A stretch of 64,000 nt of DNA, taken from NCBI GenBank assembly GCA_946560065.1, contig CAMNUE010000004.1, forward strand, positions 1-64,000. Reading direction: 5' to 3'. The notes under the pieces were generated by a model, which made no database searches, had not been told where the DNA came from, and saw only the letters and a list, made by a program, of their open reading frames with translations. This DNA is from an uncultured bacterium. Its GTDB lineage: Bacteria > Bacillota_I > Bacilli_A > RF39 > UBA660. Positions 1-64,000 of this stretch are shown here, in pieces (the stretch's first letter is position 1; the number at the start of each line of letters is the position of its first letter). A program made the position numbers and the translations under genes.

Positions 1-42
1 AATTAGGGTTCTAACAAATTCTTTTTTAGTGTCTACTTTTTA

Positions 43-861
43 TTGACTTATTCAGAAAGAGTTTTAAGAGTTCTTTTAGTTATATTTATTTTTTCTTTTA
101 TATATTATTTAAAGGATTGCTATTTATTAGGTAAATCTTTTAGTCTAATTAATTATTTTAAAACAATTTATTCTAAAAGCGCAACAAATGCTTATTGGTA
201 TTTATATACATATCTTGGATTAATGGTAACGCTACCGATATTACAATCGTTAGTGAAATCTTTAAGTAGAGAAAAAATGGTATATTTTTTAATAATTTCT
301 TTTATTTTCTTAGGAACTATGCCTGTACTTATTCATTATTATCCTAGTTTAAATTATAATCATGATTTTATGTTATATATGTTTGATCCGATAATAGGGT
401 ATTTTTTAGCAGGATATTTTATAGATAAATATGTTGAGCCTACAAAGAAGAAAACTTTAATCGCATATATAGTCTTTGTATTATCAATTGTTTTATCAGT
501 TGTTTTGACTTATTTTGAATATAAGAAGAATAATTCTCAATTTTTATTTTTTGATAATCGAAGTACGATTTTAATTATAGCAAGTAGTGTTTCTTTTTTC
601 TATTTAGTTAGATTTTATTTTAAAAAAGGTTTTTCTGAACGTTTAAACAATTTTATTCATTATGTGGGTGGACTTACTTTTGGAATTTATTTGTTATCTG
701 ATTTTTTTATTCAGAAGTATACATTTGTAGGTGAATTTATGTATAATAATGGAATAAATAAAATGATTGTCCTAATATTTTTCGAAATACTAGTATTTGT
801 TACAGGAATGTTAGTAACTTTAATATTAAAGAAAATACCTGGACTAAATAAATTGCTATAA
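43..861 (+). CDS. Acyltransferase-3 (OatA-like) membrane protein, N-terminus missing
   Basis: Multi-pass membrane protein resembling the C-terminal two thirds of acyltransferase family 3, integral membrane enzymes that O-acylate cell-wall or surface glycans. A basic RVLRV segment near the start is followed by about eight hydrophobic helices with short loops, as expected after the ISGYLL region of the family. The catalytic N-terminal helix of the family is absent. In this frame a TAG lies at 4-6 and the first usable start is TTG at 43 without a clear ribosome binding site. The gene is therefore either the tail of a frameshifted or truncated copy, or the rest lies in another frame upstream. Family assignment is moderately sure; an intact function is doubtful. 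Confidence 0.55.
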   Translation: MTYSERVLRVLLVIFIFSFIYYLKDCYLLGKSFSLINYFKTIYSKSATNAYWYLYTYLGLMVTLPILQSLVKSLSREKMVYFLIISFIFLGTMPVLIHYYPSLNYNHDFMLYMFDPIIGYFLAGYFIDKYVEPTKKKTLIAYIVFVLSIVLSVVLTYFEYKKNNSQFLFFDNRSTILIIASSVSFFYLVRFYFKKGFSERLNNFIHYVGGLTFGIYLLSDFFIQKYTFVGEFMYNNGINKMIVLIFFEILVFVTGMLVTLILKKIPGLNKLL

Positions 862-964
862 ACTATAAATATTACTTTGTAAGAAAGTTTTATAATGAAA
901 ATTTAAAAAATTAAGTTTATTAATTTTTTTCTTTTTATAATAATATAATTTATTAGGTGATTTA

Positions 965-2044
965 ATGAAGAAAATTGATAAACCTTTATTTATCGCAGTT
1001 ATTTTGTTAAGTATTTTTGGTCTTCTAATGATTTATTCTTCTTCTAGTATTTGGGCTGATTATAAGTTTAATGATTCTTTTCATTATTTAAAGTATCAAG
1101 GAATTTTCTTTATGATAGGATTGTGTTTAATGACTTTTATTTCTAAATTGGATTATCGACTTTATTATAAATATTCAAATACTATTCTTGTTATAAGTTT
1201 TATTTTATTAATTTTAGTTTTGATTCCGGGAATTGGAAGTGTTAGAAACGGTAGTAGAAGTTGGTTTGGTATTGGTTCTTTAGGGATTCAACCGAGTGAG
1301 GCTGCGAAGATTAGTTTAATTATATTTACTAGTAGGTATTTGAGTTTGAGCGATAGGTATATTAAGAATTTTTTTAAGGGCGTTTTACCTATTTTGTCAG
1401 TAGTATTAGTTTTTTTTGGATTAATTATGTTGCAACCGGATTTAGGAACAGGTGTTATTATTTTTATGTCGATTATATCTATTCTTTTTATATCCGGAGT
1501 TTCGATGAAGTTTTTCTTTAGTGGTGGAATAATTGGTTTAGTAGGGGTTGTTATTCTAATTTTAATTGCTCCCTATAGAATGGATAGAATAACTTCTTTT
1601 ATTAATCCGTGGAAGGATGAACTTGGTACTGGTTTTCAAATTATTCAAAGTTTATATGCAATAGGTCCAGGAGGATTACTTGGTACTGGTTATTTGCAAT
1701 CAGTTCAAAAACATTTTTATTTACCTGAGCCTCAAACTGATTTTATATTTTCGATTGTTGCAGAAGAATTTGGAGTGGTAGGAGCATTTATTGTTGTTGG
1801 ACTATTTGGAATAATATTATATCGGGGAATGAAAATAGCAAGAAATTGTACTGATTTATTTGGTAAGTATTTGGCTTTTGGAATTTTGTTCCAATTAATT
1901 TTTCAGGCAACGATGAATTTGATGGTTGTAGTTGGATTAATTCCTGTTACAGGGGTAACTTTACCATTTTTAAGCTATGGAGGAAGTAGTTTATTAATAT
2001 CGATGGCTAGCATGGGGATGCTTTTGAGCATTTCAAGATATTGA
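965..2044 (+). CDS. ftsW: FtsW/SpoVE-type SEDS peptidoglycan glycosyltransferase
   Basis: Integral membrane SEDS protein that polymerises lipid II into glycan strands, normally paired with a class B PBP at the septum or elongation site. 359 residues, the usual size, with about ten membrane segments. Family signatures are visible: SRSWFGIG followed by QPSEAAK, then LQPDLGTG, the PEPQTDFIFSIVAEEFG loop and LPFLSYGGSS near the C-terminus. The start ATG follows AGGTGA by six bases. It is a single gene with a hairpin directly after the stop. FtsW, SpoVE and RodA are hard to separate by eye; the PEPQTDFIF loop and length favour FtsW/SpoVE. Confidence 0.9.
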   Translation: MKKIDKPLFIAVILLSIFGLLMIYSSSSIWADYKFNDSFHYLKYQGIFFMIGLCLMTFISKLDYRLYYKYSNTILVISFILLILVLIPGIGSVRNGSRSWFGIGSLGIQPSEAAKISLIIFTSRYLSLSDRYIKNFFKGVLPILSVVLVFFGLIMLQPDLGTGVIIFMSIISILFISGVSMKFFFSGGIIGLVGVVILILIAPYRMDRITSFINPWKDELGTGFQIIQSLYAIGPGGLLGTGYLQSVQKHFYLPEPQTDFIFSIVAEEFGVVGAFIVVGLFGIILYRGMKIARNCTDLFGKYLAFGILFQLIFQATMNLMVVVGLIPVTGVTLPFLSYGGSSLLISMASMGMLLSISRY

Positions 2045-2075
2045 AAAAGAGCCTTAGGTTCTAAAGTCTCTTTTC
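2045..2075. terminator. Hairpin between convergent ftsW and small reverse gene
   Basis: AAAAGAG at 2045 pairs with CTCTTTT at 2068, with a partly paired inner segment (CTTAG/CTAAAG). T-rich sequence follows on both strands, so it can serve both genes. The reverse gene's stop codon lies inside it. Confidence 0.6.
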
Positions 2076-2272
2076 TTTGTATATATTTTTAACTCATCTT
2101 TTTTATTTTCTTCTCTTTGCATTGCTTCTTGGAAGTCTTTTTGATTATCTTTTCTTTGTTGATTTCCTTTGTTTTGCTTTTCTCTTTCTTTGCTTGAACT
2201 CATTTTCATTCGATTTACTTTTTCTACGCCGGATACTCTATAGGTTGGTGCAATAGTTATTCTTTTTATCAC
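2054..2272 (-). CDS. Small, highly charged hypothetical protein
   Basis: A 72-residue reading frame with a GTG start, preceded by AAGGAAAAGGT about nine bases upstream on the reverse strand. The N-terminus (IAPTYRVSGVEKV) is followed by a lysine/glutamate/glutamine-rich, low-complexity helical stretch without membrane segments. No family was recognised. It converges on ftsW and ends in the shared terminator. Support is the ribosome binding site, the fit between the convergent genes and the absence of any overlapping frame; it could still be spurious. Confidence 0.45.
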   Translation of the reverse strand: MIKRITIAPTYRVSGVEKVNRMKMSSSKEREKQNKGNQQRKDNQKDFQEAMQREENKKDELKIYTKKRDFRT

Positions 2273-2415
2273 TTATTATTTACCTTTTCCTTTATAATAT
2301 TTATTATTATCATAGTAGCACTATTACTTTATATTTGCAATAGATATGTCCTAGATTGTTTTTATTTCCATTTTTGTAAATTTGTGCTATTATTATGATA
2401 GGAGGATATAAGATT

Positions 2416-3279
2416 ATGGAAGAAAAGAAGAAGAGTAATATGCCTTTAATAATTATAATTGTTATATTATTATTGGCTGTTGTTGGGTTAGGTGGATACA
2501 TTGTTTATGATAAGGTAGTACTTAAGAATGATAAAATTGATACTAATGAGAAGAAAACTATTGATAAGGATGAAGATGATGATGTAGAAGAGACTCTTTC
2601 TGAGAGTGAAAAGACTGAATTAAGTACAAAGACTAGTCAAATTCTTTTTAGGGGAATTCTTAGAGGTATTAATGGTGCAGATGCCTATGTAACAAGTGAT
2701 GATGAACAATTCATTAGTTATGGACTAGATAGTAAGATTTTGACTGATGCTAATGTTACTTTAGAAACTAAGGCTTTGGTAGCATTAAATTCTGTTGTAG
2801 GTACAAGAGTAACAATGGAAAGAACTGAGAAGAGTGAAGAGGAAGTAAAAAATGCATATAAAAGTTATTTTGGTACTGATTGGAAAGATATTGATTTAAA
2901 TAATTTGGGTGTTTCTTGTCCTTATTTTTCATATGATTCTGGTAAGAAAGTTTTTTATGCAGATGCTGCATGTGGTGGCTCTTCTGCTAATAAGACTGTA
3001 CTACATAAAGATGATTATGAGATAGAAAATGGGGTTGCGACTGTTGATTTGTATGTAGCTAGTCTTGTAGTTGATCCAAATGGAAAATTAGTACTTACTA
3101 GTGAGATTAATCCAAACTATGAGAGACTTGATTCAAGTAAAATAATAACTGAAGTTTCTCAAAGCGATGAGAACTATGTAATGTCTGAGACTGATAGGGA
3201 AAAGTCTAGTAAATATGAATTGTCATTTAAAAAGGCAGATGATGGTTCATTCTACTTTAATTCAATTACCAAAAAATAA
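2416..3279 (+). CDS. Single-pass membrane-anchored extracellular protein, unknown
   Basis: 287 residues starting at the ATG seven bases after AGGAGG. A short basic cytoplasmic tail is followed by one strong membrane helix (about residues 11-35), an acidic linker rich in D and E, and an extracellular domain with two cysteines (CPYF and AACGG) that could form a disulfide. No lipobox and no enzyme motif is visible. It is a single-gene unit with its own terminator. The domain is not recognised; similar anchored proteins are common in gut Bacilli, but a function cannot be given. Confidence 0.7.
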   Translation: MEEKKKSNMPLIIIIVILLLAVVGLGGYIVYDKVVLKNDKIDTNEKKTIDKDEDDDVEETLSESEKTELSTKTSQILFRGILRGINGADAYVTSDDEQFISYGLDSKILTDANVTLETKALVALNSVVGTRVTMERTEKSEEEVKNAYKSYFGTDWKDIDLNNLGVSCPYFSYDSGKKVFYADAACGGSSANKTVLHKDDYEIENGVATVDLYVASLVVDPNGKLVLTSEINPNYERLDSSKIITEVSQSDENYVMSETDREKSSKYELSFKKADDGSFYFNSITKK

Positions 3280-3280
3280 G

Positions 3281-3308
3281 AAAACTTCACATTAAGTGAA
3301 GTTTTTTT
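3281..3308. terminator. Strong bidirectional terminator
   Basis: AAAACTTCAC at 3281-3290 pairs perfectly with GTGAAGTTTT at 3296-3305 around a five-base loop, with T-runs on both strands. It separates the convergent genes ending at 3279 and 3307. Confidence 0.9.
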
Positions 3309-4983
3309 AATTGACTATATCAATAAATCTTTCTAGAGTTATATTACTATGAATTGGATATCTTGGTATTAGATATTTATTATTTGATTGAGTGGCTTTT
3401 CTATTTCCTCCAACAAAAGCTATTCTAAATCCAACATCTTTTACAGCTTGAATTGACCTTTCACTTGAATAGTAGAATGGGAAACAGAATGAATTCTTAT
3501 TACCAATTATTTCTACTGATTTTTCTAAATCTGCTTTAACTTCTTCATATGGTTGACAGTTCAATTGGCCACGACCACATGTACCATATTGATGCATATC
3601 ATAAGTATGTGATTGAACATCTAAATATGGTGAAATATAATTTCCAAGGTCCCACCAACCAGCTATTAAAAATAGGGTAGCATTCATTTTATATTCTTCT
3701 AAAAGTGGTATTAATTTATTTCCATTGTGTTTACCAGTTCCCATAGCACCATCATCAATGGTGATTAGAACCGATTTTTCTGGTAATTGTATTTCTCCGT
3801 ACATCCACTTTGTAAATTCTTCCATTTTTAAGGTTTTGAATCCGTTATTTTTTAAATAATCTAGGTGTTCTCTGAATTTTTGAACTGTTAAACAAATTCC
3901 CTCGTTACATGATTCTCCTAAGTTAGGATCATAGAAGAAATGATAATTTAAAACAGCTATTCCTTGCCCTTTAGTATTAGTACTTGTAGTTACTTTAACA
4001 GGTTCTTGTTCAACTACTTCTTCACCATTAGCCATTTTTAAAATATTATCAATTGTTGAGTAACTTTTTATTTGATAACGATCAATTTGATTCTTATCAC
4101 TTTCTTTAGTAGATTTCTTATTAGTAGAATTAAACTTTAAGTCACTGTCATTAGTAATTAATTCAATATGAGTTCCTAATTCTGTATTAATTGAATTTAT
4201 ATAATCATTTTGATTTGAAGTTGTTAGTAAGATAGCTTTTTCTTTTAAACGAATATTTCCTGCTAAATAATCTCTATATTCATCTAATGTTATTGTATAA
4301 TATCCATTTTCTTTTAATTTATTAATTTGTTCTTTAATAGAGTTTGTTGTAATACAATTGTAATCATTACAAGTTTCATTTATATTTTCATAGTGAATTA
4401 CACTTATATAGTCAGCTTCTATTTCCTTTGTATTATCTTTGTTTATTTCTTTGATATTTTTATTTTTCTTAATTTGAAGAAGATTATTTAAATAGTAAAC
4501 ATTATATTCGTCATCTTCAATAAATTCAATTGGAAGATTAAGTCCTTGGTCTAATTCTAATACTTTTTTATTATCTTTATATAAAATAATTTTATCTTTA
4601 GTTTTAATATTTTTATTAAATACTAAGTGATTTTCATTTTTAGAGGTTTTATCGATATTTTTTATTTTCTTTAAATCTTTATAATAGATGTAATAGTCTG
4701 TATCTTTAATTTTAAAATATTTATTTGAAAAGTCGTTTACATTTGTCATAGTTAATTTAAAATCTTTAGAGATTGAACCAATTATTTTATTATTTTTATC
4801 ATATAGATTAGTTTTTTGAGTAGTAATTAAGTATTTATTATAGTGATTTCTTATATCTAATTTTAATACTTTATTATAGGTTATAATTGAATAGATTGTT
4901 ATAGAGACTATTAGTATAATGATAAATATAGATACTGGTATTAGGACTTTTTTTCTTTTTAGATTTAATTTTTTCTTTTTCAT
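3307..4983 (-). CDS. Membrane-anchored polysaccharide deacetylase with duplicated NodB-like domain
   Basis: 558 residues. A basic N-terminus and one membrane helix (about 12-35) are followed by a variable stalk, then two related domains. The C-terminal domain (about 340-558) is a carbohydrate esterase 4/NodB fold: VLNYH, TIDDGA with the metal/base aspartates near 410, SHTYDMH near 458 as the metal histidines, and a FCFPFYYSS segment where the family has its RPPYG-like motif. It should de-N-acetylate wall or surface glycans outside the cell. Residues about 193-260 repeat the first part of this domain (VIHYEN, CNDYNC, LKENGYYTITLDEYRDYLAG) but have TTSNQ in place of TIDDG, so that copy is inactive. 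The ATG at 4983 has AAGGTG six bases upstream; a GTG three codons earlier overlaps that site and is less likely. Confidence 0.85.
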   Translation of the reverse strand: MKKKKLNLKRKKVLIPVSIFIIILIVSITIYSIITYNKVLKLDIRNHYNKYLITTQKTNLYDKNNKIIGSISKDFKLTMTNVNDFSNKYFKIKDTDYYIYYKDLKKIKNIDKTSKNENHLVFNKNIKTKDKIILYKDNKKVLELDQGLNLPIEFIEDDEYNVYYLNNLLQIKKNKNIKEINKDNTKEIEADYISVIHYENINETCNDYNCITTNSIKEQINKLKENGYYTITLDEYRDYLAGNIRLKEKAILLTTSNQNDYINSINTELGTHIELITNDSDLKFNSTNKKSTKESDKNQIDRYQIKSYSTIDNILKMANGEEVVEQEPVKVTTSTNTKGQGIAVLNYHFFYDPNLGESCNEGICLTVQKFREHLDYLKNNGFKTLKMEEFTKWMYGEIQLPEKSVLITIDDGAMGTGKHNGNKLIPLLEEYKMNATLFLIAGWWDLGNYISPYLDVQSHTYDMHQYGTCGRGQLNCQPYEEVKADLEKSVEIIGNKNSFCFPFYYSSERSIQAVKDVGFRIAFVGGNRKATQSNNKYLIPRYPIHSNITLERFIDIVN

Positions 4984-5010
4984 TTTTCTCACCTTATTTT
5001 ATTTTCTTTT

Positions 5011-5039
5011 ATTATAGTATAATCTAAATTCCTTTTCAA
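5011..5039 (-). promoter_or_regulatory. Promoter of the deacetylase gene
   Basis: On the reverse strand TTGAAA (5039-5034), a 17-base spacer and TATAAT (5016-5011), about 28 bases before the start codon. Confidence 0.75.
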
Positions 5040-5081
5040 TGATTTTAGAAAAATATGTTATTATTATGTAGGAGGTAGTTT

Positions 5082-5897
5082 ATGAAGATTGATTTACATA
5101 CACATACTACTTATAGTGATGGTGAATTTGATATTAAAGGTAATGTTTCTTTAGCAAAGAAATTAGGATTAGATGGGATTGCAATTACTGATCATGATAG
5201 TGTTGATTCTTGGAGAGAGATTGATTCTAGTGATTATGATTTTAAGGTTATAAAGGGTGTTGAATTATCTACTTATCATAAGGGAGATGTTGTTCATATA
5301 CTTGGTTATTATTTAAATGATGGAGGGGATTATGATGAACTTGAAGATTTTCTTAGAAAGACTAAAAAAGATAGGATGATGAGATTAAAGAAAATTATTA
5401 AATTACTTGGAAAATACGATATTAATATAACTGTAGATGAAGTGTTAGAAGAAGCAGATGGAGTTGTTGCAAGACCACATATTGCTGCAGCTATTATAAA
5501 GAAATATCCTGAACGAGGCTATACTAAAGATGATTTATTTAGAGATTATTTAGGAAATGATGGTCCTTGTTATGTTGAAATTAATAACTATGAGGCCAAA
5601 GATGGAATAGAGTTATTAAAAAGAAATCATTGTTTAGTAGTACTTGCTCATCCTTTATATATTAAAAAGTTTGATTATAAGGAACTTGTCTTATTTGGTT
5701 TAGATGGAATTGAATCTTTTTATCAATATCGTTTTGATACTAGTGATGAGGTTTTGAAATTTAGTTTGGAAAATAATTTGATTGTGACTGGTGGAAGTGA
5801 TTTTCATGGACCTCACGTTAGAAATACGATGGGAAAAGTGTATTTAGAAGGGGATTATGTAGAAAAGTTTTTAAATAGAATTAATTTTAGAAAGTAA
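5082..5897 (+). CDS. PHP-domain phosphoesterase (TrpH/RNase AM-like)
   Basis: 271 residues, the full length of the TrpH/YciV class of PHP proteins, metal-dependent phosphoesterases including 3',5'-nucleoside bisphosphate phosphatases and 5'-3' exonucleases acting on short RNA. All PHP metal motifs are present in order: DLHTHTTYSDG at the N-terminus, ITDHDS, the glutamate of KGVELS, RPHIA, LAHPLY and GSDFHG near the C-terminus. The start lies after AGGAGG. It is cytoplasmic and forms a single-gene unit ending at a small hairpin. The exact substrate (RNA ends or pAp) cannot be told from sequence. Confidence 0.88.
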   Translation: MKIDLHTHTTYSDGEFDIKGNVSLAKKLGLDGIAITDHDSVDSWREIDSSDYDFKVIKGVELSTYHKGDVVHILGYYLNDGGDYDELEDFLRKTKKDRMMRLKKIIKLLGKYDINITVDEVLEEADGVVARPHIAAAIIKKYPERGYTKDDLFRDYLGNDGPCYVEINNYEAKDGIELLKRNHCLVVLAHPLYIKKFDYKELVLFGLDGIESFYQYRFDTSDEVLKFSLENNLIVTGGSDFHGPHVRNTMGKVYLEGDYVEKFLNRINFRK

Positions 5898-5914
5898 TTG
5901 TGCTTTCTTTTTTT
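5889..5914 (+). terminator. Terminator after the PHP gene
   Basis: AGAAAG (5889) pairs with CTTTCT (5903), followed by seven T. The stem overlaps the stop codon region. Confidence 0.65.
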
Positions 5915-5941
5915 GATGCTACAGATATTTTTCAGAATAAT
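5913..5941 (+). promoter_or_regulatory. Possible promoter of the hydrophobic-peptide RNA
   Basis: TTGATG, 17 bases, AATAAT (alternatively TATAAG slightly downstream). Position and spacing suit a short transcript covering 5950 onward. Confidence 0.4.
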
Positions 5942-5996
5942 ATAAGTAGGAACATTTAATAAGTTGGGTGGAGCCAATCTTCAAAAAGAAGGGAAG

Positions 5997-6070
5997 GTGA
6001 ACAAGAAGGATTTTTAATTATATCTTTAGTGATTAGTATCTTCCTTTTACTATTTATAGTTTTAATATAA
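5997..6070 (+). pseudogene. Candidate type I toxin: short hydrophobic peptide, start out of frame by one base
   Basis: A strong ribosome binding region (GAAGGGAAGGTG) precedes GTG at 5997. Read from there the peptide stops after six codons (NKKDF then TAA). In the +1 relative frame the same stretch (6011-6067) encodes FLIISLVISIFLLLFIVLI, a single 19-residue membrane helix ending at TAA 6068. One extra T in the T-run at 6011-6015 would join the two into a peptide of about 25 residues, very like Fst/TxpA/holin-like small toxins. A convergent antisense RNA candidate with a shared hairpin lies immediately downstream, the usual arrangement of such loci. Whether the frame break is decay, an assembly error or regulation is open. 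Confidence 0.42.
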
Positions 6071-6120
6071 AAGAAATCCACCTAACTCAGCAATGATTTA
6101 GGTGGTACCCATATTTTTTT
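6069..6120. terminator. Shared hairpin of the putative toxin/antitoxin RNAs
   Basis: CCACCTAA (6078-6085) pairs with TTAGGTGG (6098-6105) around a 12-base loop. T-rich tracts follow on the reverse strand directly and on the forward strand after TACCCA. The GGTGGTACC at its edge superficially recalls a T-box. Confidence 0.6.
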
Positions 6121-6153
6121 GGCAACACTCAACGCTGTAAAATTGAATGCTCC
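6069..6153 (-). ncRNA. Candidate antisense antitoxin RNA
   Basis: On the reverse strand a TATAAT box (6164-6159) would start an RNA near 6152. It would run about 85 bases to a perfect 8-bp hairpin (6105-6078) followed by a T-rich tail (ATTTCTTTT). The RNA is complementary to the 3' part of the putative toxin mRNA. This matches the convergent RNAs sharing a bidirectional terminator known from par/Fst-type systems. Inferred from signals only. Confidence 0.4.
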
Positions 6154-6158
6154 TTGTT

Positions 6159-6188
6159 ATTATATACAAGTTTCCTTGATATATGCTA
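6159..6188 (-). promoter_or_regulatory. Promoter of the candidate antisense RNA
   Basis: Consensus TATAAT on the reverse strand at 6164-6159. The -35 hexamer (AGCATA or TAGCAT, 17-18 bases upstream) is weak. Confidence 0.4.
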
Positions 6189-6309
6189 ATAGCAAAAAGA
6201 TTATAATTTGATGAGTTAATTTAGAAAGTGGAGACTACTTTTTTTTGAGATGTTATATTTATTTAGAATAAAGTAGATGATAATATTGAGTAGTGATGGC
6301 ATTTATATT
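6171..6309. other. Gene-free spacer with weak signals
   Basis: Remainder of the 412-base gap between the PHP gene and the HD gene. It holds TATAAT at about 6203, a short AAAGT/ACTTT hairpin followed by eight T (about 6228-6246) that could be a second forward terminator, and no reading frame of note. Nothing further is seen. Confidence 0.4.
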
Positions 6310-6328
6310 TTAAATGTCATTTTCTTTT
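6296..6328 (+). terminator. Forward-strand hairpin inside the 3' end of the HD gene
   Basis: ATGGCATTT (6296-6304) pairs with AAATGTCAT (6312-6320, one G-U) and is followed by TTTCTTTT on the forward strand. The reverse strand has no T-run after it. It would stop forward transcripts from the toxin-like locus. Confidence 0.45.
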
Positions 6329-6939
6329 AAATAATTAATGATTGAGATAAAGTTTTTATCATCATTAAATTTATTTCTATCAAATTCAATCCAAGCATTA
6401 GAAATATTCTTTTCACTCTCTAGAACTTTTTTTACATCAGGATTATTTATTATTGGATTATTAGGTTGATTATTTAAATCAAAGCAATTTTCTTGATCAT
6501 ATAACTTCATTTGAATATCGCATTCTAATTTGTCACAATGATAGGCGAAAATTGCTTCATCTGTAGTTTGATTATTATATTCATCTAGTAGAGAAGAAAT
6601 TTCATCTTTGCCTAGTAAGTCTTTTAAAAGATAATCAGTGGCAGTTTTACCTTTACTTAGTTTTTCTTCTTTGGTAGTTTCAAAGAAAGCTAAATCACCA
6701 ATTTCAATTTCTTCTAATTCATGAATTGCTAACATGTAGATTATTTTATTTAAATCGAGATTATAATTGAATTGATAATAAATTGAAATTGCAAGCATTT
6801 GAGTGCCATATATATGTTCTGCAACACTTTCGATTCTGTCTCTTTTAGCATTCCAAACTAGGGGGCCTTTCCTTATTGTATCTTTTAATTTTGTGCATAA
6901 TTTATAAAATTTCATAGTTTCTTTAATTTTATTATTCAT
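6310..6939 (-). CDS. HD-domain nucleotide phosphohydrolase, YfbR-like
   Basis: 209 residues from the ATG that follows GAGGTGA by five bases; a GTG three codons upstream overlaps that site. The HD metal-binding pattern is visible: VAEHIYG, AIHELEE (histidine and acidic pair), and DKLECDIQ later. The N-terminal LVWNAKRDRIESVAEH is typical of YfbR/YGK1 5'-deoxynucleotidases and related HD_3 proteins, which remove phosphate from dNMPs in the cytoplasm. It is a single gene facing the toxin-like locus, with no obvious reverse-strand terminator. Substrate is uncertain. Confidence 0.75.
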   Translation of the reverse strand: MNNKIKETMKFYKLCTKLKDTIRKGPLVWNAKRDRIESVAEHIYGTQMLAISIYYQFNYNLDLNKIIYMLAIHELEEIEIGDLAFFETTKEEKLSKGKTATDYLLKDLLGKDEISSLLDEYNNQTTDEAIFAYHCDKLECDIQMKLYDQENCFDLNNQPNNPIINNPDVKKVLESEKNISNAWIEFDRNKFNDDKNFISIINYLKENDI

Positions 6940-7038
6940 ATAATTCACCTCAGTTTTTAATATTATTTATTATAACATTAATAGATAGATTATTTGTAGT
7001 ATTTTTGCTATAATTATTGAAGTTGAGGGAGGTCTTTT

Positions 7039-8268
7039 ATGAATCAAGTTGTGATTATTGGTGGAGGAGCTAGTGGAATAGTTTCAGGAATATTTGCTGC
7101 AAGAGAAGATAATGAAGTAATTATTTTAGAAAGAAATAGTGAATGTTTAAAAAAAATATTAGTAACTGGAAATGGGAAATGTAATTTTTTAAATGAAAGT
7201 TATAGTATTAATAATTATCATAGTAAAAATATTGATATAGTTGATAGAATTATATCTTCAGAGAATATTAATTTAGTAAAAGATTTTTTTGATAATATAG
7301 GAGTAGTTTCAAAGGTAAAAAATGGTTGTTATTACCCATTTTCTAATCAGGCGACGAGTATAAAAAATTGTTTAATTAGTGAGGCCTTAAGAGTAGGAGT
7401 TAAAATTATTAATAATTGTTTAGTTACTGATATAAGAAAAGATGGTAGTGGATTTAGAATCGTTACTGATAAAGATACTTATAAATGTAGTCAATTAGTT
7501 TTGGCTAGTGGAAGCTTTGCTTATCCTAAGACTGGTAGTGATGGTATGGGATATAGTTTTTTAGAAAAGTTCGGTCATAGTATAATTAAACCATTACCTG
7601 CACTTGTTCAATTAAAAAGTAATTTTAAATATTTAAAGGATTGGTCAGGAGTTAGAACTGATGTAGAACTTAGACTATTTGAAGATGGAAAGTGTATTTC
7701 TCAAGAAGAAGGGGAAGTTCAATTAACTGATTATGGTATTAGTGGAATTTGTACATTTAATTTAAGTCATTACGTTACTAGAGGGTTGGATGAGGGACGG
7801 CATGAAGTAATTAAAATTAATTTTGTTCCTTTTATAGATACTCTTGTTACTCCTTGGATAGACCAATATATGAAAAAAGTTTCTAATAAAAGTTTTGGGG
7901 AAGCTTTAGAGGGAATTTTGAATTATAAATTAGTTAATATAATATTAAAAGTAAATAATATATCTAGTGATAAATATTATATAGATTTAACAAAAGATGA
8001 GAAATTTAATTTAATTAAGAGCTTAAAATCTTTTGAGATAGAGATTATAGGTAGTAAGTCATTTGATAGTGCTCAGGTCTGCAACGGAGGAGTTAGTCTT
8101 TTGGAAATTAATCCTGTTACAATGGAGTCTCTATTAATTGACAATCTTTATATTATTGGAGAACTTTTAGATGTAAATGGTAATTGTGGTGGCTATAATT
8201 TAACTAATTGTTGGATAAGTGGAATGTTAGCTGGAAAAAGTATAGGTGATAAGTGTGATAAGAGTTAG
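7039..8268 (+). CDS. FAD-dependent oxidoreductase of the HI0933/BaiN family
   Basis: 409 residues, standard family size. An N-terminal Rossmann motif GGGASG (residues 8-13) is followed by the acidic LERN end of the second strand and the conserved GNGKCN(F/L)xN segment of the HI0933-like family. The C-terminal CNGGVSLLEI and GELLDVNGNCGGYN complete the FAD fold. Members are annotated as BaiN-type flavoproteins or aminoacetone oxidase-like proteins; the physiological substrate is mostly unknown. The gene overlaps the next flavoprotein gene, forming an operon of two unrelated FAD enzymes and a histidine phosphatase. Confidence 0.85.
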   Translation: MNQVVIIGGGASGIVSGIFAAREDNEVIILERNSECLKKILVTGNGKCNFLNESYSINNYHSKNIDIVDRIISSENINLVKDFFDNIGVVSKVKNGCYYPFSNQATSIKNCLISEALRVGVKIINNCLVTDIRKDGSGFRIVTDKDTYKCSQLVLASGSFAYPKTGSDGMGYSFLEKFGHSIIKPLPALVQLKSNFKYLKDWSGVRTDVELRLFEDGKCISQEEGEVQLTDYGISGICTFNLSHYVTRGLDEGRHEVIKINFVPFIDTLVTPWIDQYMKKVSNKSFGEALEGILNYKLVNIILKVNNISSDKYYIDLTKDEKFNLIKSLKSFEIEIIGSKSFDSAQVCNGGVSLLEINPVTMESLLIDNLYIIGELLDVNGNCGGYNLTNCWISGMLAGKSIGDKCDKS

Positions 8269-9838
8269 ACAAGTAAAGGTTAGTGTTAAAAAGAATACTG
8301 ATGAAGATATTTTAAAAGCAATTTCTAAAAAATTAAAGATTAAAAGTTCTTTGATTGAAGACTATAAAATTATTAAGAAATCGCTTGATGCGAGAGATAA
8401 AAATAATATTTTATTTGTATATGAGTTTGACGTTAAATGTTTAGATGAAGAGGTTGTTTTAAAAAGAGGCAAGTCCAATGATATTTTTGTTAGTCCTTTA
8501 GAAGAATATAAATTCGAAGTTAGTGGTTTAGTTCAATTAGATAAGAGAATTGTTATTATTGGAGCTGGTCCTAGTGGTTTGTTTTGTGGTTATATGTTGG
8601 CTGAAGCTGGTTACAAACCTTTAATAATTGAACGTGGTGAAAGAATTGAAGATAGGGTTAAGACAGTTGATGAGTTTTTCGAAACTAATAAGTTAAATGT
8701 AAATTCTAATATTCAGTTTGGAGAAGGTGGAGCAGGTACATTTAGTGATGGCAAACTTAATACGTTGACTAAGGATAAGTTTAATAGAAATAAACGAGTT
8801 TTTGAAATATTTGTAGAGAATGGTGCTCCAGAAGAGATAATGTATGAAGCAAAACCACATATTGGAACAGATATACTTAGAAAAGTTATTGTTAATATGC
8901 GTAATAAGATTATTTCTTTGGGGGGAGATTTTCTTTATAATTCGATGGTTACTGATATCTTGATTAATGATGGTATAGTCTATGGTGTAGAAGTTAATCA
9001 TAAGGATATTATTGATTGTTCAGTTGTTGTTTTAGCAATTGGTCATTCAGCTAGAGAAACTTTTTATCTGTTAGATGAAAAAGGTGTTAAGATGAAAGCT
9101 AAGAATTTTGCAGTTGGTGTTAGGATGGAACATCCCCAAGAGATGATTAATAAAAGTCAATATGGCGAAGTTTATAAATTGTTGGATTCTGCTAGTTATA
9201 AGTTAACTTATCAAACAAGCAAAGGACGAGGAGTTTATTCATTTTGTATGTGTCCGGGTGGTTTTGTTGTTAATGCATCGAGTGAGGAAGGATATCTAGT
9301 AGTTAATGGAATGAGTAATTATAAAAGGAATGAAGTTAATGCTAATAGCGCTATTGTTGTTACTGTTGGATGTGAAGATTTTGGAGATAATCCATTAAAT
9401 GGAATTGAGTTTCAAAGAGAATTAGAAAGAAGAGCTTATGATCTTGGGTGCGGATTGATTCCAGTACAGTTGTATAAAGATTTTGTAAATGGAAAAGTTA
9501 CTGATAAGTTAGGAGAAGTTATTCCAAACACTAAAGGTAAATATAATTTTGCTGATTTAAATAAATTATTTCCTGAATATATTAATGAGGCTTTAAAAGA
9601 AGCAATTCCAAATTTTGAGAAGAGGATAAATGGTTTTGCAAGGGAAGATGCTATATTACTTGGAGTTGAAAGTAGAACAAGTTCACCGGTTGTAATTGTT
9701 CGTGATGAAGAAGGACTTTCTAATATTAAAGGGTTATATCCATGCGGAGAAGGTGCTGGATATGCTGGTGGTATAACTACTTCAGCAATAGATGGAGTTA
9801 AGGTTGCAGAAAAGATTGCTAAGGTTTATAAAAGATAA
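8255..9838 (+). CDS. FAD-dependent dehydrogenase, COG2509 family
   Basis: 527 residues from a GTG start with AGGTGAT upstream; the gene begins 14 bases before the previous stop. An N-terminal alpha/beta domain of about 95 residues (VRQVKVSVKKNTDEDI, seen in the COG2509 family) precedes the FAD site GAGPSG at about residues 103-108. GEGGAGTFSDGKL, GVRMEHPQ, CPGGFVVNASSEEG and the C-terminal CGEGAGYAGGITTSA are family hallmarks. It is a predicted cytosolic dehydrogenase of unknown substrate. A GTG nine bases earlier is a possible alternative start. Confidence 0.87.
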   Translation: MIRVRQVKVSVKKNTDEDILKAISKKLKIKSSLIEDYKIIKKSLDARDKNNILFVYEFDVKCLDEEVVLKRGKSNDIFVSPLEEYKFEVSGLVQLDKRIVIIGAGPSGLFCGYMLAEAGYKPLIIERGERIEDRVKTVDEFFETNKLNVNSNIQFGEGGAGTFSDGKLNTLTKDKFNRNKRVFEIFVENGAPEEIMYEAKPHIGTDILRKVIVNMRNKIISLGGDFLYNSMVTDILINDGIVYGVEVNHKDIIDCSVVVLAIGHSARETFYLLDEKGVKMKAKNFAVGVRMEHPQEMINKSQYGEVYKLLDSASYKLTYQTSKGRGVYSFCMCPGGFVVNASSEEGYLVVNGMSNYKRNEVNANSAIVVTVGCEDFGDNPLNGIEFQRELERRAYDLGCGLIPVQLYKDFVNGKVTDKLGEVIPNTKGKYNFADLNKLFPEYINEALKEAIPNFEKRINGFAREDAILLGVESRTSSPVVIVRDEEGLSNIKGLYPCGEGAGYAGGITTSAIDGVKVAEKIAKVYKR

Positions 9839-9857
9839 TAATTGGAGGTTAATTTAA

Positions 9858-10370
9858 ATGGAATTGACATTACTACGACATGCAGAAAGTGAATATAATA
9901 AAAAGGGATTATTACAAGGAAGAATTGATTGTGATTTAAGTGCTGAGGGGATAGAGCAAACTAAAAAGAGAGCTATGAATTTTGATAGCAGTAATTATGA
10001 TGTATGTTTCACTTCTCCTTTAAAAAGAACTTTAAAAACAGCTCAAATTTTAGTTCCTGATTTAGAAATAATTTGTGATGATAGAATTATTGAAAGGAGT
10101 TTAGGAGATTTTGAAGATACTCCTACTTCAGATGAAAAGAAATTTTTACTTAATAATATTGATTCAACTCCACCGAATGGAGAATCTACTGCTGAAATAA
10201 CTAAAAGAGTTGAAGAATTTATTGAATTCTTAAAAGCAAATTATTCTGATAAACGTGTACTAGTTATTAGTCATGCAGGTATTGTATATGCATTACAAGT
10301 GTCACTTGGATTAGAGGTAAAATCGATTGATAATTTAGAAACTTTAACTATAGATGTAAATAAAAAATAG
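9858..10370 (+). CDS. Histidine phosphatase superfamily protein
   Basis: 170 residues. The catalytic RHA motif (residues 7-9, LLRHAESEYN), the TSPLKRTLKTA segment with the phosphate-binding arginine, the acidic ERSLGDFE and the second histidine in ISHAGIV are all in order. These enzymes remove phosphate through a phosphohistidine; substrates range from phosphoglycerate and alpha-ribazole phosphate to sugar phosphates, so no gene symbol is given. It follows the flavoprotein gene by 19 bases with a good ribosome binding site and ends at a terminator. Confidence 0.85.
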   Translation: MELTLLRHAESEYNKKGLLQGRIDCDLSAEGIEQTKKRAMNFDSSNYDVCFTSPLKRTLKTAQILVPDLEIICDDRIIERSLGDFEDTPTSDEKKFLLNNIDSTPPNGESTAEITKRVEEFIEFLKANYSDKRVLVISHAGIVYALQVSLGLEVKSIDNLETLTIDVNKK

Positions 10371-10397
10371 ATACCTAATTTGAGTATCTTTATTTTA
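10369..10397 (+). terminator. Terminator of the flavoprotein-phosphatase operon
   Basis: AGATAC (10369) pairs with GTATCT (10384), followed by TTATTTTAT. Confidence 0.65.
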
Positions 10398-10528
10398 TAA
10401 AGTTTCCTTCAACTAATTTAATTGTATCAAAGCGTTAAGTAATTTTCGAGTCGAGCATTGTATTTTATTATTACTTTTATTTAGAAAATAAATATGTTAT
10501 AATAGTAGCAATAATTAGGAGGCAAGAG

Positions 10529-11215
10529 ATGAATTATTATGGATTAGATTGGTTAATTATAATATTAACTTTTATTATAACTCTAGGAGCACAGGCTTAT
10601 ATCAATAGTACTTATAGAAGAATGAAAAATGTGAAGTCTAAATGTGGTATGGTAGGAGCTGATGTTGCGAGAAAAATACTTGATAGTAATGGTTTAGAAA
10701 ATGTCAAAGTTGTAGAAACTGGTGGTGTACTTAGTGATCATTATGATCCTAGAGCAAAAGTTGTTAGATTATCACCAGATGTATATGCTAAAAGTTCTAT
10801 AGCATCAATTAGTGTTGCTGCTCACGAATGTGGACATGCTATTCAAGATAAGAATAATTATGCATTTTTAAGAATAAGAAATAGTATTATTCCTTTAGTT
10901 AATTTTGCATCAAGTGCAGGTTATGTGGCAATAGTAGTTGGTTTGTTTACATCTGCTTTAGGTTTATTGTGGTTGGGAATTCTTTTAGAAATTGTTATCT
11001 TAGCATTTCAAGTTATTACTTTGCCAGTAGAATTTAATGCTTCTAGCAGGGCGCTTAAACAATTAGAAGAATTAAAGATTTTAGATGTTAATGAAAAAAG
11101 TAAGGGACGCAAGATGCTAAAAGCAGCTGCATTAACTTATGTTGCGGCAGTTGCGACTGCAGTATTAGAAATATTTAGACTTATTATGATTGCTAATGCA
11201 AGGAATGATGATTAG
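10529..11215 (+). CDS. yugP: YugP-family zinc metallopeptidase
   Basis: 228 residues. N-terminal membrane helix, then the zinc-binding HECGH at residues 99-103 within SVAAHECGHAIQD, then two further hydrophobic helices, a LPVEFNAS motif carrying the third ligand, and a C-terminal helix. This is the neutral zinc metallopeptidase layout of B. subtilis YugP, a membrane protein of unclear target. A -10 box (TATAAT, 10498-10503) lies 26 bases upstream and AGGAGG precedes the start. It is co-transcribed with MYG1, 12 bases apart. Confidence 0.85.
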   Translation: MNYYGLDWLIIILTFIITLGAQAYINSTYRRMKNVKSKCGMVGADVARKILDSNGLENVKVVETGGVLSDHYDPRAKVVRLSPDVYAKSSIASISVAAHECGHAIQDKNNYAFLRIRNSIIPLVNFASSAGYVAIVVGLFTSALGLLWLGILLEIVILAFQVITLPVEFNASSRALKQLEELKILDVNEKSKGRKMLKAAALTYVAAVATAVLEIFRLIMIANARNDD

Positions 11216-11227
11216 AAAGAGGTAGTT

Positions 11228-12133
11228 ATGATTTCATTTGTTAAAAATATACAAGATGCTAATTGCATTACTCATAGTGGCACAATGCATGCTGATGATG
11301 TGTTTGCAACAGCTTTTCTTGAATTATACTTTGGAGATGTAAAACTTTTTAGAACAACATCAGTCAATTTTGATGAAGTGGATTCTAATGCTTTAGTATA
11401 TGATGTGGGTCGCAGAAAGTTTGATCATCATCAGGTTGATGCCTTAAAAAGAGAAAACGGAATTACATATTGTTCTTTTGGATTGTTATGGAAAGAGTTT
11501 GGTAAAGATTTTTTAAAAAAGAGGAATATAGAATATATTGATGAAGTATTTGAAGGAATTGATAAGGATTTAATAGAAGGAATTGATGCTGATGATAATG
11601 GTATTTTTCCTAAAATTGAAGCTGACTATAAAGTGAAAACAACAAGTAGTATTGTAAAATTGTTTAATCCTAGTTTTAATAGTGATGAAGATGAATCAGA
11701 ACAATTTTTGAAAGCTGAGGCTTTAGCAAAAATGATATTTGAAGAGGAAATTCTTTATATAAATGGAAAAGTGATAGCAGCTAAGAAAGTTGAATGTTTA
11801 CTTGAAAATAGAAATAAAGAAAAGAAATATTTAGTCTTAGATGAATTTTTACCTTATGAAGAAACTTTATTGAATGTGGAAGACGCTAATAATATTTTGT
11901 TTGTAGCTTATCCATCTAATAGAGGGGGATATGCTATAAAAACTGTTCCTAAATCTTTAGAAGATAGAACTGCGAGAATGGATTTTCCAGAAGAATGGGC
12001 GGGACTTTGTAATGAGGAATTAGAAAATGTTTCTAAAATCAATGGTTTGAAGTTTTGTCACTTGGGAAGATTTATTGTTAGTTGTGCTAATAAAGAAGTA
12101 GTTTACAAGGTACTTGATTATATGTGTAAATAA
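11228..12133 (+). CDS. MYG1/UPF0160 family metal-dependent hydrolase
   Basis: 301 residues, the family length. The N-terminal THSGTMHADDVFA and YDVG-x-FDHHQ motifs are the conserved metal-binding elements of MYG1-like DHH-related proteins, and the C-terminal half contains RMDFPEEWAGL and CHLGRFI as in homologues. Eukaryotic MYG1 is reported as a 3'-5' RNA exonuclease; the bacterial role is not settled. It sits directly downstream of yugP and is cytoplasmic. Confidence 0.88.
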   Translation: MISFVKNIQDANCITHSGTMHADDVFATAFLELYFGDVKLFRTTSVNFDEVDSNALVYDVGRRKFDHHQVDALKRENGITYCSFGLLWKEFGKDFLKKRNIEYIDEVFEGIDKDLIEGIDADDNGIFPKIEADYKVKTTSSIVKLFNPSFNSDEDESEQFLKAEALAKMIFEEEILYINGKVIAAKKVECLLENRNKEKKYLVLDEFLPYEETLLNVEDANNILFVAYPSNRGGYAIKTVPKSLEDRTARMDFPEEWAGLCNEELENVSKINGLKFCHLGRFIVSCANKEVVYKVLDYMCK

Positions 12134-12157
12134 ATGATTAATTTTATTTTATAATTG

Positions 12158-12186
12158 TTGAAATTATAGAAATATGAGTATATTAT
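12158..12186 (+). promoter_or_regulatory. Promoter of the 12204-13488 operon
   Basis: TTGAAA (12158), 17-base spacer, TATTAT (12181-12186), 17 bases before the start codon at 12204. Confidence 0.65.
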
Positions 12187-12203
12187 ATTTAAAGAGGTGC
12201 TTT

Positions 12204-12785
12204 ATGTATACATACAATAGACGAAAAGAAATTATTAAGAATGGTGTTTATATCATATTTATTTTGCTTATTGCAATTATATCAACTTATTATATTTATA
12301 ATAAATTTCAAGTTGATAATAACATAGATTTTAATTCTGATTCCTTAGATGTTACATACCATGAATCTACCGCAGATAGATTGACTTTAAGTAAAGTTAC
12401 TCCAGTAACGGATTCAGTTGGGTTATCATCTAAATCATATAATATTACAGTTACAAACAATTTAACTGAGAGTGTAAATTATAAGATTAAGGTAGTAGAC
12501 GATTTAGAAAAAATAGTGGAAGATGAATGCAGTGATAATTTAATTTCAAAGGAAGATATCCGCATTTCTATTAAAAATGGCAGTATGGATAATAAAATAT
12601 ATAATTTGAGTGATCTTGAAGATGGCATATTGTTGGATAGTAAGATAAAAGCTTTAGAAAAAAGAAATCTTGCTATTAGAATTTGGGTTAAACAAGGAAG
12701 TACGTTACCAATCGGAAGTTCAATGCATTATCATGGTGTTGTACAGGTTATTGAAGATGATAATAGTGTAGCTATTAATAAGTAG
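12204..12785 (+). CDS. Membrane-anchored extracytoplasmic protein, unknown
   Basis: 193 residues from the ATG six bases after AGAGGTG. One membrane helix (about residues 11-32) is followed by an extracytoplasmic domain rich in beta-strand pattern (YNITVTNNLTESVNYKIKV, later LAIRIWVKQGS and YHGVVQVIE). That pattern loosely recalls the jelly-roll of camelysin/TasA-type matrix proteins. No cysteine pair, lipobox or enzyme motif is visible. It leads the small operon with the DUF177 protein and L32. The TasA comparison is only an impression. Confidence 0.6.
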   Translation: MYTYNRRKEIIKNGVYIIFILLIAIISTYYIYNKFQVDNNIDFNSDSLDVTYHESTADRLTLSKVTPVTDSVGLSSKSYNITVTNNLTESVNYKIKVVDDLEKIVEDECSDNLISKEDIRISIKNGSMDNKIYNLSDLEDGILLDSKIKALEKRNLAIRIWVKQGSTLPIGSSMHYHGVVQVIEDDNSVAINK

Positions 12786-12795
12786 GTGATGTTAA

Positions 12796-13275
12796 ATGGA
12801 AATAGATTTAAGTTTATTACATAACAATACTGTTTCATCGATTGATGTAAGTGGCCATTATAATATAACTTCAGAGTATTTTGATGGAACAGATATAAAA
12901 AAGCTTGATGATGTGATAGTTGAAGGTTCTATTTATAGAGAAGAAGATGATTCAATTAATTTCGTTGATCATATCAGATGTACTATAGAAGGAAAAATGG
13001 TTATTAATGATTCTATATCTTTAGATGAAATTGAGTATCCATATTTTATTGAATATGATGATATACTAGAAGAAAATTGTAAAAAAAGTGAAAATACACT
13101 TGATATTTTTCAGTTTTTATGGGAGAATATTGTCCTAGAGGTCCCCTTACAGTTTACTAAGGTTGAAGATCTCAGTAAATTTCATGGGGATGGATGGAGA
13201 TTGATTAGTGAAGAAGAACTAAAAGATACAAACAATCCATTTAATGAGTTATTAAAAGATTTTGAGAAGGAGTGA
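12796..13275 (+). CDS. yceD: DUF177 (YceD) protein
   Basis: 159 residues. The gene directly precedes rpmF, the near-universal position of YceD/DUF177, a protein connected with large-subunit rRNA accumulation. The sequence shows the family pattern: an N-terminal beta segment (SSIDVSGHYN), a central strand with the acidic DHIRCTIEGKMVI, and a late LEVPLQF strand. The C-cluster of some relatives is not present. Its stop is six bases from the rpmF start. Confidence 0.75.
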   Translation: MEIDLSLLHNNTVSSIDVSGHYNITSEYFDGTDIKKLDDVIVEGSIYREEDDSINFVDHIRCTIEGKMVINDSISLDEIEYPYFIEYDDILEENCKKSENTLDIFQFLWENIVLEVPLQFTKVEDLSKFHGDGWRLISEEELKDTNNPFNELLKDFEKE

Positions 13276-13281
13276 GATAAA

Positions 13282-13488
13282 ATGATGAAATTAGACATTC
13301 AAATGTTTGCCGTTCCTTTCCGTAAGGTTTCAAAGACTAGAAAGAGAATGAGAAGAAGTCATAATGCTATGGAAATTCCTGGAATGACTAAATGCCCTAG
13401 TTGTGGTGAAATGATTAAGCCTCATAGAGTTTGTCCAAAGTGTGGAAGTTATAAAGGAAAAGTTGAAGTAGTAAAAGAAGCAGAATAG
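13282..13488 (+). CDS. rpmF: 50S ribosomal protein L32 with a Prp-type N-terminal leader
   Basis: 68 residues. From residue 10 onward this is standard zinc-ribbon L32: [18 protein letters not shown], then CPSC (38, 41) and CPKC (51, 54). Ordinary L32 begins MAVP; here nine residues (MMKLDIQMF) precede it. The leader's KLDIQMFA matches the L27 leader KLDIQLFA encoded at 31667 except for one conservative change. L27 of Firmicutes is cut by Prp at the F|A bond, and the same cut here would leave A-V-P, the normal mature N-terminus of L32. AAGGAG lies nine bases before the first ATG. Cleavage of L32 is an inference. Confidence 0.93.
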
Positions 13489-13514
13489 TCTGTTTTTTTT
13501 TGTCTTAAAATTTG

Positions 13515-13543
13515 TTGCATTATTTTTATATGTACTGTAAAAT
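13515..13543 (+). promoter_or_regulatory. Promoter of the prepilin-adhesin gene
   Basis: TTGCAT (13515), 17 bases, TAAAAT (13538-13543), about 38 bases before the start codon. Confidence 0.55.
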
Positions 13544-13581
13544 GTAATGTAAGAGTAGAAAAAATAGAATGGTGTGAGTGT

Positions 13582-16500
13582 ATGAAAATGGTAAATGGTA
13601 GTAGTAGTTCTTTGAACGGCAAAAGAGGTTTTACTTTGGTAGAACTTCTTTGTGTAATTGTTATTTTGGGAATTATTTCTGTTGCATCTATTGCAGGAGT
13701 TTCTAAATTAATTTCTAAATCTAAAGAAGAAAAAACAAATCAAAATGAGAGGACTGTTTCGATGGCTGCTTCAAGTTATTTACAGTCTAATAAGAGTATT
13801 TTGCCTAAGTCTATTGGGCAGGTAGAAAGAATTTCTGTCAAAGATTTATATGATGCTAAATATATAACTTCGGAGATTGAAAATTCGAGTGGAGAAAACT
13901 GTATGAAAGAGTCTTATGTTAGAATTTATAAGTATTCTAATACAGGATATACATATACACCATATATTTTCTGTGGTGATGAGGTACCACCAGAAGAGGA
14001 AGTTGTTCCTAAACCAAGTGGAAGTGCTAAGTTTGTAGAGAAAAATGGTGATGAATATAAGGATGCAGATTTTAATAAAATAAAGAATGCTATGGTACTT
14101 TTTTCGTTTGATGGTGGTAAAAATAGCGATGATAAACCGTTAGCAATTGAAAGTTATAATTATTCTGTTTCTGTTAAAATTAATACTGATGATAATTTGA
14201 GAGAGATTTATAATTCGGGTACGTTAAGTGCGAATAACGAAAGTCATATCGAGTCAGAAATCGCTTTGAAAGATTATGTTAATATATCAAATGTTAGTAC
14301 ATTTTATGTTAAGTATTCAGTGAGAAATATTGCGGGTGGTTTTTTTGAAAGTACTGCGACACTAGGAGAAAAACAGGCTTCTTATCAAGATAAGATTCCT
14401 CCTACTTGTGATAACATTACTAATGAGGCACCAGATGAAAATACTTGGTATAATTTAAAAACTCAGGAAAAAAGTCGTGTTGTTTCAATAGATTGTAAAG
14501 ATGGAGCAGGTGAAAGTGGTTGTGTTAGAGGAAGATATTCGAAGACATGGCCAAATTCTGATGAGCCATCTGCTGAGTATTCATGGATTACTGTGAAAGA
14601 TAATGCTGGCAATAAAAATGTTGAAACATGTTCTCATGGAAGTGCTGGTTGTTGTTTAGTTCGTGTTAATGTTGATAGTATTACTCCTACTATAAAAGTA
14701 CTTAATGCGTATAAGAGTGATGCTAATGGAAAACCAACTGGTTCTAATATTTTAAGTGCTTCTTTAACTGCAGATAAAGAAACTGATGGTACTTTTAATA
14801 TTCTTAGTAATGGATATAAAAGCGGTTCTACTACAAATGGATGGTTTAATGGAAAAGATTATCCTTATGGTGTTGTTTATGAAGTACAACTTAGTGATGA
14901 CCTTAAATTAGCTGGTTATACTTGGAAAACTAATAAACCTAATACTGGAACAGAAAAGTCAACAGATATAACTAGTGCTGGTGCAGGTCCAGAGGGATTA
15001 CTTAATGAAAAAGCGTTTATTAGTACTAATGGTAATTCTAGTCAAAAGGTTTATATAAGATTTACAGAAGATGGCTTTAGATATGGTGTTTTAAGAGTTT
15101 ATGATAAGGCTGGAAATAGTACTAGCGTAGGAATATATGCTAATTTGGATAAGGTTGCTCCACCAGCACCAAATCCGACTTCATCTAATGATTTGGCACT
15201 TGTAAAAATTGATGGAACTACGGTTATAGGTTCATATACATTGAAAACTTGGAGTAAAGATTTTATACGAGGAACATATAATGTTACATCTTTAAGAAGA
15301 GATAATGTTACTGGTATAGAAATGTCTGGTTTTGATAAATTTGTAACAACTATTAAAAAAGGTGATGGAAATTCTTATACGGCTAATACAGAAACTTTTG
15401 ATGTTAAAGGTGGCAAAGATGATAAATCCTTTGATGGAGTAAATACTGCTGTTGTTATATCTTGCGACAGGGCTGGAAATTGCACAAAACCTTCAGCACC
15501 TGCTGAAATGTGGATTGATAGAACTGCTCCTACTTGTAAGACTACAGGTGGAAGTACAAAATGGATAGGAATTAATTCTCCTGATCCTGTTATTAAAGGT
15601 ACTTGTAATGATGCTGGTGGTGCAAGAGCCAGTGGTTGTGCTCAAGCAGAGATTTCTTATACTTTCAAGGTTGCTGTTGGTAAGAATCTTGTTACGTCAA
15701 CTGCTGGGCCTGGTCCTAATGGTGGTAAGGGAGTTGTAAAAGATAAGGCAGGTAATACCGCTGACTGTGCAGCTAATCAGACACTAAAGATTGATCATAC
15801 AAGACCAAAATGTAAAGTGAGTGATAATGATCAATGGACAAAAAAGGATAGAACAGTTTATTATAAGTGTGCGGATGAAAGTAAAGGTAGTGGATGTCCA
15901 GATCCATCGTCTAATGATAACAAGCCAGGTTCTGGTGGTTATCAAAAAAAATGGACTGAAAGTAAGAAAAAGGTAAAAGTTGCGAAATTTACTATAAATG
16001 ATAATGCTGGTAATACAACTGAATGTTCTGCAAAAACACTTGATGTATATGTCGATAAGACTGGGCCTACTTATTCAAGGGGAGGTTCTATTTCTGGAAA
16101 TACTGTTAAGGCTGCTAAGTATAGTGATAAATTTACAGATAAGGAAATAGGAAGTGCTGAGAATGACTATAAGGTTGCTGGCGCTGGTGTAGAAAAAGTT
16201 CAATATTGTTATGTTGGTAATGGAGAAAACTGCTCTTGGAAGAAAGATAGACGTACTGGACCTAACAGTTCTTGTAATGAAACGGTTAAAGTTTATGCTA
16301 GAGGTGTTGATGAATTAGGCAATATTTCAAAAAAGGAAAAGTATCTTGGATCATATAAGACTAGTAATTGTTGCAATGATACTAATTGGGGACAATGTCC
16401 TTGGTATACTGCTTGTCGTAGAGGTATAACTAGTACCTATAATGATCCAGGTGCTACTAGTTGGATGGGTGCAGTTTGTCATCAAAGTGTTCCTTCAAGT

Positions 16501-16710
16501 TTCTGGGGTGGTGGAGGCTCTTGTAGTGGGTCTACTTACTTGTATGTTACTGAAAAGGGAGGCAAAAGATGGAAAATTCATTATACTGGTGGACAAGGTG
16601 GTTCAAGAGTTTCACCTAGTTCTGGACATGCTTCTGGATATATTTATTCTAACTGTGTAGATAAATCTAGAGCAAATGCTATTTGTCAATATAGTGATTG
16701 TCCAGGATAG
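13582..16710 (+). CDS. Giant type IV prepilin-like adhesin with Ig-like repeats
   Basis: 1042 residues. A class III prepilin signal is present: basic leader, G16|F17, then FTLVELLCVIVILGII as the N-methylated helix, with Glu at position +5. After a pilin-like first domain (to about 140) come repeated extracellular beta modules, each opening with a D-x-x-x-P-T-like boundary (near residues 271, 365, 523, 646, 738, 825) and containing DNAGN/DKAGN motifs like those of bacterial Ig-like domains. The last 110 residues are rich in cysteine and glycine (CCNDTNWGQC, GGGGSCSG). Typical major pilins have 130-200 residues, so this is probably a tip or minor pilin carrying a binding region. The partner PilD and GspF genes are at 49127 and 47617. 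It shares a unit with the next anchored protein. Confidence 0.82.
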   Translation: MKMVNGSSSSLNGKRGFTLVELLCVIVILGIISVASIAGVSKLISKSKEEKTNQNERTVSMAASSYLQSNKSILPKSIGQVERISVKDLYDAKYITSEIENSSGENCMKESYVRIYKYSNTGYTYTPYIFCGDEVPPEEEVVPKPSGSAKFVEKNGDEYKDADFNKIKNAMVLFSFDGGKNSDDKPLAIESYNYSVSVKINTDDNLREIYNSGTLSANNESHIESEIALKDYVNISNVSTFYVKYSVRNIAGGFFESTATLGEKQASYQDKIPPTCDNITNEAPDENTWYNLKTQEKSRVVSIDCKDGAGESGCVRGRYSKTWPNSDEPSAEYSWITVKDNAGNKNVETCSHGSAGCCLVRVNVDSITPTIKVLNAYKSDANGKPTGSNILSASLTADKETDGTFNILSNGYKSGSTTNGWFNGKDYPYGVVYEVQLSDDLKLAGYTWKTNKPNTGTEKSTDITSAGAGPEGLLNEKAFISTNGNSSQKVYIRFTEDGFRYGVLRVYDKAGNSTSVGIYANLDKVAPPAPNPTSSNDLALVKIDGTTVIGSYTLKTWSKDFIRGTYNVTSLRRDNVTGIEMSGFDKFVTTIKKGDGNSYTANTETFDVKGGKDDKSFDGVNTAVVISCDRAGNCTKPSAPAEMWIDRTAPTCKTTGGSTKWIGINSPDPVIKGTCNDAGGARASGCAQAEISYTFKVAVGKNLVTSTAGPGPNGGKGVVKDKAGNTADCAANQTLKIDHTRPKCKVSDNDQWTKKDRTVYYKCADESKGSGCPDPSSNDNKPGSGGYQKKWTESKKKVKVAKFTINDNAGNTTECSAKTLDVYVDKTGPTYSRGGSISGNTVKAAKYSDKFTDKEIGSAENDYKVAGAGVEKVQYCYVGNGENCSWKKDRRTGPNSSCNETVKVYARGVDELGNISKKEKYLGSYKTSNCCNDTNWGQCPWYTACRRGITSTYNDPGATSWMGAVCHQSVPSSFWGGGGSCSGSTYLYVTEKGGKRWKIHYTGGQGGSRVSPSSGHASGYIYSNCVDKSRANAICQYSDCPG

Positions 16711-16745
16711 GATGTAGCATGTTTTGACTGGAAAGGTTGTTAAAA

Positions 16746-17456
16746 ATGAAGAATGTTGATAAGAAAAAATTAATAATATATGTGGTTATTGTTTTAAGTG
16801 CTTTACTGGTTTTAACAGGAGTCATTATTTTCGCCCATACTACTAGAAAAAAATCCTTTAGAATCAAAGAAATTAAAAAAGTAGAAATGTGTAAAAAGGC
16901 TGAAGGTTGTTTAGTTGACAACCCTCAGTACTTTCACTGGCTTGATTTCGATTCTAATATAAAAGAGGTAAATGATGCTATAGATAAAATTAATGCTAAT
17001 ACACAAAAATATTATGATCAAGTTGAAAAGTCTAATGTAGATAAAAAAGAATGTGAGAATGTAAAAGATATTTATAATCATTCTGTGAATGTGTTCTCAT
17101 TCATTAAGCGTAATAGTGACGAAAAATATATTTCTGCTTGCGTCTTAAGGGACGTTAAAAATCTATGTACTAATGAAGTCACAAAGGTTACTCCAGAGAT
17201 ATTTATATATGATGTTAAGGCTAAAAGGATGCTTACCGAGAAAGAATTTATTGATAAAGAAAATATTACTCAAAAGCAGATTAATGATGCTATACAAGGT
17301 GCACTAGATTTTTATGGTGACGATATAGAAGCAGGAGCTAGTTACAAGGATGCTGAAGATATTCATGTGTTTTATGGTGATGTTGGTAAGTTTTCTGTTG
17401 CTTTTTATCATCCTGCAATAGGTGAGTACGATATTGGACTTACAAAGTATGAGTAA
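16746..17456 (+). CDS. Single-pass membrane protein, unknown
   Basis: 236 residues from the ATG after GGAAAGGTTG; an upstream TTG is less likely. A short basic tail, one membrane helix (about residues 8-30), then an extracytoplasmic domain with five cysteines (KKAEGC, KECEN, CVLRD, LCTNE among them). The C-terminus (IYDVKAKRMLTEKEFI, then HVFYGDVGKFSVAFY) loosely recalls the DUF3298/RsiV fold, but this is weak. It starts 35 bases after the prepilin-adhesin and ends at a strong terminator, suggesting joint expression and perhaps a role in its display. Confidence 0.6.
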   Translation: MKNVDKKKLIIYVVIVLSALLVLTGVIIFAHTTRKKSFRIKEIKKVEMCKKAEGCLVDNPQYFHWLDFDSNIKEVNDAIDKINANTQKYYDQVEKSNVDKKECENVKDIYNHSVNVFSFIKRNSDEKYISACVLRDVKNLCTNEVTKVTPEIFIYDVKAKRMLTEKEFIDKENITQKQINDAIQGALDFYGDDIEAGASYKDAEDIHVFYGDVGKFSVAFYHPAIGEYDIGLTKYE

Positions 17457-17458
17457 TT

Positions 17459-17483
17459 AAGAGTGTTTTTACACTCTTTTTTT
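17459..17483 (+). terminator. Terminator of the prepilin-adhesin unit
   Basis: AAGAGTGT (17459) pairs with ACACTCTT (17471) around TTTT, followed by T-run. Confidence 0.88.
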
Positions 17484-17508
17484 GATATAATAAACAAAGG
17501 TGGTAATA

Positions 17509-19815
17509 ATGGAAAATGAAGTATTAGTTATTTGTCCTAGTGAAGAAAAAATTAGGATTTTAGAAAAAGTTAATTCGGAAGATAAATTTTATAATATTAA
17601 GTTTATGACGAAGAATGAATTTATTAATAATTATTATTTTAGTTATGGTGATGAAGCTCTTCATTATCTACTTGAAAAATACAAATTTAATTTAGATGTT
17701 GCGAGGGTTTATTTAAATAATCTAGTTGTTATTGATATAGATAAAGATTATAAGAGTCAGAAACTTAATTTTTTAAAGAAATTAAAACAAGAACTTATCG
17801 ATAATAATTTACTTAAGTTTAATCCTAATTTTAAAAATTATATTAAGAATAAAGATATAAAAGTAGTTAATTATTATGATTTGGATAAGTATGAAGAAGA
17901 GGCTTTTAATTATAAGGTTGAAGTACCAAGAACTAATTTTTCTCATAAAGTTATTGAATGTCAGACTATGGAAGACGAAGTTAATTATGTTTGTTTAGAA
18001 ATAATTAAATTATTAAATAATGGAGTTTCCCTTAATAAAATATATTTGTGTAATGTTTCCTCTGATTATTTTTATACTCTTAAGAAATTATTTGGTTATT
18101 ATCATATTCCAATTAATCTAGATTTTCGTGATTCGATTTATACTACTAAAGTTGTTTCAGATTATTTAGAGACTCGTGAACTTGATTTGGAAAATAGCGA
18201 TAAGAAAGCTATTAATAGAAAGTTAGTTAATATTCTTAGTGAAATTAGCATGCTTCCTGAAGATTCTATAACTGAGAAGATTTTGATTGATAAGTTAAAA
18301 AATAGTTATTTAAGTACGAAAAAGTATAATAATGCGATAAATATAAAAGATTTGTATAAAGAAAGTTTTAGTGATGATGAATATGTTTTTGTTGTTGGAT
18401 TTAATCAAGATAGTTTACCAAAAATGCAGAAGGATATTTTATATATTGATGACTCAATTCGTGAGGAAGCAAATATGTATAAATCTAGTTATATTAATAA
18501 AAGAGAAAAAGAAGTTGTGACATATTTACTTAGTCGAATTAAGAATTTGTATTTGAGTTATAAACTAGCTAGTCCATTTGCGAGTTTTTATAAATCGAGT
18601 TTAATTGGTGATCTTGGATTAGAAGTAGTTTCTTCAGAGATTGATGAGTATAAATGTTCTAATTTTTATAATAAATTGCGATTGGCAGAAAAGTTAGATA
18701 AATTTAATTTATTTGGGGAAAAGGATGATTATTTAGAAGAGTTGAGTGTGCATTATAAAATTGACTATAAAACATATGATAATAAGTATACTGGTATTAA
18801 TAATGATTTATATCAAAAACACTTAGCTTATCCTTTAAGAATTAGCTATACATCATTAAATAGTTATAATGAATGTAAGTTTAAATATTATATTAAAAAT
18901 GTTTTGAAATTGGATGAATATACTGATACATTTGCAGCGTTTATTGGAAGTATGTATCATAAAATATTATCTTTATATCAAAGAACAAACTTTGATTTTG
19001 AGAGTGAATATCAAAAATATTTAGAAACTAGAGAATTATCTTTAAAAGAAAAAATATTACTAGTTAGAATAAAAAAAGATTTATTAGAACTAATAAAGGT
19101 CTTAAAACAACAACAATTACTAACAGGCTATGATGAGGCGATGTTTGAAGCCAAAGCAGTTGTTTCTTTAGATAAAAGTGTTGCCGTGGAGTTTATTGGA
19201 TATATTGATAAGATTATGTTTTATAAGAATGTTGAGGATACTTATTTTTCTATTATTGACTATAAGACTGGTTTTATTGATACACACATAGAACCTATGA
19301 AATATGGACTACATATGCAGTTACCTGTTTATTTATATTTAATTCATTATTCAAAGTTATTTAATAATCCAATATTTACTGGAATTTATTATCAGAACAT
19401 ATTATTTAATTATCCTACTTGGAGTGAGAAAATTGAGAAGGAAAAGAAGGATAAGTATTTATTGAATGGTTATTCTACTGATGATACAGGAATTCTTGCA
19501 AGGTTTGATTCAACTTATGAAGAGAGCGAGTATATAAAAAGTATGAAATATAATGAAGAAAAAGGATTTGGTACTTATTCGAAAGTTATGTCTAATGATA
19601 CCTTATTTGATTTAATTAAGTTTACTAAGAGGCATATTGAGGATAAATGTGATGAGATACTTGAGAGTGATTTTCAAATTAATCCAAAGAATTATGATGG
19701 AACTAATATTTCTTGTCAATTCTGTTCTTTTAAAGATTTATGTTATATGAGAGAAGCAGATATCGTTTATTTAGACAAAGTTAAGAATTTAGATTTTTTA
19801 GGAGGTGAGGAGTAA
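17509..19815 (+). CDS. addB: AddB-like exonuclease subunit, short form
   Basis: 768 residues from the ATG after AAAGGTGG. The C-terminal half is a RecB-type nuclease: IIDYKTG with catalytic D584/K586, and an iron-sulfur cluster set with one cysteine at 456 (NECKFKYY) and three at 736, 739 and 745 (CQFCSFKDLC). Together with AddA it resects double-strand ends in recombination repair. The protein is much shorter than B. subtilis AddB (about 1160), has no Walker A motif, and its helicase-like N-terminal part is reduced, closer to RexB. It overlaps addA by one base (TAATG), implying coupled translation. Confidence 0.82.
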   Translation: MENEVLVICPSEEKIRILEKVNSEDKFYNIKFMTKNEFINNYYFSYGDEALHYLLEKYKFNLDVARVYLNNLVVIDIDKDYKSQKLNFLKKLKQELIDNNLLKFNPNFKNYIKNKDIKVVNYYDLDKYEEEAFNYKVEVPRTNFSHKVIECQTMEDEVNYVCLEIIKLLNNGVSLNKIYLCNVSSDYFYTLKKLFGYYHIPINLDFRDSIYTTKVVSDYLETRELDLENSDKKAINRKLVNILSEISMLPEDSITEKILIDKLKNSYLSTKKYNNAINIKDLYKESFSDDEYVFVVGFNQDSLPKMQKDILYIDDSIREEANMYKSSYINKREKEVVTYLLSRIKNLYLSYKLASPFASFYKSSLIGDLGLEVVSSEIDEYKCSNFYNKLRLAEKLDKFNLFGEKDDYLEELSVHYKIDYKTYDNKYTGINNDLYQKHLAYPLRISYTSLNSYNECKFKYYIKNVLKLDEYTDTFAAFIGSMYHKILSLYQRTNFDFESEYQKYLETRELSLKEKILLVRIKKDLLELIKVLKQQQLLTGYDEAMFEAKAVVSLDKSVAVEFIGYIDKIMFYKNVEDTYFSIIDYKTGFIDTHIEPMKYGLHMQLPVYLYLIHYSKLFNNPIFTGIYYQNILFNYPTWSEKIEKEKKDKYLLNGYSTDDTGILARFDSTYEESEYIKSMKYNEEKGFGTYSKVMSNDTLFDLIKFTKRHIEDKCDEILESDFQINPKNYDGTNISCQFCSFKDLCYMREADIVYLDKVKNLDFLGGEE

Positions 19816-22800
19816 TGGCATGGACTATGGAACAACAAGAGGCAATTGATAGAGAAGGAAAGAATATAATTGTTTCAGCTGGTGCTGGTAGTGGTAAAAC
19901 TGCTGTTTTAACGGCTAGGGTTCAAAGAAAATTAAAAAGTGGAGTTCATGTTAATGAGTTACTTGTTTTGACATTTACAAATGCCGCTGCAGCTGAGATG
20001 AAAGAGCGAATTAGAAAAACAATTAATAAGACTCCTGGTCTTGAGGAAGAAGCTAATTTGATAGATGGAGCCTATATTACGACATTTGATTCTTTTTCTC
20101 TTTCAATGGTTAAGAAGTATCATACAAGACTTAATGTTACTAATAATATAAAGATTAGTGATGAAGTTGTGATTGATATGAAAAAACGCGAAATCCTTGA
20201 TGAAATATTTGATGAGAATTATTTATCACCTAAGAAAAATTTCTTAAAACTAATTAATGATTTTTGTTTAAAAGATGATAAGGAATTAAAGAATTATATC
20301 TTAAATGTTTATAAAAGAATAGAACTTAAATATGATAAGGAAGATTATTTAGAGAAGTTTTTTGAAGTTGAGATGACGGATGAAAGAATTGATTCTTTTG
20401 TTTTGGAATATGTTAATTTATTAATTGGTAAGCAAAAGATTATTAAAAATTTAATTGTTTCTTTAAATGATTATTTTGATGGAGACTTTGTTGCGAAAAA
20501 CGAAGATAATTTTTTAAAAATTCTTAAGGCTACTAATTATGATGAGTTTAGACGTGGACTTGATTATAAAAGTATAGTTGTTCCTAGAGGCAGTGATGAG
20601 GTTGGTAAAAAGATTAAATCAACAATATTTGATACTGCAAAAGAAATTAAAGAATTATGTCGATATGAAAGTGTCCTTGAAATTAAAAATGAGATTTTAG
20701 ATACTAAAGATAGTATTACTATTATTATTGATATTTTAAAAGAATTTGATAAGAGATTAGAAGCTTGGAAAGAAAAAGAAGAAATTTATAACTTTACAGA
20801 TATTGCTAGAATGGCAATTAAAGTAGTAGATGAAAATGAGGATATTCGAGAAGAACTTACTAATAGTTTTAATGAGATTTTAGTAGATGAATATCAGGAT
20901 ACTAGTGATACTCAAGAGAAATTTATTTCTTTGATTTCTAATAATAATGTTTATATGGTAGGAGATATTAAGCAGTCTATTTATAGATTTAGAAATGCTA
21001 ATCCTTATATTTTTAAGAATAAATATGATACTTATCGAGATACTGATTTAGGTATTAAGATTGATTTACTTAAAAATTTTAGATCACGCAAGGAAGTTCT
21101 TTCCAATATTAATTTATTATTTGATTTATTTATGGATGATGAAATAGGGGGAGCTGATTATAAAGCCAGTCATAGAATGGTTTTTGGGAATAATACTTAT
21201 ATTGAAGAAGGAATGACTGATCAGAACTATGATTTGGATGTAATTACTTATAATAAAGATAATCTTGGTAAAATTACCAAAGATGAAGAAGAAGCGTTTA
21301 TTATTGGATATGATATTATAAAAAAAATGGAAGAGAAGTTCCAAGTATTTGATAAGGATGAATTGATACTTCGAGACATAGAATATAAAGACTTTGTAGT
21401 ATTACTTGATAAGAGTAAAAACTTTAACTTATATAAGAGAATATTTGAATATTTACATATTCCTCTCGCAATACTCAAAGATGAATCACTTAGAAAAGAC
21501 GAAGATGTTTTAGTACTTAAAAATATTTTAAGATTATTAATTTGTATAAAAGAAAAACGTTATGATACAGAATTTAAATATACTTTTACATCGATTAGTC
21601 GTAGTTTCTTATATAAAATTAGTGATGAAGAAATACATAATTATTTTGTAAATAATAGTTTTATGGAGTCAGAACTTTATAAGAAGTGTTCTTCTTTAGT
21701 AGATAAAATAGATTATATGAGTGGATCTGCTTTTTTATTACTTGTTTTAGAAGAGTTTAACTATGAAGAGAAGTTAATTACTATTGGAAATGTTAAACCA
21801 TTTAGAGTTAGATGTGAGTATTTTTATAATTTAATTAAGAATTATGAGGAAACTGGTAAAACTATTTATGATTTTGTTGCTTATTTGAATGGAATATTTG
21901 ATGATGATTATGATTTGAAATTTAATGTTAATAGTGGAAGTAGTAATAGTTGTAAGATTATGACTATTCATAAGTCTAAGGGACTTGAATTTCCTATTTG
22001 TTATTTTGCAGGTTTTTCAGGTAAATTTAATACTAGTGAACTTAAAGAAAAGATAATTTATGATAATAAGTATGGTTTGATTTTACCGAAGGTTTCAGAG
22101 TATTACAAAGAAACTATTTTAAAGACTCTTTTAAAAGTTAATACTAAAAGGGAAGAAATATCTGAAAAGATTAGATTACTTTATGTTGCGGTAACGAGAG
22201 CTAAAGAAAAGATGATTATTGTTATGCCAGAAGTTGAAGAGGAAAATGAGGTAGTTGATATTGTTCCTATATATGAGAGAGAAAAATATAATTCTTTTCT
22301 ATCAATTATGAAGAGCATTTATAGTTCTTTACTTCCTTATGTAGTTAAAAGTGATGTTATTGGGACAAAGGATTATCTTAGTAATAGTAGTTCTTCTAGT
22401 AGTGAGATTACTGCAGGAGAAGATTTGTTAGAAGTAGAAGAACTTAATCTTGAGGTTTCAGAAATAGAAGAAGTTCATTATTCTAAAGATACTCTTCATT
22501 TAATTACTAAGGAAGAGCAACAATTGATGAATTTTGGTACTCGAGTGCATGAAGTTTTAGAACAAATGGATTTTAATGATTTAAGTACTTTAGAAGGAAT
22601 AGATTCAAAGATTTGTGAAAAGATTAGTAAGTTTTTAGAAAGTGATTTGATGCGTGATAAACTTAATCTTCCAATGTATAAAGAATATGAATTTATTTAT
22701 CGTGAAGAAAATACTATTTCTCATGGAATAATTGATTTATTGATTGAAGAGACTAATACTATGACGATTATTGATTATAAATTAAAGAATATTGATGATA

Positions 22801-22922
22801 TTAATTATGATAAGCAATTAAATGGATATAGGAAATATATTGAAGAAAAAAGTGGAAAGAAAGTTAAGTGTTATTTATATTCAATATTAGACGAAAAGTA
22901 TCGGGAGGTCTTTAATGATTAG
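19815..22922 (+). CDS. addA: AddA helicase-nuclease subunit
   Basis: 1035 residues, slightly short of B. subtilis AddA. UvrD-type superfamily 1 motifs are in order: Walker A SAGAGSGKT (21-29), LTFTNAAAAEMKERI, LVDEYQDTSDTQ near 357, VGDIKQSIYRFRNA, TIHKSKGLEFP and LLYVAVTRAKEKM. The C-terminus has the nuclease site GIIDLLI...IIDYKLKN near 986. It forms the ATP-driven motor and one of the two nucleases of AddAB. A serine-rich stretch near 855-865 is a likely interdomain linker. The stop lies eight bases inside the next gene. Confidence 0.93.
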   Translation: MAWTMEQQEAIDREGKNIIVSAGAGSGKTAVLTARVQRKLKSGVHVNELLVLTFTNAAAAEMKERIRKTINKTPGLEEEANLIDGAYITTFDSFSLSMVKKYHTRLNVTNNIKISDEVVIDMKKREILDEIFDENYLSPKKNFLKLINDFCLKDDKELKNYILNVYKRIELKYDKEDYLEKFFEVEMTDERIDSFVLEYVNLLIGKQKIIKNLIVSLNDYFDGDFVAKNEDNFLKILKATNYDEFRRGLDYKSIVVPRGSDEVGKKIKSTIFDTAKEIKELCRYESVLEIKNEILDTKDSITIIIDILKEFDKRLEAWKEKEEIYNFTDIARMAIKVVDENEDIREELTNSFNEILVDEYQDTSDTQEKFISLISNNNVYMVGDIKQSIYRFRNANPYIFKNKYDTYRDTDLGIKIDLLKNFRSRKEVLSNINLLFDLFMDDEIGGADYKASHRMVFGNNTYIEEGMTDQNYDLDVITYNKDNLGKITKDEEEAFIIGYDIIKKMEEKFQVFDKDELILRDIEYKDFVVLLDKSKNFNLYKRIFEYLHIPLAILKDESLRKDEDVLVLKNILRLLICIKEKRYDTEFKYTFTSISRSFLYKISDEEIHNYFVNNSFMESELYKKCSSLVDKIDYMSGSAFLLLVLEEFNYEEKLITIGNVKPFRVRCEYFYNLIKNYEETGKTIYDFVAYLNGIFDDDYDLKFNVNSGSSNSCKIMTIHKSKGLEFPICYFAGFSGKFNTSELKEKIIYDNKYGLILPKVSEYYKETILKTLLKVNTKREEISEKIRLLYVAVTRAKEKMIIVMPEVEEENEVVDIVPIYEREKYNSFLSIMKSIYSSLLPYVVKSDVIGTKDYLSNSSSSSSEITAGEDLLEVEELNLEVSEIEEVHYSKDTLHLITKEEQQLMNFGTRVHEVLEQMDFNDLSTLEGIDSKICEKISKFLESDLMRDKLNLPMYKEYEFIYREENTISHGIIDLLIEETNTMTIIDYKLKNIDDINYDKQLNGYRKYIEEKSGKKVKCYLYSILDEKYREVFND

Positions 22923-23352
22923 AGTCTGTTTTGTATGTCTTGGAAATATTTGTAGAAGTCCGATGGCAGAGTTTATTATGAAAGATAAAGTTAATAATTT
23001 AGGTCTTGACGATTATTTTTTAATCGAATCTAGAGGTACTTCTTCTGAAGAGGAGGGCAATGATATTTATCTACCTGCCAAGAGAATGCTTGATAGTAGG
23101 GGAATTAGTTATACTAAGCATTGTGCTAGAAAATTAGAAGAGGCTGATATTGATAAATTTGATTATTTTATTTGTATGGAAAAGGCCAATTTGCGAGGAG
23201 TTAGTTATATCTTTGATGATTTAGATAAAGTATTTATGCTTTTAGATAAAGATATTACTGATCCTTGGTATAGTGGAGATTTTTCAAAAACATATAATGA
23301 TTTGGATTTAGGAATTGATTTATTAATAGAGAGACTAAGAAAGCAAATTTAA
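22915..23352 (+). CDS. Low-molecular-weight protein tyrosine phosphatase
   Basis: 145 residues. The P-loop CLGNICRS (catalytic Cys8, Arg14) lies at the N-terminus and the general-acid DPWY loop near residue 118. This is the complete fold of LMW-PTPs, which dephosphorylate tyrosine (or arginine, as in YwlE) on proteins. The start overlaps addA and is preceded by GGGAGG. It closes the addBA operon with its own terminator. A link to DNA repair is not implied. Confidence 0.9.
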   Translation: MIRVCFVCLGNICRSPMAEFIMKDKVNNLGLDDYFLIESRGTSSEEEGNDIYLPAKRMLDSRGISYTKHCARKLEEADIDKFDYFICMEKANLRGVSYIFDDLDKVFMLLDKDITDPWYSGDFSKTYNDLDLGIDLLIERLRKQI

Positions 23353-23365
23353 GCTTTCTTTTTTT
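23338..23365 (+). terminator. Terminator of the addBA operon
   Basis: GAAAGC (23339) pairs with GCTTTC (23353), followed by seven T. Confidence 0.8.
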
Positions 23366-23497
23366 GTTAATTTTATAAAAAATATTTATTAATTATTTTA
23401 GTTTTGATATGATAGTGGTGAAGAGTAGTGTGGTAGAAATGAGAATGTTAACCAAGTAGAGAGGGATTAGTTTTCTAAAGCTAATTATGGTATATTT

Positions 23498-25045
23498 ATG
23501 AGATTTGATGGTTTGAATATTTCTGAATTAATTAAAGTATGTCAAAATACTAAAGGTAGTCTTAAGAGATTTTTTTTAAAAGATGTTAATAGATACTTGT
23601 ATCATCGGATTGAAAATAAAGAGTGGTGTAGTGAGGAAGAGATTCGTGATTTAGAGCTTTTTGTGCAAGAACTTCTTAGAAAATTTTGGGATACTCAAGA
23701 GAAAGCTAAACTTAGAAAACTTCTAAAAAGAATAAATGAATTAATTATTTATTCTAAAGAGGAATTGGATAGAATTAACAGAGTAGAATTTAAGAATTTA
23801 AAGAGAGATGTTTCTAATGTGAAAAATCATAGTTACATGCTTGTATTATTAAAAGAATTATTAAGAGAATTAGAAAAGGAAAATGTTTCTTGTGAGAGAG
23901 TTATTAATAAAATTGGAAAACTTGATAAGGAACTTAATATTTATATAAGTGATTCTTTATTTGAACTTTTTAAAAGATTAATTGACTGGATAGATAAGCA
24001 TGAAGAAGAACTTTTTGGTAAGAGAATGTTTCCAAAGAGAAAGGTATTAAGAAATAAAATTATTTCATTAAAAGAAAGAATTAAGAAATTTGAAGATACA
24101 GATATTAAAATTAAACGTTCATTAGAATCTGGAGAACTTGATTTAAGATGTGAAGAATGGATTAATCGTAGGAGTATTTCTTTTTCGAGAGAGAAGCTTG
24201 ACATTGTACGTGAGAGAGTTATTACAATAGATGCTTATAATGCTTCTTCTTTGGAAGGAGCGTTTAGTATAAGAAGAGATAAAGGTTTTTATAATTTTGA
24301 TGTTTATGTTACAGATGTTCCAACGTTTTTAAAAGATAATAGAGATATTGCGAAGAGGGCATATGAAAGAGGAACTTCTATATCAATTGAAAATTATAAA
24401 GGAAAGAAAAATATTCATCTTGATATGTTACCAGCATTTTTAGATGAGAATTACTTGTCACTTAGAAAAGATAAGATGCGTAATGTTATAGATTTTAATT
24501 TTATTGTGAAGGATGATGGAGAAATTGAATCAGTTTATGTTTCTAGAAAAAGCTTGAGTGTTACTGATAGTCTTGATTATAATCGAGCAAGAGAAATATT
24601 TTTTTCTAAAAATGGTAATAGTAAAGCGCGATGGGACTTATTAGTTTATAAAGAAATGATTGAGAAAATAATTAAAAAGACAAAGTATCCCTATCTTCAA
24701 GAAATTAATGTAGAAAGACTTAATGATTTAGTATCCTTCTCTTCTATTCTAGTAAATTATTATGTGGGAGATGAGGCTGATTTTGTCATTTATAGAGATG
24801 GGTGCTATGTAAAAAAAGGTGAAGATAGCTGTTATACACATTCTGTTACGCCACTTAGAAGATTTGTTTCTAATATAAATTTAGCTTTTTTACTTAATCA
24901 GAAGGGAGAAGTTTCTTTTAGTGATAAAGATTTGAATTATGTAGAGAGAAATATAGATGAAATATTAGCTCATTTAAATAGACAGGATGAATTAAGTAGA
25001 TTTGTAGATAAATATCCAGAAATGGTAAAAAAATATGTTAAATAA
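23498..25045 (+). CDS. RNB (RNase II/R)-like protein lacking catalytic aspartates
   Basis: 515 residues. Residues 1-235 are a charged, largely helical region in place of the cold-shock domains of RNase R. Residues 240-460 follow the RNB pattern: VITID, then FDVYVTDVPTFL (family VHIADV), AKRAYERGTSI, LDMLPAFLDENYLSLRKDK, and YTHSVTPLRRF (446-456, family YTHFTSPIRRY). However the active-site segment IDGEDARDFDDA of true RNases reads IDAYNASSLEGA here (244-255), so three of the four metal-binding aspartates are lost. It is probably not a nuclease but may still bind RNA. No clear ribosome binding site precedes the ATG. A possible promoter box (TATGAT) is near 23409. Confidence 0.72.
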   Translation: MRFDGLNISELIKVCQNTKGSLKRFFLKDVNRYLYHRIENKEWCSEEEIRDLELFVQELLRKFWDTQEKAKLRKLLKRINELIIYSKEELDRINRVEFKNLKRDVSNVKNHSYMLVLLKELLRELEKENVSCERVINKIGKLDKELNIYISDSLFELFKRLIDWIDKHEEELFGKRMFPKRKVLRNKIISLKERIKKFEDTDIKIKRSLESGELDLRCEEWINRRSISFSREKLDIVRERVITIDAYNASSLEGAFSIRRDKGFYNFDVYVTDVPTFLKDNRDIAKRAYERGTSISIENYKGKKNIHLDMLPAFLDENYLSLRKDKMRNVIDFNFIVKDDGEIESVYVSRKSLSVTDSLDYNRAREIFFSKNGNSKARWDLLVYKEMIEKIIKKTKYPYLQEINVERLNDLVSFSSILVNYYVGDEADFVIYRDGCYVKKGEDSCYTHSVTPLRRFVSNINLAFLLNQKGEVSFSDKDLNYVERNIDEILAHLNRQDELSRFVDKYPEMVKKYVK

Positions 25046-25069
25046 AAGATATATGTTAAAATTAAATAG

Positions 25070-25732
25070 GTGAAGTATAATGAAAAACAATTAGAATTTG
25101 ATTGTATAATATATGATTCTTATAAGGATTTATTAAAGAAAAGAGTTTATGAACCAATTATTTTAAAATTAATGAATCAATCAGAAATTATATTTAGAGA
25201 GAATTATAAATATATTGAAAATCAATCTCATAAAGAAAGTGATTTTGTCTCAGAAAGTGGAATATTTTATGATGCGAAAATATTATTTTATGAAAGACAG
25301 TGTCAAGCTTTGGCGATTAATAAAGATAATCTAGCAACATTTATTAGTGAATTACAAAAAGAAATTAATGAAATATATGAAGCAATTAATAGTAATAATG
25401 AAGAAAGATTAGCAAATTCAATATTTTATAAAGAGATGCGAAATAGAATTTCTAAAGCTGAGAAATATGAGAATATAATATTGTTTGTACCTTTTGCTTG
25501 TACATTAGAAGTTAGTGATGATTTAGATTCATTACTTTCAAAAGACATTTTTACATATATTTTTAAATGTTTAATAGAAAATGAAAGTAAACTTATTAAA
25601 GGACATAATATTTATATAATTTATCCTAATTGTGAAAATTATGTTATAATTAAAAATCTTAATGATGATTTAATAGAATTTCTTCATTTAGATGTTTTTA
25701 CAAACTATATTAAGTTTGAAATTAGAAATTAG
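25070..25732 (+). CDS. Hypothetical protein with a disturbed start
   Basis: 220-residue frame of unknown family, soluble and mixed alpha/beta in appearance. Its only start is a GTG at 25070 that lies inside the ribosome binding site AGGTGA. The well-placed ATG at 25080 is out of frame and stops after four codons. Adding one A to the five-A run at 25083-25087 would give MKKQLEFDCIIYD in one frame with perfect spacing. The gene therefore looks like it has lost one base, by sequencing error, decay or slippage. Eleven bases separate it from the nucleosidase gene, so they are probably co-transcribed. Confidence 0.6.
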   Translation: MKYNEKQLEFDCIIYDSYKDLLKKRVYEPIILKLMNQSEIIFRENYKYIENQSHKESDFVSESGIFYDAKILFYERQCQALAINKDNLATFISELQKEINEIYEAINSNNEERLANSIFYKEMRNRISKAEKYENIILFVPFACTLEVSDDLDSLLSKDIFTYIFKCLIENESKLIKGHNIYIIYPNCENYVIIKNLNDDLIEFLHLDVFTNYIKFEIRN

Positions 25733-25743
25733 GAGGTATTTGT

Positions 25744-26421
25744 ATGCGAATTGGAATAATTTTTGCAATGGAAGAAGAATTAGTTGAACTAAAGAAAGAA
25801 ATAGAGATTACTTCAGAAGAAAAAATATATGATTTAACTTTTTATAAGGGAACTTTAGAATCTGTAGAATGTATTTTAGTTATGAGTGGAGTTGGAAAAG
25901 TTAATGCTGCTAGAACTGCTCAAATATTAATTGATAAGATGAATGTTTCTTTTGTTTTTAATATTGGTGTTGCGGGTGGTATTGCTTCTGATTTGCAGGT
26001 TGGAGATATAGTAATTGGAGAGAAGTTAGTACAACACGATTTTGATATTACGGCTTTTAATCACGAGAAAGGTTATATTCCTAATGTGGGAATTTTTATT
26101 AATAGTGATTGTAATTTAGTAAAATTAGCTCAAGATAACATTAGTGGAGCAGTTAGTGGGATAATTGCCTCTGGAGATATTTTTTGTACTGAATACATGA
26201 TGAGTGAGAAAATTAATAAGAAATTTAATGCACTATGTGTTGAGATGGAAGGAGCAAGTATTGCGCAAGTTTGCTATTTAGCAGGGGTGCCTTTTTTAGT
26301 ACTTAGAAGTATTTCTGATGTGCCAAACAACGATAATGTTATTACATACGAGGAGTTTTTAAAAAGTAGTTCTGTAGTTATTGCAGAGGCAATGAAAAAG
26401 ATTATTTTAAATTTAAATTAA
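25744..26421 (+). CDS. mtnN: 5'-methylthioadenosine/S-adenosylhomocysteine nucleosidase
   Basis: 225 residues, the exact family size. MRIGIIFAMEEEL at the N-terminus, MSGVGKVNAA, NIGVAGGIA, GEKLVQHDFD, the VEMEGASIAQV ribose-binding segment and RSISDVPN with the catalytic aspartate are all present. It hydrolyses MTA and SAH, recycling the products of SAM-dependent reactions; a DUF3419-like, SAM-binding protein is encoded 3.5 kb downstream. AGGAGG precedes the ATG, and the transcript ends at a strong hairpin. Confidence 0.95.
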   Translation: MRIGIIFAMEEELVELKKEIEITSEEKIYDLTFYKGTLESVECILVMSGVGKVNAARTAQILIDKMNVSFVFNIGVAGGIASDLQVGDIVIGEKLVQHDFDITAFNHEKGYIPNVGIFINSDCNLVKLAQDNISGAVSGIIASGDIFCTEYMMSEKINKKFNALCVEMEGASIAQVCYLAGVPFLVLRSISDVPNNDNVITYEEFLKSSSVVIAEAMKKIILNLN

Positions 26422-26422
26422 A

Positions 26423-26457
26423 AAACTATCATTTTTATTATGATAGTTATTTTTTTT
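26423..26457. terminator. Bidirectional terminator
   Basis: AACTATCA (26424) pairs with TGATAGTT (26441), with T-runs on both sides. It serves mtnN and the convergent gene. Confidence 0.85.
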
Positions 26458-26956
26458 GAGTTCCTTTATTTTGATATGGTTGACGAAAGAAAATATCAAA
26501 GTATTCTTCACGAACATCAAGCATTTTTTCTTCATTAATTATTACTGGCACATAAGTTTTATCTAACTTAGAGTAAGAAATATAATATTCATGTTCAAAA
26601 AGTAAATCATATAGGAGACTACAGTCATTTTCAACATCTTCTTTTACTAGGATTTGAGGCTTCTCTTTATAAACATCAGTAAACTTTTTAACATGAGTTA
26701 GTCTTATGCCATGTTTTTCTGTTTTTCCTAATTTAAGTTTAATTTCATTTTTATAACGTGATGAGTATTCGTCATAGAAAATGTCACCTTCTTTTCTTAG
26801 AAGAATTACTTTTCCTTGAATCATTCCAACGATTTCACTGTCTTCACAAAAGGGATCATAGTTTACATCATCAATCATTCTTCTTGCGGTGTCTCTATTG
26901 TATACAGTTGGATCTAATTGGATAAATCCTAGGTAATAGTTATCTATATTGTTCAT
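26447..26956 (-). CDS. Hypothetical cytoplasmic protein
   Basis: 169 residues from the ATG eight bases after AGAGGT on the reverse strand; an ATG six codons upstream would include the binding site and is less likely. The sequence is charged, with no signal, membrane segment or recognised motif (IQLDPTVYNRDTARRMIDD at the N-terminus). It is a single gene between a convergent and a divergent neighbour. The family is unknown. Confidence 0.65.
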   Translation of the reverse strand: MNNIDNYYLGFIQLDPTVYNRDTARRMIDDVNYDPFCEDSEIVGMIQGKVILLRKEGDIFYDEYSSRYKNEIKLKLGKTEKHGIRLTHVKKFTDVYKEKPQILVKEDVENDCSLLYDLLFEHEYYISYSKLDKTYVPVIINEEKMLDVREEYFDIFFRQPYQNKGTQKK

Positions 26957-27066
26957 AATTTTAACCTCTTTCATAAATTTATGTTTATTAGTTTATCATG
27001 AATTAGAAAAAATTGCATAAAAGAATAATTTATGGTATAATAAGCAACATTTATAGGGGTGATTTG

Positions 27067-28041
27067 ATGTATTTTGATGTGATTAATGAAGAAAAAGTTA
27101 ATTCAAGTGAATTGTTGGCACTTATTGAGAGAAATAATGTTAAAGCAAAAACACTTAGAGAGCAAATAAATAGATTAAAGGTTAATCCTGTAACTGATGT
27201 GTTTGATTTGTCAGTAATTGACGATACCAAATCAGAAGATAATTTTAATGATGAATCTTTAGAGGAAGAAGAATTTGAAGATGAGGTTGAATATTTTTTA
27301 GAGGGCTATCGCTTACTTGATAGAGACTTTTCTCGTGATGATCTATTAGCAGTATTGCCATCTAGAAAAAGTTATTACTTTAAAAAAATTATTATTCGCT
27401 TTCAAGCAGAGGCTATGAAAGAAATAAAAGATATTAATGATTTTATTAATGAAGAGAAAGATTCTATTGATAATTCTGAATTAGAAGAATTTAGAAGAGA
27501 AATTGAACAGATTGATAAGAAGAAAAGACTTTTAAAAGAAGTATTACTAGAAAAAGAAGAAGATACTTTAGAAGTAGAAAGTGTTCATAATAAAATTGTT
27601 TTAGTACCAACCTTAGCAGGAAATATTATAATTATTGATGACATAGAACATATTCCAAATGAATTTTATGCGAGTTTTTTAGAATTAATAAATTCGATTA
27701 TTGATGGAACTTTTAAGGGTGTTAAGAGATTTTCTGGTAATTACTTGAACGGATTTTGTGAAGTTAGGGGTTATCAAGTTAGAGTGATATTTTCGAGATT
27801 AGATAAAAATTGTTATGCCTTGATTACAGCTTTTATAAAGAAAACTGATAATAACAGGGAATATCAAGAATTTTTAAAGAATAAAGTTTGGGAATTTAGA
27901 GGAATTGAAGATTCTTTAAAAACAAAGATTAGTTCAAGTGAATTTATGGGAATTAATGATTTTTATGTTGAAGAATTATTTAATATTTTAGGTAGTGGTA
28001 CCAAGAATAAAGGCTATAAAAAGGGTGGTTTGAATGACTAA
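27067..28041 (+). CDS. Coiled-coil protein with RelE/HigB-like C-terminal domain
   Basis: 324 residues from the ATG after AGGGGTGATTTG. The N-terminal 190 residues are acidic and helical, with a coiled-coil-like stretch (SELEEFRREIEQIDKKKRLLKEV). The C-terminus (about 215-300: GTFKGVKRFSGNYLNGFCEVRG, VRVIFSRLDKNCYALITAFIKKT) has the strand-helix order and F-x-KKT signature of RelE/ParE/HigB-type toxins of the Gp49 class. No antitoxin partner lies next to it, so this may be an exapted RNA- or ribosome-binding domain. It overlaps the next gene by eight bases. Confidence 0.6.
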   Translation: MYFDVINEEKVNSSELLALIERNNVKAKTLREQINRLKVNPVTDVFDLSVIDDTKSEDNFNDESLEEEEFEDEVEYFLEGYRLLDRDFSRDDLLAVLPSRKSYYFKKIIIRFQAEAMKEIKDINDFINEEKDSIDNSELEEFRREIEQIDKKKRLLKEVLLEKEEDTLEVESVHNKIVLVPTLAGNIIIIDDIEHIPNEFYASFLELINSIIDGTFKGVKRFSGNYLNGFCEVRGYQVRVIFSRLDKNCYALITAFIKKTDNNREYQEFLKNKVWEFRGIEDSLKTKISSSEFMGINDFYVEELFNILGSGTKNKGYKKGGLND

Positions 28042-29902
28042 GGAAGAGTTAAAAAAACTTATTGATTTAAAACGAAAAGAAATTTCTATTAGTTATGAAA
28101 AACCAGACGCTTATTATTATCTTAAAGAATTTTATGATAATAATAATTGTAATAAGGCAGCAGATTTTTTAGAAATTGATGTTTGTAAATTTATTAAGTG
28201 TTTATATTTTGTAAAAGCAAAAGATAAGTCGATTGAAGAGTGTAAGAAAACAATAGGGAGTTTTTTAAATTATTTCATTAATAAGTATGATGAGGAAGAT
28301 TTAGATAATTTTATGAATATGTGTCTTACTTTTCATAGTGATGGAGTACTTCCTAAGATTATTGAGTATTATGAAGAAAATAGGTTAATTAAAAGTAATT
28401 TGATTTTTAAATCTATTTATCCAAATAATAAGAGATATAGAAAATTAATTGAACATCTAAAAAAAGATAATGATTTTCATGATGGTGCTGTCTTAGAATT
28501 TTTTAAATTTTTATTAGCTGATTATGATATGTGTTTAGAGTTAATGAGTTTTGTAAAAGCTATTAAAGTTATGGAAACTATTGAAGAGGATTTAGATATG
28601 ATGCTTGATGATCTTGATTATTCTGTTAAGGAAAAAGAAAGAAATCGGGAACTTAATGCAAGATTAAAGAAATATCTTTATATGAATAAATTATTTAGTG
28701 ATTTTAATAAGATTGGTAAATTTGTTAATAATGTTGAAACCTTTGAAATCCATTATAACAAGAATCAAGCTAGGGAACTTTCAGGGCTTGATATTGCAGA
28801 GAGATTATTGTTTAGTGCACTTGATAGCGATAAAGAGATAACTAATGCTAGACAAATTGTGAAGACTGTAAAGAATGAAGAGTTAAAATGTGATTTTTTA
28901 AGAGTAATTTATGATCATAATATGAAAGAGTATGAGAAACTAGAAAAAGAATATGATGCGCTTAGTAAAAATACGAAAGTGGAATATCAAGCATTATTAA
29001 GAGATTATGGAATAAGTGTTGATGATAACTTATTTAGTTTAATAAGACAAAATAGTCTTGAAGATGTTCAAGAAATTTTAAAAATAATTAGTAATTTTTC
29101 GATTGGTGAGAAAGATATAATAAGAATACTTGTAAATGCTAATTTAGAATCAATGATAATTGTTAAAAACTATGTGGATGCAGGAATTTTAAGTAACGAT
29201 TTTTTACAAAATAATATTGATGTTTTTTATACAGATTCTGTTAAAAGAAATTTACTTGAAGAAAATATGAAAATATTGAATTCATATGGAGTTAATCCAG
29301 GATTATTTAAAAATAGTGTAAATATCTTACTTGCTGATTCTAAGGCTTTAAAGAAAGGTATGGCTACTTTATTTGAATATTATCTAGTAAAAAGTATTAG
29401 AAACATTAGAGAGTATAATTTTATTCTTGATGATGAATTGAGTAGTAAGATTGATAAGTTTATAGAACTTGGATATGAAAATAGTTTAGAAGAAAATTTA
29501 TCTTTACTTAATAGTGATAAAATTAAACGTTTAGAGGTATTAAAGGCTATGGGAATGACTGGTTTATCGACAGTTGAAATTGAGAAGGTACTTAATGAAT
29601 CATTTTTTATTAAAGATAGTGAACTGGATGATTATATTCCTTCAGTTGTTAAGTATAAAGATAAAATTGCAATGGGAGATAGTAATTCTTTACTTAATGG
29701 ATATAGGAGTGGTTTTAGAACTTATGATATAAATGGAGTATTGATTTCTAGTAATAAAGTAACTAGATTGCTAAATGAAGGATATGATTTGTATGTTGCT
29801 TTATTTAGTAATTTAAATTTAAGTGAAGATGAGTATAATTTTGTATTAGAAGGATTATCACAAAAGAAAATTATTAAAAAAGTTGGTGACGGTAGTGAAT
29901 AA
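28034..29902 (+). CDS. Large helical protein, unknown
   Basis: 622 residues, almost entirely helical in pattern, without membrane segments or a recognised motif. The central part (about 250-480) is made of short helix pairs rich in Leu/Ile/Asn/Lys that could form an alpha-solenoid. It is translationally coupled to the RelE-like protein upstream (overlap of eight bases) and to the SAM-binding protein downstream (overlap of eight bases). The three probably act together; the process is unknown. Confidence 0.65.
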   Translation: MTKEELKKLIDLKRKEISISYEKPDAYYYLKEFYDNNNCNKAADFLEIDVCKFIKCLYFVKAKDKSIEECKKTIGSFLNYFINKYDEEDLDNFMNMCLTFHSDGVLPKIIEYYEENRLIKSNLIFKSIYPNNKRYRKLIEHLKKDNDFHDGAVLEFFKFLLADYDMCLELMSFVKAIKVMETIEEDLDMMLDDLDYSVKEKERNRELNARLKKYLYMNKLFSDFNKIGKFVNNVETFEIHYNKNQARELSGLDIAERLLFSALDSDKEITNARQIVKTVKNEELKCDFLRVIYDHNMKEYEKLEKEYDALSKNTKVEYQALLRDYGISVDDNLFSLIRQNSLEDVQEILKIISNFSIGEKDIIRILVNANLESMIIVKNYVDAGILSNDFLQNNIDVFYTDSVKRNLLEENMKILNSYGVNPGLFKNSVNILLADSKALKKGMATLFEYYLVKSIRNIREYNFILDDELSSKIDKFIELGYENSLEENLSLLNSDKIKRLEVLKAMGMTGLSTVEIEKVLNESFFIKDSELDDYIPSVVKYKDKIAMGDSNSLLNGYRSGFRTYDINGVLISSNKVTRLLNEGYDLYVALFSNLNLSEDEYNFVLEGLSQKKIIKKVGDGSE

Positions 29903-30908
29903 AATTGAATTAAGAAAAAATGCCTTTATTTTGGCTAATCAAGAAGGTTGTGAGAAAAAGGCAAAATACACTGAATGTAGTCCTATTTATATTGCTTCTA
30001 CTTCTAATGTTAAAGATACAATGGCTTTATATGGGGATGCTAAAAAGGTGTTAGCAGTTGGAAGTACTGGAGCACATGGTTTTGAAGCATTACTTAATGG
30101 TGCTGTAAAAGTTGATATGTTTGATGTTAATGAGTTACAGAAAGTATTTTATAATCTTATGAAGACAGGAATTATGTATCTTGATTATGAAGAATTCATT
30201 AAGCATTTTACTTGGAAGGAACAAAAGGCGCGATTTACTAAAGTTGATATTGGCGATTTACTGTCTAATGAAATGTATGATAAATTAGTTTATCATTTAG
30301 ATGAAGATACTGAGTATGTACTTAGTCCATTATATGATTATTTTTATAGTCCTGATTTAATTATTAGTAAATTATTTAGATTTGAACATCCAGTTCAAAC
30401 TGATTATTTAAAAAGATTTGTTTCATTGTATAACGAAGAAGAGTTTTATAAATTAAAAAATATGTTACTTAATGGAGCAGATATTAATTATCATATAGCA
30501 TCTCTAACAGATTTAGATAAAAAGATGACTGATAGTTATGATGCAATTATTTTAGATAATATTTTACAATCTTATAAAGACATACCTGAATTTGATACAC
30601 CTTATGATGTTAATAGATTTATAGATAAGAGACTTAGTAAGCTGCTAGATGTTGGTGGAGTTATTCAAGCCGCTTATGGTTATGAAGTTGGAACAGCTCT
30701 TTTTAAGGATGAATTTGGAATTTCTTATAATAGTGAGGAATTTGGTGGTCTTACTTGGAATTTTGTTAAGGATATTGAGAAAAAAGAAAGCATTTTAATT
30801 CCATTAGTTAAGAAATGGGATACTTATAGTTGTGATTTTATTCCTGGTGTTGAGAAGTTTGATGGAAGAAAATCTGATAATATGGTTTTAACATATAGGA
30901 AAAAGTAA
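29895..30908 (+). CDS. DUF3419-like SAM-binding protein
   Basis: 337 residues from GTG 29895 (GGTGAC upstream); TTG 29883 and GTG 29886 are alternatives. VLAVGSTGAHGFEALLNGA, VDMFDVNELQ and a following LDYEEF form the SAM-binding start of the DUF3419/BtaA-like superfamily, whose best-known members transfer a 3-amino-3-carboxypropyl group to diacylglycerol. The later DNILQSY and FGGLTWNF segments fit a Rossmann methyltransferase core. The reaction here is unknown. It is the last gene of a three-gene overlapping unit, without an obvious terminator before the L21 promoter. Confidence 0.6.
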   Translation: MNKIELRKNAFILANQEGCEKKAKYTECSPIYIASTSNVKDTMALYGDAKKVLAVGSTGAHGFEALLNGAVKVDMFDVNELQKVFYNLMKTGIMYLDYEEFIKHFTWKEQKARFTKVDIGDLLSNEMYDKLVYHLDEDTEYVLSPLYDYFYSPDLIISKLFRFEHPVQTDYLKRFVSLYNEEEFYKLKNMLLNGADINYHIASLTDLDKKMTDSYDAIILDNILQSYKDIPEFDTPYDVNRFIDKRLSKLLDVGGVIQAAYGYEVGTALFKDEFGISYNSEEFGGLTWNFVKDIEKKESILIPLVKKWDTYSCDFIPGVEKFDGRKSDNMVLTYRKK

Positions 30909-30917
30909 GAATCTGGT

Positions 30918-30946
30918 TTGACAAGGTATAGTAGATGTGCTATAAT
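30918..30946 (+). promoter_or_regulatory. Perfect consensus promoter of rplU-prp-rpmA
   Basis: TTGACA (30918-30923), 17-base spacer, TATAAT (30941-30946). It matches the primary sigma consensus at all twelve positions. Confidence 0.95.
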
Positions 30947-30951
30947 CTAGA

Positions 30952-31043
30952 TGTTTGACGCCTCATGCTCAAACCGCATCGAAAAGGTAAAAACAAGAAA
31001 TTGTACCTTAAGAGCGAGTCTTAAGTTTAGAAGAAGGAGGTAA
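30952..31043 (+). promoter_or_regulatory. L21 leader RNA (candidate autoregulatory leader)
   Basis: About 95 untranslated bases follow the promoter. Two hairpins can be drawn: GGTA...TACC at about 30986-31008 and CTTAAGA-GCGAG-TCTTAAG at about 31007-31025, ending just before AGGAGG. Position, size and the early GACGCC element agree with the ribosomal protein L21 leader known from Firmicutes, which is thought to mediate feedback control. The fold was drawn by eye. Confidence 0.6.
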
Positions 31044-31047
31044 TTAA

Positions 31048-31347
31048 ATGAACGCTGTAATTAAAGTTGGTGGAAAGCAATACTATGTTACTGAAGGGTC
31101 TGAAATCTATGTTGAAAAATTAGATTGCGAAGCAGGTGATGTAGTTAACTTTGATCAAGTATTAATGCTTGATAGCAAAATAGGTAATCCTTATCTTACT
31201 GGTGTTACTGTTCAAGGTGAAGTTATTAAGAATGGTAAAGCTAAGAAAATTAAAGTTTTCAAATATAAAAGTAAAGATAGATCTAACCGTAAAAAACAAG
31301 GACATAGACAACCTTATACAAAAATTAAGATTACTAAAATTGGTTAA
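31048..31347 (+). CDS. rplU: 50S ribosomal protein L21
   Basis: 99 residues, full length. [23 protein letters not shown], the [18 protein letters not shown] core and the C-terminal [20 protein letters not shown] are diagnostic. It is a large-subunit protein bound to 23S rRNA. It is the first gene of the canonical L21-Prp-L27 unit with an optimal AGGAGGT site. Confidence 0.97.
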
Positions 31348-31352
31348 TTTGT

Positions 31353-31655
31353 ATGATTAGTGTAAAGATTAAAAAGGAAAATTCTAAATATAAGAAGATT
31401 ACAATTCTTGGGCATGCAATGTATGATGACTATGGAAAAGATATTGTATGTAGTGCTTGTAGTAGTATAGTTACAACTACAGTGAATGGAATACTTTCAC
31501 TAGATAAGGGAAGTTTAAGTTATTTAGTTAGTAAGAAGGGGATGAGTATTGATATTAAGAGTACTGATCAAACTACCCAGATACTAATAAATAATATGAT
31601 AAGTCTTTTAAAAGAATTGGAAGGAAACTATCCAGAAAATATAGAAGTAAAGTAA
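31353..31655 (+). CDS. prp: Ribosomal-processing cysteine protease Prp
   Basis: 100 residues. The catalytic histidine (GHA, residue 21) and cysteine (DIVCSACSS, residue 33) are in place with the conserved YGKD segment between them. Prp removes the N-terminal extension of L27 in Firmicutes. It starts five bases after rplU with no binding site of its own, so it is probably translated by coupling. In this genome a second potential substrate exists: L32 at 13282 bears the same leader. Confidence 0.93.
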
Positions 31656-31666
31656 GGAGGAGAATT

Positions 31667-31957
31667 ATGAAGTTTTTAAAATTAGATATACAATTATTTG
31701 CTCATCATAAAGGGCAAGGTTCAACATCTAATGGTCGTGATTCTGCAGGACGTAGACTTGGAGCTAAAGCAGCTGATGGTGAATTTGTAACAGCTGGTTC
31801 TATTATATATCGTCAAAGAGGAACTAAGATTTTCCCTGGTGTAAATACTCGTCGTGGTAACGATGATACTATTTATTCAACAGTTGACGGAATTGTTAAA
31901 TTTGAACGCTTAGGAAGAGATAAAAAACAAGCTTCAGTTTATCCAGTAGGAGAATAG
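31667..31957 (+). CDS. rpmA: 50S ribosomal protein L27 with cleavable leader
   Basis: 96 residues. The leader [11 protein letters not shown] is followed by A12-H-H-K-G, the conserved mature N-terminus that reaches the peptidyl-transferase centre, and by [16 protein letters not shown] and [11 protein letters not shown]. Cutting at F11|A12 by Prp from the adjacent gene is the known Firmicutes maturation. The leader is two residues longer than in B. subtilis or S. aureus. AGGAGG precedes the start and a terminator follows. Confidence 0.97.
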
Positions 31958-31960
31958 TTA

Positions 31961-31984
31961 AGAGAGCCAGTGGGCTCTTTTTTG
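31961..31984 (+). terminator. Terminator after rpmA
   Basis: AGAGCC (31963) pairs with GGCTCT (31973), then six T. Confidence 0.8.
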
Positions 31985-32003
31985 TTGTTTTGGGGGAATG
32001 TAA

Positions 32004-33233
32004 ATGAAAGAGATTGTTACAAATTATGATAATTTTTTAAATCCAAATGAGGCTTTAAGAGAATATATGCCTAACTTATTGGATTTGTATGTTGATGATT
32101 ATGGAAAAGAAAATATTAAGTTAATTAAAGAGAGAATTAAGAAAACAATGTATATTTTTGATTCATTACCAATTGATGAACTTAATTTTTTTGAAAAACA
32201 TAAGCATTTAATTGATGTTTCTAAGAAAATTGATTTGGCAGTTTTAGAATGTAGAGATTTTTATAATAAAAAGTTAAAAGTTGATGAAACAGTTAATAAG
32301 AAATTATATGAAGCTTTGGCAGATGCTTTTGGTGTTTCTGGTCGATTTATTGATGAGTTGTTTTCACTTGATATTGATTCTTATTCTTTTGATAACAAAA
32401 TCGCTTTAGTTGATGAGAATACTCCTTTAGATATAAAAGAAGAGATAAGAAAACGACAAGAAGAATATAAGCAAGAGTGTGCGAGGTTAGGAATAGAGTG
32501 TTTGACAAATTCTAAGGTGATTGAAAAGTTATTTATATTGCAGGATAATCTAGAACTTGAAACTAATTTTTATTTAGCGTGTAATACTAAGTGGGCTAAG
32601 AAGATTAAAAAAAGAATCTTTGAAGAGAAGGGACAATGTATTTCAAATATTGATTTAATGGAACTACTTTTTTATGAAAATGGTGGAGGTTCAAGTAATT
32701 TAATTGATACTGGTAAAAAAGAAAAACTAAGAATTTGTTATTTCCCATTACTTAGTAATACAGAACGAGGTAATTTAGATGGTATGTTTTTTCATGAAAA
32801 TAGGCATGTGATTGAAATGACTGATTTGTTTGCCGGTATTCAATGTTTTAGTAATGGAAGATATTCTTTACTTAATGAGATTAGAACTGAGAAGAATGCA
32901 ATTAGAGATAAGAAGCAATTAGAAGGAAAGGTTTTGTTTTCTAATTTTGGATTTTCTGAAGGTGTTTTTAATGTTTATGAAAAATTATTTGCGTATACAG
33001 AGGGCTTTTTTGATGAATATTTGAATATACTTAATAGATTGGCAGTTAGAAATAATATTAAGGATTTTGAGAGACTTTTTGGGAGAAAGTCATTAAATAA
33101 GTTTGATATTTATTTGCATAGTATTGAGGATGCTATTATGAATGATATTGGAGATTTAGAAATTATTTGTGATGAGAGAGAACAAAAAAGGCTAGTTAAG
33201 AAACTTAGAGAACGTTATGAATCTAGACATTAG
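32004..33233 (+). CDS. Putative HExxH metallopeptidase, unknown family
   Basis: 409 residues, soluble, without signal peptide. Residues 264-268 read HENRH within GMFFHENRHVIEMT, a zinc-binding HExxH, and LLNEIRTEKNAI (290-300) supplies a downstream NE/E pair like the third ligand helix of gluzincin-type peptidases. The N-terminal 220 residues are helical and the C-terminus is charged. No family was recognised. It lies between rpmA and obg, genes that are usually adjacent. Peptidase activity is inferred from the motif only. Confidence 0.6.
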   Translation: MKEIVTNYDNFLNPNEALREYMPNLLDLYVDDYGKENIKLIKERIKKTMYIFDSLPIDELNFFEKHKHLIDVSKKIDLAVLECRDFYNKKLKVDETVNKKLYEALADAFGVSGRFIDELFSLDIDSYSFDNKIALVDENTPLDIKEEIRKRQEEYKQECARLGIECLTNSKVIEKLFILQDNLELETNFYLACNTKWAKKIKKRIFEEKGQCISNIDLMELLFYENGGGSSNLIDTGKKEKLRICYFPLLSNTERGNLDGMFFHENRHVIEMTDLFAGIQCFSNGRYSLLNEIRTEKNAIRDKKQLEGKVLFSNFGFSEGVFNVYEKLFAYTEGFFDEYLNILNRLAVRNNIKDFERLFGRKSLNKFDIYLHSIEDAIMNDIGDLEIICDEREQKRLVKKLRERYESRH

Positions 33234-33280
33234 ATTGATAATTTGTTATAATTAAGTAACTTTTGAAAGGGGATGTTAAG

Positions 33281-34555
33281 ATGTTTGTAGATGAAGTTGA
33301 AATAAGAGTTGAAGCTGGTAATGGTGGAGATGGTTGTACAGCGTTTAGACGTGAAAAATATATTTCTATGGGCGGTCCTTATGGTGGAAATGGTGGACAT
33401 GGTGGAGATATTATTTTTAAGGTAGATGAAGGCCTTCATACATTATTGGATTTAAGATATCAGAAGATTTTAAAGGGACAAAAAGGTGAAAATGGTCGTG
33501 GAAAGAATCAACATGGGAAAGGTGCAAGTCCATTGGTTGTTAAAGTTCCACAAGGTACTGTAGTTACTGATTTAGATACTGGTTTGGTAATTGCTGATTT
33601 ATCAAAAAGAAATCAGGAAGAAGTAATTGCAAAAGGTGGCCGTGGTGGACGAGGAAATACTGCTTTTAAGACACAAACAAATACAGCTCCAGATTATTCA
33701 GAAAATGGGGAAGAAGGAGAAAAGAAAAATCTAAAAATTGAAGTAAAATTGCTTGCAGATGTTGGATTAGTAGGTTTACCAAGTGTTGGAAAAAGTACAA
33801 TTATTTCGTGTGTTTCTAAATCAAAACCAAAAATTGCGGCATATCATTTCACTACTTTAAATCCAAATTTAGGAGTTGTAAAGGCAACTGATGGCAGAAG
33901 CTTTGTGATGGCTGACTTACCTGGTCTTATTGAAGGGGCTAGTGAGGGAGAAGGACTTGGAGATAAGTTCTTAAGGCACATTGAAAGAACACGAGTTATT
34001 TGTCATGTTCTAGATATGAGTGGTAGTGAGATGCGTGATCCGTATGAAGACTTTGTTTTAATCAATAAAGAGTTAGAAGCATTTAATGAAAAATTAGTTA
34101 AGAAACCAATGATTGTGGTTGCTAATAAAATGGATATTGAAGGAGCAAGTGAAAAATTAGAGGACTTCAAGAAAAAGGTGGATTGTGAAGTTTTTGAAGT
34201 TAGTGCTGCAACTAATACTGGATTGCAAGTAGTAGTTGATCGACTTGCAGATTTACTTGATACCATTCCAGTTAATCCTCTTTATGATGAAAGTCAAATT
34301 GAAAGTCATGTTCTATATAAATTTAAGAAGGAAGAACCATTTACAATTACTAAAGAAGAAGATGGCTTATGGGCAATTACAGGTCGAGAAGTAGAAAGAA
34401 TCTTCAAAATGACTAAGTTCTCTTCAGATGAGGCAGTATATAGATTTGCTAAGAAACTTCGTCGTATGGGAATCGATGATAAGTTAATAGAAATGGGTGC
34501 TCAGGAAGGTGATCAAGTAAGAATTTGTGACTTCTACTTTGATTTTAAGGATTAA
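33281..34555 (+). CDS. obg: GTPase Obg/CgtA
   Basis: 424 residues from ATG 33281 after AAAGGGGATG. Three domains in order: the glycine-rich Obg fold (1-158; GNGGDGC, GGPYGGNGGHGGD), the GTPase domain (GLPSVGKST near 170, DLPGLIEGASEGEGLG switch II, NKMD, SAATNTG), and a C-terminal OCT domain (about 345-424) as in low-GC Gram-positives. Obg binds the 50S subunit and ppGpp and is needed for ribosome assembly. The next gene starts one base after its stop. Confidence 0.96.
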   Translation: MFVDEVEIRVEAGNGGDGCTAFRREKYISMGGPYGGNGGHGGDIIFKVDEGLHTLLDLRYQKILKGQKGENGRGKNQHGKGASPLVVKVPQGTVVTDLDTGLVIADLSKRNQEEVIAKGGRGGRGNTAFKTQTNTAPDYSENGEEGEKKNLKIEVKLLADVGLVGLPSVGKSTIISCVSKSKPKIAAYHFTTLNPNLGVVKATDGRSFVMADLPGLIEGASEGEGLGDKFLRHIERTRVICHVLDMSGSEMRDPYEDFVLINKELEAFNEKLVKKPMIVVANKMDIEGASEKLEDFKKKVDCEVFEVSAATNTGLQVVVDRLADLLDTIPVNPLYDESQIESHVLYKFKKEEPFTITKEEDGLWAITGREVERIFKMTKFSSDEAVYRFAKKLRRMGIDDKLIEMGAQEGDQVRICDFYFDFKD

Positions 34556-34556
34556 G

Positions 34557-35252
34557 ATGCTAAGAATAAGTACATTTAATATTCAAAATGATTTTTCAAA
34601 CTATAGTAAAGCTAAGACAACAGATATAGTTAATTATTTAACTAGTAATAAAATTGATATTTTGGGATTACAAGAAGTTTTTTCTAAATGTAATAAAGAT
34701 TTAGAAGAAGAACTAGAGAATTGTAACTATAATATTCTTGGAAAATATCGTTTCTATTTACATTTTTTATTAAAGAGATTTAATGAGAAAGTACCAGTAG
34801 TTACTAATAAGGAAATTATTGAGAGTAAAACTTATCATTTACCAGCTTTTCCTTCACCATTAAAAAGAATAGTTACTAAGACAGTTATCTTGTATAATGG
34901 AAAATTAATAAGTATTTATAATACACATTTAGATTTTATGCTAGATAGTGTTAAGAAGAGAGAACTGAGGAAACTTCTTAAGTTGATTCAGAAAGATGAT
35001 AATCTAATTGTTTTATTAGGAGATTTTAATTTAAAAAATAATAATAAATTATTTATTGATTTTTTTAAAGCATTAGAAGAAAGTAATATTTACAGAGTAG
35101 ATGTAGGTGAGAAAACTTTGAAGGTTTCTAAGTCGAAAAGAGCAATTGATCATATATTTTTGTCACAGGAGTTTAAACTTAAAAAGATGGAAGTTATTAA
35201 AAATGTAGAAATTAGTGATCATTATCCAATCCTGATAGAAGTAGATATATAA
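34557..35252 (+). CDS. Endonuclease/exonuclease/phosphatase family protein
   Basis: 231 residues from ATG 34557, with AAGGATT inside the end of obg. ISTFNIQND, ILGLQEV (catalytic Glu), YNTHLD, LLGDFNLK and the final SDHYP are the motifs of the EEP fold (DNase I/exonuclease III/sphingomyelinase class). No signal peptide, so an intracellular phosphodiesterase is likely; the substrate is unknown. It is probably translated together with obg. Confidence 0.8.
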   Translation: MLRISTFNIQNDFSNYSKAKTTDIVNYLTSNKIDILGLQEVFSKCNKDLEEELENCNYNILGKYRFYLHFLLKRFNEKVPVVTNKEIIESKTYHLPAFPSPLKRIVTKTVILYNGKLISIYNTHLDFMLDSVKKRELRKLLKLIQKDDNLIVLLGDFNLKNNNKLFIDFFKALEESNIYRVDVGEKTLKVSKSKRAIDHIFLSQEFKLKKMEVIKNVEISDHYPILIEVDI

Positions 35253-35273
35253 ATGAAATTTATAAATTAACAC

Positions 35274-35303
35274 TTTACATATTTATATTGTTTATGTTAG
35301 AAT
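35274..35303 (+). promoter_or_regulatory. Promoter of the 35331 gene
   Basis: TTTACA, 18-base spacer, TAGAAT, followed by an AT-rich start region 27 bases before the ATG. Confidence 0.5.
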
Positions 35304-35330
35304 ACATATTATTTATTGAGGAGGGACTTT

Positions 35331-36029
35331 ATGGATAAAATACAATCGGCAAGACTATTTCTTGTATCTGAGTATTTGAAGAAGTTTCCAGGAATTTTTG
35401 ATGATTATGAAAAAAAGATGATACTAAGTTATGTCAAGAATAATGCTTTTGGTTTTGGCTTGATGCCTGATTTAATTAGAGAAGTTTATGATGAACTAGG
35501 TATACTTGAGGTTGATAAAAACATATATATCGGTTTTATAAAAATGATTGATGAGCTTTTTGAATTAAAAGACAAAAATGTTTTGGAAGTTGGGGGAGGA
35601 GTTTTACCAAGACTTGGTGAGAGGATTTCACAAATCCAGGATAAAGGAACTATTACAGTTTATGATTCTAGAATAAGTGAATATAAAGAAGGCAATACTA
35701 ATTTAAGACTGGTAAGAAAAAAATTTGATGGTAGATTTAGTGTTAAGGGAATTGATTTGATGATTGGTTTGATGCCTTGTAAGGCTGCGGAAGTCATTGT
35801 TGATGTTTCTGTCAAAAATAATATTGATTTTATAGTTGCACTTTGTGAAGGTGGTCCTCATGGTGATGAATATGATTATTTTGAAGATGATGAGGAATGG
35901 AGATGTAGTCTGATTACTTATACAAGTAGAATGGTTGAAGATAATAAGATGGGAAAAGTAAAGATTAAGTATTTAAGAGAATATGGAAATCCTTATCCAA
36001 TCATTTATAATGACAGAAGTAGTAATTAG
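35331..36029 (+). CDS. Putative SAM-dependent methyltransferase-like protein
   Basis: 232 residues from the ATG after GAGGAGGG. NVLEVGGGVLPRLGERI (about 90-105) resembles the glycine-rich motif I of class I methyltransferases, followed by TVYDSRISEY as the acidic second strand and IDLMIGLMPCKAAEVI as a later strand. The C-terminus is acidic. No substrate motif is recognised and the assignment rests on one motif. It is a single-gene unit. Confidence 0.5.
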   Translation: MDKIQSARLFLVSEYLKKFPGIFDDYEKKMILSYVKNNAFGFGLMPDLIREVYDELGILEVDKNIYIGFIKMIDELFELKDKNVLEVGGGVLPRLGERISQIQDKGTITVYDSRISEYKEGNTNLRLVRKKFDGRFSVKGIDLMIGLMPCKAAEVIVDVSVKNNIDFIVALCEGGPHGDEYDYFEDDEEWRCSLITYTSRMVEDNKMGKVKIKYLREYGNPYPIIYNDRSSN

Positions 36030-36040
36030 TAATTTAATAA

Positions 36041-36089
36041 AAGGAAAGTAGATTATTTTGATTATGATAATTGTCTTTTCTTTTTTTTT
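36041..36089 (+). terminator. Probable terminator
   Basis: An AAGGAAAG/CTTTTCTT long-loop hairpin with internal ATTAT/ATAAT pairing, followed by nine T. Confidence 0.5.
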
Positions 36090-36122
36090 GTTATATAATT
36101 TTTTTAGAATAGAGGTGTGTAT

Positions 36123-36926
36123 GTGAAAAGTATTAAATTTTTAGAGAAAAATGGAGTAGATATAAAAAAGAGTTTAGAATTATTTGGAGATATTAATACT
36201 TATAATGATACTATTGGAGAATTTTTAGTAGGTGTTCATACTAAGATAAAACAATTAATTTCTTTTATGGAAAATAAAGATATGCAGAATTATGCAATTT
36301 ATGCTCATTCAATGAAGAGTGATGCGAGATATTTTGGTTTTACTAAACTTGGTGATATGGCGTATGAACATGAATTAAAAAGTAAAGCAGGAGATTTATA
36401 TTATGTTTCTACTCATATAAATGCATTAATAGAAGAAACAAATAAAACAATTATTTTAATTCAAGAATATATGAATGGTGGAGAAGTAGAAGAAACAGAA
36501 GGAAATATCTTAGTAGAAGATAGTGATATTTTAGATAAGCAAACAATTTTGGTTGTTGATGATTCTAATATAGTAAGAAATTTTGTTAAGAGAATTTTTA
36601 GTGAGAAATACAACGTTGGAGTTGCAAAAGATGGTGAAGAAGCTATTAAGATAATTAAGGCGAATATGGATAATAACTTCATTGAAGCAATTCTTTTAGA
36701 TTTAAACATGCCGAAGGTTGATGGTTTTACAGTACTTGAGTTTATGCGTCAAAATGAGTTATTAGACAAAATGCCTGTTTCAATCATTTCAGGTGACTCT
36801 AGTAAAGAAACAATTGATAAGGCTTATACTTATGAGATTGTTGATATGCTTGAAAAACCATTTAATGAACAAAGTGTTAAGAGAATAGTTGATAAAACAA
36901 TGTATCGTAAGGAAGTTGTGATATAG
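36123..36926 (+). CDS. Hpt-REC signalling protein
   Basis: 267 residues from a GTG that follows AGAGGTG. Residues 1-115 form a histidine phosphotransfer helix bundle with the phosphorylatable His62 in YAHSMKSDARYFGF. After a linker of about 25 acidic residues comes a receiver domain (140-262): DD 146-147, phospho-acceptor D193 in LLDLNMP, ISGDSS, and K245 in EKP. No output domain and no kinase gene are nearby, so it probably relays phosphate for a kinase elsewhere. A phosphorelay intermediate of this two-domain order is uncommon as a stand-alone protein. Confidence 0.85.
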   Translation: MKSIKFLEKNGVDIKKSLELFGDINTYNDTIGEFLVGVHTKIKQLISFMENKDMQNYAIYAHSMKSDARYFGFTKLGDMAYEHELKSKAGDLYYVSTHINALIEETNKTIILIQEYMNGGEVEETEGNILVEDSDILDKQTILVVDDSNIVRNFVKRIFSEKYNVGVAKDGEEAIKIIKANMDNNFIEAILLDLNMPKVDGFTVLEFMRQNELLDKMPVSIISGDSSKETIDKAYTYEIVDMLEKPFNEQSVKRIVDKTMYRKEVVI

Positions 36927-36961
36927 AAAAAGAAGTTCGTTATTGGACTTCTTTATTTTTT
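36926..36961. terminator. Bidirectional terminator
   Basis: AAAGAAGT (36929) pairs with ACTTCTTT (36947), with T-rich flank on both strands, between the Hpt-REC gene and the convergent small gene. Confidence 0.8.
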
Positions 36962-37272
36962 AAATTTATTTTTGTTCCTACTTCTAAATCTTTGCAAGTA
37001 TTAAGAGGTAAGTAATAGACGTTTTTTGCTTTTAATTTAATGATTCTTTTTTCTGATTTAATGTTTTGATATAAATAGAGAATATTGTCTTCTTTATCAG
37101 TAAAACAGATATCTACACGTTGGCAGAAAAAATATGTTGAGGCTTTCTTTTTATTTGGTATTTTTATACCATAGTCTATTTCATTTAGAACAAATTTTAA
37201 AGATTTAAATCTATCAATAAATCTTTTATATTCTTTTATTTCTATTTTCTTATTGTTAACTTTTAAATACAT
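36940..37272 (-). CDS. Small DUF192-like protein
   Basis: 110 residues, ATG preceded by GGTGAT on the reverse strand. RFKSLKFVLNEIDYGI, then a FFCQRVDICFTDKEDNILYL strand pair and a final CKDLEVGTKINL follow the outline of DUF192 proteins, which are small beta-rich domains of unknown function. Unlike most relatives it has no signal peptide. The assignment is tentative. The gene is divergent from yebC. Confidence 0.6.
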   Translation of the reverse strand: MYLKVNNKKIEIKEYKRFIDRFKSLKFVLNEIDYGIKIPNKKKASTYFFCQRVDICFTDKEDNILYLYQNIKSEKRIIKLKAKNVYYLPLNTCKDLEVGTKINLKNKEVQ

Positions 37273-37363
37273 AGAATCACCACTCTAATAAATTATAACA
37301 TAAATGTCTTTTAAACAATAAAAAAATGTGGTATTATAAAGAGGAAATAAAGGAGGTATTAGT

Positions 37364-38086
37364 ATGAGTGGACATTCAAAATGGGCTACAATTCACAGAA
37401 AAAAAGGTTTGTTAGATGCTGCACGTGGTAAAGTTTTTCAAAAACTTGCAAAAGAAATTATGGTAGCAGCTAAAGGAGGAAGTCCTGATCCAAGTCAAAA
37501 TGCTGCACTTAGAATGGCGGTTGATAAGGCAAAAGCTCAAAATATGCCTAAAGATAATATTCAAAAAGCAATTGATAAGGCAAGTGGAGCAAGTGATGGA
37601 GCAAATTACGAAAATGTTCGTTATGAGGGATATGGTCATGGCGGAGTTGCTTTTATGGTTGATTGTTTAACTGATAACCGTAATAGAACTGCATCACAAG
37701 TTAGATCATCATTTACTAAGGCAGGAGGTAATTTAGGAACTGATGGTTCAGTTAGCTATATGTTTGAGAGACGTGGCTCTATTGTTATACCTGCAGAATA
37801 TGATGAAGATACAATGATGATGACGGCATTGGACGCTGGGGCACTTGATTTTGAAAAAGTAGAAAATACTTATATGATTACAACAGATGCTAATACTTTT
37901 ACAGCTGTGAAAGATGCCTTAGAAGGAGCAGATGTTAAAGAGTTTTTAGAATGTGAACTTACATATATTCCAAATATGGAAGTATCCCTTGATGCAGAGG
38001 GGTGCGAAAAAGTTATGAAATTAGTTGATACTTTAGAAGATTTGGATGATGTACAAGATGTTTATTATAATTTAAAAGAAGATTAA
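37364..38086 (+). CDS. yebC: YebC/PmpR family translation and transcription factor
   Basis: 240 residues, full length. MSGHSKWATIHRKKGLLDAARGKVFQKL, GGSPDPSQNAALRMAVDKAKAQNMP and YEGYGHGGVA are the family signature. YebC proteins were long annotated as transcriptional regulators and are now also linked to translation of proline-rich stretches. AGGAGG precedes the start. It is followed at 17 bases by a small membrane protein gene. Confidence 0.96.
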   Translation: MSGHSKWATIHRKKGLLDAARGKVFQKLAKEIMVAAKGGSPDPSQNAALRMAVDKAKAQNMPKDNIQKAIDKASGASDGANYENVRYEGYGHGGVAFMVDCLTDNRNRTASQVRSSFTKAGGNLGTDGSVSYMFERRGSIVIPAEYDEDTMMMTALDAGALDFEKVENTYMITTDANTFTAVKDALEGADVKEFLECELTYIPNMEVSLDAEGCEKVMKLVDTLEDLDDVQDVYYNLKED

Positions 38087-38103
38087 GATAAAAAGGTGAG
38101 ATA

Positions 38104-38631
38104 ATGGAAAAATGTGAACTATTAAAGAAAATTAATAAAGAATTAAAATCTTATATTAATGAATCAGCTTTTATTTCTCTTAAATGTAGAAATAAAATAC
38201 TTAAAATTTTAGGGGAAGAATTTTCTGTTAACTTACCACTGGAAAATTTTAAAACAATTGATGTTTCTATTACAAAAGATGGAAGTATTATTATGAGAGA
38301 TGAAGAATACAAATCTAGTGAAGTCTTAACTACTGATGATATAATGGAAAGATATGAAAGGTTTGTAGAGAAAGCAGATGTCATATTAAAACGAAAAGAA
38401 ATTAATTATTATAATATGAATGATAAGAATAATATTATTAATATAATATTATTGTTACTAACTATTGGAATAGCTATCTCATTAGGAATATTTGCATTTA
38501 AATCTTTTGAAGCAGGCAATTACTTTAACTTTATTTGGTTGGTTGCTTATGCTGCTCCTTGGGTGATTCCGAGCTTTAGAGATAGACTTGAGCAAGCAAT
38601 TAATTTTATTAAGAGAAAATTTAGAAAATAG
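38104..38631 (+). CDS. Small membrane protein, unknown
   Basis: 175 residues. The N-terminal 110 residues are soluble and charged, then come two hydrophobic helices (about 112-132 and 140-158) and a basic tail (INFIKRKFRK). No motif is recognised. The ribosome binding site AGGTGAG is good. It is probably co-transcribed with yebC and ends at a hairpin that overlaps its stop. Confidence 0.6.
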   Translation: MEKCELLKKINKELKSYINESAFISLKCRNKILKILGEEFSVNLPLENFKTIDVSITKDGSIIMRDEEYKSSEVLTTDDIMERYERFVEKADVILKRKEINYYNMNDKNNIINIILLLLTIGIAISLGIFAFKSFEAGNYFNFIWLVAYAAPWVIPSFRDRLEQAINFIKRKFRK

Positions 38632-38648
38632 TCATCTGACTATTTTTT
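38626..38648 (+). terminator. Terminator after the small membrane protein
   Basis: AATAGTCA (38627) pairs with TGACTATT (38637) across a tight loop, then T-run. Confidence 0.65.
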
Positions 38649-38658
38649 GGTTTATGGA

Positions 38659-39186
38659 GTGATTAAGGCAAATATAGATGAAATAAAATTAAGAAATGAA
38701 ATAATAGAATTAGCTTTATTGCAGTATGGAAAATTATATGAACATGGAATGAATGGTTTTGATACATTTGATTGTGCAGGACTTGTTTGGTATGTGTATA
38801 ATGAGGCTTTTAAGATAAATTTATATGAGAAAGGTTTTGGTTTATCAACAACTACTAAAATTATGACTAGTAAGTATGGAAAAGTTGAATTGTTTGATGA
38901 GCATTGTTTGGATAAGAATTTAAAATTGATTAAAGAAGGAGATATTTTATTTTTTCATAGACAGTCTTTAAAAGATAATCAACCAAAAAAGAATAATAAG
39001 TTTCCAGGGCACTGTGGTATTTACTTAGGAAACAGTTATTTTATTCATGCTTCTATGCCTAAAGAAAAAGTGGTTATCAGTAATTTTTCTGATAATTATT
39101 ATTGGATGAGAGTATTAGTTGGCTTTATGAATATTTTTTCTGATAGGGAGCCATTAGAGGGGGATTTTGTTAAAATATTAAAATAA
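38659..39186 (+). CDS. NlpC/P60-type cysteine peptidase domain protein
   Basis: About 175 residues. The NlpC/P60 core is recognisable: QYGKLYEHGMNGFDTFDCAGLVWYVY with the catalytic cysteine, KEGDILFFHR, and GHCGIYLGNSYFIHAS with the catalytic histidine. Such domains cut gamma-D-Glu/diamino acid bonds in peptidoglycan or related amides. No signal peptide is visible, unusual for a wall hydrolase. The start is uncertain: GTG 38659 and TTG 38647 are in frame, neither with a proper binding site, and an ATG at 38653 stops after two codons. Confidence 0.75.
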   Translation: MIKANIDEIKLRNEIIELALLQYGKLYEHGMNGFDTFDCAGLVWYVYNEAFKINLYEKGFGLSTTTKIMTSKYGKVELFDEHCLDKNLKLIKEGDILFFHRQSLKDNQPKKNNKFPGHCGIYLGNSYFIHASMPKEKVVISNFSDNYYWMRVLVGFMNIFSDREPLEGDFVKILK

Positions 39187-39269
39187 ATTTTAGTAATTTG
39201 ATAATTCTTGTACTATTTCTTTTTCTTCTATAGATTTTTTGTTAAAATAGTAGGTAGTATGGAGAGTTT

Positions 39270-39953
39270 ATGAGTTTAGATAAGAAGAGATATATGGAAT
39301 TAGAGTTTGATAGTGAGGCGACAATGGAAGATGTTTTGACGGAGTTAATACATTTTAAAAGATTGGGAATTGTTGCGATGACAAAAATTAATGATATTGA
39401 AATTTATAATACTTCTGAAAATTTGGAGATGGAATTGGATAGAGCATTTAAAAATTTAGATGTGGAAGATTATCTGAAGTTAAAAGAGTTAGAAAATGAA
39501 TTGGCAGATGAGTATAGGATTTTAGAGAATCTTCATTATATAGAAAATGATACACTATTTAAATATTATTTTGGTTTAATGAGGAAGTTTGTTTTGCCAG
39601 AACGTTTAGAAATATTTGAACATGAAATGTTTAGTAATTATCGTTTTTATACAGAGCATTATGCAATTCTTCGTTTAGCTAGTTCATTTATGCATATTAT
39701 GAATTATGCTAATACTAATAGGTATGCAGATATAAATAATTTACTTAGGATTTTTGATGATGGGGAGAATATAGAGTTTTTAGATATAGCACTTGATCTT
39801 GTTAGAAAATATGCAGGAGGTGGGGGTCTTATAGATGTGATTATGCGTACAAAACTTGATGGAGATGTGAAAGAAGAAGTAGAGGAAACAATAAAAATAA
39901 AAGAGAAGAAAATTAATGAATTACTTAATAAGAAAGTACAAGATACAGAATAG
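39270..39953 (+). CDS. Hypothetical cytoplasmic protein
   Basis: 227 residues, ATG after GGAGAG. Acidic and helical, with YRFYTEHYAILRLASSFMHIMN as the most distinctive part and a lysine/glutamate-rich C-terminus that may be coiled. No family was recognised. It is a single gene upstream of the ruv cluster, with an AT-rich leader containing TTAAAAT as a possible -10. Confidence 0.6.
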   Translation: MSLDKKRYMELEFDSEATMEDVLTELIHFKRLGIVAMTKINDIEIYNTSENLEMELDRAFKNLDVEDYLKLKELENELADEYRILENLHYIENDTLFKYYFGLMRKFVLPERLEIFEHEMFSNYRFYTEHYAILRLASSFMHIMNYANTNRYADINNLLRIFDDGENIEFLDIALDLVRKYAGGGGLIDVIMRTKLDGDVKEEVEETIKIKEKKINELLNKKVQDTE

Positions 39954-39997
39954 TTATACTTTGGTATGACTTTTTCTATGGCTTATTAAGATGTTTC

Positions 39998-40026
39998 TTG
40001 ACGATAGAACAAATGTATTATATAAT
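39998..40026 (+). promoter_or_regulatory. Promoter of the ruvA operon
   Basis: TTGACG (39998-40003), 17-base spacer, TATAAT (40021-40026), 27 bases before the ruvA start. Confidence 0.85.
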
Positions 40027-40052
40027 AAATTATGTTATGGAGATGATTAAGA

Positions 40053-40616
40053 ATGTATGATTATATAAAGGGAATAGTTACTAATATTAAAAATAATGCA
40101 ATAGTGGTTGATAATAATGGAATAGGATATTTGTTATATGTTTCGAACCCTTATTCATTTGAAATAGGTAGTGAATATAAAGTTTATGTTTATCAACAAA
40201 TACAAGAAGATGTTAATTTGTTGTATGGATTTAAGACTTTAGCGGAGAAAGAATTTTTCCTAAAACTTATTAGTGTTAAAGGGCTTGGTTGTAAGATGGC
40301 TTTACCAATACTTGCTGTTGGATCAATTGAAGGAATAATGGATGCAATAGAAAGAGAAAATATTTTATATTTAAAGAAGTTTCCTAAGATTGGAGATAAA
40401 CTTGCTAAACAAATAGTTCTTGATTTGAAAGGTAAGCTTGAATTTATTGGTGTTGGTATTACTGATGATGTAGTTGAAACTGAAAATGAACTTCGCGAAG
40501 TACTTATTGGTTTAGGATATAAAGAAAAAGAGCTAAAGCCAGTACTTGCGAAGGTAGATACTTCTCTTCCAATCGAAGGACAAGTAAAAGATGCTCTAAA
40601 ATTATTGTTGAGGTAA
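40053..40616 (+). CDS. ruvA: Holliday junction DNA helicase subunit RuvA
   Basis: 187 residues. An N-terminal OB domain (MYDYIKGIVTNIKNN, GIGYLLYVSNP), helix-hairpin-helix motifs (LISVKGLGCKMALPIL and LKKFPKIGDKLAKQIVLDLKGKL) and a short C-terminal helical domain that contacts RuvB. It binds four-way junctions and loads RuvB. It is the first gene of a ruvA-x-ruvB-x-queA unit with tight spacing. Confidence 0.95.
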   Translation: MYDYIKGIVTNIKNNAIVVDNNGIGYLLYVSNPYSFEIGSEYKVYVYQQIQEDVNLLYGFKTLAEKEFFLKLISVKGLGCKMALPILAVGSIEGIMDAIERENILYLKKFPKIGDKLAKQIVLDLKGKLEFIGVGITDDVVETENELREVLIGLGYKEKELKPVLAKVDTSLPIEGQVKDALKLLLR

Positions 40617-40618
40617 TT

Positions 40619-41005
40619 ATGGGAAAGATTATAAGTATTGTTGACCGAGAAAAAAGATATTGTTCAGAGAAAATATTAGATATTGTAAATATTTTAGATG
40701 ATTATGATGTTGAATTTAGAATCGATAGAGAAGAGATTTTATTGATTCTTAGTGATTTATACGATTTGTATTTAAAAAAAGAGATTGCATACCAATATCT
40801 TGAAGATATGCTCCTTTATTTTAATGAAATATGTAAGGAAATTTCTGAAGAAGAGAAAGTTTTTGATTTAGATAGTATTTGTAATGGTTTGTTGGGTTGC
40901 TATGAACTTATGGTACCGATTGGGCTTGAACGTGAGGATTTTGATGATGTGGTTCAAAAAGTAAAGGTAAAAATTAATAAGAGGAGGAAAGCTGATGAAA
41001 AATGA
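40619..41005 (+). CDS. Hypothetical protein between ruvA and ruvB
   Basis: 128 residues, two bases after ruvA and overlapping ruvB by 11 bases. Acidic and helical with no recognised motif. The ribosome binding site lies inside ruvA (GTTGAGG). Codon use and tight coupling argue for a real gene; a role with RuvAB is only suggested by position. Confidence 0.65.
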
Positions 41006-41999
41006 AAGTGTAATCAAAACTTATGATTTATTTGATGATAATGTAATCGATAATACAATTAGACCAGAAACAATTGAAGAGTACGTTGGTCAAACTGATG
41101 TTAAAGAAAATATTAAAGTTTTTGTTAGTGCAGCTAAAATGAGAAATGAAGCACTTGATCATGTTTTACTTTATGGTCCTCCAGGTCTTGGAAAGACAAC
41201 TTTAGCATTTATTATTGCTCATGAGTTAGGTACAAATATTAAAACAGCTAGTGGTCCCAGTATTGAGAAGAGTGGAGATTTGGCAGCGATTCTTTCATCT
41301 TTAGAACCTGGAGATGTGCTGTTTATTGATGAAATACATAGAATGCCTAGGTATATTGAAGAGATTTTATATCCAGCTATGGAAGACTTTTCTTTAGATA
41401 TTATTGTTGGTAGCGAGGGAAATAGTCGTAACATTAAGATTGATTTACCACCATTTACATTAGTTGGGGCGACAACTAGAGCAGGGGATTTATCAGCACC
41501 TTTAAGAGATAGATTTGGAATTATTAATAAATTACAATTTTATAGTGTTGAAGAGTTAACACGCATAGTTAAAAGAACGGCGAGGGTTTTAGATGTAACA
41601 ATTGAAGATGATGCAGCAATTGAATTAGCAAAAAGAAGTCGTGGAACACCAAGAATTGCCAATAAATTATTTAAAAGAGTTAGAGATTTTGCAATGGTAG
41701 AAGGAACAGGTAATATTGATTTAGCTATTACAGAGAAGTCACTTGAAAGACTTAAAGTGGATAAGATGGGACTTGATAATACTGATAGAGATTTATTACT
41801 CGCAATCATTAATAAATTTAATGGAGGACCAGTTGGAGTTGAAGCTATTAGTAGTTCAATTGGAGAAGAAGTTACAACAATTGAAGATGTTTATGAGCCA
41901 TACTTATTGCAAAATGGTTTATTGAAGAGAACTTCTAGAGGAAGAGTAGCAACAGATAAGGCTTATGAAGTTTTAGGAATAAATAAGTATAGGGAGTAA
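40995..41999 (+). CDS. ruvB: Holliday junction DNA helicase subunit RuvB
   Basis: 334 residues. [11 protein letters not shown], Walker [10 protein letters not shown] (61-69), Walker B FIDEIHR, sensor [18 protein letters not shown] and the C-terminal winged helix ([27 protein letters not shown]) are all present. It is the hexameric motor of branch migration. AGGAGG precedes the start within the upstream gene. Confidence 0.97.
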
Positions 42000-42003
42000 G
42001 AAT

Positions 42004-42600
42004 ATGAAGAATTTAACATTTCTTGAAGAGATTAATAATAAAAATGATTTTTTAGATTTATTAAAAAAAGATGAAGTTAGAGATTGTATTGCCAGTAGTT
42101 TATTTAATCAAGAAATGGTTGGAATTTCAGTGGATTCTATTTCTTCATATGATGTGAATCAAGAAAAACTTTTTTTGAAGTTTTTGCATTATGTAGATAA
42201 GAGAATGGTAGCTCAAGCTAGTTCTTCTAAAAATATGAAGAATAAAATTACTACTATTTTAGCTGGAAGTGTTTACATTGGAAATTTTTATGATAAAATA
42301 AAGCACTATGAATTAGCACATGTGATGAGTATTAGTGCTTTTTCCTTATTAGATAGTTTAGATGATTATTCTTTAAATTTAGAGATTTTTACTGAAGAGT
42401 TATTTAAGATTTATCAAGAAAAGACTAAAGATTATATGTTTTATTTTAGTTTTAATGAGTTAGCAATGAAGTTACATGATGATGGGTTGACTAATGAAGA
42501 GATAATTGCTTATATGAAAGATAAATCAAGTAAGGAAATTTTATGGGAAGTAGGTTCCTATATTGATGAGATTGCAGAGAAGGGAGGTTTTTCTTTATGA
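42004..42600 (+). CDS. Hypothetical protein between ruvB and queA
   Basis: 198 residues, four bases after ruvB and overlapping queA. Helical, no membrane helix, no recognised motif; [21 protein letters not shown] is the best-defined segment. Part of the ruv-queA unit by spacing. Function unknown. Confidence 0.65.
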
Positions 42601-43622
42601 TGGTAGAAGATTTTGATTATGACTTGCCAGAAGAGTTAATTGCACAAACTCCTCTTTTAAAAAGAGATGAGTCAAGATTATTAGTATTGGATAAAAAAAC
42701 TGGAGAAGTGGAACATAAGAAATTTTATGATATAGTTGATTATCTCAATGAAGGAGATACTTTAGTTTTAAATGATACTAAAGTCTTACCTGCTAGACTT
42801 ATTGGTGTTAAAGAAGAGACTAATGCAGTTATTGAGATATTACTTCTAAAAAATATTGAAGGAGATAAATGGGAATGTCTTACTAAGCCTGCTAGAAGAA
42901 TTAAAGAAGGAACTATTGTTTCTTTTGGAGATGGAAAATTAAAAGCCAAATGTTGTGGGGTAGCTGATGACGGAATAAGGCATTTTGAATTGCTTTATGA
43001 TGGTATTTTAATGGAAATTTTAGATGAGTTAGGTACGATGCCTTTACCTCCATATATTCATGAAAAATTAGAAGATCAGAGTCGCTATCAAACTGTATAT
43101 GCAAAAGAAATTGGAAGTGCAGCTGCTCCAACAGCAGGACTTCATTTTACAGAAGAATTACTTGAAAGAGTTAAGAATAAAGGAGTAAATATTGCTTATG
43201 TTACTTTACATGTAGGACTTGGTACTTTTAGACCTGTAAGTGTTGAGAAAATAGAAGATCATGAAATGCATAGTGAATTTTATTCTATGTTAGAAAAAGA
43301 TGCTAAGTTACTTAATGAGACAAAGAAAAATGGTCACAAAATTATTGCAGTGGGTACTACTAGTACAAGAACATTGGAAACTATTGCTAGCGTATATGGA
43401 GAGTTTAGAGAATGTTCTGGTTGGACAAATATTTTTATTTATCCAGGTTATGAATTTAAGGCAATTGATAAATTGATTACTAATTTCCATTTGCCTAAGT
43501 CAACACTTGTAATGTTAGTTTCTAGTTTGGCCGGAAGAGAAAATATTCTTAATGCTTATAAGGTTGCAGTGGATTTAGAATATCGTTTCTTCTCATTTGG
43601 AGATGCAATGTTCATTAAATAA
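42597..43622 (+). CDS. queA: S-adenosylmethionine:tRNA ribosyltransferase-isomerase
   Basis: 341 residues, full length. [50 protein letters not shown]-like [10 protein letters not shown] and [12 protein letters not shown] are diagnostic. It makes epoxyqueuosine on tRNA from the preQ1-modified base using SAM. Two adjacent ATG codons (42597, 42600) follow GGGAGG. Its usual partner tgt lies 2.4 kb downstream, separated by a prepilin gene. Confidence 0.96.
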
Positions 43623-43630
43623 TTTTTTTT

Positions 43631-43658
43631 AAAGATTAATTAATTTAATCTTTTTTTT
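43631..43658 (+). terminator. Terminator after queA
   Basis: AAAGATTAA (43631) pairs with TTAATCTTT, followed by a long T-run. Confidence 0.75.
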
Positions 43659-43671
43659 ATTGGAATTTGGA

Positions 43672-43700
43672 TTGACAAATAAAAAATAAGTTACTACTAT
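43672..43700 (+). promoter_or_regulatory. Promoter of the second prepilin gene
   Basis: TTGACA (43672-43677), 17-base spacer, TACTAT (43695-43700). A perfect TATAAT directly after it is 23 bases from the -35 box. Confidence 0.65.
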
Positions 43701-43731
43701 TATAATAGTAGGTAAAGTAGATAGGAGTTGT

Positions 43732-45945
43732 ATGATGGTGAGAAATTCTAAAAATGGTTTTACATTGGTGGAATTGTTGGTAGTGATGGTTATCTTAGGT
43801 ATTATTACTGGTATGGCATTTCCACTAATTAGAAAAATAACTATGGATGGAGAAAATAAGAAATATACAGTCTATCGTGATAGTTTAACATCAGGTGCTA
43901 AGGTTTATGTTGATTCTTATGGTGATGATTTGTTTGGACATATGAAATCTGGTTGTGCTTATATTCCCTATAAAGAATTAGCATCAAAATCTTTAGCAAA
44001 GGAAATATCTGTTGACGGTATTACGTGTGATACTGAAGAAACATATATAAAAGTTATTAAAATTGATAATAGATATAGTTATACTACTTATATGGGGTGT
44101 GGTAATAAAAAAGAAGGTGCTGGTGTTAATGTTGTGAAGCGTTTTCCTGAATATATTCCTAAAATGGATGAGGAAAATTGTGGTTATGGAAAAACAACTG
44201 TATCTATAAAAGGAAATCCTGATACAACAACGGTTCCAGAAGAAAAAAGTCTTAGTGTAAAAGTTACTTTACAGAGTGCTACAGGATTACTTAGAAGTCC
44301 TAATATTGTTTATGGTTGGAGTCAAAAAAGGGAAGTTTCCGGAGTGACTACTTGGTCAAAACTTAATTTTAAATCGCCTTCAAGGAAAGAACAAGAAAAG
44401 ATTATATTTGATGAGAATAAGTCAGTTGAAGTGTTGCAATCTGTTGCATCTCCAAATGGCGCAACAGGAGACTATTATTTAATTATCAATATTGAAGAAT
44501 TATATGATTTAGCTGGAATGGCGTATGAAGGTGAAAAATATGTTTATTTAGGACCTTATAGATTAGATAATGTGGAACCTGATTTAAGAGATTCTCGTGT
44601 TGTTTCTTCTGTTTCTGGTTATAATAGTTTGGATCCTAGATTAGAACTTAATGCTACGGATAATTATACTCCAGAAGATAAATTGAAAATATGTATATCA
44701 TATGATAAAGACAGTTGTAAAAAGTCAGCTACTGAAATTGAAAAATATAATAAATATGTGAAGAATAAGAAATTAGATAAAGTCGCTACTAAATATGATG
44801 GATCTGTTCATAAAATATTTGTAACAGTTGCGGATAGGGCTGGAAATTATAGAACAAAAACTTTCAGTTATCGAGTGGCAAGGAAATATAAATTGACTTA
44901 TAATTCAAATGGTGGTTCAGCATGTTCTCCTGCTTCTAAAGATGCTTTTGAGAATAGTTCTTGGGGAAGTTTGTGTACTCCACGTAAATCGGGCTATGAT
45001 TTTGTAGGTTGGAGTAATAAGAAAGATGGAACAGGGACTATTATTAATTCATCTACAATTGCTTCTAAAGATATGACAGTGTATGCAATATGGAGGGCAA
45101 AATCATATAAATTAACTTATAATTCTGAAGGTGGTTCTGCTTGTGCAACAAAGATTGGTTATTATGGAAATACTTGGGGAGGATTATGTACTCCAACTAG
45201 AACTAGTTATATATTTGAAGGTTGGTATACTGATAAAAATGGTAAAGGAACTTTGATTACTTCAAGTACAAAAGTAAGTTCTGATTTAGCAGTGTATGCG
45301 AAATGGAAATTAAATGAGAAAACTTTTACAGCAACGCTGCATTATCAAAATGGAGCCCATTTATGGAATGGTGGTAGTGCTTCAGTTAAATACAGTTGTA
45401 AAACAACAACAGGTAGCTGCAGTATAAATTTACCAACTGTTAAGAATCTTCCTGGTCATAGTGGTTGTAAAGTTGCGTATTCGAACTTATTTGCTGCACT
45501 AGGATGGTCGACGAATCCTAATGCAAAATCTGGTGTAACAGGAAATGTTCCAATTAGTTCTAATGTTGATTATTATTCGATTATAGTTCCGAAGTCTGAA
45601 TATATAAATGCAAAAAGGTTCACTGTTGAACATTATACTTGCGATGGTGGGAAAAATGGTTCATCAAGAAATGTTTATAATAGAAGTGCAGCAAAGAGTA
45701 ATAGTCTTTTGTCAGACAAAAGTTATATTGTAGAGACACACTCATTTACATGGAATGGAACTTGGGCTGTTAATACATCAGCTTATAATAACTGTAAGAA
45801 TCCTTCTAAAGACAATGGTGATTGTGAGTGGTTGTATTTAGTTGGAAAAGGCGGTTTATGTAGAAAGGGTGCAGATAAGCCAAAGAACAATCTTAAGGGA
45901 TGTCCAAGTAACGTTTACATTAAAGCTACACAATTAAATTTTTAA
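43732..45945 (+). CDS. Large prepilin-like surface protein with InlB-type repeats
   Basis: 737 residues. Class III prepilin signal RNSKNG9|FTLVELLVVMVILGII. Residues 30-125 form a short pilin-like domain closely related to the C-terminal part of the protein at 56054 (shared DLF...GCAYI.Y, VDG..CDTE, YTTYMGC). Further beta domains follow, with ADRAGN near 368, and two InlB/Listeria-Bacteroides-type repeats at about 386-456 and 459-527 (KLTYNSNGGSACS, then GWSNKKDGTGT; LTYNSEGGSACA, then GWYTDKNGKGT). The C-terminus is cysteine-containing. It is probably exported and cut by PilD (49127) and displayed as a minor pilin or adhesin. It has its own promoter and terminator between queA and tgt. Confidence 0.82.
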   Translation: MMVRNSKNGFTLVELLVVMVILGIITGMAFPLIRKITMDGENKKYTVYRDSLTSGAKVYVDSYGDDLFGHMKSGCAYIPYKELASKSLAKEISVDGITCDTEETYIKVIKIDNRYSYTTYMGCGNKKEGAGVNVVKRFPEYIPKMDEENCGYGKTTVSIKGNPDTTTVPEEKSLSVKVTLQSATGLLRSPNIVYGWSQKREVSGVTTWSKLNFKSPSRKEQEKIIFDENKSVEVLQSVASPNGATGDYYLIINIEELYDLAGMAYEGEKYVYLGPYRLDNVEPDLRDSRVVSSVSGYNSLDPRLELNATDNYTPEDKLKICISYDKDSCKKSATEIEKYNKYVKNKKLDKVATKYDGSVHKIFVTVADRAGNYRTKTFSYRVARKYKLTYNSNGGSACSPASKDAFENSSWGSLCTPRKSGYDFVGWSNKKDGTGTIINSSTIASKDMTVYAIWRAKSYKLTYNSEGGSACATKIGYYGNTWGGLCTPTRTSYIFEGWYTDKNGKGTLITSSTKVSSDLAVYAKWKLNEKTFTATLHYQNGAHLWNGGSASVKYSCKTTTGSCSINLPTVKNLPGHSGCKVAYSNLFAALGWSTNPNAKSGVTGNVPISSNVDYYSIIVPKSEYINAKRFTVEHYTCDGGKNGSSRNVYNRSAAKSNSLLSDKSYIVETHSFTWNGTWAVNTSAYNNCKNPSKDNGDCEWLYLVGKGGLCRKGADKPKNNLKGCPSNVYIKATQLNF

Positions 45946-45952
45946 AATTATT

Positions 45953-45980
45953 AGATTATTCAGATGAATAATCTTTTTTT
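45953..45980 (+). terminator. Terminator of the prepilin gene
   Basis: AGATTATTCA (45953) pairs with TGAATAATCT (45965), then seven T. Confidence 0.88.
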
Positions 45981-46025
45981 CTTGATTATAATTAAAAATT
46001 ATTTTATAATTAAAAGGAAATTTGA

Positions 46026-47160
<1,135 letters not shown>

Positions 47161-47162
<2 letters not shown>

Positions 47163-47187
47163 ATAGTTGAGGGACTATCTTTTTTTA
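47161..47187 (+). terminator. Terminator after tgt
   Basis: AGATAGT (47161) pairs with ACTATCT (47174), followed by seven T. Confidence 0.8.
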
Positions 47188-47212
47188 TATAGATGAAATT
47201 TACTTTTCGATA

Positions 47213-47497
47213 TTAAATATAGAAAATAGGACTGTTGTTTACTGGAGTTACAGGTTCTGTTGTTTCAATATTTTGGATAGCTGTATTCTCTGATACTGTT
47301 GGACTGTTGATTGCATTAGCTATTTTAAATAAGGTTTTAGCATTACCTAAAATAGGTTTTACTTGGTAGACGATTGGAATTGCTTGATTTATAACTCCAA
47401 GAGTTTTTTGAGTTCCGTCTAATAGGGCAGTCCAATTAATTGCTTTTGTTAAACCTAGACCTTTTCCTAATAGACTTGGATAAGAATAAGGATACAT
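47213..47497 (-). CDS. Small YqfQ/VrrA-like protein
   Basis: 94 residues from the ATG after GAGAGGTGAT on the reverse strand. The aromatic/proline start (MYPYSYPSLLG) and the helix LLDGTQKTLGVINQAIPIVYQVKPILGN (read with gaps) resemble the YqfQ/VrrA-type proteins of Bacilli, of poorly known and partly spore-related function. The C-terminus is a T/P/N-rich tail. The similarity is modest. Confidence 0.5.
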   Translation of the reverse strand: MYPYSYPSLLGKGLGLTKAINWTALLDGTQKTLGVINQAIPIVYQVKPILGNAKTLFKIANAINSPTVSENTAIQNIETTEPVTPVNNSPIFYI

Positions 47498-47616
47498 TAT
47501 ATCACCTCTCATATTAATATATGTCAATTGTCTAAAAAGTTTAAATTTATATTTAAAAAAGATTTTAATTATGGTAAAATGTAATAAGATAGGATAATAA
47601 AAGGAAGGTTGATTTG

Positions 47617-49110
47617 ATGTTTGGACGTAAAAGAAAAAACAAAACTATGTCTGTAGCTGAAGTTCCTAATACAGAATCTACTTTAGTTAATCAAACCACT
47701 GGACCTGTGGGAGATCTTTTAAATGACTCAGAACAGACTAGCACTTTTATGCAACAGCCAGAACAACCTACTACTCAAATGGCTGTTCAAAATGTCAATT
47801 ATAACAATACAATGCCAGGTGCTACTGGTTCTACTCAGCCTGAAGTAACATTGCCAGATGATCCTTCTGTTGTTACAGAACGTAGAGATAAAGTTAAAAG
47901 ACCAACTAAAGATTATCGATATACGATTATTAATTCATTTGGTAAAAAAGAACAAGGTACTTTTGAGGCAGAATCTGAAAATGATGTTAGAAATTTCTTA
48001 TTGACGCAAGATTATCAGGTTTTGGAAGTAAAAGAAAGAAGTAAATTCGATATTGATATTGGTGGTAATGGAAAATTGGGAGCTAGTGATTTAGCATTCT
48101 CTCTTACGCAACTTTCAACATACATTAAGTCTGGTATACCATTAGCTGATTCGGTACGAATACTTGCTAAACAAACAAAGAAAACTAGTTTAAAGAAAAG
48201 TTTTAATCAATTAGTTTATCAATTATTAAAAGGAGAAAGTTTATCTGATGCAATGTTGATGCAGGAAACTGTTTATCCTAAACTTCTTGTTAATATGGTT
48301 AAAACTGCTGAAATGACGGGTGATTTACCATCAATTTTGGACGATATGTCAGAGTATTATACATCAATGGATCAGACACATAAGCAAATGAAGTCAGCTA
48401 TGACTTATCCTTTAGTTGTCTTGACTATTGCATTTGGTGTTTTAATTTTTATGTTAACTTATTTGGTTCCACAATTTTCAGCTATGTTTGAAGAAAATGG
48501 TGCTCAAATGCCAGCTTTAACCTTAGCTATTTTGGCAGCGAGTGATTTTATAAGAGAAAAGTGGTATATAATATTATTAGTTGTTGTTGCTTTTGTCTTT
48601 ATATTTATACAGTTATATAAGAGAAGTCAAAAATTTAGGGAAACAATCCAAGTAATGGTTATGCATATGCCAATTTTTAAAGATATTGTAATTTATAATG
48701 AAATTGCTAATTTTACTAAGACATTTGCTTCATTATTAAACCATGGAGTTTTCATTACTGATAGTATGGAAATTCTTTCTAAGATTACTAATAATGAAAT
48801 ATATAAAAAGATAATTAATAAGACATTAGAAAATTTAGGTAAGGGTGATTCTATTTCAACTGCTTTTAGAGGCGAATGGGCGATTCCTGTGGTTGCTTAT
48901 GAAATGATTGTTACTGGTGAAACTACTGGACAATTAGGTAGTATGATGGAAAAGGTTGCTGAGCATTTTCAAATGCTACATAAAAATATTATTGATCAAA
49001 TGAAAAGTTTAGTTGAGCCAATTTTGATTTGTTTCTTGGCGGTGGTTGTTGGAATAATTCTTTTATCAATTATTCAGCCAATGTTTTCTATTTACAGTCA
49101 GGTACAATAA
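47617..49110 (+). CDS. Type II secretion/type IV pilus inner membrane platform protein
   Basis: 497 residues from ATG 47617 (TTG 47614 also in frame) after AAGGAAGG. A disordered T/Q/P-rich N-terminus of about 110 residues is followed by the YRYTIINSFGKKEQGTFEAES domain typical of GspF/PilC and by two T2SSF domains starting near 161 and 361 (LSTYIKSGIPLADSVRIL; FASLLNHGVFITDSMEIL), each with membrane helices. It is the platform that couples pilin polymerisation to the ATPase. The prepilin peptidase gene follows at 17 bases. No PilB/GspE ATPase is in the window. Confidence 0.9.
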   Translation: MFGRKRKNKTMSVAEVPNTESTLVNQTTGPVGDLLNDSEQTSTFMQQPEQPTTQMAVQNVNYNNTMPGATGSTQPEVTLPDDPSVVTERRDKVKRPTKDYRYTIINSFGKKEQGTFEAESENDVRNFLLTQDYQVLEVKERSKFDIDIGGNGKLGASDLAFSLTQLSTYIKSGIPLADSVRILAKQTKKTSLKKSFNQLVYQLLKGESLSDAMLMQETVYPKLLVNMVKTAEMTGDLPSILDDMSEYYTSMDQTHKQMKSAMTYPLVVLTIAFGVLIFMLTYLVPQFSAMFEENGAQMPALTLAILAASDFIREKWYIILLVVVAFVFIFIQLYKRSQKFRETIQVMVMHMPIFKDIVIYNEIANFTKTFASLLNHGVFITDSMEILSKITNNEIYKKIINKTLENLGKGDSISTAFRGEWAIPVVAYEMIVTGETTGQLGSMMEKVAEHFQMLHKNIIDQMKSLVEPILICFLAVVVGIILLSIIQPMFSIYSQVQ

Positions 49111-49126
49111 GGGAGGTAATTATTAT

Positions 49127-49900
49127 ATGAATATTTTATATTTAATTATCTTTTTTATTTTAGGTTTATTAATGGGGTCATTTTTTACTGTAGTTGGATC
49201 AAGACTTCCAAAGGGTGAAGGATTTATTACCAATAGAAGTCATTGCGATAAATGTCATCATGAGCTTTCTTTAGTGGATATGATTCCTTTACTATCATTT
49301 TTGATTTTTAGAGGTAGATGTCGATATTGTAAAGGAAAGATTGATGAGTTATCTTCTTATATGGAATTTTTTACAGGAATTTTATATGCACTTGCTTTTT
49401 ATGTTTTTGGTTTTTCTTGGAATTTATTAATTGCTCTTGGGATAGTGGCAATGTTGATTATAATTTCTGTTTCAGATATTTCTTATTTGGTGATTCCTGA
49501 TGAAGTTTTGATTTTTTTTGCTGGTTATTTTTTGATAATTAAATGTTTGAGTTTGGGTGTAATGGAAGCACTTATTTCGATATTATCTGGTCTTTCTTTA
49601 TTTGGAATAATGTATTTGATAATGATAATTGGAAATTTCTTATTTAAAAAAGAAAGTCTTGGTGGTGGAGATATAAAGATGATGTTTGTCTTTGGAGTGG
49701 TTTTAAATCCGCTTTTAGGACTTATTGTTATCTTTTTAGGAAGTCTATTAGCTCTTCCGGTATCATTATTTATTTTGATAAAAAAGCATGAAAATTTAGT
49801 TCCTTTTGGACCATTTTTATTGATTAGTTTTGCATTTATATTTTTTACAGGAATTAATTTTAATATGATTGTTGACTTTATAAAAATGCTTTCATTTTAG
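49127..49900 (+). CDS. pilD: Prepilin peptidase (type IV leader peptidase, A24)
   Basis: 257 residues, about eight membrane helices. The N-terminal methyltransferase-type domain carries both CxxC pairs (C40/C43 and C65/C68). The catalytic aspartates are D117 (VSDISY) and D182 in GGGDIKM. It cuts prepilins at the G|F bond and methylates the new N-terminus. Candidate substrates in this window are at 13582, 43732 and 56054. Good GGGAGG site; paired with the GspF gene. Confidence 0.93.
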   Translation: MNILYLIIFFILGLLMGSFFTVVGSRLPKGEGFITNRSHCDKCHHELSLVDMIPLLSFLIFRGRCRYCKGKIDELSSYMEFFTGILYALAFYVFGFSWNLLIALGIVAMLIIISVSDISYLVIPDEVLIFFAGYFLIIKCLSLGVMEALISILSGLSLFGIMYLIMIIGNFLFKKESLGGGDIKMMFVFGVVLNPLLGLIVIFLGSLLALPVSLFILIKKHENLVPFGPFLLISFAFIFFTGINFNMIVDFIKMLSF

Positions 49901-49924
49901 AAAAAGATATTTGATATCTTTTTT
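49901..49924 (+). terminator. Terminator after prepilin peptidase
   Basis: AAAAGATAT (49902) pairs with ATATCTTTT (49914) around a three-base loop. Confidence 0.8.
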
Positions 49925-49974
49925 ATTTATTTTTCCTCTTTAGTATTATAATATATATGTAGGTGGTGATTAAC

Positions 49975-51285
49975 ATGAGAAATATTAGTATTTTACCTGC
50001 TGATACTTATACAGTTATTAATAAGACTGTTATTACTGATAAAGATAAAAAGCTAGTCTCAATGTTATATCAACCAATTATTGGATTTGCGGCATCAGCA
50101 TTATATTTTACATTAATTGATGACTTGGATAAACAAGAAATCATTAGTAATGATTTAACACACCATCATTTAATGGCTACTATGCAACTTAGGCTTGAAG
50201 ATATTGTAATTGCGCGTGAAAAATTAGAAGCTATTGGTCTTATTAAGACATATATGCGTAAGGATAATATAAATCAATATGTATATTTATTATTTTCTCC
50301 GATAAGTGCAAATGAGTTTTTTAATCATCCGATATTAAATATTGTTCTTTATAATAATCTTGGTAAAAAAGAATATGAAAAAGTACTTAATTATTTTAAA
50401 ATACCAAGAATTAATTTAAAAGATTATGAGGATATAACGTCTTCATTTGATGAAGTATTTACTCCAGTAGTTGGAACAATAATGGAAGTTAATGAAGATG
50501 TTACTAAGAAGGATAGTAATAATATTTTAATCAATAAGGGAATTGATTTTAATATGATTATGTCTAGTATTCCAGAAAGTCAAATTAACGAGAAATGCTT
50601 TAATCTTGAGACTCGTGAACTTATTAATAATTTAAGTTATATTTATAATCTCAGTTCTTTAGATATGCAAGGATTAATTAGAAATAGTCTTAATGAAAAA
50701 GGAATGATTGATAAAACATTACTTCGTAAAAGTTGTCGTGATTATTATCAATTTGATAATGCTGGTAATTTGCCAACATTGATATATAATAAGCAGCCAG
50801 AATTTTTGAAGAAACCTAAGGGTGATAATTCGAAATGGGCTCAGATGGTTTATACTTTTGAAAATATTACTCCATATCAATTACTTAGAAAAAAATATAA
50901 GGGTGCTGAACCAACTGATAGAGATAAAAAATTAATTGAGAATTTATTAATTGATCAAAAGCTAAATCCTGGAGTTGTTAATGTTTTGATTAGCTATGTA
51001 TTAAAAATAAATAATGAACAATTGAAGAAAAGTTATGTTGAAACAATTGCTGGTCAATGGAAGAGACTTAATATTGAAACAGTTGAAGAAGCTATGCGTA
51101 TTACTGAAAAAGAGCATAAGAAAATTAAGAAACTTATTAAATCTAAGGAAACAGAAAAAGATAAAAAAGTAAAGACCGATACTAGTAAGAATCTTCCTGC
51201 TTGGTTTAACCAAGAGCAAGAGGTTTTGGAAACAACTAAAGAAGAAGTTGAAGAACTTGATAAAATTTTAAATGAATTAGTATAA
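49975..51285 (+). CDS. dnaB: Bacilli-type DnaB helicase loader/initiation protein
   Basis: 436 residues from ATG 49975 after AGGTGGTGATT. The N-terminal winged-helix region (TDKDKKLVSMLYQPIIG, LRLEDIVIAREKLEAIGLI) and the C-terminal DnaB_2/DnaD-like domain (GAEPTDRDKKLIENLLIDQKLNPGVVNVLI, read with gaps) identify the replication initiation and membrane attachment protein of Bacilli, which helps load the replicative helicase. A lysine-rich tail follows. The usual neighbour dnaI is not adjacent; a glycosyltransferase gene follows instead. Confidence 0.85.
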   Translation: MRNISILPADTYTVINKTVITDKDKKLVSMLYQPIIGFAASALYFTLIDDLDKQEIISNDLTHHHLMATMQLRLEDIVIAREKLEAIGLIKTYMRKDNINQYVYLLFSPISANEFFNHPILNIVLYNNLGKKEYEKVLNYFKIPRINLKDYEDITSSFDEVFTPVVGTIMEVNEDVTKKDSNNILINKGIDFNMIMSSIPESQINEKCFNLETRELINNLSYIYNLSSLDMQGLIRNSLNEKGMIDKTLLRKSCRDYYQFDNAGNLPTLIYNKQPEFLKKPKGDNSKWAQMVYTFENITPYQLLRKKYKGAEPTDRDKKLIENLLIDQKLNPGVVNVLISYVLKINNEQLKKSYVETIAGQWKRLNIETVEEAMRITEKEHKKIKKLIKSKETEKDKKVKTDTSKNLPAWFNQEQEVLETTKEEVEELDKILNELV

Positions 51286-51306
51286 AGCACAATAGTGCTT
51301 TTTATT
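51284..51306 (+). terminator. Terminator after dnaB
   Basis: AAAGCAC (51284) pairs with GTGCTTT (51295), then TTATTT. Confidence 0.75.
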
Positions 51307-51358
51307 TGATAAAAAATGATTCTGATGATATAATATGCTATGCGTAGGGGGAATAATA

Positions 51359-52354
51359 GTGGAAAAGATAGATGTTTTGTATACAGCAAATGAAAGTTTT
51401 TTAGATATTATGTTAGCTTCGATTTTGTCTTTAATTGAAAATTGTAATATTCCAAATATTAATTTACATATTATTGCGGAAGGATTTTCGGATGAAACAT
51501 ATAAAAAAATTAGTAAGGTTGTTGAAGGTGAACCAGGTGTAAAAATTGATTTTTATCCTTTTGAAGATTTTAATGTTTCACAGTTTGGTATTCCAGATTG
51601 GAGAGGAACGCAGGTTGCTAATGCTAGAATATTTTTTCAAGAATTTATGAAAGATAAAGTTTCTGATATTGATAATTTACTTTACTTAGATTCTGATACT
51701 GTAGTGGTTGGAGATTTAAACAATTTAGGTGAATATCAAGAATCTTTAATTTATGGAGCTAAAGATTTAATGAAAAAGAGAGATTTGAGATATCTTAATT
51801 TACCTGCTTATTATAATTCTGGTGTTTTGTATATAAACGTTAATGAATGGATTGAAAACTCGTGTCAAGATAAATTAGTTGAAAATATTGAAAGAGAAAA
51901 AAGTAAATTATTATTACCTAATCAAGATTTGATAAATATAACATTATTTGATAAATTTGATACATTGCCTGTAGAATATAATATTGGTCCTGTTGAGATG
52001 ATTTTTAGTGATTTGGCGAATAGAATTTATTTTGATATGAGTAATAGACAAGTATCAGCAGCTGAAATAAAAGAAGCAAAAGAAAAGCCAAAGATTTACC
52101 ATGCTTATGGATATGGTAGTATAAAGCCTTGGCTTAATAATGAATCTAATCCAATGAATGAAGATTTTATGAAATATATATTACAGGCAAATCCTAGTTA
52201 TCAGAGAAAGGATATTGAGAATATATTTAAAATACTTGCATTTAATCCTTGGTTGATGAAAAGTACCTTGTTTGTTAAAAATCTTTTGCCTTGTGGTATG
52301 GAAAGAAAATTAACTGATGTAAAAGAAAAGATATTTTTAAAAAAGAATAAATAA
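51359..52354 (+). CDS. Family 8 glycosyltransferase
   Basis: 331 residues from a GTG that follows AGGGGG by seven bases; ATG 51335 would place the binding site inside the gene. IDVLYTANESFLDIMLAS, LLYLDSDTVVVGDL with the metal-binding DxD, YYNSGVLYINV and KIYHAYG with a late histidine are typical GT8 features (LgtC/GspA-like retaining galactosyl or glucosyl transferases). Cytosolic face, surface-glycan synthesis is likely; donor and acceptor are unknown. Confidence 0.85.
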   Translation: MEKIDVLYTANESFLDIMLASILSLIENCNIPNINLHIIAEGFSDETYKKISKVVEGEPGVKIDFYPFEDFNVSQFGIPDWRGTQVANARIFFQEFMKDKVSDIDNLLYLDSDTVVVGDLNNLGEYQESLIYGAKDLMKKRDLRYLNLPAYYNSGVLYINVNEWIENSCQDKLVENIEREKSKLLLPNQDLINITLFDKFDTLPVEYNIGPVEMIFSDLANRIYFDMSNRQVSAAEIKEAKEKPKIYHAYGYGSIKPWLNNESNPMNEDFMKYILQANPSYQRKDIENIFKILAFNPWLMKSTLFVKNLLPCGMERKLTDVKEKIFLKKNK

Positions 52355-52479
52355 TTATATATACTTTGTCAAATGATGTAAATTTATAAAATATTTAATT
52401 CAATGAATTGAATGTATTTTAGTTAATATGTTATTATTAATTGTAGTATTTTAGTGTATAATAATAAGGGATGATGAAT

Positions 52480-52974
52480 ATGATAAAGAAAGATGAATTT
52501 GATAGTATTATAGAACCACTTTTAGATATAGAAGAATTTCATGAATTAGAATCTATAGAACATCATGGTATTACAAGATATAATCATTCTCTAAGAGTTG
52601 CTTATTATACTTATGTTGTTACTAAATTGTTACACTTGAATTATAAGGAAGCGACAGAGGCAGCGTTATTACATGATTTTTTTACAGATGAAGTGGATGA
52701 TGAAAATGGGGTGTTTAAACTAAGAAGACATCCTGGTTATGCAGTAAAGAATGCTTCAAAATATCTAGATTTAAGTCCTTTACAAGAGGATATTATAAAA
52801 ACACATATGTTTCCAGTGACATTTACTCCTCCAAAGTATATTGAAAGTTGGGTTGTTGATATTGCAGATGATGTGGCTTCTATTTATGAAAGAAGTTATT
52901 CAACGAGAAGACAATTGTCAGCAGCAGGTGTGTTTTTATTCTTAGTAGTTGTTAACTTTTTTAGAATTCGCTAA
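52480..52974 (+). CDS. HD-domain hydrolase
   Basis: 164 residues from the third ATG, spaced eight bases from AAGGG; ATG 52471 abuts that site. HGITRYNHSLRVA, AALLHDFFTDE, RRHPGYA and VVDIADDVAS carry the histidines and aspartates of an HD phosphohydrolase. The C-terminus is hydrophobic (AGVFLFLVVVNFF), possibly a membrane tail. TATAAT at 52457-52462 is a likely -10 box. The terminator begins within the last codons. Confidence 0.78.
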   Translation: MIKKDEFDSIIEPLLDIEEFHELESIEHHGITRYNHSLRVAYYTYVVTKLLHLNYKEATEAALLHDFFTDEVDDENGVFKLRRHPGYAVKNASKYLDLSPLQEDIIKTHMFPVTFTPPKYIESWVVDIADDVASIYERSYSTRRQLSAAGVFLFLVVVNFFRIR

Positions 52975-52993
52975 CTTTTGTTAGCGAATTTTA
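52965..52993 (+). terminator. Strong hairpin after the HD gene
   Basis: AATTCGCTAAC (52965) pairs perfectly with GTTAGCGAATT (52980) around TTTT. It contains the stop codon; the T-tail is short. Confidence 0.75.
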
Positions 52994-53083
52994 GTATAAG
53001 TTATTATTATGATAAAATTAAGTGATAAAACTTTATTTTATACGCATTTTATGTTATAATTTTGCAAGAAAGAAGTGAGAGAT

Positions 53084-54700
53084 ATGGGAAAGACATTTAT
53101 TTTTGGACATAAGAAACCAGATTCAGATTCAGTAATGTCTGCAATTGCGCTTTCTTATTTAAAAAATCAATTAGGTGAGAGTACAGAAGCTAGAGTATTA
53201 GGAAATATTAATAAGGAGTCAACTTATGCTTTAGATTATTTTGGAATTAAACATCCGAAATATTTAAATGATGTTAAATTACAATTAAAAGATGTTGATT
53301 ATCACAAGGGCTTTTTTGTTAAAGATACTGCTAGTATATATGATGGATATCAAGCAATGTTAAAAGAAGAATTGACTGGTGTTCCTGTTGTTAAAGAAGA
53401 TGGAACTTTTTCAGGACTTGTTACTATTAAAGATTTATCACATATTCTTGTTAACGAAAACATTGAGGATTTATATACTTCATATGATAATTTAATGCAT
53501 GTATTAAAAGGTGAAGAAATAAATAGATGTTCTAATGATATTATTGGCAAACTTATGGTTGCTGCTTATAGAAGTACTACTTTTATGAGTAATGTTAAGC
53601 TAGATAAGAATAATATTTTAATTGTTGGAGATAGACATAGTGTTATTGAATATGCAGTTAATAGTGGAGTTAAGATGATAATACTTTCAGGAGATTCATA
53701 TATTAAAGAAGAGCATATTGAAATTGCTAGAAAGAACAATGTTAATATTATAAGAACTCCTTATGATACTTATCGTGTTTCAAGACTTGTCGCACTTACA
53801 AATTATATTAAAACAATGATTAAGATTTATAATCCGACAAGATTTTTAAGTTCTGATTTTGTTTCTGATATTGTTGAAATTAATAATAAACTTAAGCATA
53901 CAAATTATCCTGTTGTAGATAAGAATAATAAGTGTTTAGGATTATTAAAGATTACTGATTTAAGTGAAAAGAAGCCTAAGAAAGTAATTTTAGTTGATCA
54001 TAATGAAAAACTTCAAAGTGTTGAGGGATTAGATGAGGCACAAATATTAGAGATTTTTGATCATCATAATTTAGGAAGTATTACAACTAATAATCCAATT
54101 AATTTTAGAAATATGGCTGTTGGTTCAACTTGTACAATTGTTTATACATTGTATAAGGAACGTGAAGTTGAAATTCCTAAAGAGATAGCTGGTGCTATGT
54201 TATCAGGAATATTATCAGATACTTTGATTTTAAAAAGTCCTACGGCTACTGAAAAAGATAGAGAGGCTGTTTTAAAACTTTCTGAAATAGCTGGTGTTGA
54301 TTATCAAGAATATGGATTGAATTTACTTAAATCCGGAACTTCATTAGATGGTATGAGTAAAGAAGATGTTTTATATAATGATTATAAGTTATTTAGTGTT
54401 AATGATAAGAATTTTGCAATTGGTCAATTCTTTACAATGAATTTTGATGAAATTGAAAAAGAAATGGATGAATATATAAAAGTTATGGATGGAGTTGCTG
54501 AGGCTAATAATTATGCTTTAGTTGCTTTGTATGTTACTGATATTATTAAGAATGGTAGTTATGTTATATACAATACTAAGGGAGCAGGTACAATTAATTT
54601 GGCATATCAAGGTGAAACACCTGAGGGCCATTTTGTTCCTGGTTGTGTTTCTCGTAAGAAGCATGTTGTTCCTATTATAATGGAAGCTTTAGATAATTAG
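53084..54700 (+). CDS. ppaC: Manganese-dependent inorganic pyrophosphatase with CBS/DRTGG insert
   Basis: 538 residues from the ATG after GAAGTGAGAG. The DHH-type family II PPase core is split: FGHKKPDSDSVMSA at the N-terminus, then CBS domain 1 (FFVKDTASIYDG, TGVPVVKEDG), a DRTGG-like region, CBS domain 2 (YPVVDKNNKCLGLL), then LVDHNEKLQS, EIFDHHNLG, AGAMLSGILSDTLILKSPT and a C-terminal substrate domain with SRKKHVVP. It hydrolyses pyrophosphate; the CBS module is inhibited or activated by adenine nucleotides in relatives. First gene of a unit with two membrane protein genes. Confidence 0.93.
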   Translation: MGKTFIFGHKKPDSDSVMSAIALSYLKNQLGESTEARVLGNINKESTYALDYFGIKHPKYLNDVKLQLKDVDYHKGFFVKDTASIYDGYQAMLKEELTGVPVVKEDGTFSGLVTIKDLSHILVNENIEDLYTSYDNLMHVLKGEEINRCSNDIIGKLMVAAYRSTTFMSNVKLDKNNILIVGDRHSVIEYAVNSGVKMIILSGDSYIKEEHIEIARKNNVNIIRTPYDTYRVSRLVALTNYIKTMIKIYNPTRFLSSDFVSDIVEINNKLKHTNYPVVDKNNKCLGLLKITDLSEKKPKKVILVDHNEKLQSVEGLDEAQILEIFDHHNLGSITTNNPINFRNMAVGSTCTIVYTLYKEREVEIPKEIAGAMLSGILSDTLILKSPTATEKDREAVLKLSEIAGVDYQEYGLNLLKSGTSLDGMSKEDVLYNDYKLFSVNDKNFAIGQFFTMNFDEIEKEMDEYIKVMDGVAEANNYALVALYVTDIIKNGSYVIYNTKGAGTINLAYQGETPEGHFVPGCVSRKKHVVPIIMEALDN

Positions 54701-54709
54701 GAGGATTTG

Positions 54710-55225
54710 ATGGTAGAAAAGATTGTTGGGGCTATAGTTGGATTGTTTAGTGGTTTTTTGACTATTCCTTTTGGAAAGGAAATAGTTGTGTTTATAATCT
54801 CTTTAATGCCTATTTTGGAACTTAGAGGAGGTTTGATTGCTGCTGCTCTTTTAGATTTAGGAATGGTCCCTAGTTACATTATTTCTATTATTGGAAATGT
54901 TATACCCGTTCCTTTTATCTTATGGTTTATGAGTTCTATTTTGAAATGGATGCGTAATAGTAAACATTTTGCTAAAATTGCTAAGTGGTTAGATGGTAAA
55001 GTAGAGAAGAATAAAGCTCAAATTGAGAAATTTGGTTTTTGGGGATTAGTGTTGTTTGTGGGAATCCCTCTTCCTGGAACTGGAGCTTGGACTGGTTGTT
55101 TAATTGCTTCAGTATTAGAAATGAACAGAAAAAAATCATTTTTAGCAGCAATGATTGGAATATTTATGGCAAGTATTATAATGATGATCTTGTCGTTTGG
55201 ATTGTTAAAGAATATTATAGGGTAG
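54710..55225 (+). CDS. COG2426 small multidrug export-like membrane protein
   Basis: 171 residues from ATG 54710 after AGGAGG. About five hydrophobic helices; PILELRGGLIAA near the start and VGIPLPGTGAWTGCLIA are the conserved elements of the COG2426 family, annotated as small multidrug export proteins. Actual substrate unknown. Ten bases after the pyrophosphatase stop. Confidence 0.8.
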   Translation: MVEKIVGAIVGLFSGFLTIPFGKEIVVFIISLMPILELRGGLIAAALLDLGMVPSYIISIIGNVIPVPFILWFMSSILKWMRNSKHFAKIAKWLDGKVEKNKAQIEKFGFWGLVLFVGIPLPGTGAWTGCLIASVLEMNRKKSFLAAMIGIFMASIIMMILSFGLLKNIIG

Positions 55226-55231
55226 GTATTT

Positions 55232-55984
55232 ATGGAAAGATATAAAATTGGTTTGATAACAACTTTATTACTTGGAATCTTTATAGTTATAGGAGCATTA
55301 ATTGCTTTACTTGCTAATAAGAAAAGTAAAGTCGTTGAATTTTCTATTGGATTAGCATTTGGAGTAATTGTAACGTTAATTGTTACTGATTTATTACCAG
55401 AAATATTTGAAACTTTAGGATTTCGATATATTTATGTGTGGTTAATTGGAATGGTTGCTGGATTTTTAATTCTTAAAATTCTTGATAATTTTATTCCTGA
55501 TCATCATGAACATAAGATGTCTAAGGAAGAGTCTAATGAGAATTTAGTTCATATTGGGGTAATGACTTCACTTGCGTTAGTGTTACATAATATTATTGAA
55601 GGTATGGCAGTTTATTCAAGTTGTCTTAGTGATGCAAGCTTTGGAATTGCATTAACACTTGGAATTGGTTTTCATAATATTCCATTAGGAATGGTAATTT
55701 CTAGTAGTTTTTATCATAGTACAAAGAATTTTAAGAAAACGATAATTACAGTATTAATAGTTTCTCTTTCAACTTTTTTTGGAGGCTTTGTAATGTATTT
55801 ATTAAAACTAACAGAAATTAGTTCCATGTTATTAGGTGTACTTTTATCTCTTACTCTTGGGATGTTAATTTTTATTATAATTGATGAATTATTACCTAGA
55901 ATTAGTGATATAAAGAATAAAAAAATTAGTTGTATTGGAATTTTAGTTGGAGTTGCATTGTTAGTTTTATCGATGTTTATATAA
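55232..55984 (+). CDS. ZIP family metal transporter
   Basis: 250 residues, eight hydrophobic helices. A histidine-rich loop (DHHEHK) lies between helices 3 and 4, then HNIIEGMAVY in helix 4 and GIGFHNIPLG in helix 5 form the metal site of ZIP proteins (ZupT-like). It should import zinc or another divalent metal; manganese supply for the neighbouring PPase is conceivable but speculative. Last gene of its unit. Confidence 0.88.
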   Translation: MERYKIGLITTLLLGIFIVIGALIALLANKKSKVVEFSIGLAFGVIVTLIVTDLLPEIFETLGFRYIYVWLIGMVAGFLILKILDNFIPDHHEHKMSKEESNENLVHIGVMTSLALVLHNIIEGMAVYSSCLSDASFGIALTLGIGFHNIPLGMVISSSFYHSTKNFKKTIITVLIVSLSTFFGGFVMYLLKLTEISSMLLGVLLSLTLGMLIFIIIDELLPRISDIKNKKISCIGILVGVALLVLSMFI

Positions 55985-56053
55985 CTCTAACTTTTTTTAT
56001 TTTACATTATTTAAAAAGTAGTTTATTATATATATAGATAGGATTGTGATAAT

Positions 56054-57223
56054 ATGATTTATGATATATGTTGTTATTTTTTGATGTTTTTTATCTATTC
56101 TGTTGTTGGGTACTTGGTTGAAGTTACATGCGTAAGTATAGATAGAAAGAAGTGGATTTTTAGTAGAGGTTATTTAATCGGACCATATTTACCAATATTT
56201 GGTTGTGGTTCAATGATTATAACTTTCTTTTTACAAAAATATAAATGTGATCCACTTGCTTTGTTTGTATTAGCGACTGCTTCTTGTTGTGTACTTGAAT
56301 ATTTTACTAGTCTTATTTTAGAAAAAATATTTAAATTACGTTGGTGGGATTATTCTGATAAGAAATTTAATTTAAATGGGAGAATTTGCTTAGAGACAGG
56401 TGCTTTATTTGGCTTAGGTGGAGTTTTTATAATTGAAGTTTTTAATCCATTGATTACTATGTTACTTAATGTTTTTCCTGAGATGTTGGTAATAGTACTT
56501 GGAATTATATTATTGATTACAATTGTGGCAGACTTTTGTTTGTCAACTTATACGATTGTTAAGTTAAAAATTGATACAAGTAAATATCTTAATAAAGATG
56601 CAACTAGAGTTGTAAAAGAAGAAGTTAGTAAATCACTTAGAAGATATAGATACTTTCATAACAGATTACTTAAGGCTTTCCCTTTACTTTCAAATGATAA
56701 TAATAGTTTTTCTGTAATAAAAGAGATTATAAGTAAAAAACGTAAAAGGAAAAATAATAATCTTAATATAGAAAACAATAAAGGATTTACTTTGGTAGAA
56801 TTGGTTGTAACAATTGCAATTTTAGGAATTATTACAGTAATATCTTTTCCTTTAATAAGAAATATTATTAATAATAATGATGCAAAGAAGTTTGAACAAT
56901 ATTCTGATATTTTAACTGAAGCAGCTAGTTTATATGTAGATAATTATAATGAAGATTTATTTTGCCGTAAAGATACTGGTTGTGCATATATAAAGTACAG
57001 TGATTTAAAGAAAAAAAATTTAATTAAAGATATTCAGGTTGATGGTGTTAGTTGTGATACAGAGAATACATTTATTAAGGTTGAGAAAAATAAGGGTAAT
57101 TATAAATATACTACTTATATGGGTTGTGTAACTAAGGGAACTAGTGATTATCAGGTCATTTTACCTGAAAAAGCAACACCTCATGTGATTGACACCACTG
57201 CGTGTCCTGTTTGTTGGTCATAA
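56054..57223 (+). CDS. Fusion of a CmpB-like membrane protein to a type IV prepilin
   Basis: 389 residues. Residues 1-232 are a complete CmpB-like (putative ABC-transporter permease) protein: YDICCYFLMFFIYSVVGYLVE, WIFSRGYLIGPYLPIFG, WWDYSDKKFNLNGRICLE, and the closing RYFHNRLLKAFP. With no stop or new start codon it continues through KKRKRKNNN into NNKG244|FTLVELVVTIAILGII and a 145-residue pilin domain with cysteines (GCAYIKYSDL, VSCDTE, YTTYMGC). The pilin half is a close paralogue of the start of the protein at 43732. Cutting at G244|F245 by PilD would release the pilin from a polytopic carrier. No ATG, GTG or TTG lies in frame between residue 210 and the cut. Confidence 0.85.
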   Translation: MIYDICCYFLMFFIYSVVGYLVEVTCVSIDRKKWIFSRGYLIGPYLPIFGCGSMIITFFLQKYKCDPLALFVLATASCCVLEYFTSLILEKIFKLRWWDYSDKKFNLNGRICLETGALFGLGGVFIIEVFNPLITMLLNVFPEMLVIVLGIILLITIVADFCLSTYTIVKLKIDTSKYLNKDATRVVKEEVSKSLRRYRYFHNRLLKAFPLLSNDNNSFSVIKEIISKKRKRKNNNLNIENNKGFTLVELVVTIAILGIITVISFPLIRNIINNNDAKKFEQYSDILTEAASLYVDNYNEDLFCRKDTGCAYIKYSDLKKKNLIKDIQVDGVSCDTENTFIKVEKNKGNYKYTTYMGCVTKGTSDYQVILPEKATPHVIDTTACPVCWS

Positions 57224-57225
57224 TT

Positions 57226-57250
57226 TGGAGTTCGTTTGAGCTCTTTTTTT
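57226..57250 (+). terminator. Terminator after the fusion gene
   Basis: GAGTT (57228) pairs with AGCTC (57239, one G-U), followed by a long T-run. Confidence 0.65.
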
Positions 57251-57296
57251 TGTTTTAAATTATTAATTTTAATTTAGTTGAATTGGTTAAAATGTA

Positions 57297-57325
57297 TTTT
57301 ATATTTAGATAAGAAATGGTATAAT
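57297..57325 (+). promoter_or_regulatory. Promoter of the VWA surface protein gene
   Basis: TATAAT (57320-57325) with a weak TTTTAT at -35 (17-base spacer). An untranslated leader of about 85 bases follows before AGAGGGAGAAAG and the ATG. Confidence 0.5.
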
Positions 57326-57416
57326 GTAAAGTGAAAATAGGAAGATGATAGATTAATTTTGAAAAGGATAAGTAAGTGCCTAATATAAAACAATTAATAG
57401 AGGGAGAAAGAAATAT

Positions 57417-60400
57417 ATGAATGATTTTAAAGGGGAATTTTCAAACTTTAAAACAGTTTTAGTAAAAAATAGAAGTCTATTTTTATCTTTTATATTAATT
57501 TTTGTTTTAGGAATTATTGCTATTCCAAGAATATTTGCACAGCCTCAAGCAGTAAAGAGTGTAGAGATTTTTTCTGAAAGATTGGATTATAATGAAAAAG
57601 AACCAGGTGCTTGGAAGATAGATAAGTCTGCGAAGTGGGTAGAAAAGGGTATGGCAGAGATTACTTTTGATGTCGATACTATTATGAAAAGTAATACTAA
57701 ATACACTGATGTTTTATTTGTACTGGATGTTTCTGGTTCAATGGATGGTGAGAAGCTAAATAGAGTAAAAGCAGATAGTATTCAGTTAATTGAAAGTTTG
57801 CTTTCTAATGATAAAAATAAAGCTGGACTTATTACTTTTGATTCTAATTCTCAAATTGTTTCACCTCTTACTAATAATAGGGAAGAGTTAGTTGAAAAGA
57901 TAAACTCATTAACGACTGCAGGTTCTACTAACTATTATAAGGCTCTAGTAAATGTTGATAGTGTTTTAAAAGATTACGTTAAGGATAGTGACAGAGAGTG
58001 TATTGTATTATTCTTGACTGATGGCTATCCGAATGAAGGGACACCTAATGAGGAAGGACAATATAGTTATTTGAAGAGTCAATATCCTTTCATTATAATA
58101 AACGGAGTTCAATATGAAATGGGTAGTACTATACTAGATCCAATAAAGAAAGTTAGTGATAATCAAGATATTGCGGATATGGAGACTTTGAATAATATTT
58201 TATTTGAAGCATCTATTACACCAATCTCTTATGAAAACTTTGAGATAACAGATTATATCGATACAAATTACTTTTATGTAGATAGCGAAAGCGATATAAA
58301 GGTTAGTCAAGGAAATATAATGTTCGATAAAGATAACCAAAAGTTTACTTGGAAAATGGATAATCTTAAATCTGGTTTAAAAGCTAAAATGACAATTAAA
58401 GCCAAGTTAAAGGAAGAACTAATTGGAGAAGGTGGATTTTATCCAACTAATGAAAAGGAAGAAATTAAGAGTAAGATAGATAAATATGAGGAAGAGATTA
58501 TTAGTCTAAAAACGCCAGTACTTTCTGATAATTATAGAGTAATATATGACGGTAATGAACCAGATGGTTGTAGGGTAGAAGGAGTACCTGCAGAAAAGCA
58601 ACATACAGTATTCGATACAGTTGCGATAAGTGATAGTGCTCCAAAGTGTGATGGATATCAATTTAAAGGTTGGAAGATAGTTAATGATAATGTTGAGAAA
58701 GTCAATGATGATTATTTTATGATGCCAGAGGAAGATGTTACCTTAAAAGCTACTTGGAGTAAATTAGATATAAATAAGTCTATGGAAGGAACAATTAAAG
58801 AAAAAATCACTTTATATAAGCAGTTAAAACAAGATGCTGAAAATAATAATCATGCGAAGAAATATACTGGAGATACTAGTACATTTAATGGAAAAGAAGA
58901 TGTTTACTATTATTATGGAGAAACTCCAAATAATAATGTAATTTTTGGAGGTTTTTGTTGGAAAATGTATCGAACTACGGATACTGGTGGCGTAAAAATG
59001 GTTTACAATGGTGAACCAGATTCTGAAGGTAAGTGTGGAGGAAATAGAGAAAATCATGTAGGCTATGGAAATAGAACTATCCAGTCTTTTCCGGCATATT
59101 ATAGTTATGGAACAGATTATACTTATGATGAAGTATCAAAAACATTTACACTAGCAGGTGATGTAGAACAAGTAACTTGGAATTCAACTACGTATCCAAG
59201 TTTAATAGGAAAATATACTTGTCGAAATACGACAGGAAGTTGTAGTACATTATATTATGTAGAATCATATAGTTCAGATAGCTCAGCTTATGTTTTATCA
59301 TTAAACTCTACAACAAATTATTCCTTCATTGGGTCAAGCGTCTTTAATTCAAGGGATAGTTCAGTAGCTGATGTTGGGTATATGTATAATAAAAGATACA
59401 CATATAACTCAAAAAGTAATTTCACTTCTAGCACAACAATATTAGGTAGTTCATTGTTATCAACGAACTATTATTATGCTGATGAAGCAATTTGGGGAAC
59501 TCCGACAAGTAATAGATATAATTTAGTTGATAAATTTAAGGTTGATTCTGAAGATGAATATTCTAATTTATTAGGTAAGTATACATTTCTTAGTAGTACT
59601 GAGTCTGATGTTAGTAGTGTATCTTTTTACATTACAGGAGTTGATGGCTCAAAAGCATACTTCATTTCTTTAATTGAGGGTAAAGATATTTCATCCGCGA
59701 GTACAAGTTATTACTTTGCAGATTCTTTAATTGGTGATGGAACAGGAAAACAAATACTAGATCCAGAATCAACAAAAGAAGTAAATGCAACAGAATGGTA
59801 TGATAGTTATGCAGATTATAAAAATAAATTCTATTGTCCAACACCAGATTGTACAACAGTTTACTATGTAACATCAACATCAAATACTTCAATGACACAT
59901 GTAAATGTTGCAGATGATTATATGTATGGGAATTCATTTACATATGATAAAGATACCGGAATGTATACTCTAAGTGGAGAAACTCAGCATTTCTATGATT
60001 GGCCAAATAATTATAGTAAGTTAGGTAATACCCACTATACATGTTGGAATACGAGTGGAACATGTCAAAAAATTTCTTATATTTATTACACTTTTAATGG
60101 AAATACATACTACATAGATTTAGAAAATGGGATAAGTGTTGAGACATTATTAGATGAAATGTTATATGATGAGAATATCAATACAACAAACTCTACAATC
60201 AAAACATTAATTGATGCCTGGTATTCAAAAAATATGGCAGAGTATACAGATTATTTAGAAGATACAGTGTGGTGTAACGATCGAAGTATAAGTAATAAAA
60301 GTGATAATGGGTGGAATCCGAATGGAGGAAGTATTACCACTTATTTAAACTTTGGTAATAGCAGTGACTTAACTTGTCAAAACAAAAATGATAGATTTAC

Positions 60401-60716
60401 AGTAAGTAGAGAAAATGGAAATGGAGCTTTAACTTATCCAATTGGCTTAGTTACAGGTAAAGAAGAAAACCTAACATTTTCATCAAATAGTTCACCATTA
60501 TCTTTGAAAAGATATAACTACTACTGGTCGCTTGACCCTTACTTTTTCAGTTACCATGCGCTTGGGCATCTTTTAAATAGTAGGGGTGTTTGGTTTAACT
60601 ATAGTATTAACAGTTCGTATGGCGTTCGTCCGGCAGTTTCACTTCGTGCAGGTATTATGTACGAAAGTGGTAATGGTACTGTTGATAGTCCATATATTAT
60701 TGATATGGATAGTTGA
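57417..60716 (+). CDS. VWA-domain surface protein with internal repeats
   Basis: 1099 residues. Cytoplasmic start, one membrane helix (about 20-38) with a possible signal cut after FAQPQA, then a von Willebrand A domain (about 97-265) with the metal site DVSGSMDG (D104-S106-S108) and LTDGYPNEG. An InlB-like beta module follows (about 375-450: VIYDGNEPDGC, GYQFKGWK, TLKATW). Then come roughly 130-residue repeats beginning near 561, 655 and 835 (pattern YxYxxxYTYD...L.G...W...Y..L..KYTC.NT.G.C). The end resembles DUF6273 (YYWSLDPYF, GVRPAVSLRAG). No LPXTG anchor is present, so it is held by its N-terminal helix or released. Probably an adhesin. Confidence 0.8.
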   Translation: MNDFKGEFSNFKTVLVKNRSLFLSFILIFVLGIIAIPRIFAQPQAVKSVEIFSERLDYNEKEPGAWKIDKSAKWVEKGMAEITFDVDTIMKSNTKYTDVLFVLDVSGSMDGEKLNRVKADSIQLIESLLSNDKNKAGLITFDSNSQIVSPLTNNREELVEKINSLTTAGSTNYYKALVNVDSVLKDYVKDSDRECIVLFLTDGYPNEGTPNEEGQYSYLKSQYPFIIINGVQYEMGSTILDPIKKVSDNQDIADMETLNNILFEASITPISYENFEITDYIDTNYFYVDSESDIKVSQGNIMFDKDNQKFTWKMDNLKSGLKAKMTIKAKLKEELIGEGGFYPTNEKEEIKSKIDKYEEEIISLKTPVLSDNYRVIYDGNEPDGCRVEGVPAEKQHTVFDTVAISDSAPKCDGYQFKGWKIVNDNVEKVNDDYFMMPEEDVTLKATWSKLDINKSMEGTIKEKITLYKQLKQDAENNNHAKKYTGDTSTFNGKEDVYYYYGETPNNNVIFGGFCWKMYRTTDTGGVKMVYNGEPDSEGKCGGNRENHVGYGNRTIQSFPAYYSYGTDYTYDEVSKTFTLAGDVEQVTWNSTTYPSLIGKYTCRNTTGSCSTLYYVESYSSDSSAYVLSLNSTTNYSFIGSSVFNSRDSSVADVGYMYNKRYTYNSKSNFTSSTTILGSSLLSTNYYYADEAIWGTPTSNRYNLVDKFKVDSEDEYSNLLGKYTFLSSTESDVSSVSFYITGVDGSKAYFISLIEGKDISSASTSYYFADSLIGDGTGKQILDPESTKEVNATEWYDSYADYKNKFYCPTPDCTTVYYVTSTSNTSMTHVNVADDYMYGNSFTYDKDTGMYTLSGETQHFYDWPNNYSKLGNTHYTCWNTSGTCQKISYIYYTFNGNTYYIDLENGISVETLLDEMLYDENINTTNSTIKTLIDAWYSKNMAEYTDYLEDTVWCNDRSISNKSDNGWNPNGGSITTYLNFGNSSDLTCQNKNDRFTVSRENGNGALTYPIGLVTGKEENLTFSSNSSPLSLKRYNYYWSLDPYFFSYHALGHLLNSRGVWFNYSINSSYGVRPAVSLRAGIMYESGNGTVDSPYIIDMDS

Positions 60717-60780
60717 TTTTATTGCTTGAAATGTTTTATTGATTTATTTTATATGATATTATTATTGTAGGAGGATATAT

Positions 60781-62154
60781 ATGAATTATAAAAGTGATAT
60801 ATGTAAAAATATATTTAGAGGATATGATATAAGGGGAATCTATCCTGGTGAAATTGATGAAGATACTGCATATACTATTGGACTTGGTTTTGGTAGTTAT
60901 ATTAAGAGTATTGGGAAAACTACTTGTGTTATTGGACATGATAATAGGTTAAGTGGTGTTTCTTTATATAGTGCTTTAATGCAAGGAATTTTGGAAACAG
61001 GAATTGATATTATTTCTTTGGGACTTTGTACAACTCCAATGTATTATTATGCTTGTATTAAATTAAATGTGTATAGTGGAGTTATGGTTACTGCTTCACA
61101 TAATCCAAAAGATGACAATGGATTTAAATTTGCATTTGATGAGAAAGGTAATTGTAAGGGGCAAGAAATACAAGACTTCTTAGAATATATTTTAAAAGGA
61201 GATTTTTCTAAAGGATTAGGAAAGGTTACTGATTATGATATTACTCCTGATTATTTAGATTTATTTAGAAATAATTTTAGTTTTGGTGATAGAAGAGTTA
61301 AGGTTGTGGTTGATCCTGGGAATGGAACAAGTAGTGTAATTGTTAAGAAATTATATGATTTGTTTCCAATTGATGTTACATATATAAATGATGAGAGTGA
61401 TGGAACTTTCCCTAACCATCATCCAGATCCTTGTGTTGAGGCAAACTTAGAACAATTAAAACAAAAAGTGCTTGAAATTGGTGCTGATGTTGGAGTTAGT
61501 TTCGATGGAGACGGAGATCGTATGGGGATGGTTTCTAATACTGCGAAGTTTATTCCGACTGATAAATATATGATTATGATTGTTAGAGATATAATTAATA
61601 AAGTTTCTAAGAAAGAGTTTTTATGTGATGTTAAGTGTTCTAAGAGTTTTAGTGATGAAGTAGAAAAACTTGGAGGTAAGTGTATTACTTATAGAACTGG
61701 TAATTCTTATACAAAAGCGGCTGTTAGAGATATGGATTTGGCATTTGGTGGAGAGTTATCAGGACATGTTTATTTTAGGGATAGATGGCCAGGTTTTGAT
61801 AGTGGACTTTATGCAGGGTTAAGATTATTAGAAATTCTTTCTAATACATCTAAAAATGTTGAAGAATTATTGGAAGGAATAAACGAATATTACTCTACTG
61901 AAGAATTAAAATTTAAGAGTTCTGATGATGTTAAATTTGGTATTATTGATAAGATTTTAGAGTATGTTAAGAGTAAGAATTATAATTATTTAGATATTGA
62001 TGGTGTTAAGGTATTATTTGACGATGGTTGGGCTCTTGTTAGGGCTAGTAATACTGGACCAAATATTACTGTTAGGTTTGAAGCAAATACAGAGGAGCGC
62101 TTGGCAGCTCTGCAAAAAGAATTTATTGATTTGATTGAAGAATATAATAAGTAA
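60781..62154 (+). CDS. Phosphomannomutase/phosphoglucomutase
   Basis: 457 residues. FRGYDIRGIYPGEI, catalytic TASHNPKDDNG (serine near 104), metal loop FDGDGDRMG near 246, sugar-binding GGELSGH and phosphate-binding RASNTGPN are all present, the AlgC/ManB type of alpha-D-phosphohexomutase. It interconverts hexose 1- and 6-phosphates for surface polysaccharide precursors. AGGAGG precedes the start, and a hairpin follows the stop. Confidence 0.92.
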   Translation: MNYKSDICKNIFRGYDIRGIYPGEIDEDTAYTIGLGFGSYIKSIGKTTCVIGHDNRLSGVSLYSALMQGILETGIDIISLGLCTTPMYYYACIKLNVYSGVMVTASHNPKDDNGFKFAFDEKGNCKGQEIQDFLEYILKGDFSKGLGKVTDYDITPDYLDLFRNNFSFGDRRVKVVVDPGNGTSSVIVKKLYDLFPIDVTYINDESDGTFPNHHPDPCVEANLEQLKQKVLEIGADVGVSFDGDGDRMGMVSNTAKFIPTDKYMIMIVRDIINKVSKKEFLCDVKCSKSFSDEVEKLGGKCITYRTGNSYTKAAVRDMDLAFGGELSGHVYFRDRWPGFDSGLYAGLRLLEILSNTSKNVEELLEGINEYYSTEELKFKSSDDVKFGIIDKILEYVKSKNYNYLDIDGVKVLFDDGWALVRASNTGPNITVRFEANTEERLAALQKEFIDLIEEYNK

Positions 62155-62156
62155 TG

Positions 62157-62179
62157 AAGGACTAAGGTAGTCCTTTTTA
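62157..62179 (+). terminator. Terminator after the phosphohexomutase gene
   Basis: AAGGACTA (62157) pairs with TAGTCCTT (62168) around a three-base loop, then T-rich. Confidence 0.8.
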
Positions 62180-62231
62180 CTTGCTTTTTTATGTTTATGT
62201 ATTATAATATTTTACTGAAATGAGGGATATT

Positions 62232-62762
62232 ATGAATAATAAGAAACAAAGATTGGATGTTATATATCATACAGATTTAGAAATTCCTGAAATAATAAAA
62301 TCTGGTTGTGCACGAATAAATGTAGAAAGTTTAGATGATGTTTTGACTGATGAAGTTCCTGGATTTGTAAATTTAGTTCAAACAAATTATTATTTGAATG
62401 CATTGGGTCAGGTTAATGAAGACAAAAAACAAATTATATATATGCTTGGTTATATTGTTCCGGCTAGTGAGGTTATTGATGATCCAGACAAATATAGACT
62501 TTTTTCACCAGAGAGATTTGTAGATGAATCAGAAAATGACTTAGCGGCTATTTATGTTACTCCATCAGGAAAAACTAGGGTGCTTGATTGGACGGATAAT
62601 GTAAGAGTTTTTACAACTTCAGAAGAACTTAAGGAAGCAGTTTATGAATTTACTCAAATGTATTTGGAAGCAATGAAGGGAAGAGTTAGAAAAGAAGATT
62701 TAACTCAAAAAGTAAATGTAAAAAGATTTGAACAAATTCCTGAAATGAATGTTTGTAATTAG
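62232..62762 (+). CDS. Hypothetical cytoplasmic protein
   Basis: 176 residues from ATG 62232 after TGAGGGA. Mixed alpha/beta appearance, acidic; KQIIYMLGYIVPASEVIDD and LAAIYVTPSGKTRVLDW suggest a compact domain, but no family is recognised. No signal or membrane segment. Single-gene unit with its own terminator. Confidence 0.65.
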   Translation: MNNKKQRLDVIYHTDLEIPEIIKSGCARINVESLDDVLTDEVPGFVNLVQTNYYLNALGQVNEDKKQIIYMLGYIVPASEVIDDPDKYRLFSPERFVDESENDLAAIYVTPSGKTRVLDWTDNVRVFTTSEELKEAVYEFTQMYLEAMKGRVRKEDLTQKVNVKRFEQIPEMNVCN

Positions 62763-62765
62763 GAA

Positions 62766-62797
62766 AGAAATTAAAAATAAAATTAATTTCTTTTTTT
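62766..62797 (+). terminator. Terminator
   Basis: GAAATTAA (62767) pairs with TTAATTTC (62783), then seven T. Confidence 0.8.
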
Positions 62798-62892
62798 GTA
62801 AAATTTATGTTTAATTATGTGTCATTTATTGTTTGAATTGCTATTTTATGCTATATTTTAAAGGATGATGATAATTCTAAAGAGGTGGTATT

Positions 62893-64000
62893 ATGGCAAT
62901 AAGTGAAGTAGAATTTATGAAAGAAAATAAAATTTTAAAGAATGTTGGAAAATTGCTTGGTAAGACTCTTGACGATTTAGGAGTAGAAGTTAAGCAAGAT
63001 GCAGAGGACTTAGTTGAATTCAAAAAAATGATGTGGGAGAATGAAAATAGTTTTGATGATGGTGAGATTCAACAAGTACGTAATGCGACTAGTTTAGAAG
63101 AGGATAAGGCACTACAGAAAGAGCGATATTATAAAAAATTAAAGAGCATTGAAAAAAAGCCTTATTTTGCTAGTATTGTATTTAAAGATGATGATGAAGA
63201 AATCTTTAATATTTATATGTCACTTACTTATTTAAAAGATGATTCAGAAAACAATATTTTATATGATTGGAGAAGTCCAATTTGTAGTTTGTTTTATGAT
63301 TATGAAACAGGACCTTGTAGTTATACGGCACCTGGTGGAGAATTTAGTGGTGAATTGAAAAGAAAAAGGCAATATAAAATAGAAGATGGTAAATTATTAG
63401 GAGTATTTGATAATTCTTTAAATATAAATGATGAAGTATTACAAGAAGTACTTGCGACAGAGTCTTCTGAGAAAATGAAAAATGTTGTAAATACCATACA
63501 ACAAGAACAAAATAAAGTTATTAGGAATCTTGAAGATGATAATTTGATAGTTCAAGGAATAGCAGGTAGTGGGAAAACAACAGTGGCGTTACACCGAATA
63601 GCTTTTTTACTTTATCAAATCAAGAATCTAACTAGTAACAATATCTTGATTTTTTCTCCTAATAATATTTTTACAGAATATATTTCGGATGTTTTACCAT
63701 CTTTAGGAGAAGCTAATACTTTACAAACTACTTTTGCAGATTATTTAACTTGTTTTTTAACTGAATATAAAGAAGTAGAGAATTTTACAGACTTTGTTTC
63801 GCGTTATTATTCTTATAGCGAAGTATTTCCAGAGCTTGTTGAATATAAACAAAGTGATAAAATTATTAGTGATTTAGATGAATTTTTAGAAAATTATATT
63901 GATAATTGTAAGTTCATTTCTGATATAAAAGAGGGAGAAAAGAACTTTATAAGTAAGAATGATTTAAATGAAATGTTACATGATCGATATGAAAAACTTC
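62893..64000 (+). CDS. helD: HelD-like superfamily 1 ATPase, 5' part only
   Basis: Open from ATG 62893 (after AGAGGTGG) to the end of the window: 369 codons and still open. An N-terminal charged helical arm is followed by the HelD-type entry ILYDWRSPICSLFYDYETG, FSGELKRKRQYKI, KMKNVVNTIQQEQNKVIR and Walker A GIAGSGKTTVALHRIAFLLY near 224. HelD proteins are UvrD/Rep-related ATPases that release stalled or idle RNA polymerase in Firmicutes. The remaining helicase motifs lie beyond the window. Class certain, exact subtype likely HelD. Confidence 0.85.
   Translation, partial: MAISEVEFMKENKILKNVGKLLGKTLDDLGVEVKQDAEDLVEFKKMMWENENSFDDGEIQQVRNATSLEEDKALQKERYYKKLKSIEKKPYFASIVFKDDDEEIFNIYMSLTYLKDDSENNILYDWRSPICSLFYDYETGPCSYTAPGGEFSGELKRKRQYKIEDGKLLGVFDNSLNINDEVLQEVLATESSEKMKNVVNTIQQEQNKVIRNLEDDNLIVQGIAGSGKTTVALHRIAFLLYQIKNLTSNNILIFSPNNIFTEYISDVLPSLGEANTLQTTFADYLTCFLTEYKEVENFTDFVSRYYSYSEVFPELVEYKQSDKIISDLDEFLENYIDNCKFISDIKEGEKNFISKNDLNEMLHDRYEKL

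Follow-up and report, generated by a model that had tools for sequence, protein, structure and literature searches.

Type IV prepilins of class III, which are processed by PilD in the type IV pili of monoderm bacteria, combine a short hydrophilic N-terminal leader with a G/F (or A/F) cleavage site, a glutamate at position +5 and about 20 hydrophobic residues, and their fold is a long N-terminal helix followed by a beta-rich head. Cleavage by prepilin peptidases takes place close to the membrane on its cytosolic side, and the length of the leader varies (PMC10191384), that of Streptococcus sanguinis PilE1/E2 being 18 residues (PMC5389465). In the modular pilins, the pilin bears a grafted extra domain, which is retained after leader cleavage (PMC10191384). 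A literature search found no account of a polytopic membrane protein fused to a prepilin, which is weak evidence of absence. Here, we describe such a fusion in a 64,000-nt stretch of DNA (hereafter the window; contig CAMNUE010000004.1, assembly GCA_946560065.1) from an uncultured gut-type bacterium of the RF39 lineage (Bacilli).

The fused frame and its two parts

A single 389-codon frame on the plus strand of the window (56054..57223) encodes a CmpB-like membrane protein joined to a type IV prepilin, for a total of 389 aa. Pfam searches identified PF06541 (ABC_trans_CmpB) at residues 10-164 (E 5.9e-45, 153.6 bits for a gathering score of 25.9) and PF07963 (N_methyl) at residues 241-264 (E 1.7e-7, above the curated cut-off), and the class III signal was also detected above cut-off by TIGR02532. 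The cleavage site is G244/F245 (56783..56788), with a glutamate at +5. It is preceded by a basic, Asn-rich linker (KKRKRKNNNLNIENNKG/F) and separates the CmpB-like part (residues 1-244, 56054..56785) from the mature pilin part (residues 245-389, 56786..57220). In-frame scanning revealed no stop codon between the TTG at 56540 and the cleavage site and no further ATG, GTG or TTG over the same interval, this TTG lying 81 codons before the glycine. In a comparison of 38 distinct pilins (the window one included) drawn from this genome and its relatives, the open frame upstream of the cleavage glycine spanned 247 codons in the window pilin versus 7-46 in the 37 others, and the nearest start was 82 codons away (counting the glycine) versus 3-13. 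The initial annotation had described a CmpB-like protein running without stop or new start into a class III prepilin; the open reading frame, the Pfam domains and the start/stop scan confirm this description and show the fusion to be genuine within the assembly. In contrast to the short hydrophilic leader of PilD-processed prepilins, the leader as encoded here is polytopic and 244 residues long.

Five membrane helices are predicted by structure modelling in the CmpB-like part (residues 2-31, 47-63, 67-93, 113-140 and 143-170), instead of the six-helix carrier initially proposed, and these are followed by a Lys/Arg-rich tail. The pLDDT of the fusion model is about 80-98 across residues 1-170, the region for which this model was used, the pilin being modelled separately. 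CmpB orthologues are 40-55% identical to this part. Its designation as transporter-like agrees with the name of the PF06541 family, which is its sole support: no ABC ATPase or substrate-binding protein adjoins CmpB, whose neighbours are ZIP, Sm_multidrug_ex, a VWA protein and a phosphomannomutase. No PDB sequence match was obtained for the CmpB-like part, and Foldseek returned nothing significant with the fusion model, a query that included low-confidence parts.

The pilin half is not decayed. It is 34-49% identical to 31 homologues, keeps all invariant columns of the family, and deviates at 5 of 36 conserved positions, compared with 1-7 in the homologues. The G/F site, the glutamate at +5 and the stretch of about 20 hydrophobic residues are all present, as in PilD-processed class III prepilins. 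The separate pilin model (mean pLDDT 88.6) exhibits a 56-residue helix (residues 10-65) followed by strands, and has thus the predicted pilin fold with its long N-terminal helix and beta-rich head; Foldseek gave no confident PDB match with this model.

The two-gene state in relatives and the junction

Searches for the CmpB family gave matches in 35 of 39 genomes of the genus and in 333 of 386 genomes of the family, and a species-wide collection supplied 80 loci. Many of the closest CmpB genes directly precede a phosphomannomutase gene. In the window, the corresponding phosphomannomutase/phosphoglucomutase gene (60781..62154, +) is of the kind that comes next after CmpB or the CmpB-pilin pair in many relatives, and conservation of the neighbourhood comprising a DHH-type phosphatase, a small export and/or ZIP protein, CmpB, the pilin and the phosphomannomutase extends to both flanks of the window copy. 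Six relatives encode a homologous pilin as its own gene after CmpB, with the same two families, the same order and the same setting before the phosphomannomutase. Unlike the window, these pairs have a stop codon and a separate ATG or TTG start, 4-11 nt overlaps or short gaps, and leaders of 5-6 residues. The two genes overlap by 11 nt in G031 (L013) and G234 (L123) and through an ATGA in G013 (L015/L041), the pilin of G021 (L024) starts with a TTG located 12 nt past the CmpB stop, and gaps of 46 nt and about 110 nt occur in G324 (L043/L121) and G376 (L134), respectively. In two more genomes of the G376 genus, a pilin signal lies 128 or 366 nt after CmpB. At locus L193 (G458), where CmpB is separate and the pilin signal follows it by 128 nt, the ten residues before the cleavage glycine include no methionine.

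Based on the CmpB tree, the window copy belongs to a supported six-member clade (95/88), in which three members have a separate adjacent pilin (L013, L015 and L024) and two have none at this place (L012 and L016). Since relatives carry a stop and a separate start between the two halves, the fusion is best regarded as a single-lineage derivative of a two-gene pair. This is the outcome that the initial annotation had itself set against its proposal when calling for a comparison of fused and separate genes in relatives. The two members lacking a pilin gene, together with the many other pilins of this genome (11 class III signals), could suggest that the pilin half is a dispensable passenger heading for loss, translated but useless in a young fusion. 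This is improbable, as the pilin half is intact across 145 codons and the constraints of its family are kept.

The junction (56749..56770, +) corresponds to the site where the CmpB stop and the pilin start are found in relatives. DNA alignment placed an ATA (Ile239, 56768..56770, +) opposite the pilin starts of relatives (ATG, ATG, TTG and ATG), ahead of the same six-residue leader, and this codon is an apparent relic of the pilin start. Read in frame +1, the same position gives a TAG (56769-56771), at the place of the TGA in the ATGA overlap of L015. Homology with relatives in the CmpB frame extends to 56752, so that the frame change most likely occurred in the last ~18 nt before the ATA, and the Lys-rich CmpB tail is now in the pilin frame. 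As judged from these alignments, two separate changes lie between the window sequence and the two-gene state. Programmed frameshifting or slippage at an A6-C run in the CmpB tail was set aside, the fusion being readable without any frame shift.

This double change bears on whether the genome has in reality two genes, joined by a sequencing or assembly artefact. The junction is rich in homopolymers and repeats (A6, A5, AAT repeats), and the draft assembly consists of 25 contigs with 6% contamination. However, none of the single indels tested between 56641 and 56782 (one base; two bases in part) gave a canonical pilin start within 15 codons, and a substitution at the ATA alone restores the start but leaves the frame fused, so that a substitution and an indel would both be needed. 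Moreover, alignment with relatives keeps the surrounding genes (49.5 to 64 kb) in a single frame, and synteny is preserved on either side. Because the ancestral pilin start codon has also been lost, a lone assembly error seems unlikely.

The exact position of the ATA at the ancestral start also raises the question of whether the pilin is translated separately from an AUA, overlapping in frame with the CmpB read-through. AUA starts have been documented in S. aureus infC and ccpN, with a predicted reliance on extended Shine-Dalgarno motifs (PMC13009471). Unlike these cases, no Shine-Dalgarno motif was found at positions -20..-5 of the window ATA (GGAAAAATAATAATCTTAAT), while one is present for 43 of the 49 plus-strand genes of the window. 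In addition, CmpB would read through into the pilin regardless, and initiation at this codon is considered quite unlikely.

Predicted processing of the fusion protein

With a probability of roughly 0.55, we favour a lineage-specific, near-neutral fusion of neighbouring CmpB and pilin genes, whose product is split by PilD at G244/F245; within this reading, expression, topology, cleavage and near-neutrality are what we infer. The ancestor would have had an adjacent, often overlapping gene pair, with CmpB followed by a short type IV pilin. The CmpB stop would have been lost when the frame changed within the AT-rich end of its tail, and the pilin start codon would have decayed from ATG to ATA. The resulting product is expected to be one polypeptide having five membrane helices with a cytosolic C-terminus and a basic cytosolic linker, after which the pilin helix would cross in-to-out and leave the head outside, as in normal prepilin topology. 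PilD would most likely cut at G244/F245, on the cytosolic face, releasing a 244-residue CmpB and a normal mature pilin. Such a fusion might be viewed as a small polyprotein with a protease site already at its junction, at little cost to the cell.

The predicted topology draws on the charge distribution of the CmpB-like part. Of the loops, only 28-47 and 93-114 are basic, and so is the tail; these three regions lie on the same side of the membrane, and the positive-inside rule thus points to a cytosolic C-terminus, which would also make the tail, the linker and the cleavage site cytosolic. On this model, G244/F245 is probably within reach of the PilD encoded in the window (49127..49900, +), which was identified by its A24_N_bact and Peptidase_A24 domains. 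The window also encodes a PilC/GspF platform protein (47614..49110, +), and a PilB-type ATPase is encoded elsewhere in the genome. Free CmpB orthologues are ~233-258 residues long in most of the close ones, compared with 244 after the predicted cleavage; a CmpB of usual length together with an ordinary pilin would make the fusion nearly neutral.

The proposal that, in nature, PilD cuts a type IV pilin away from a polytopic membrane protein of five helices, the whole membrane protein being the leader and the prepilin peptidase a polyprotein processor, is tentative, at somewhat less than even odds. Against cleavage, a 244-residue leader with five helices is far longer than the PilD substrates described in the literature compared. 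The initial annotation had offered two mechanisms, and the fused frame appears to fit the first of these, namely PilD cleavage at G244/F245. The second, in which the protein stays whole and anchors or caps the pilus base, is consistent with the helices, as membrane insertion of the fused frame would require no cleavage. Yet the G/F site, the glutamate at +5 and the pilin fold are kept as in short-leader homologues, PilD is encoded in the genome, and to our knowledge an unprocessed prepilin is not assembled, all of which make a whole anchor very unlikely.

If PilD cleaves the fusion protein as predicted, a leader need not be short and free for a prepilin peptidase to act, and the enzyme can process a site located past a protein with several helices. 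In that case, the stop and the start that separate two genes can also be lost almost neutrally when their junction is already a protease site. As a one-genome case, the locus is mainly a natural test construct for the leader-length limits of PilD.

Distribution of the fusion and other CmpB or pilin arrangements

The CmpB-pilin fusion was seen in one genome only; the matches listed for the family (386 genomes), for the genus (39 genomes) and for two targeted genera (20 genomes) included no other. The initial annotation had suggested that a pilin with a transporter-like protein as its leader would be a new arrangement; given the separate genes of the six relatives, this is reduced to a gene fusion in a single lineage, for which a self-restoring mechanism is plausible. 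The idea of a new, general class of pilins led by a transporter was rejected since no second case occurred among the listed genus and family matches, and comparison of these genomes indicates that the fusion is not a widespread new architecture and that pilins with a transporter-like leader do not form a conserved class. Long open frames in G376, G132, G217 and G342 were examined as candidate fusions and rejected, as they correspond to ordinary CmpB ORFs (213-250 aa) lying close to other long ORFs. A real CmpB fusion was found in G024 (L034:1495-2907), but its partner is a phospholipid-type acyltransferase.

CmpB is also fused to PLD/cardiolipin-synthase-like proteins in Anaerocolumna (L097 and L106:3962-6451). 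As in the window, a relative with two adjacent genes exists for these proteins, the PLD/cardiolipin-synthase-like protein of L103 (4886-6445) being encoded by a separate gene adjoining CmpB. In the window as in the acyltransferase and PLD-type fusions, another protein continues the CmpB tail, a kind of joining that has thus occurred more than once. The partners in these other fusions look like lipid enzymes, whereas that in the window is a predicted protease substrate, and the acyltransferase and PLD/cardiolipin-synthase-like partners hint that CmpB may act in membrane lipid metabolism.

The window fusion also resembles the modular pilins in that a pilin is combined with an extra domain, but here this domain precedes the cleavage site and would be lost on processing. 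Very large modular pilins occur in the window itself (13582-16710 and 43732-45945), each combining a class III signal and a pilin domain with downstream Ig-like or Listeria-Bacteroides repeats, and several paralogues of this kind are found per genome in the genus. Between the fusion and the phosphomannomutase gene, positions 57417-60716 encode a 1099-aa VWA/InlB-repeat surface protein that is missing there in the syntenic relatives examined.
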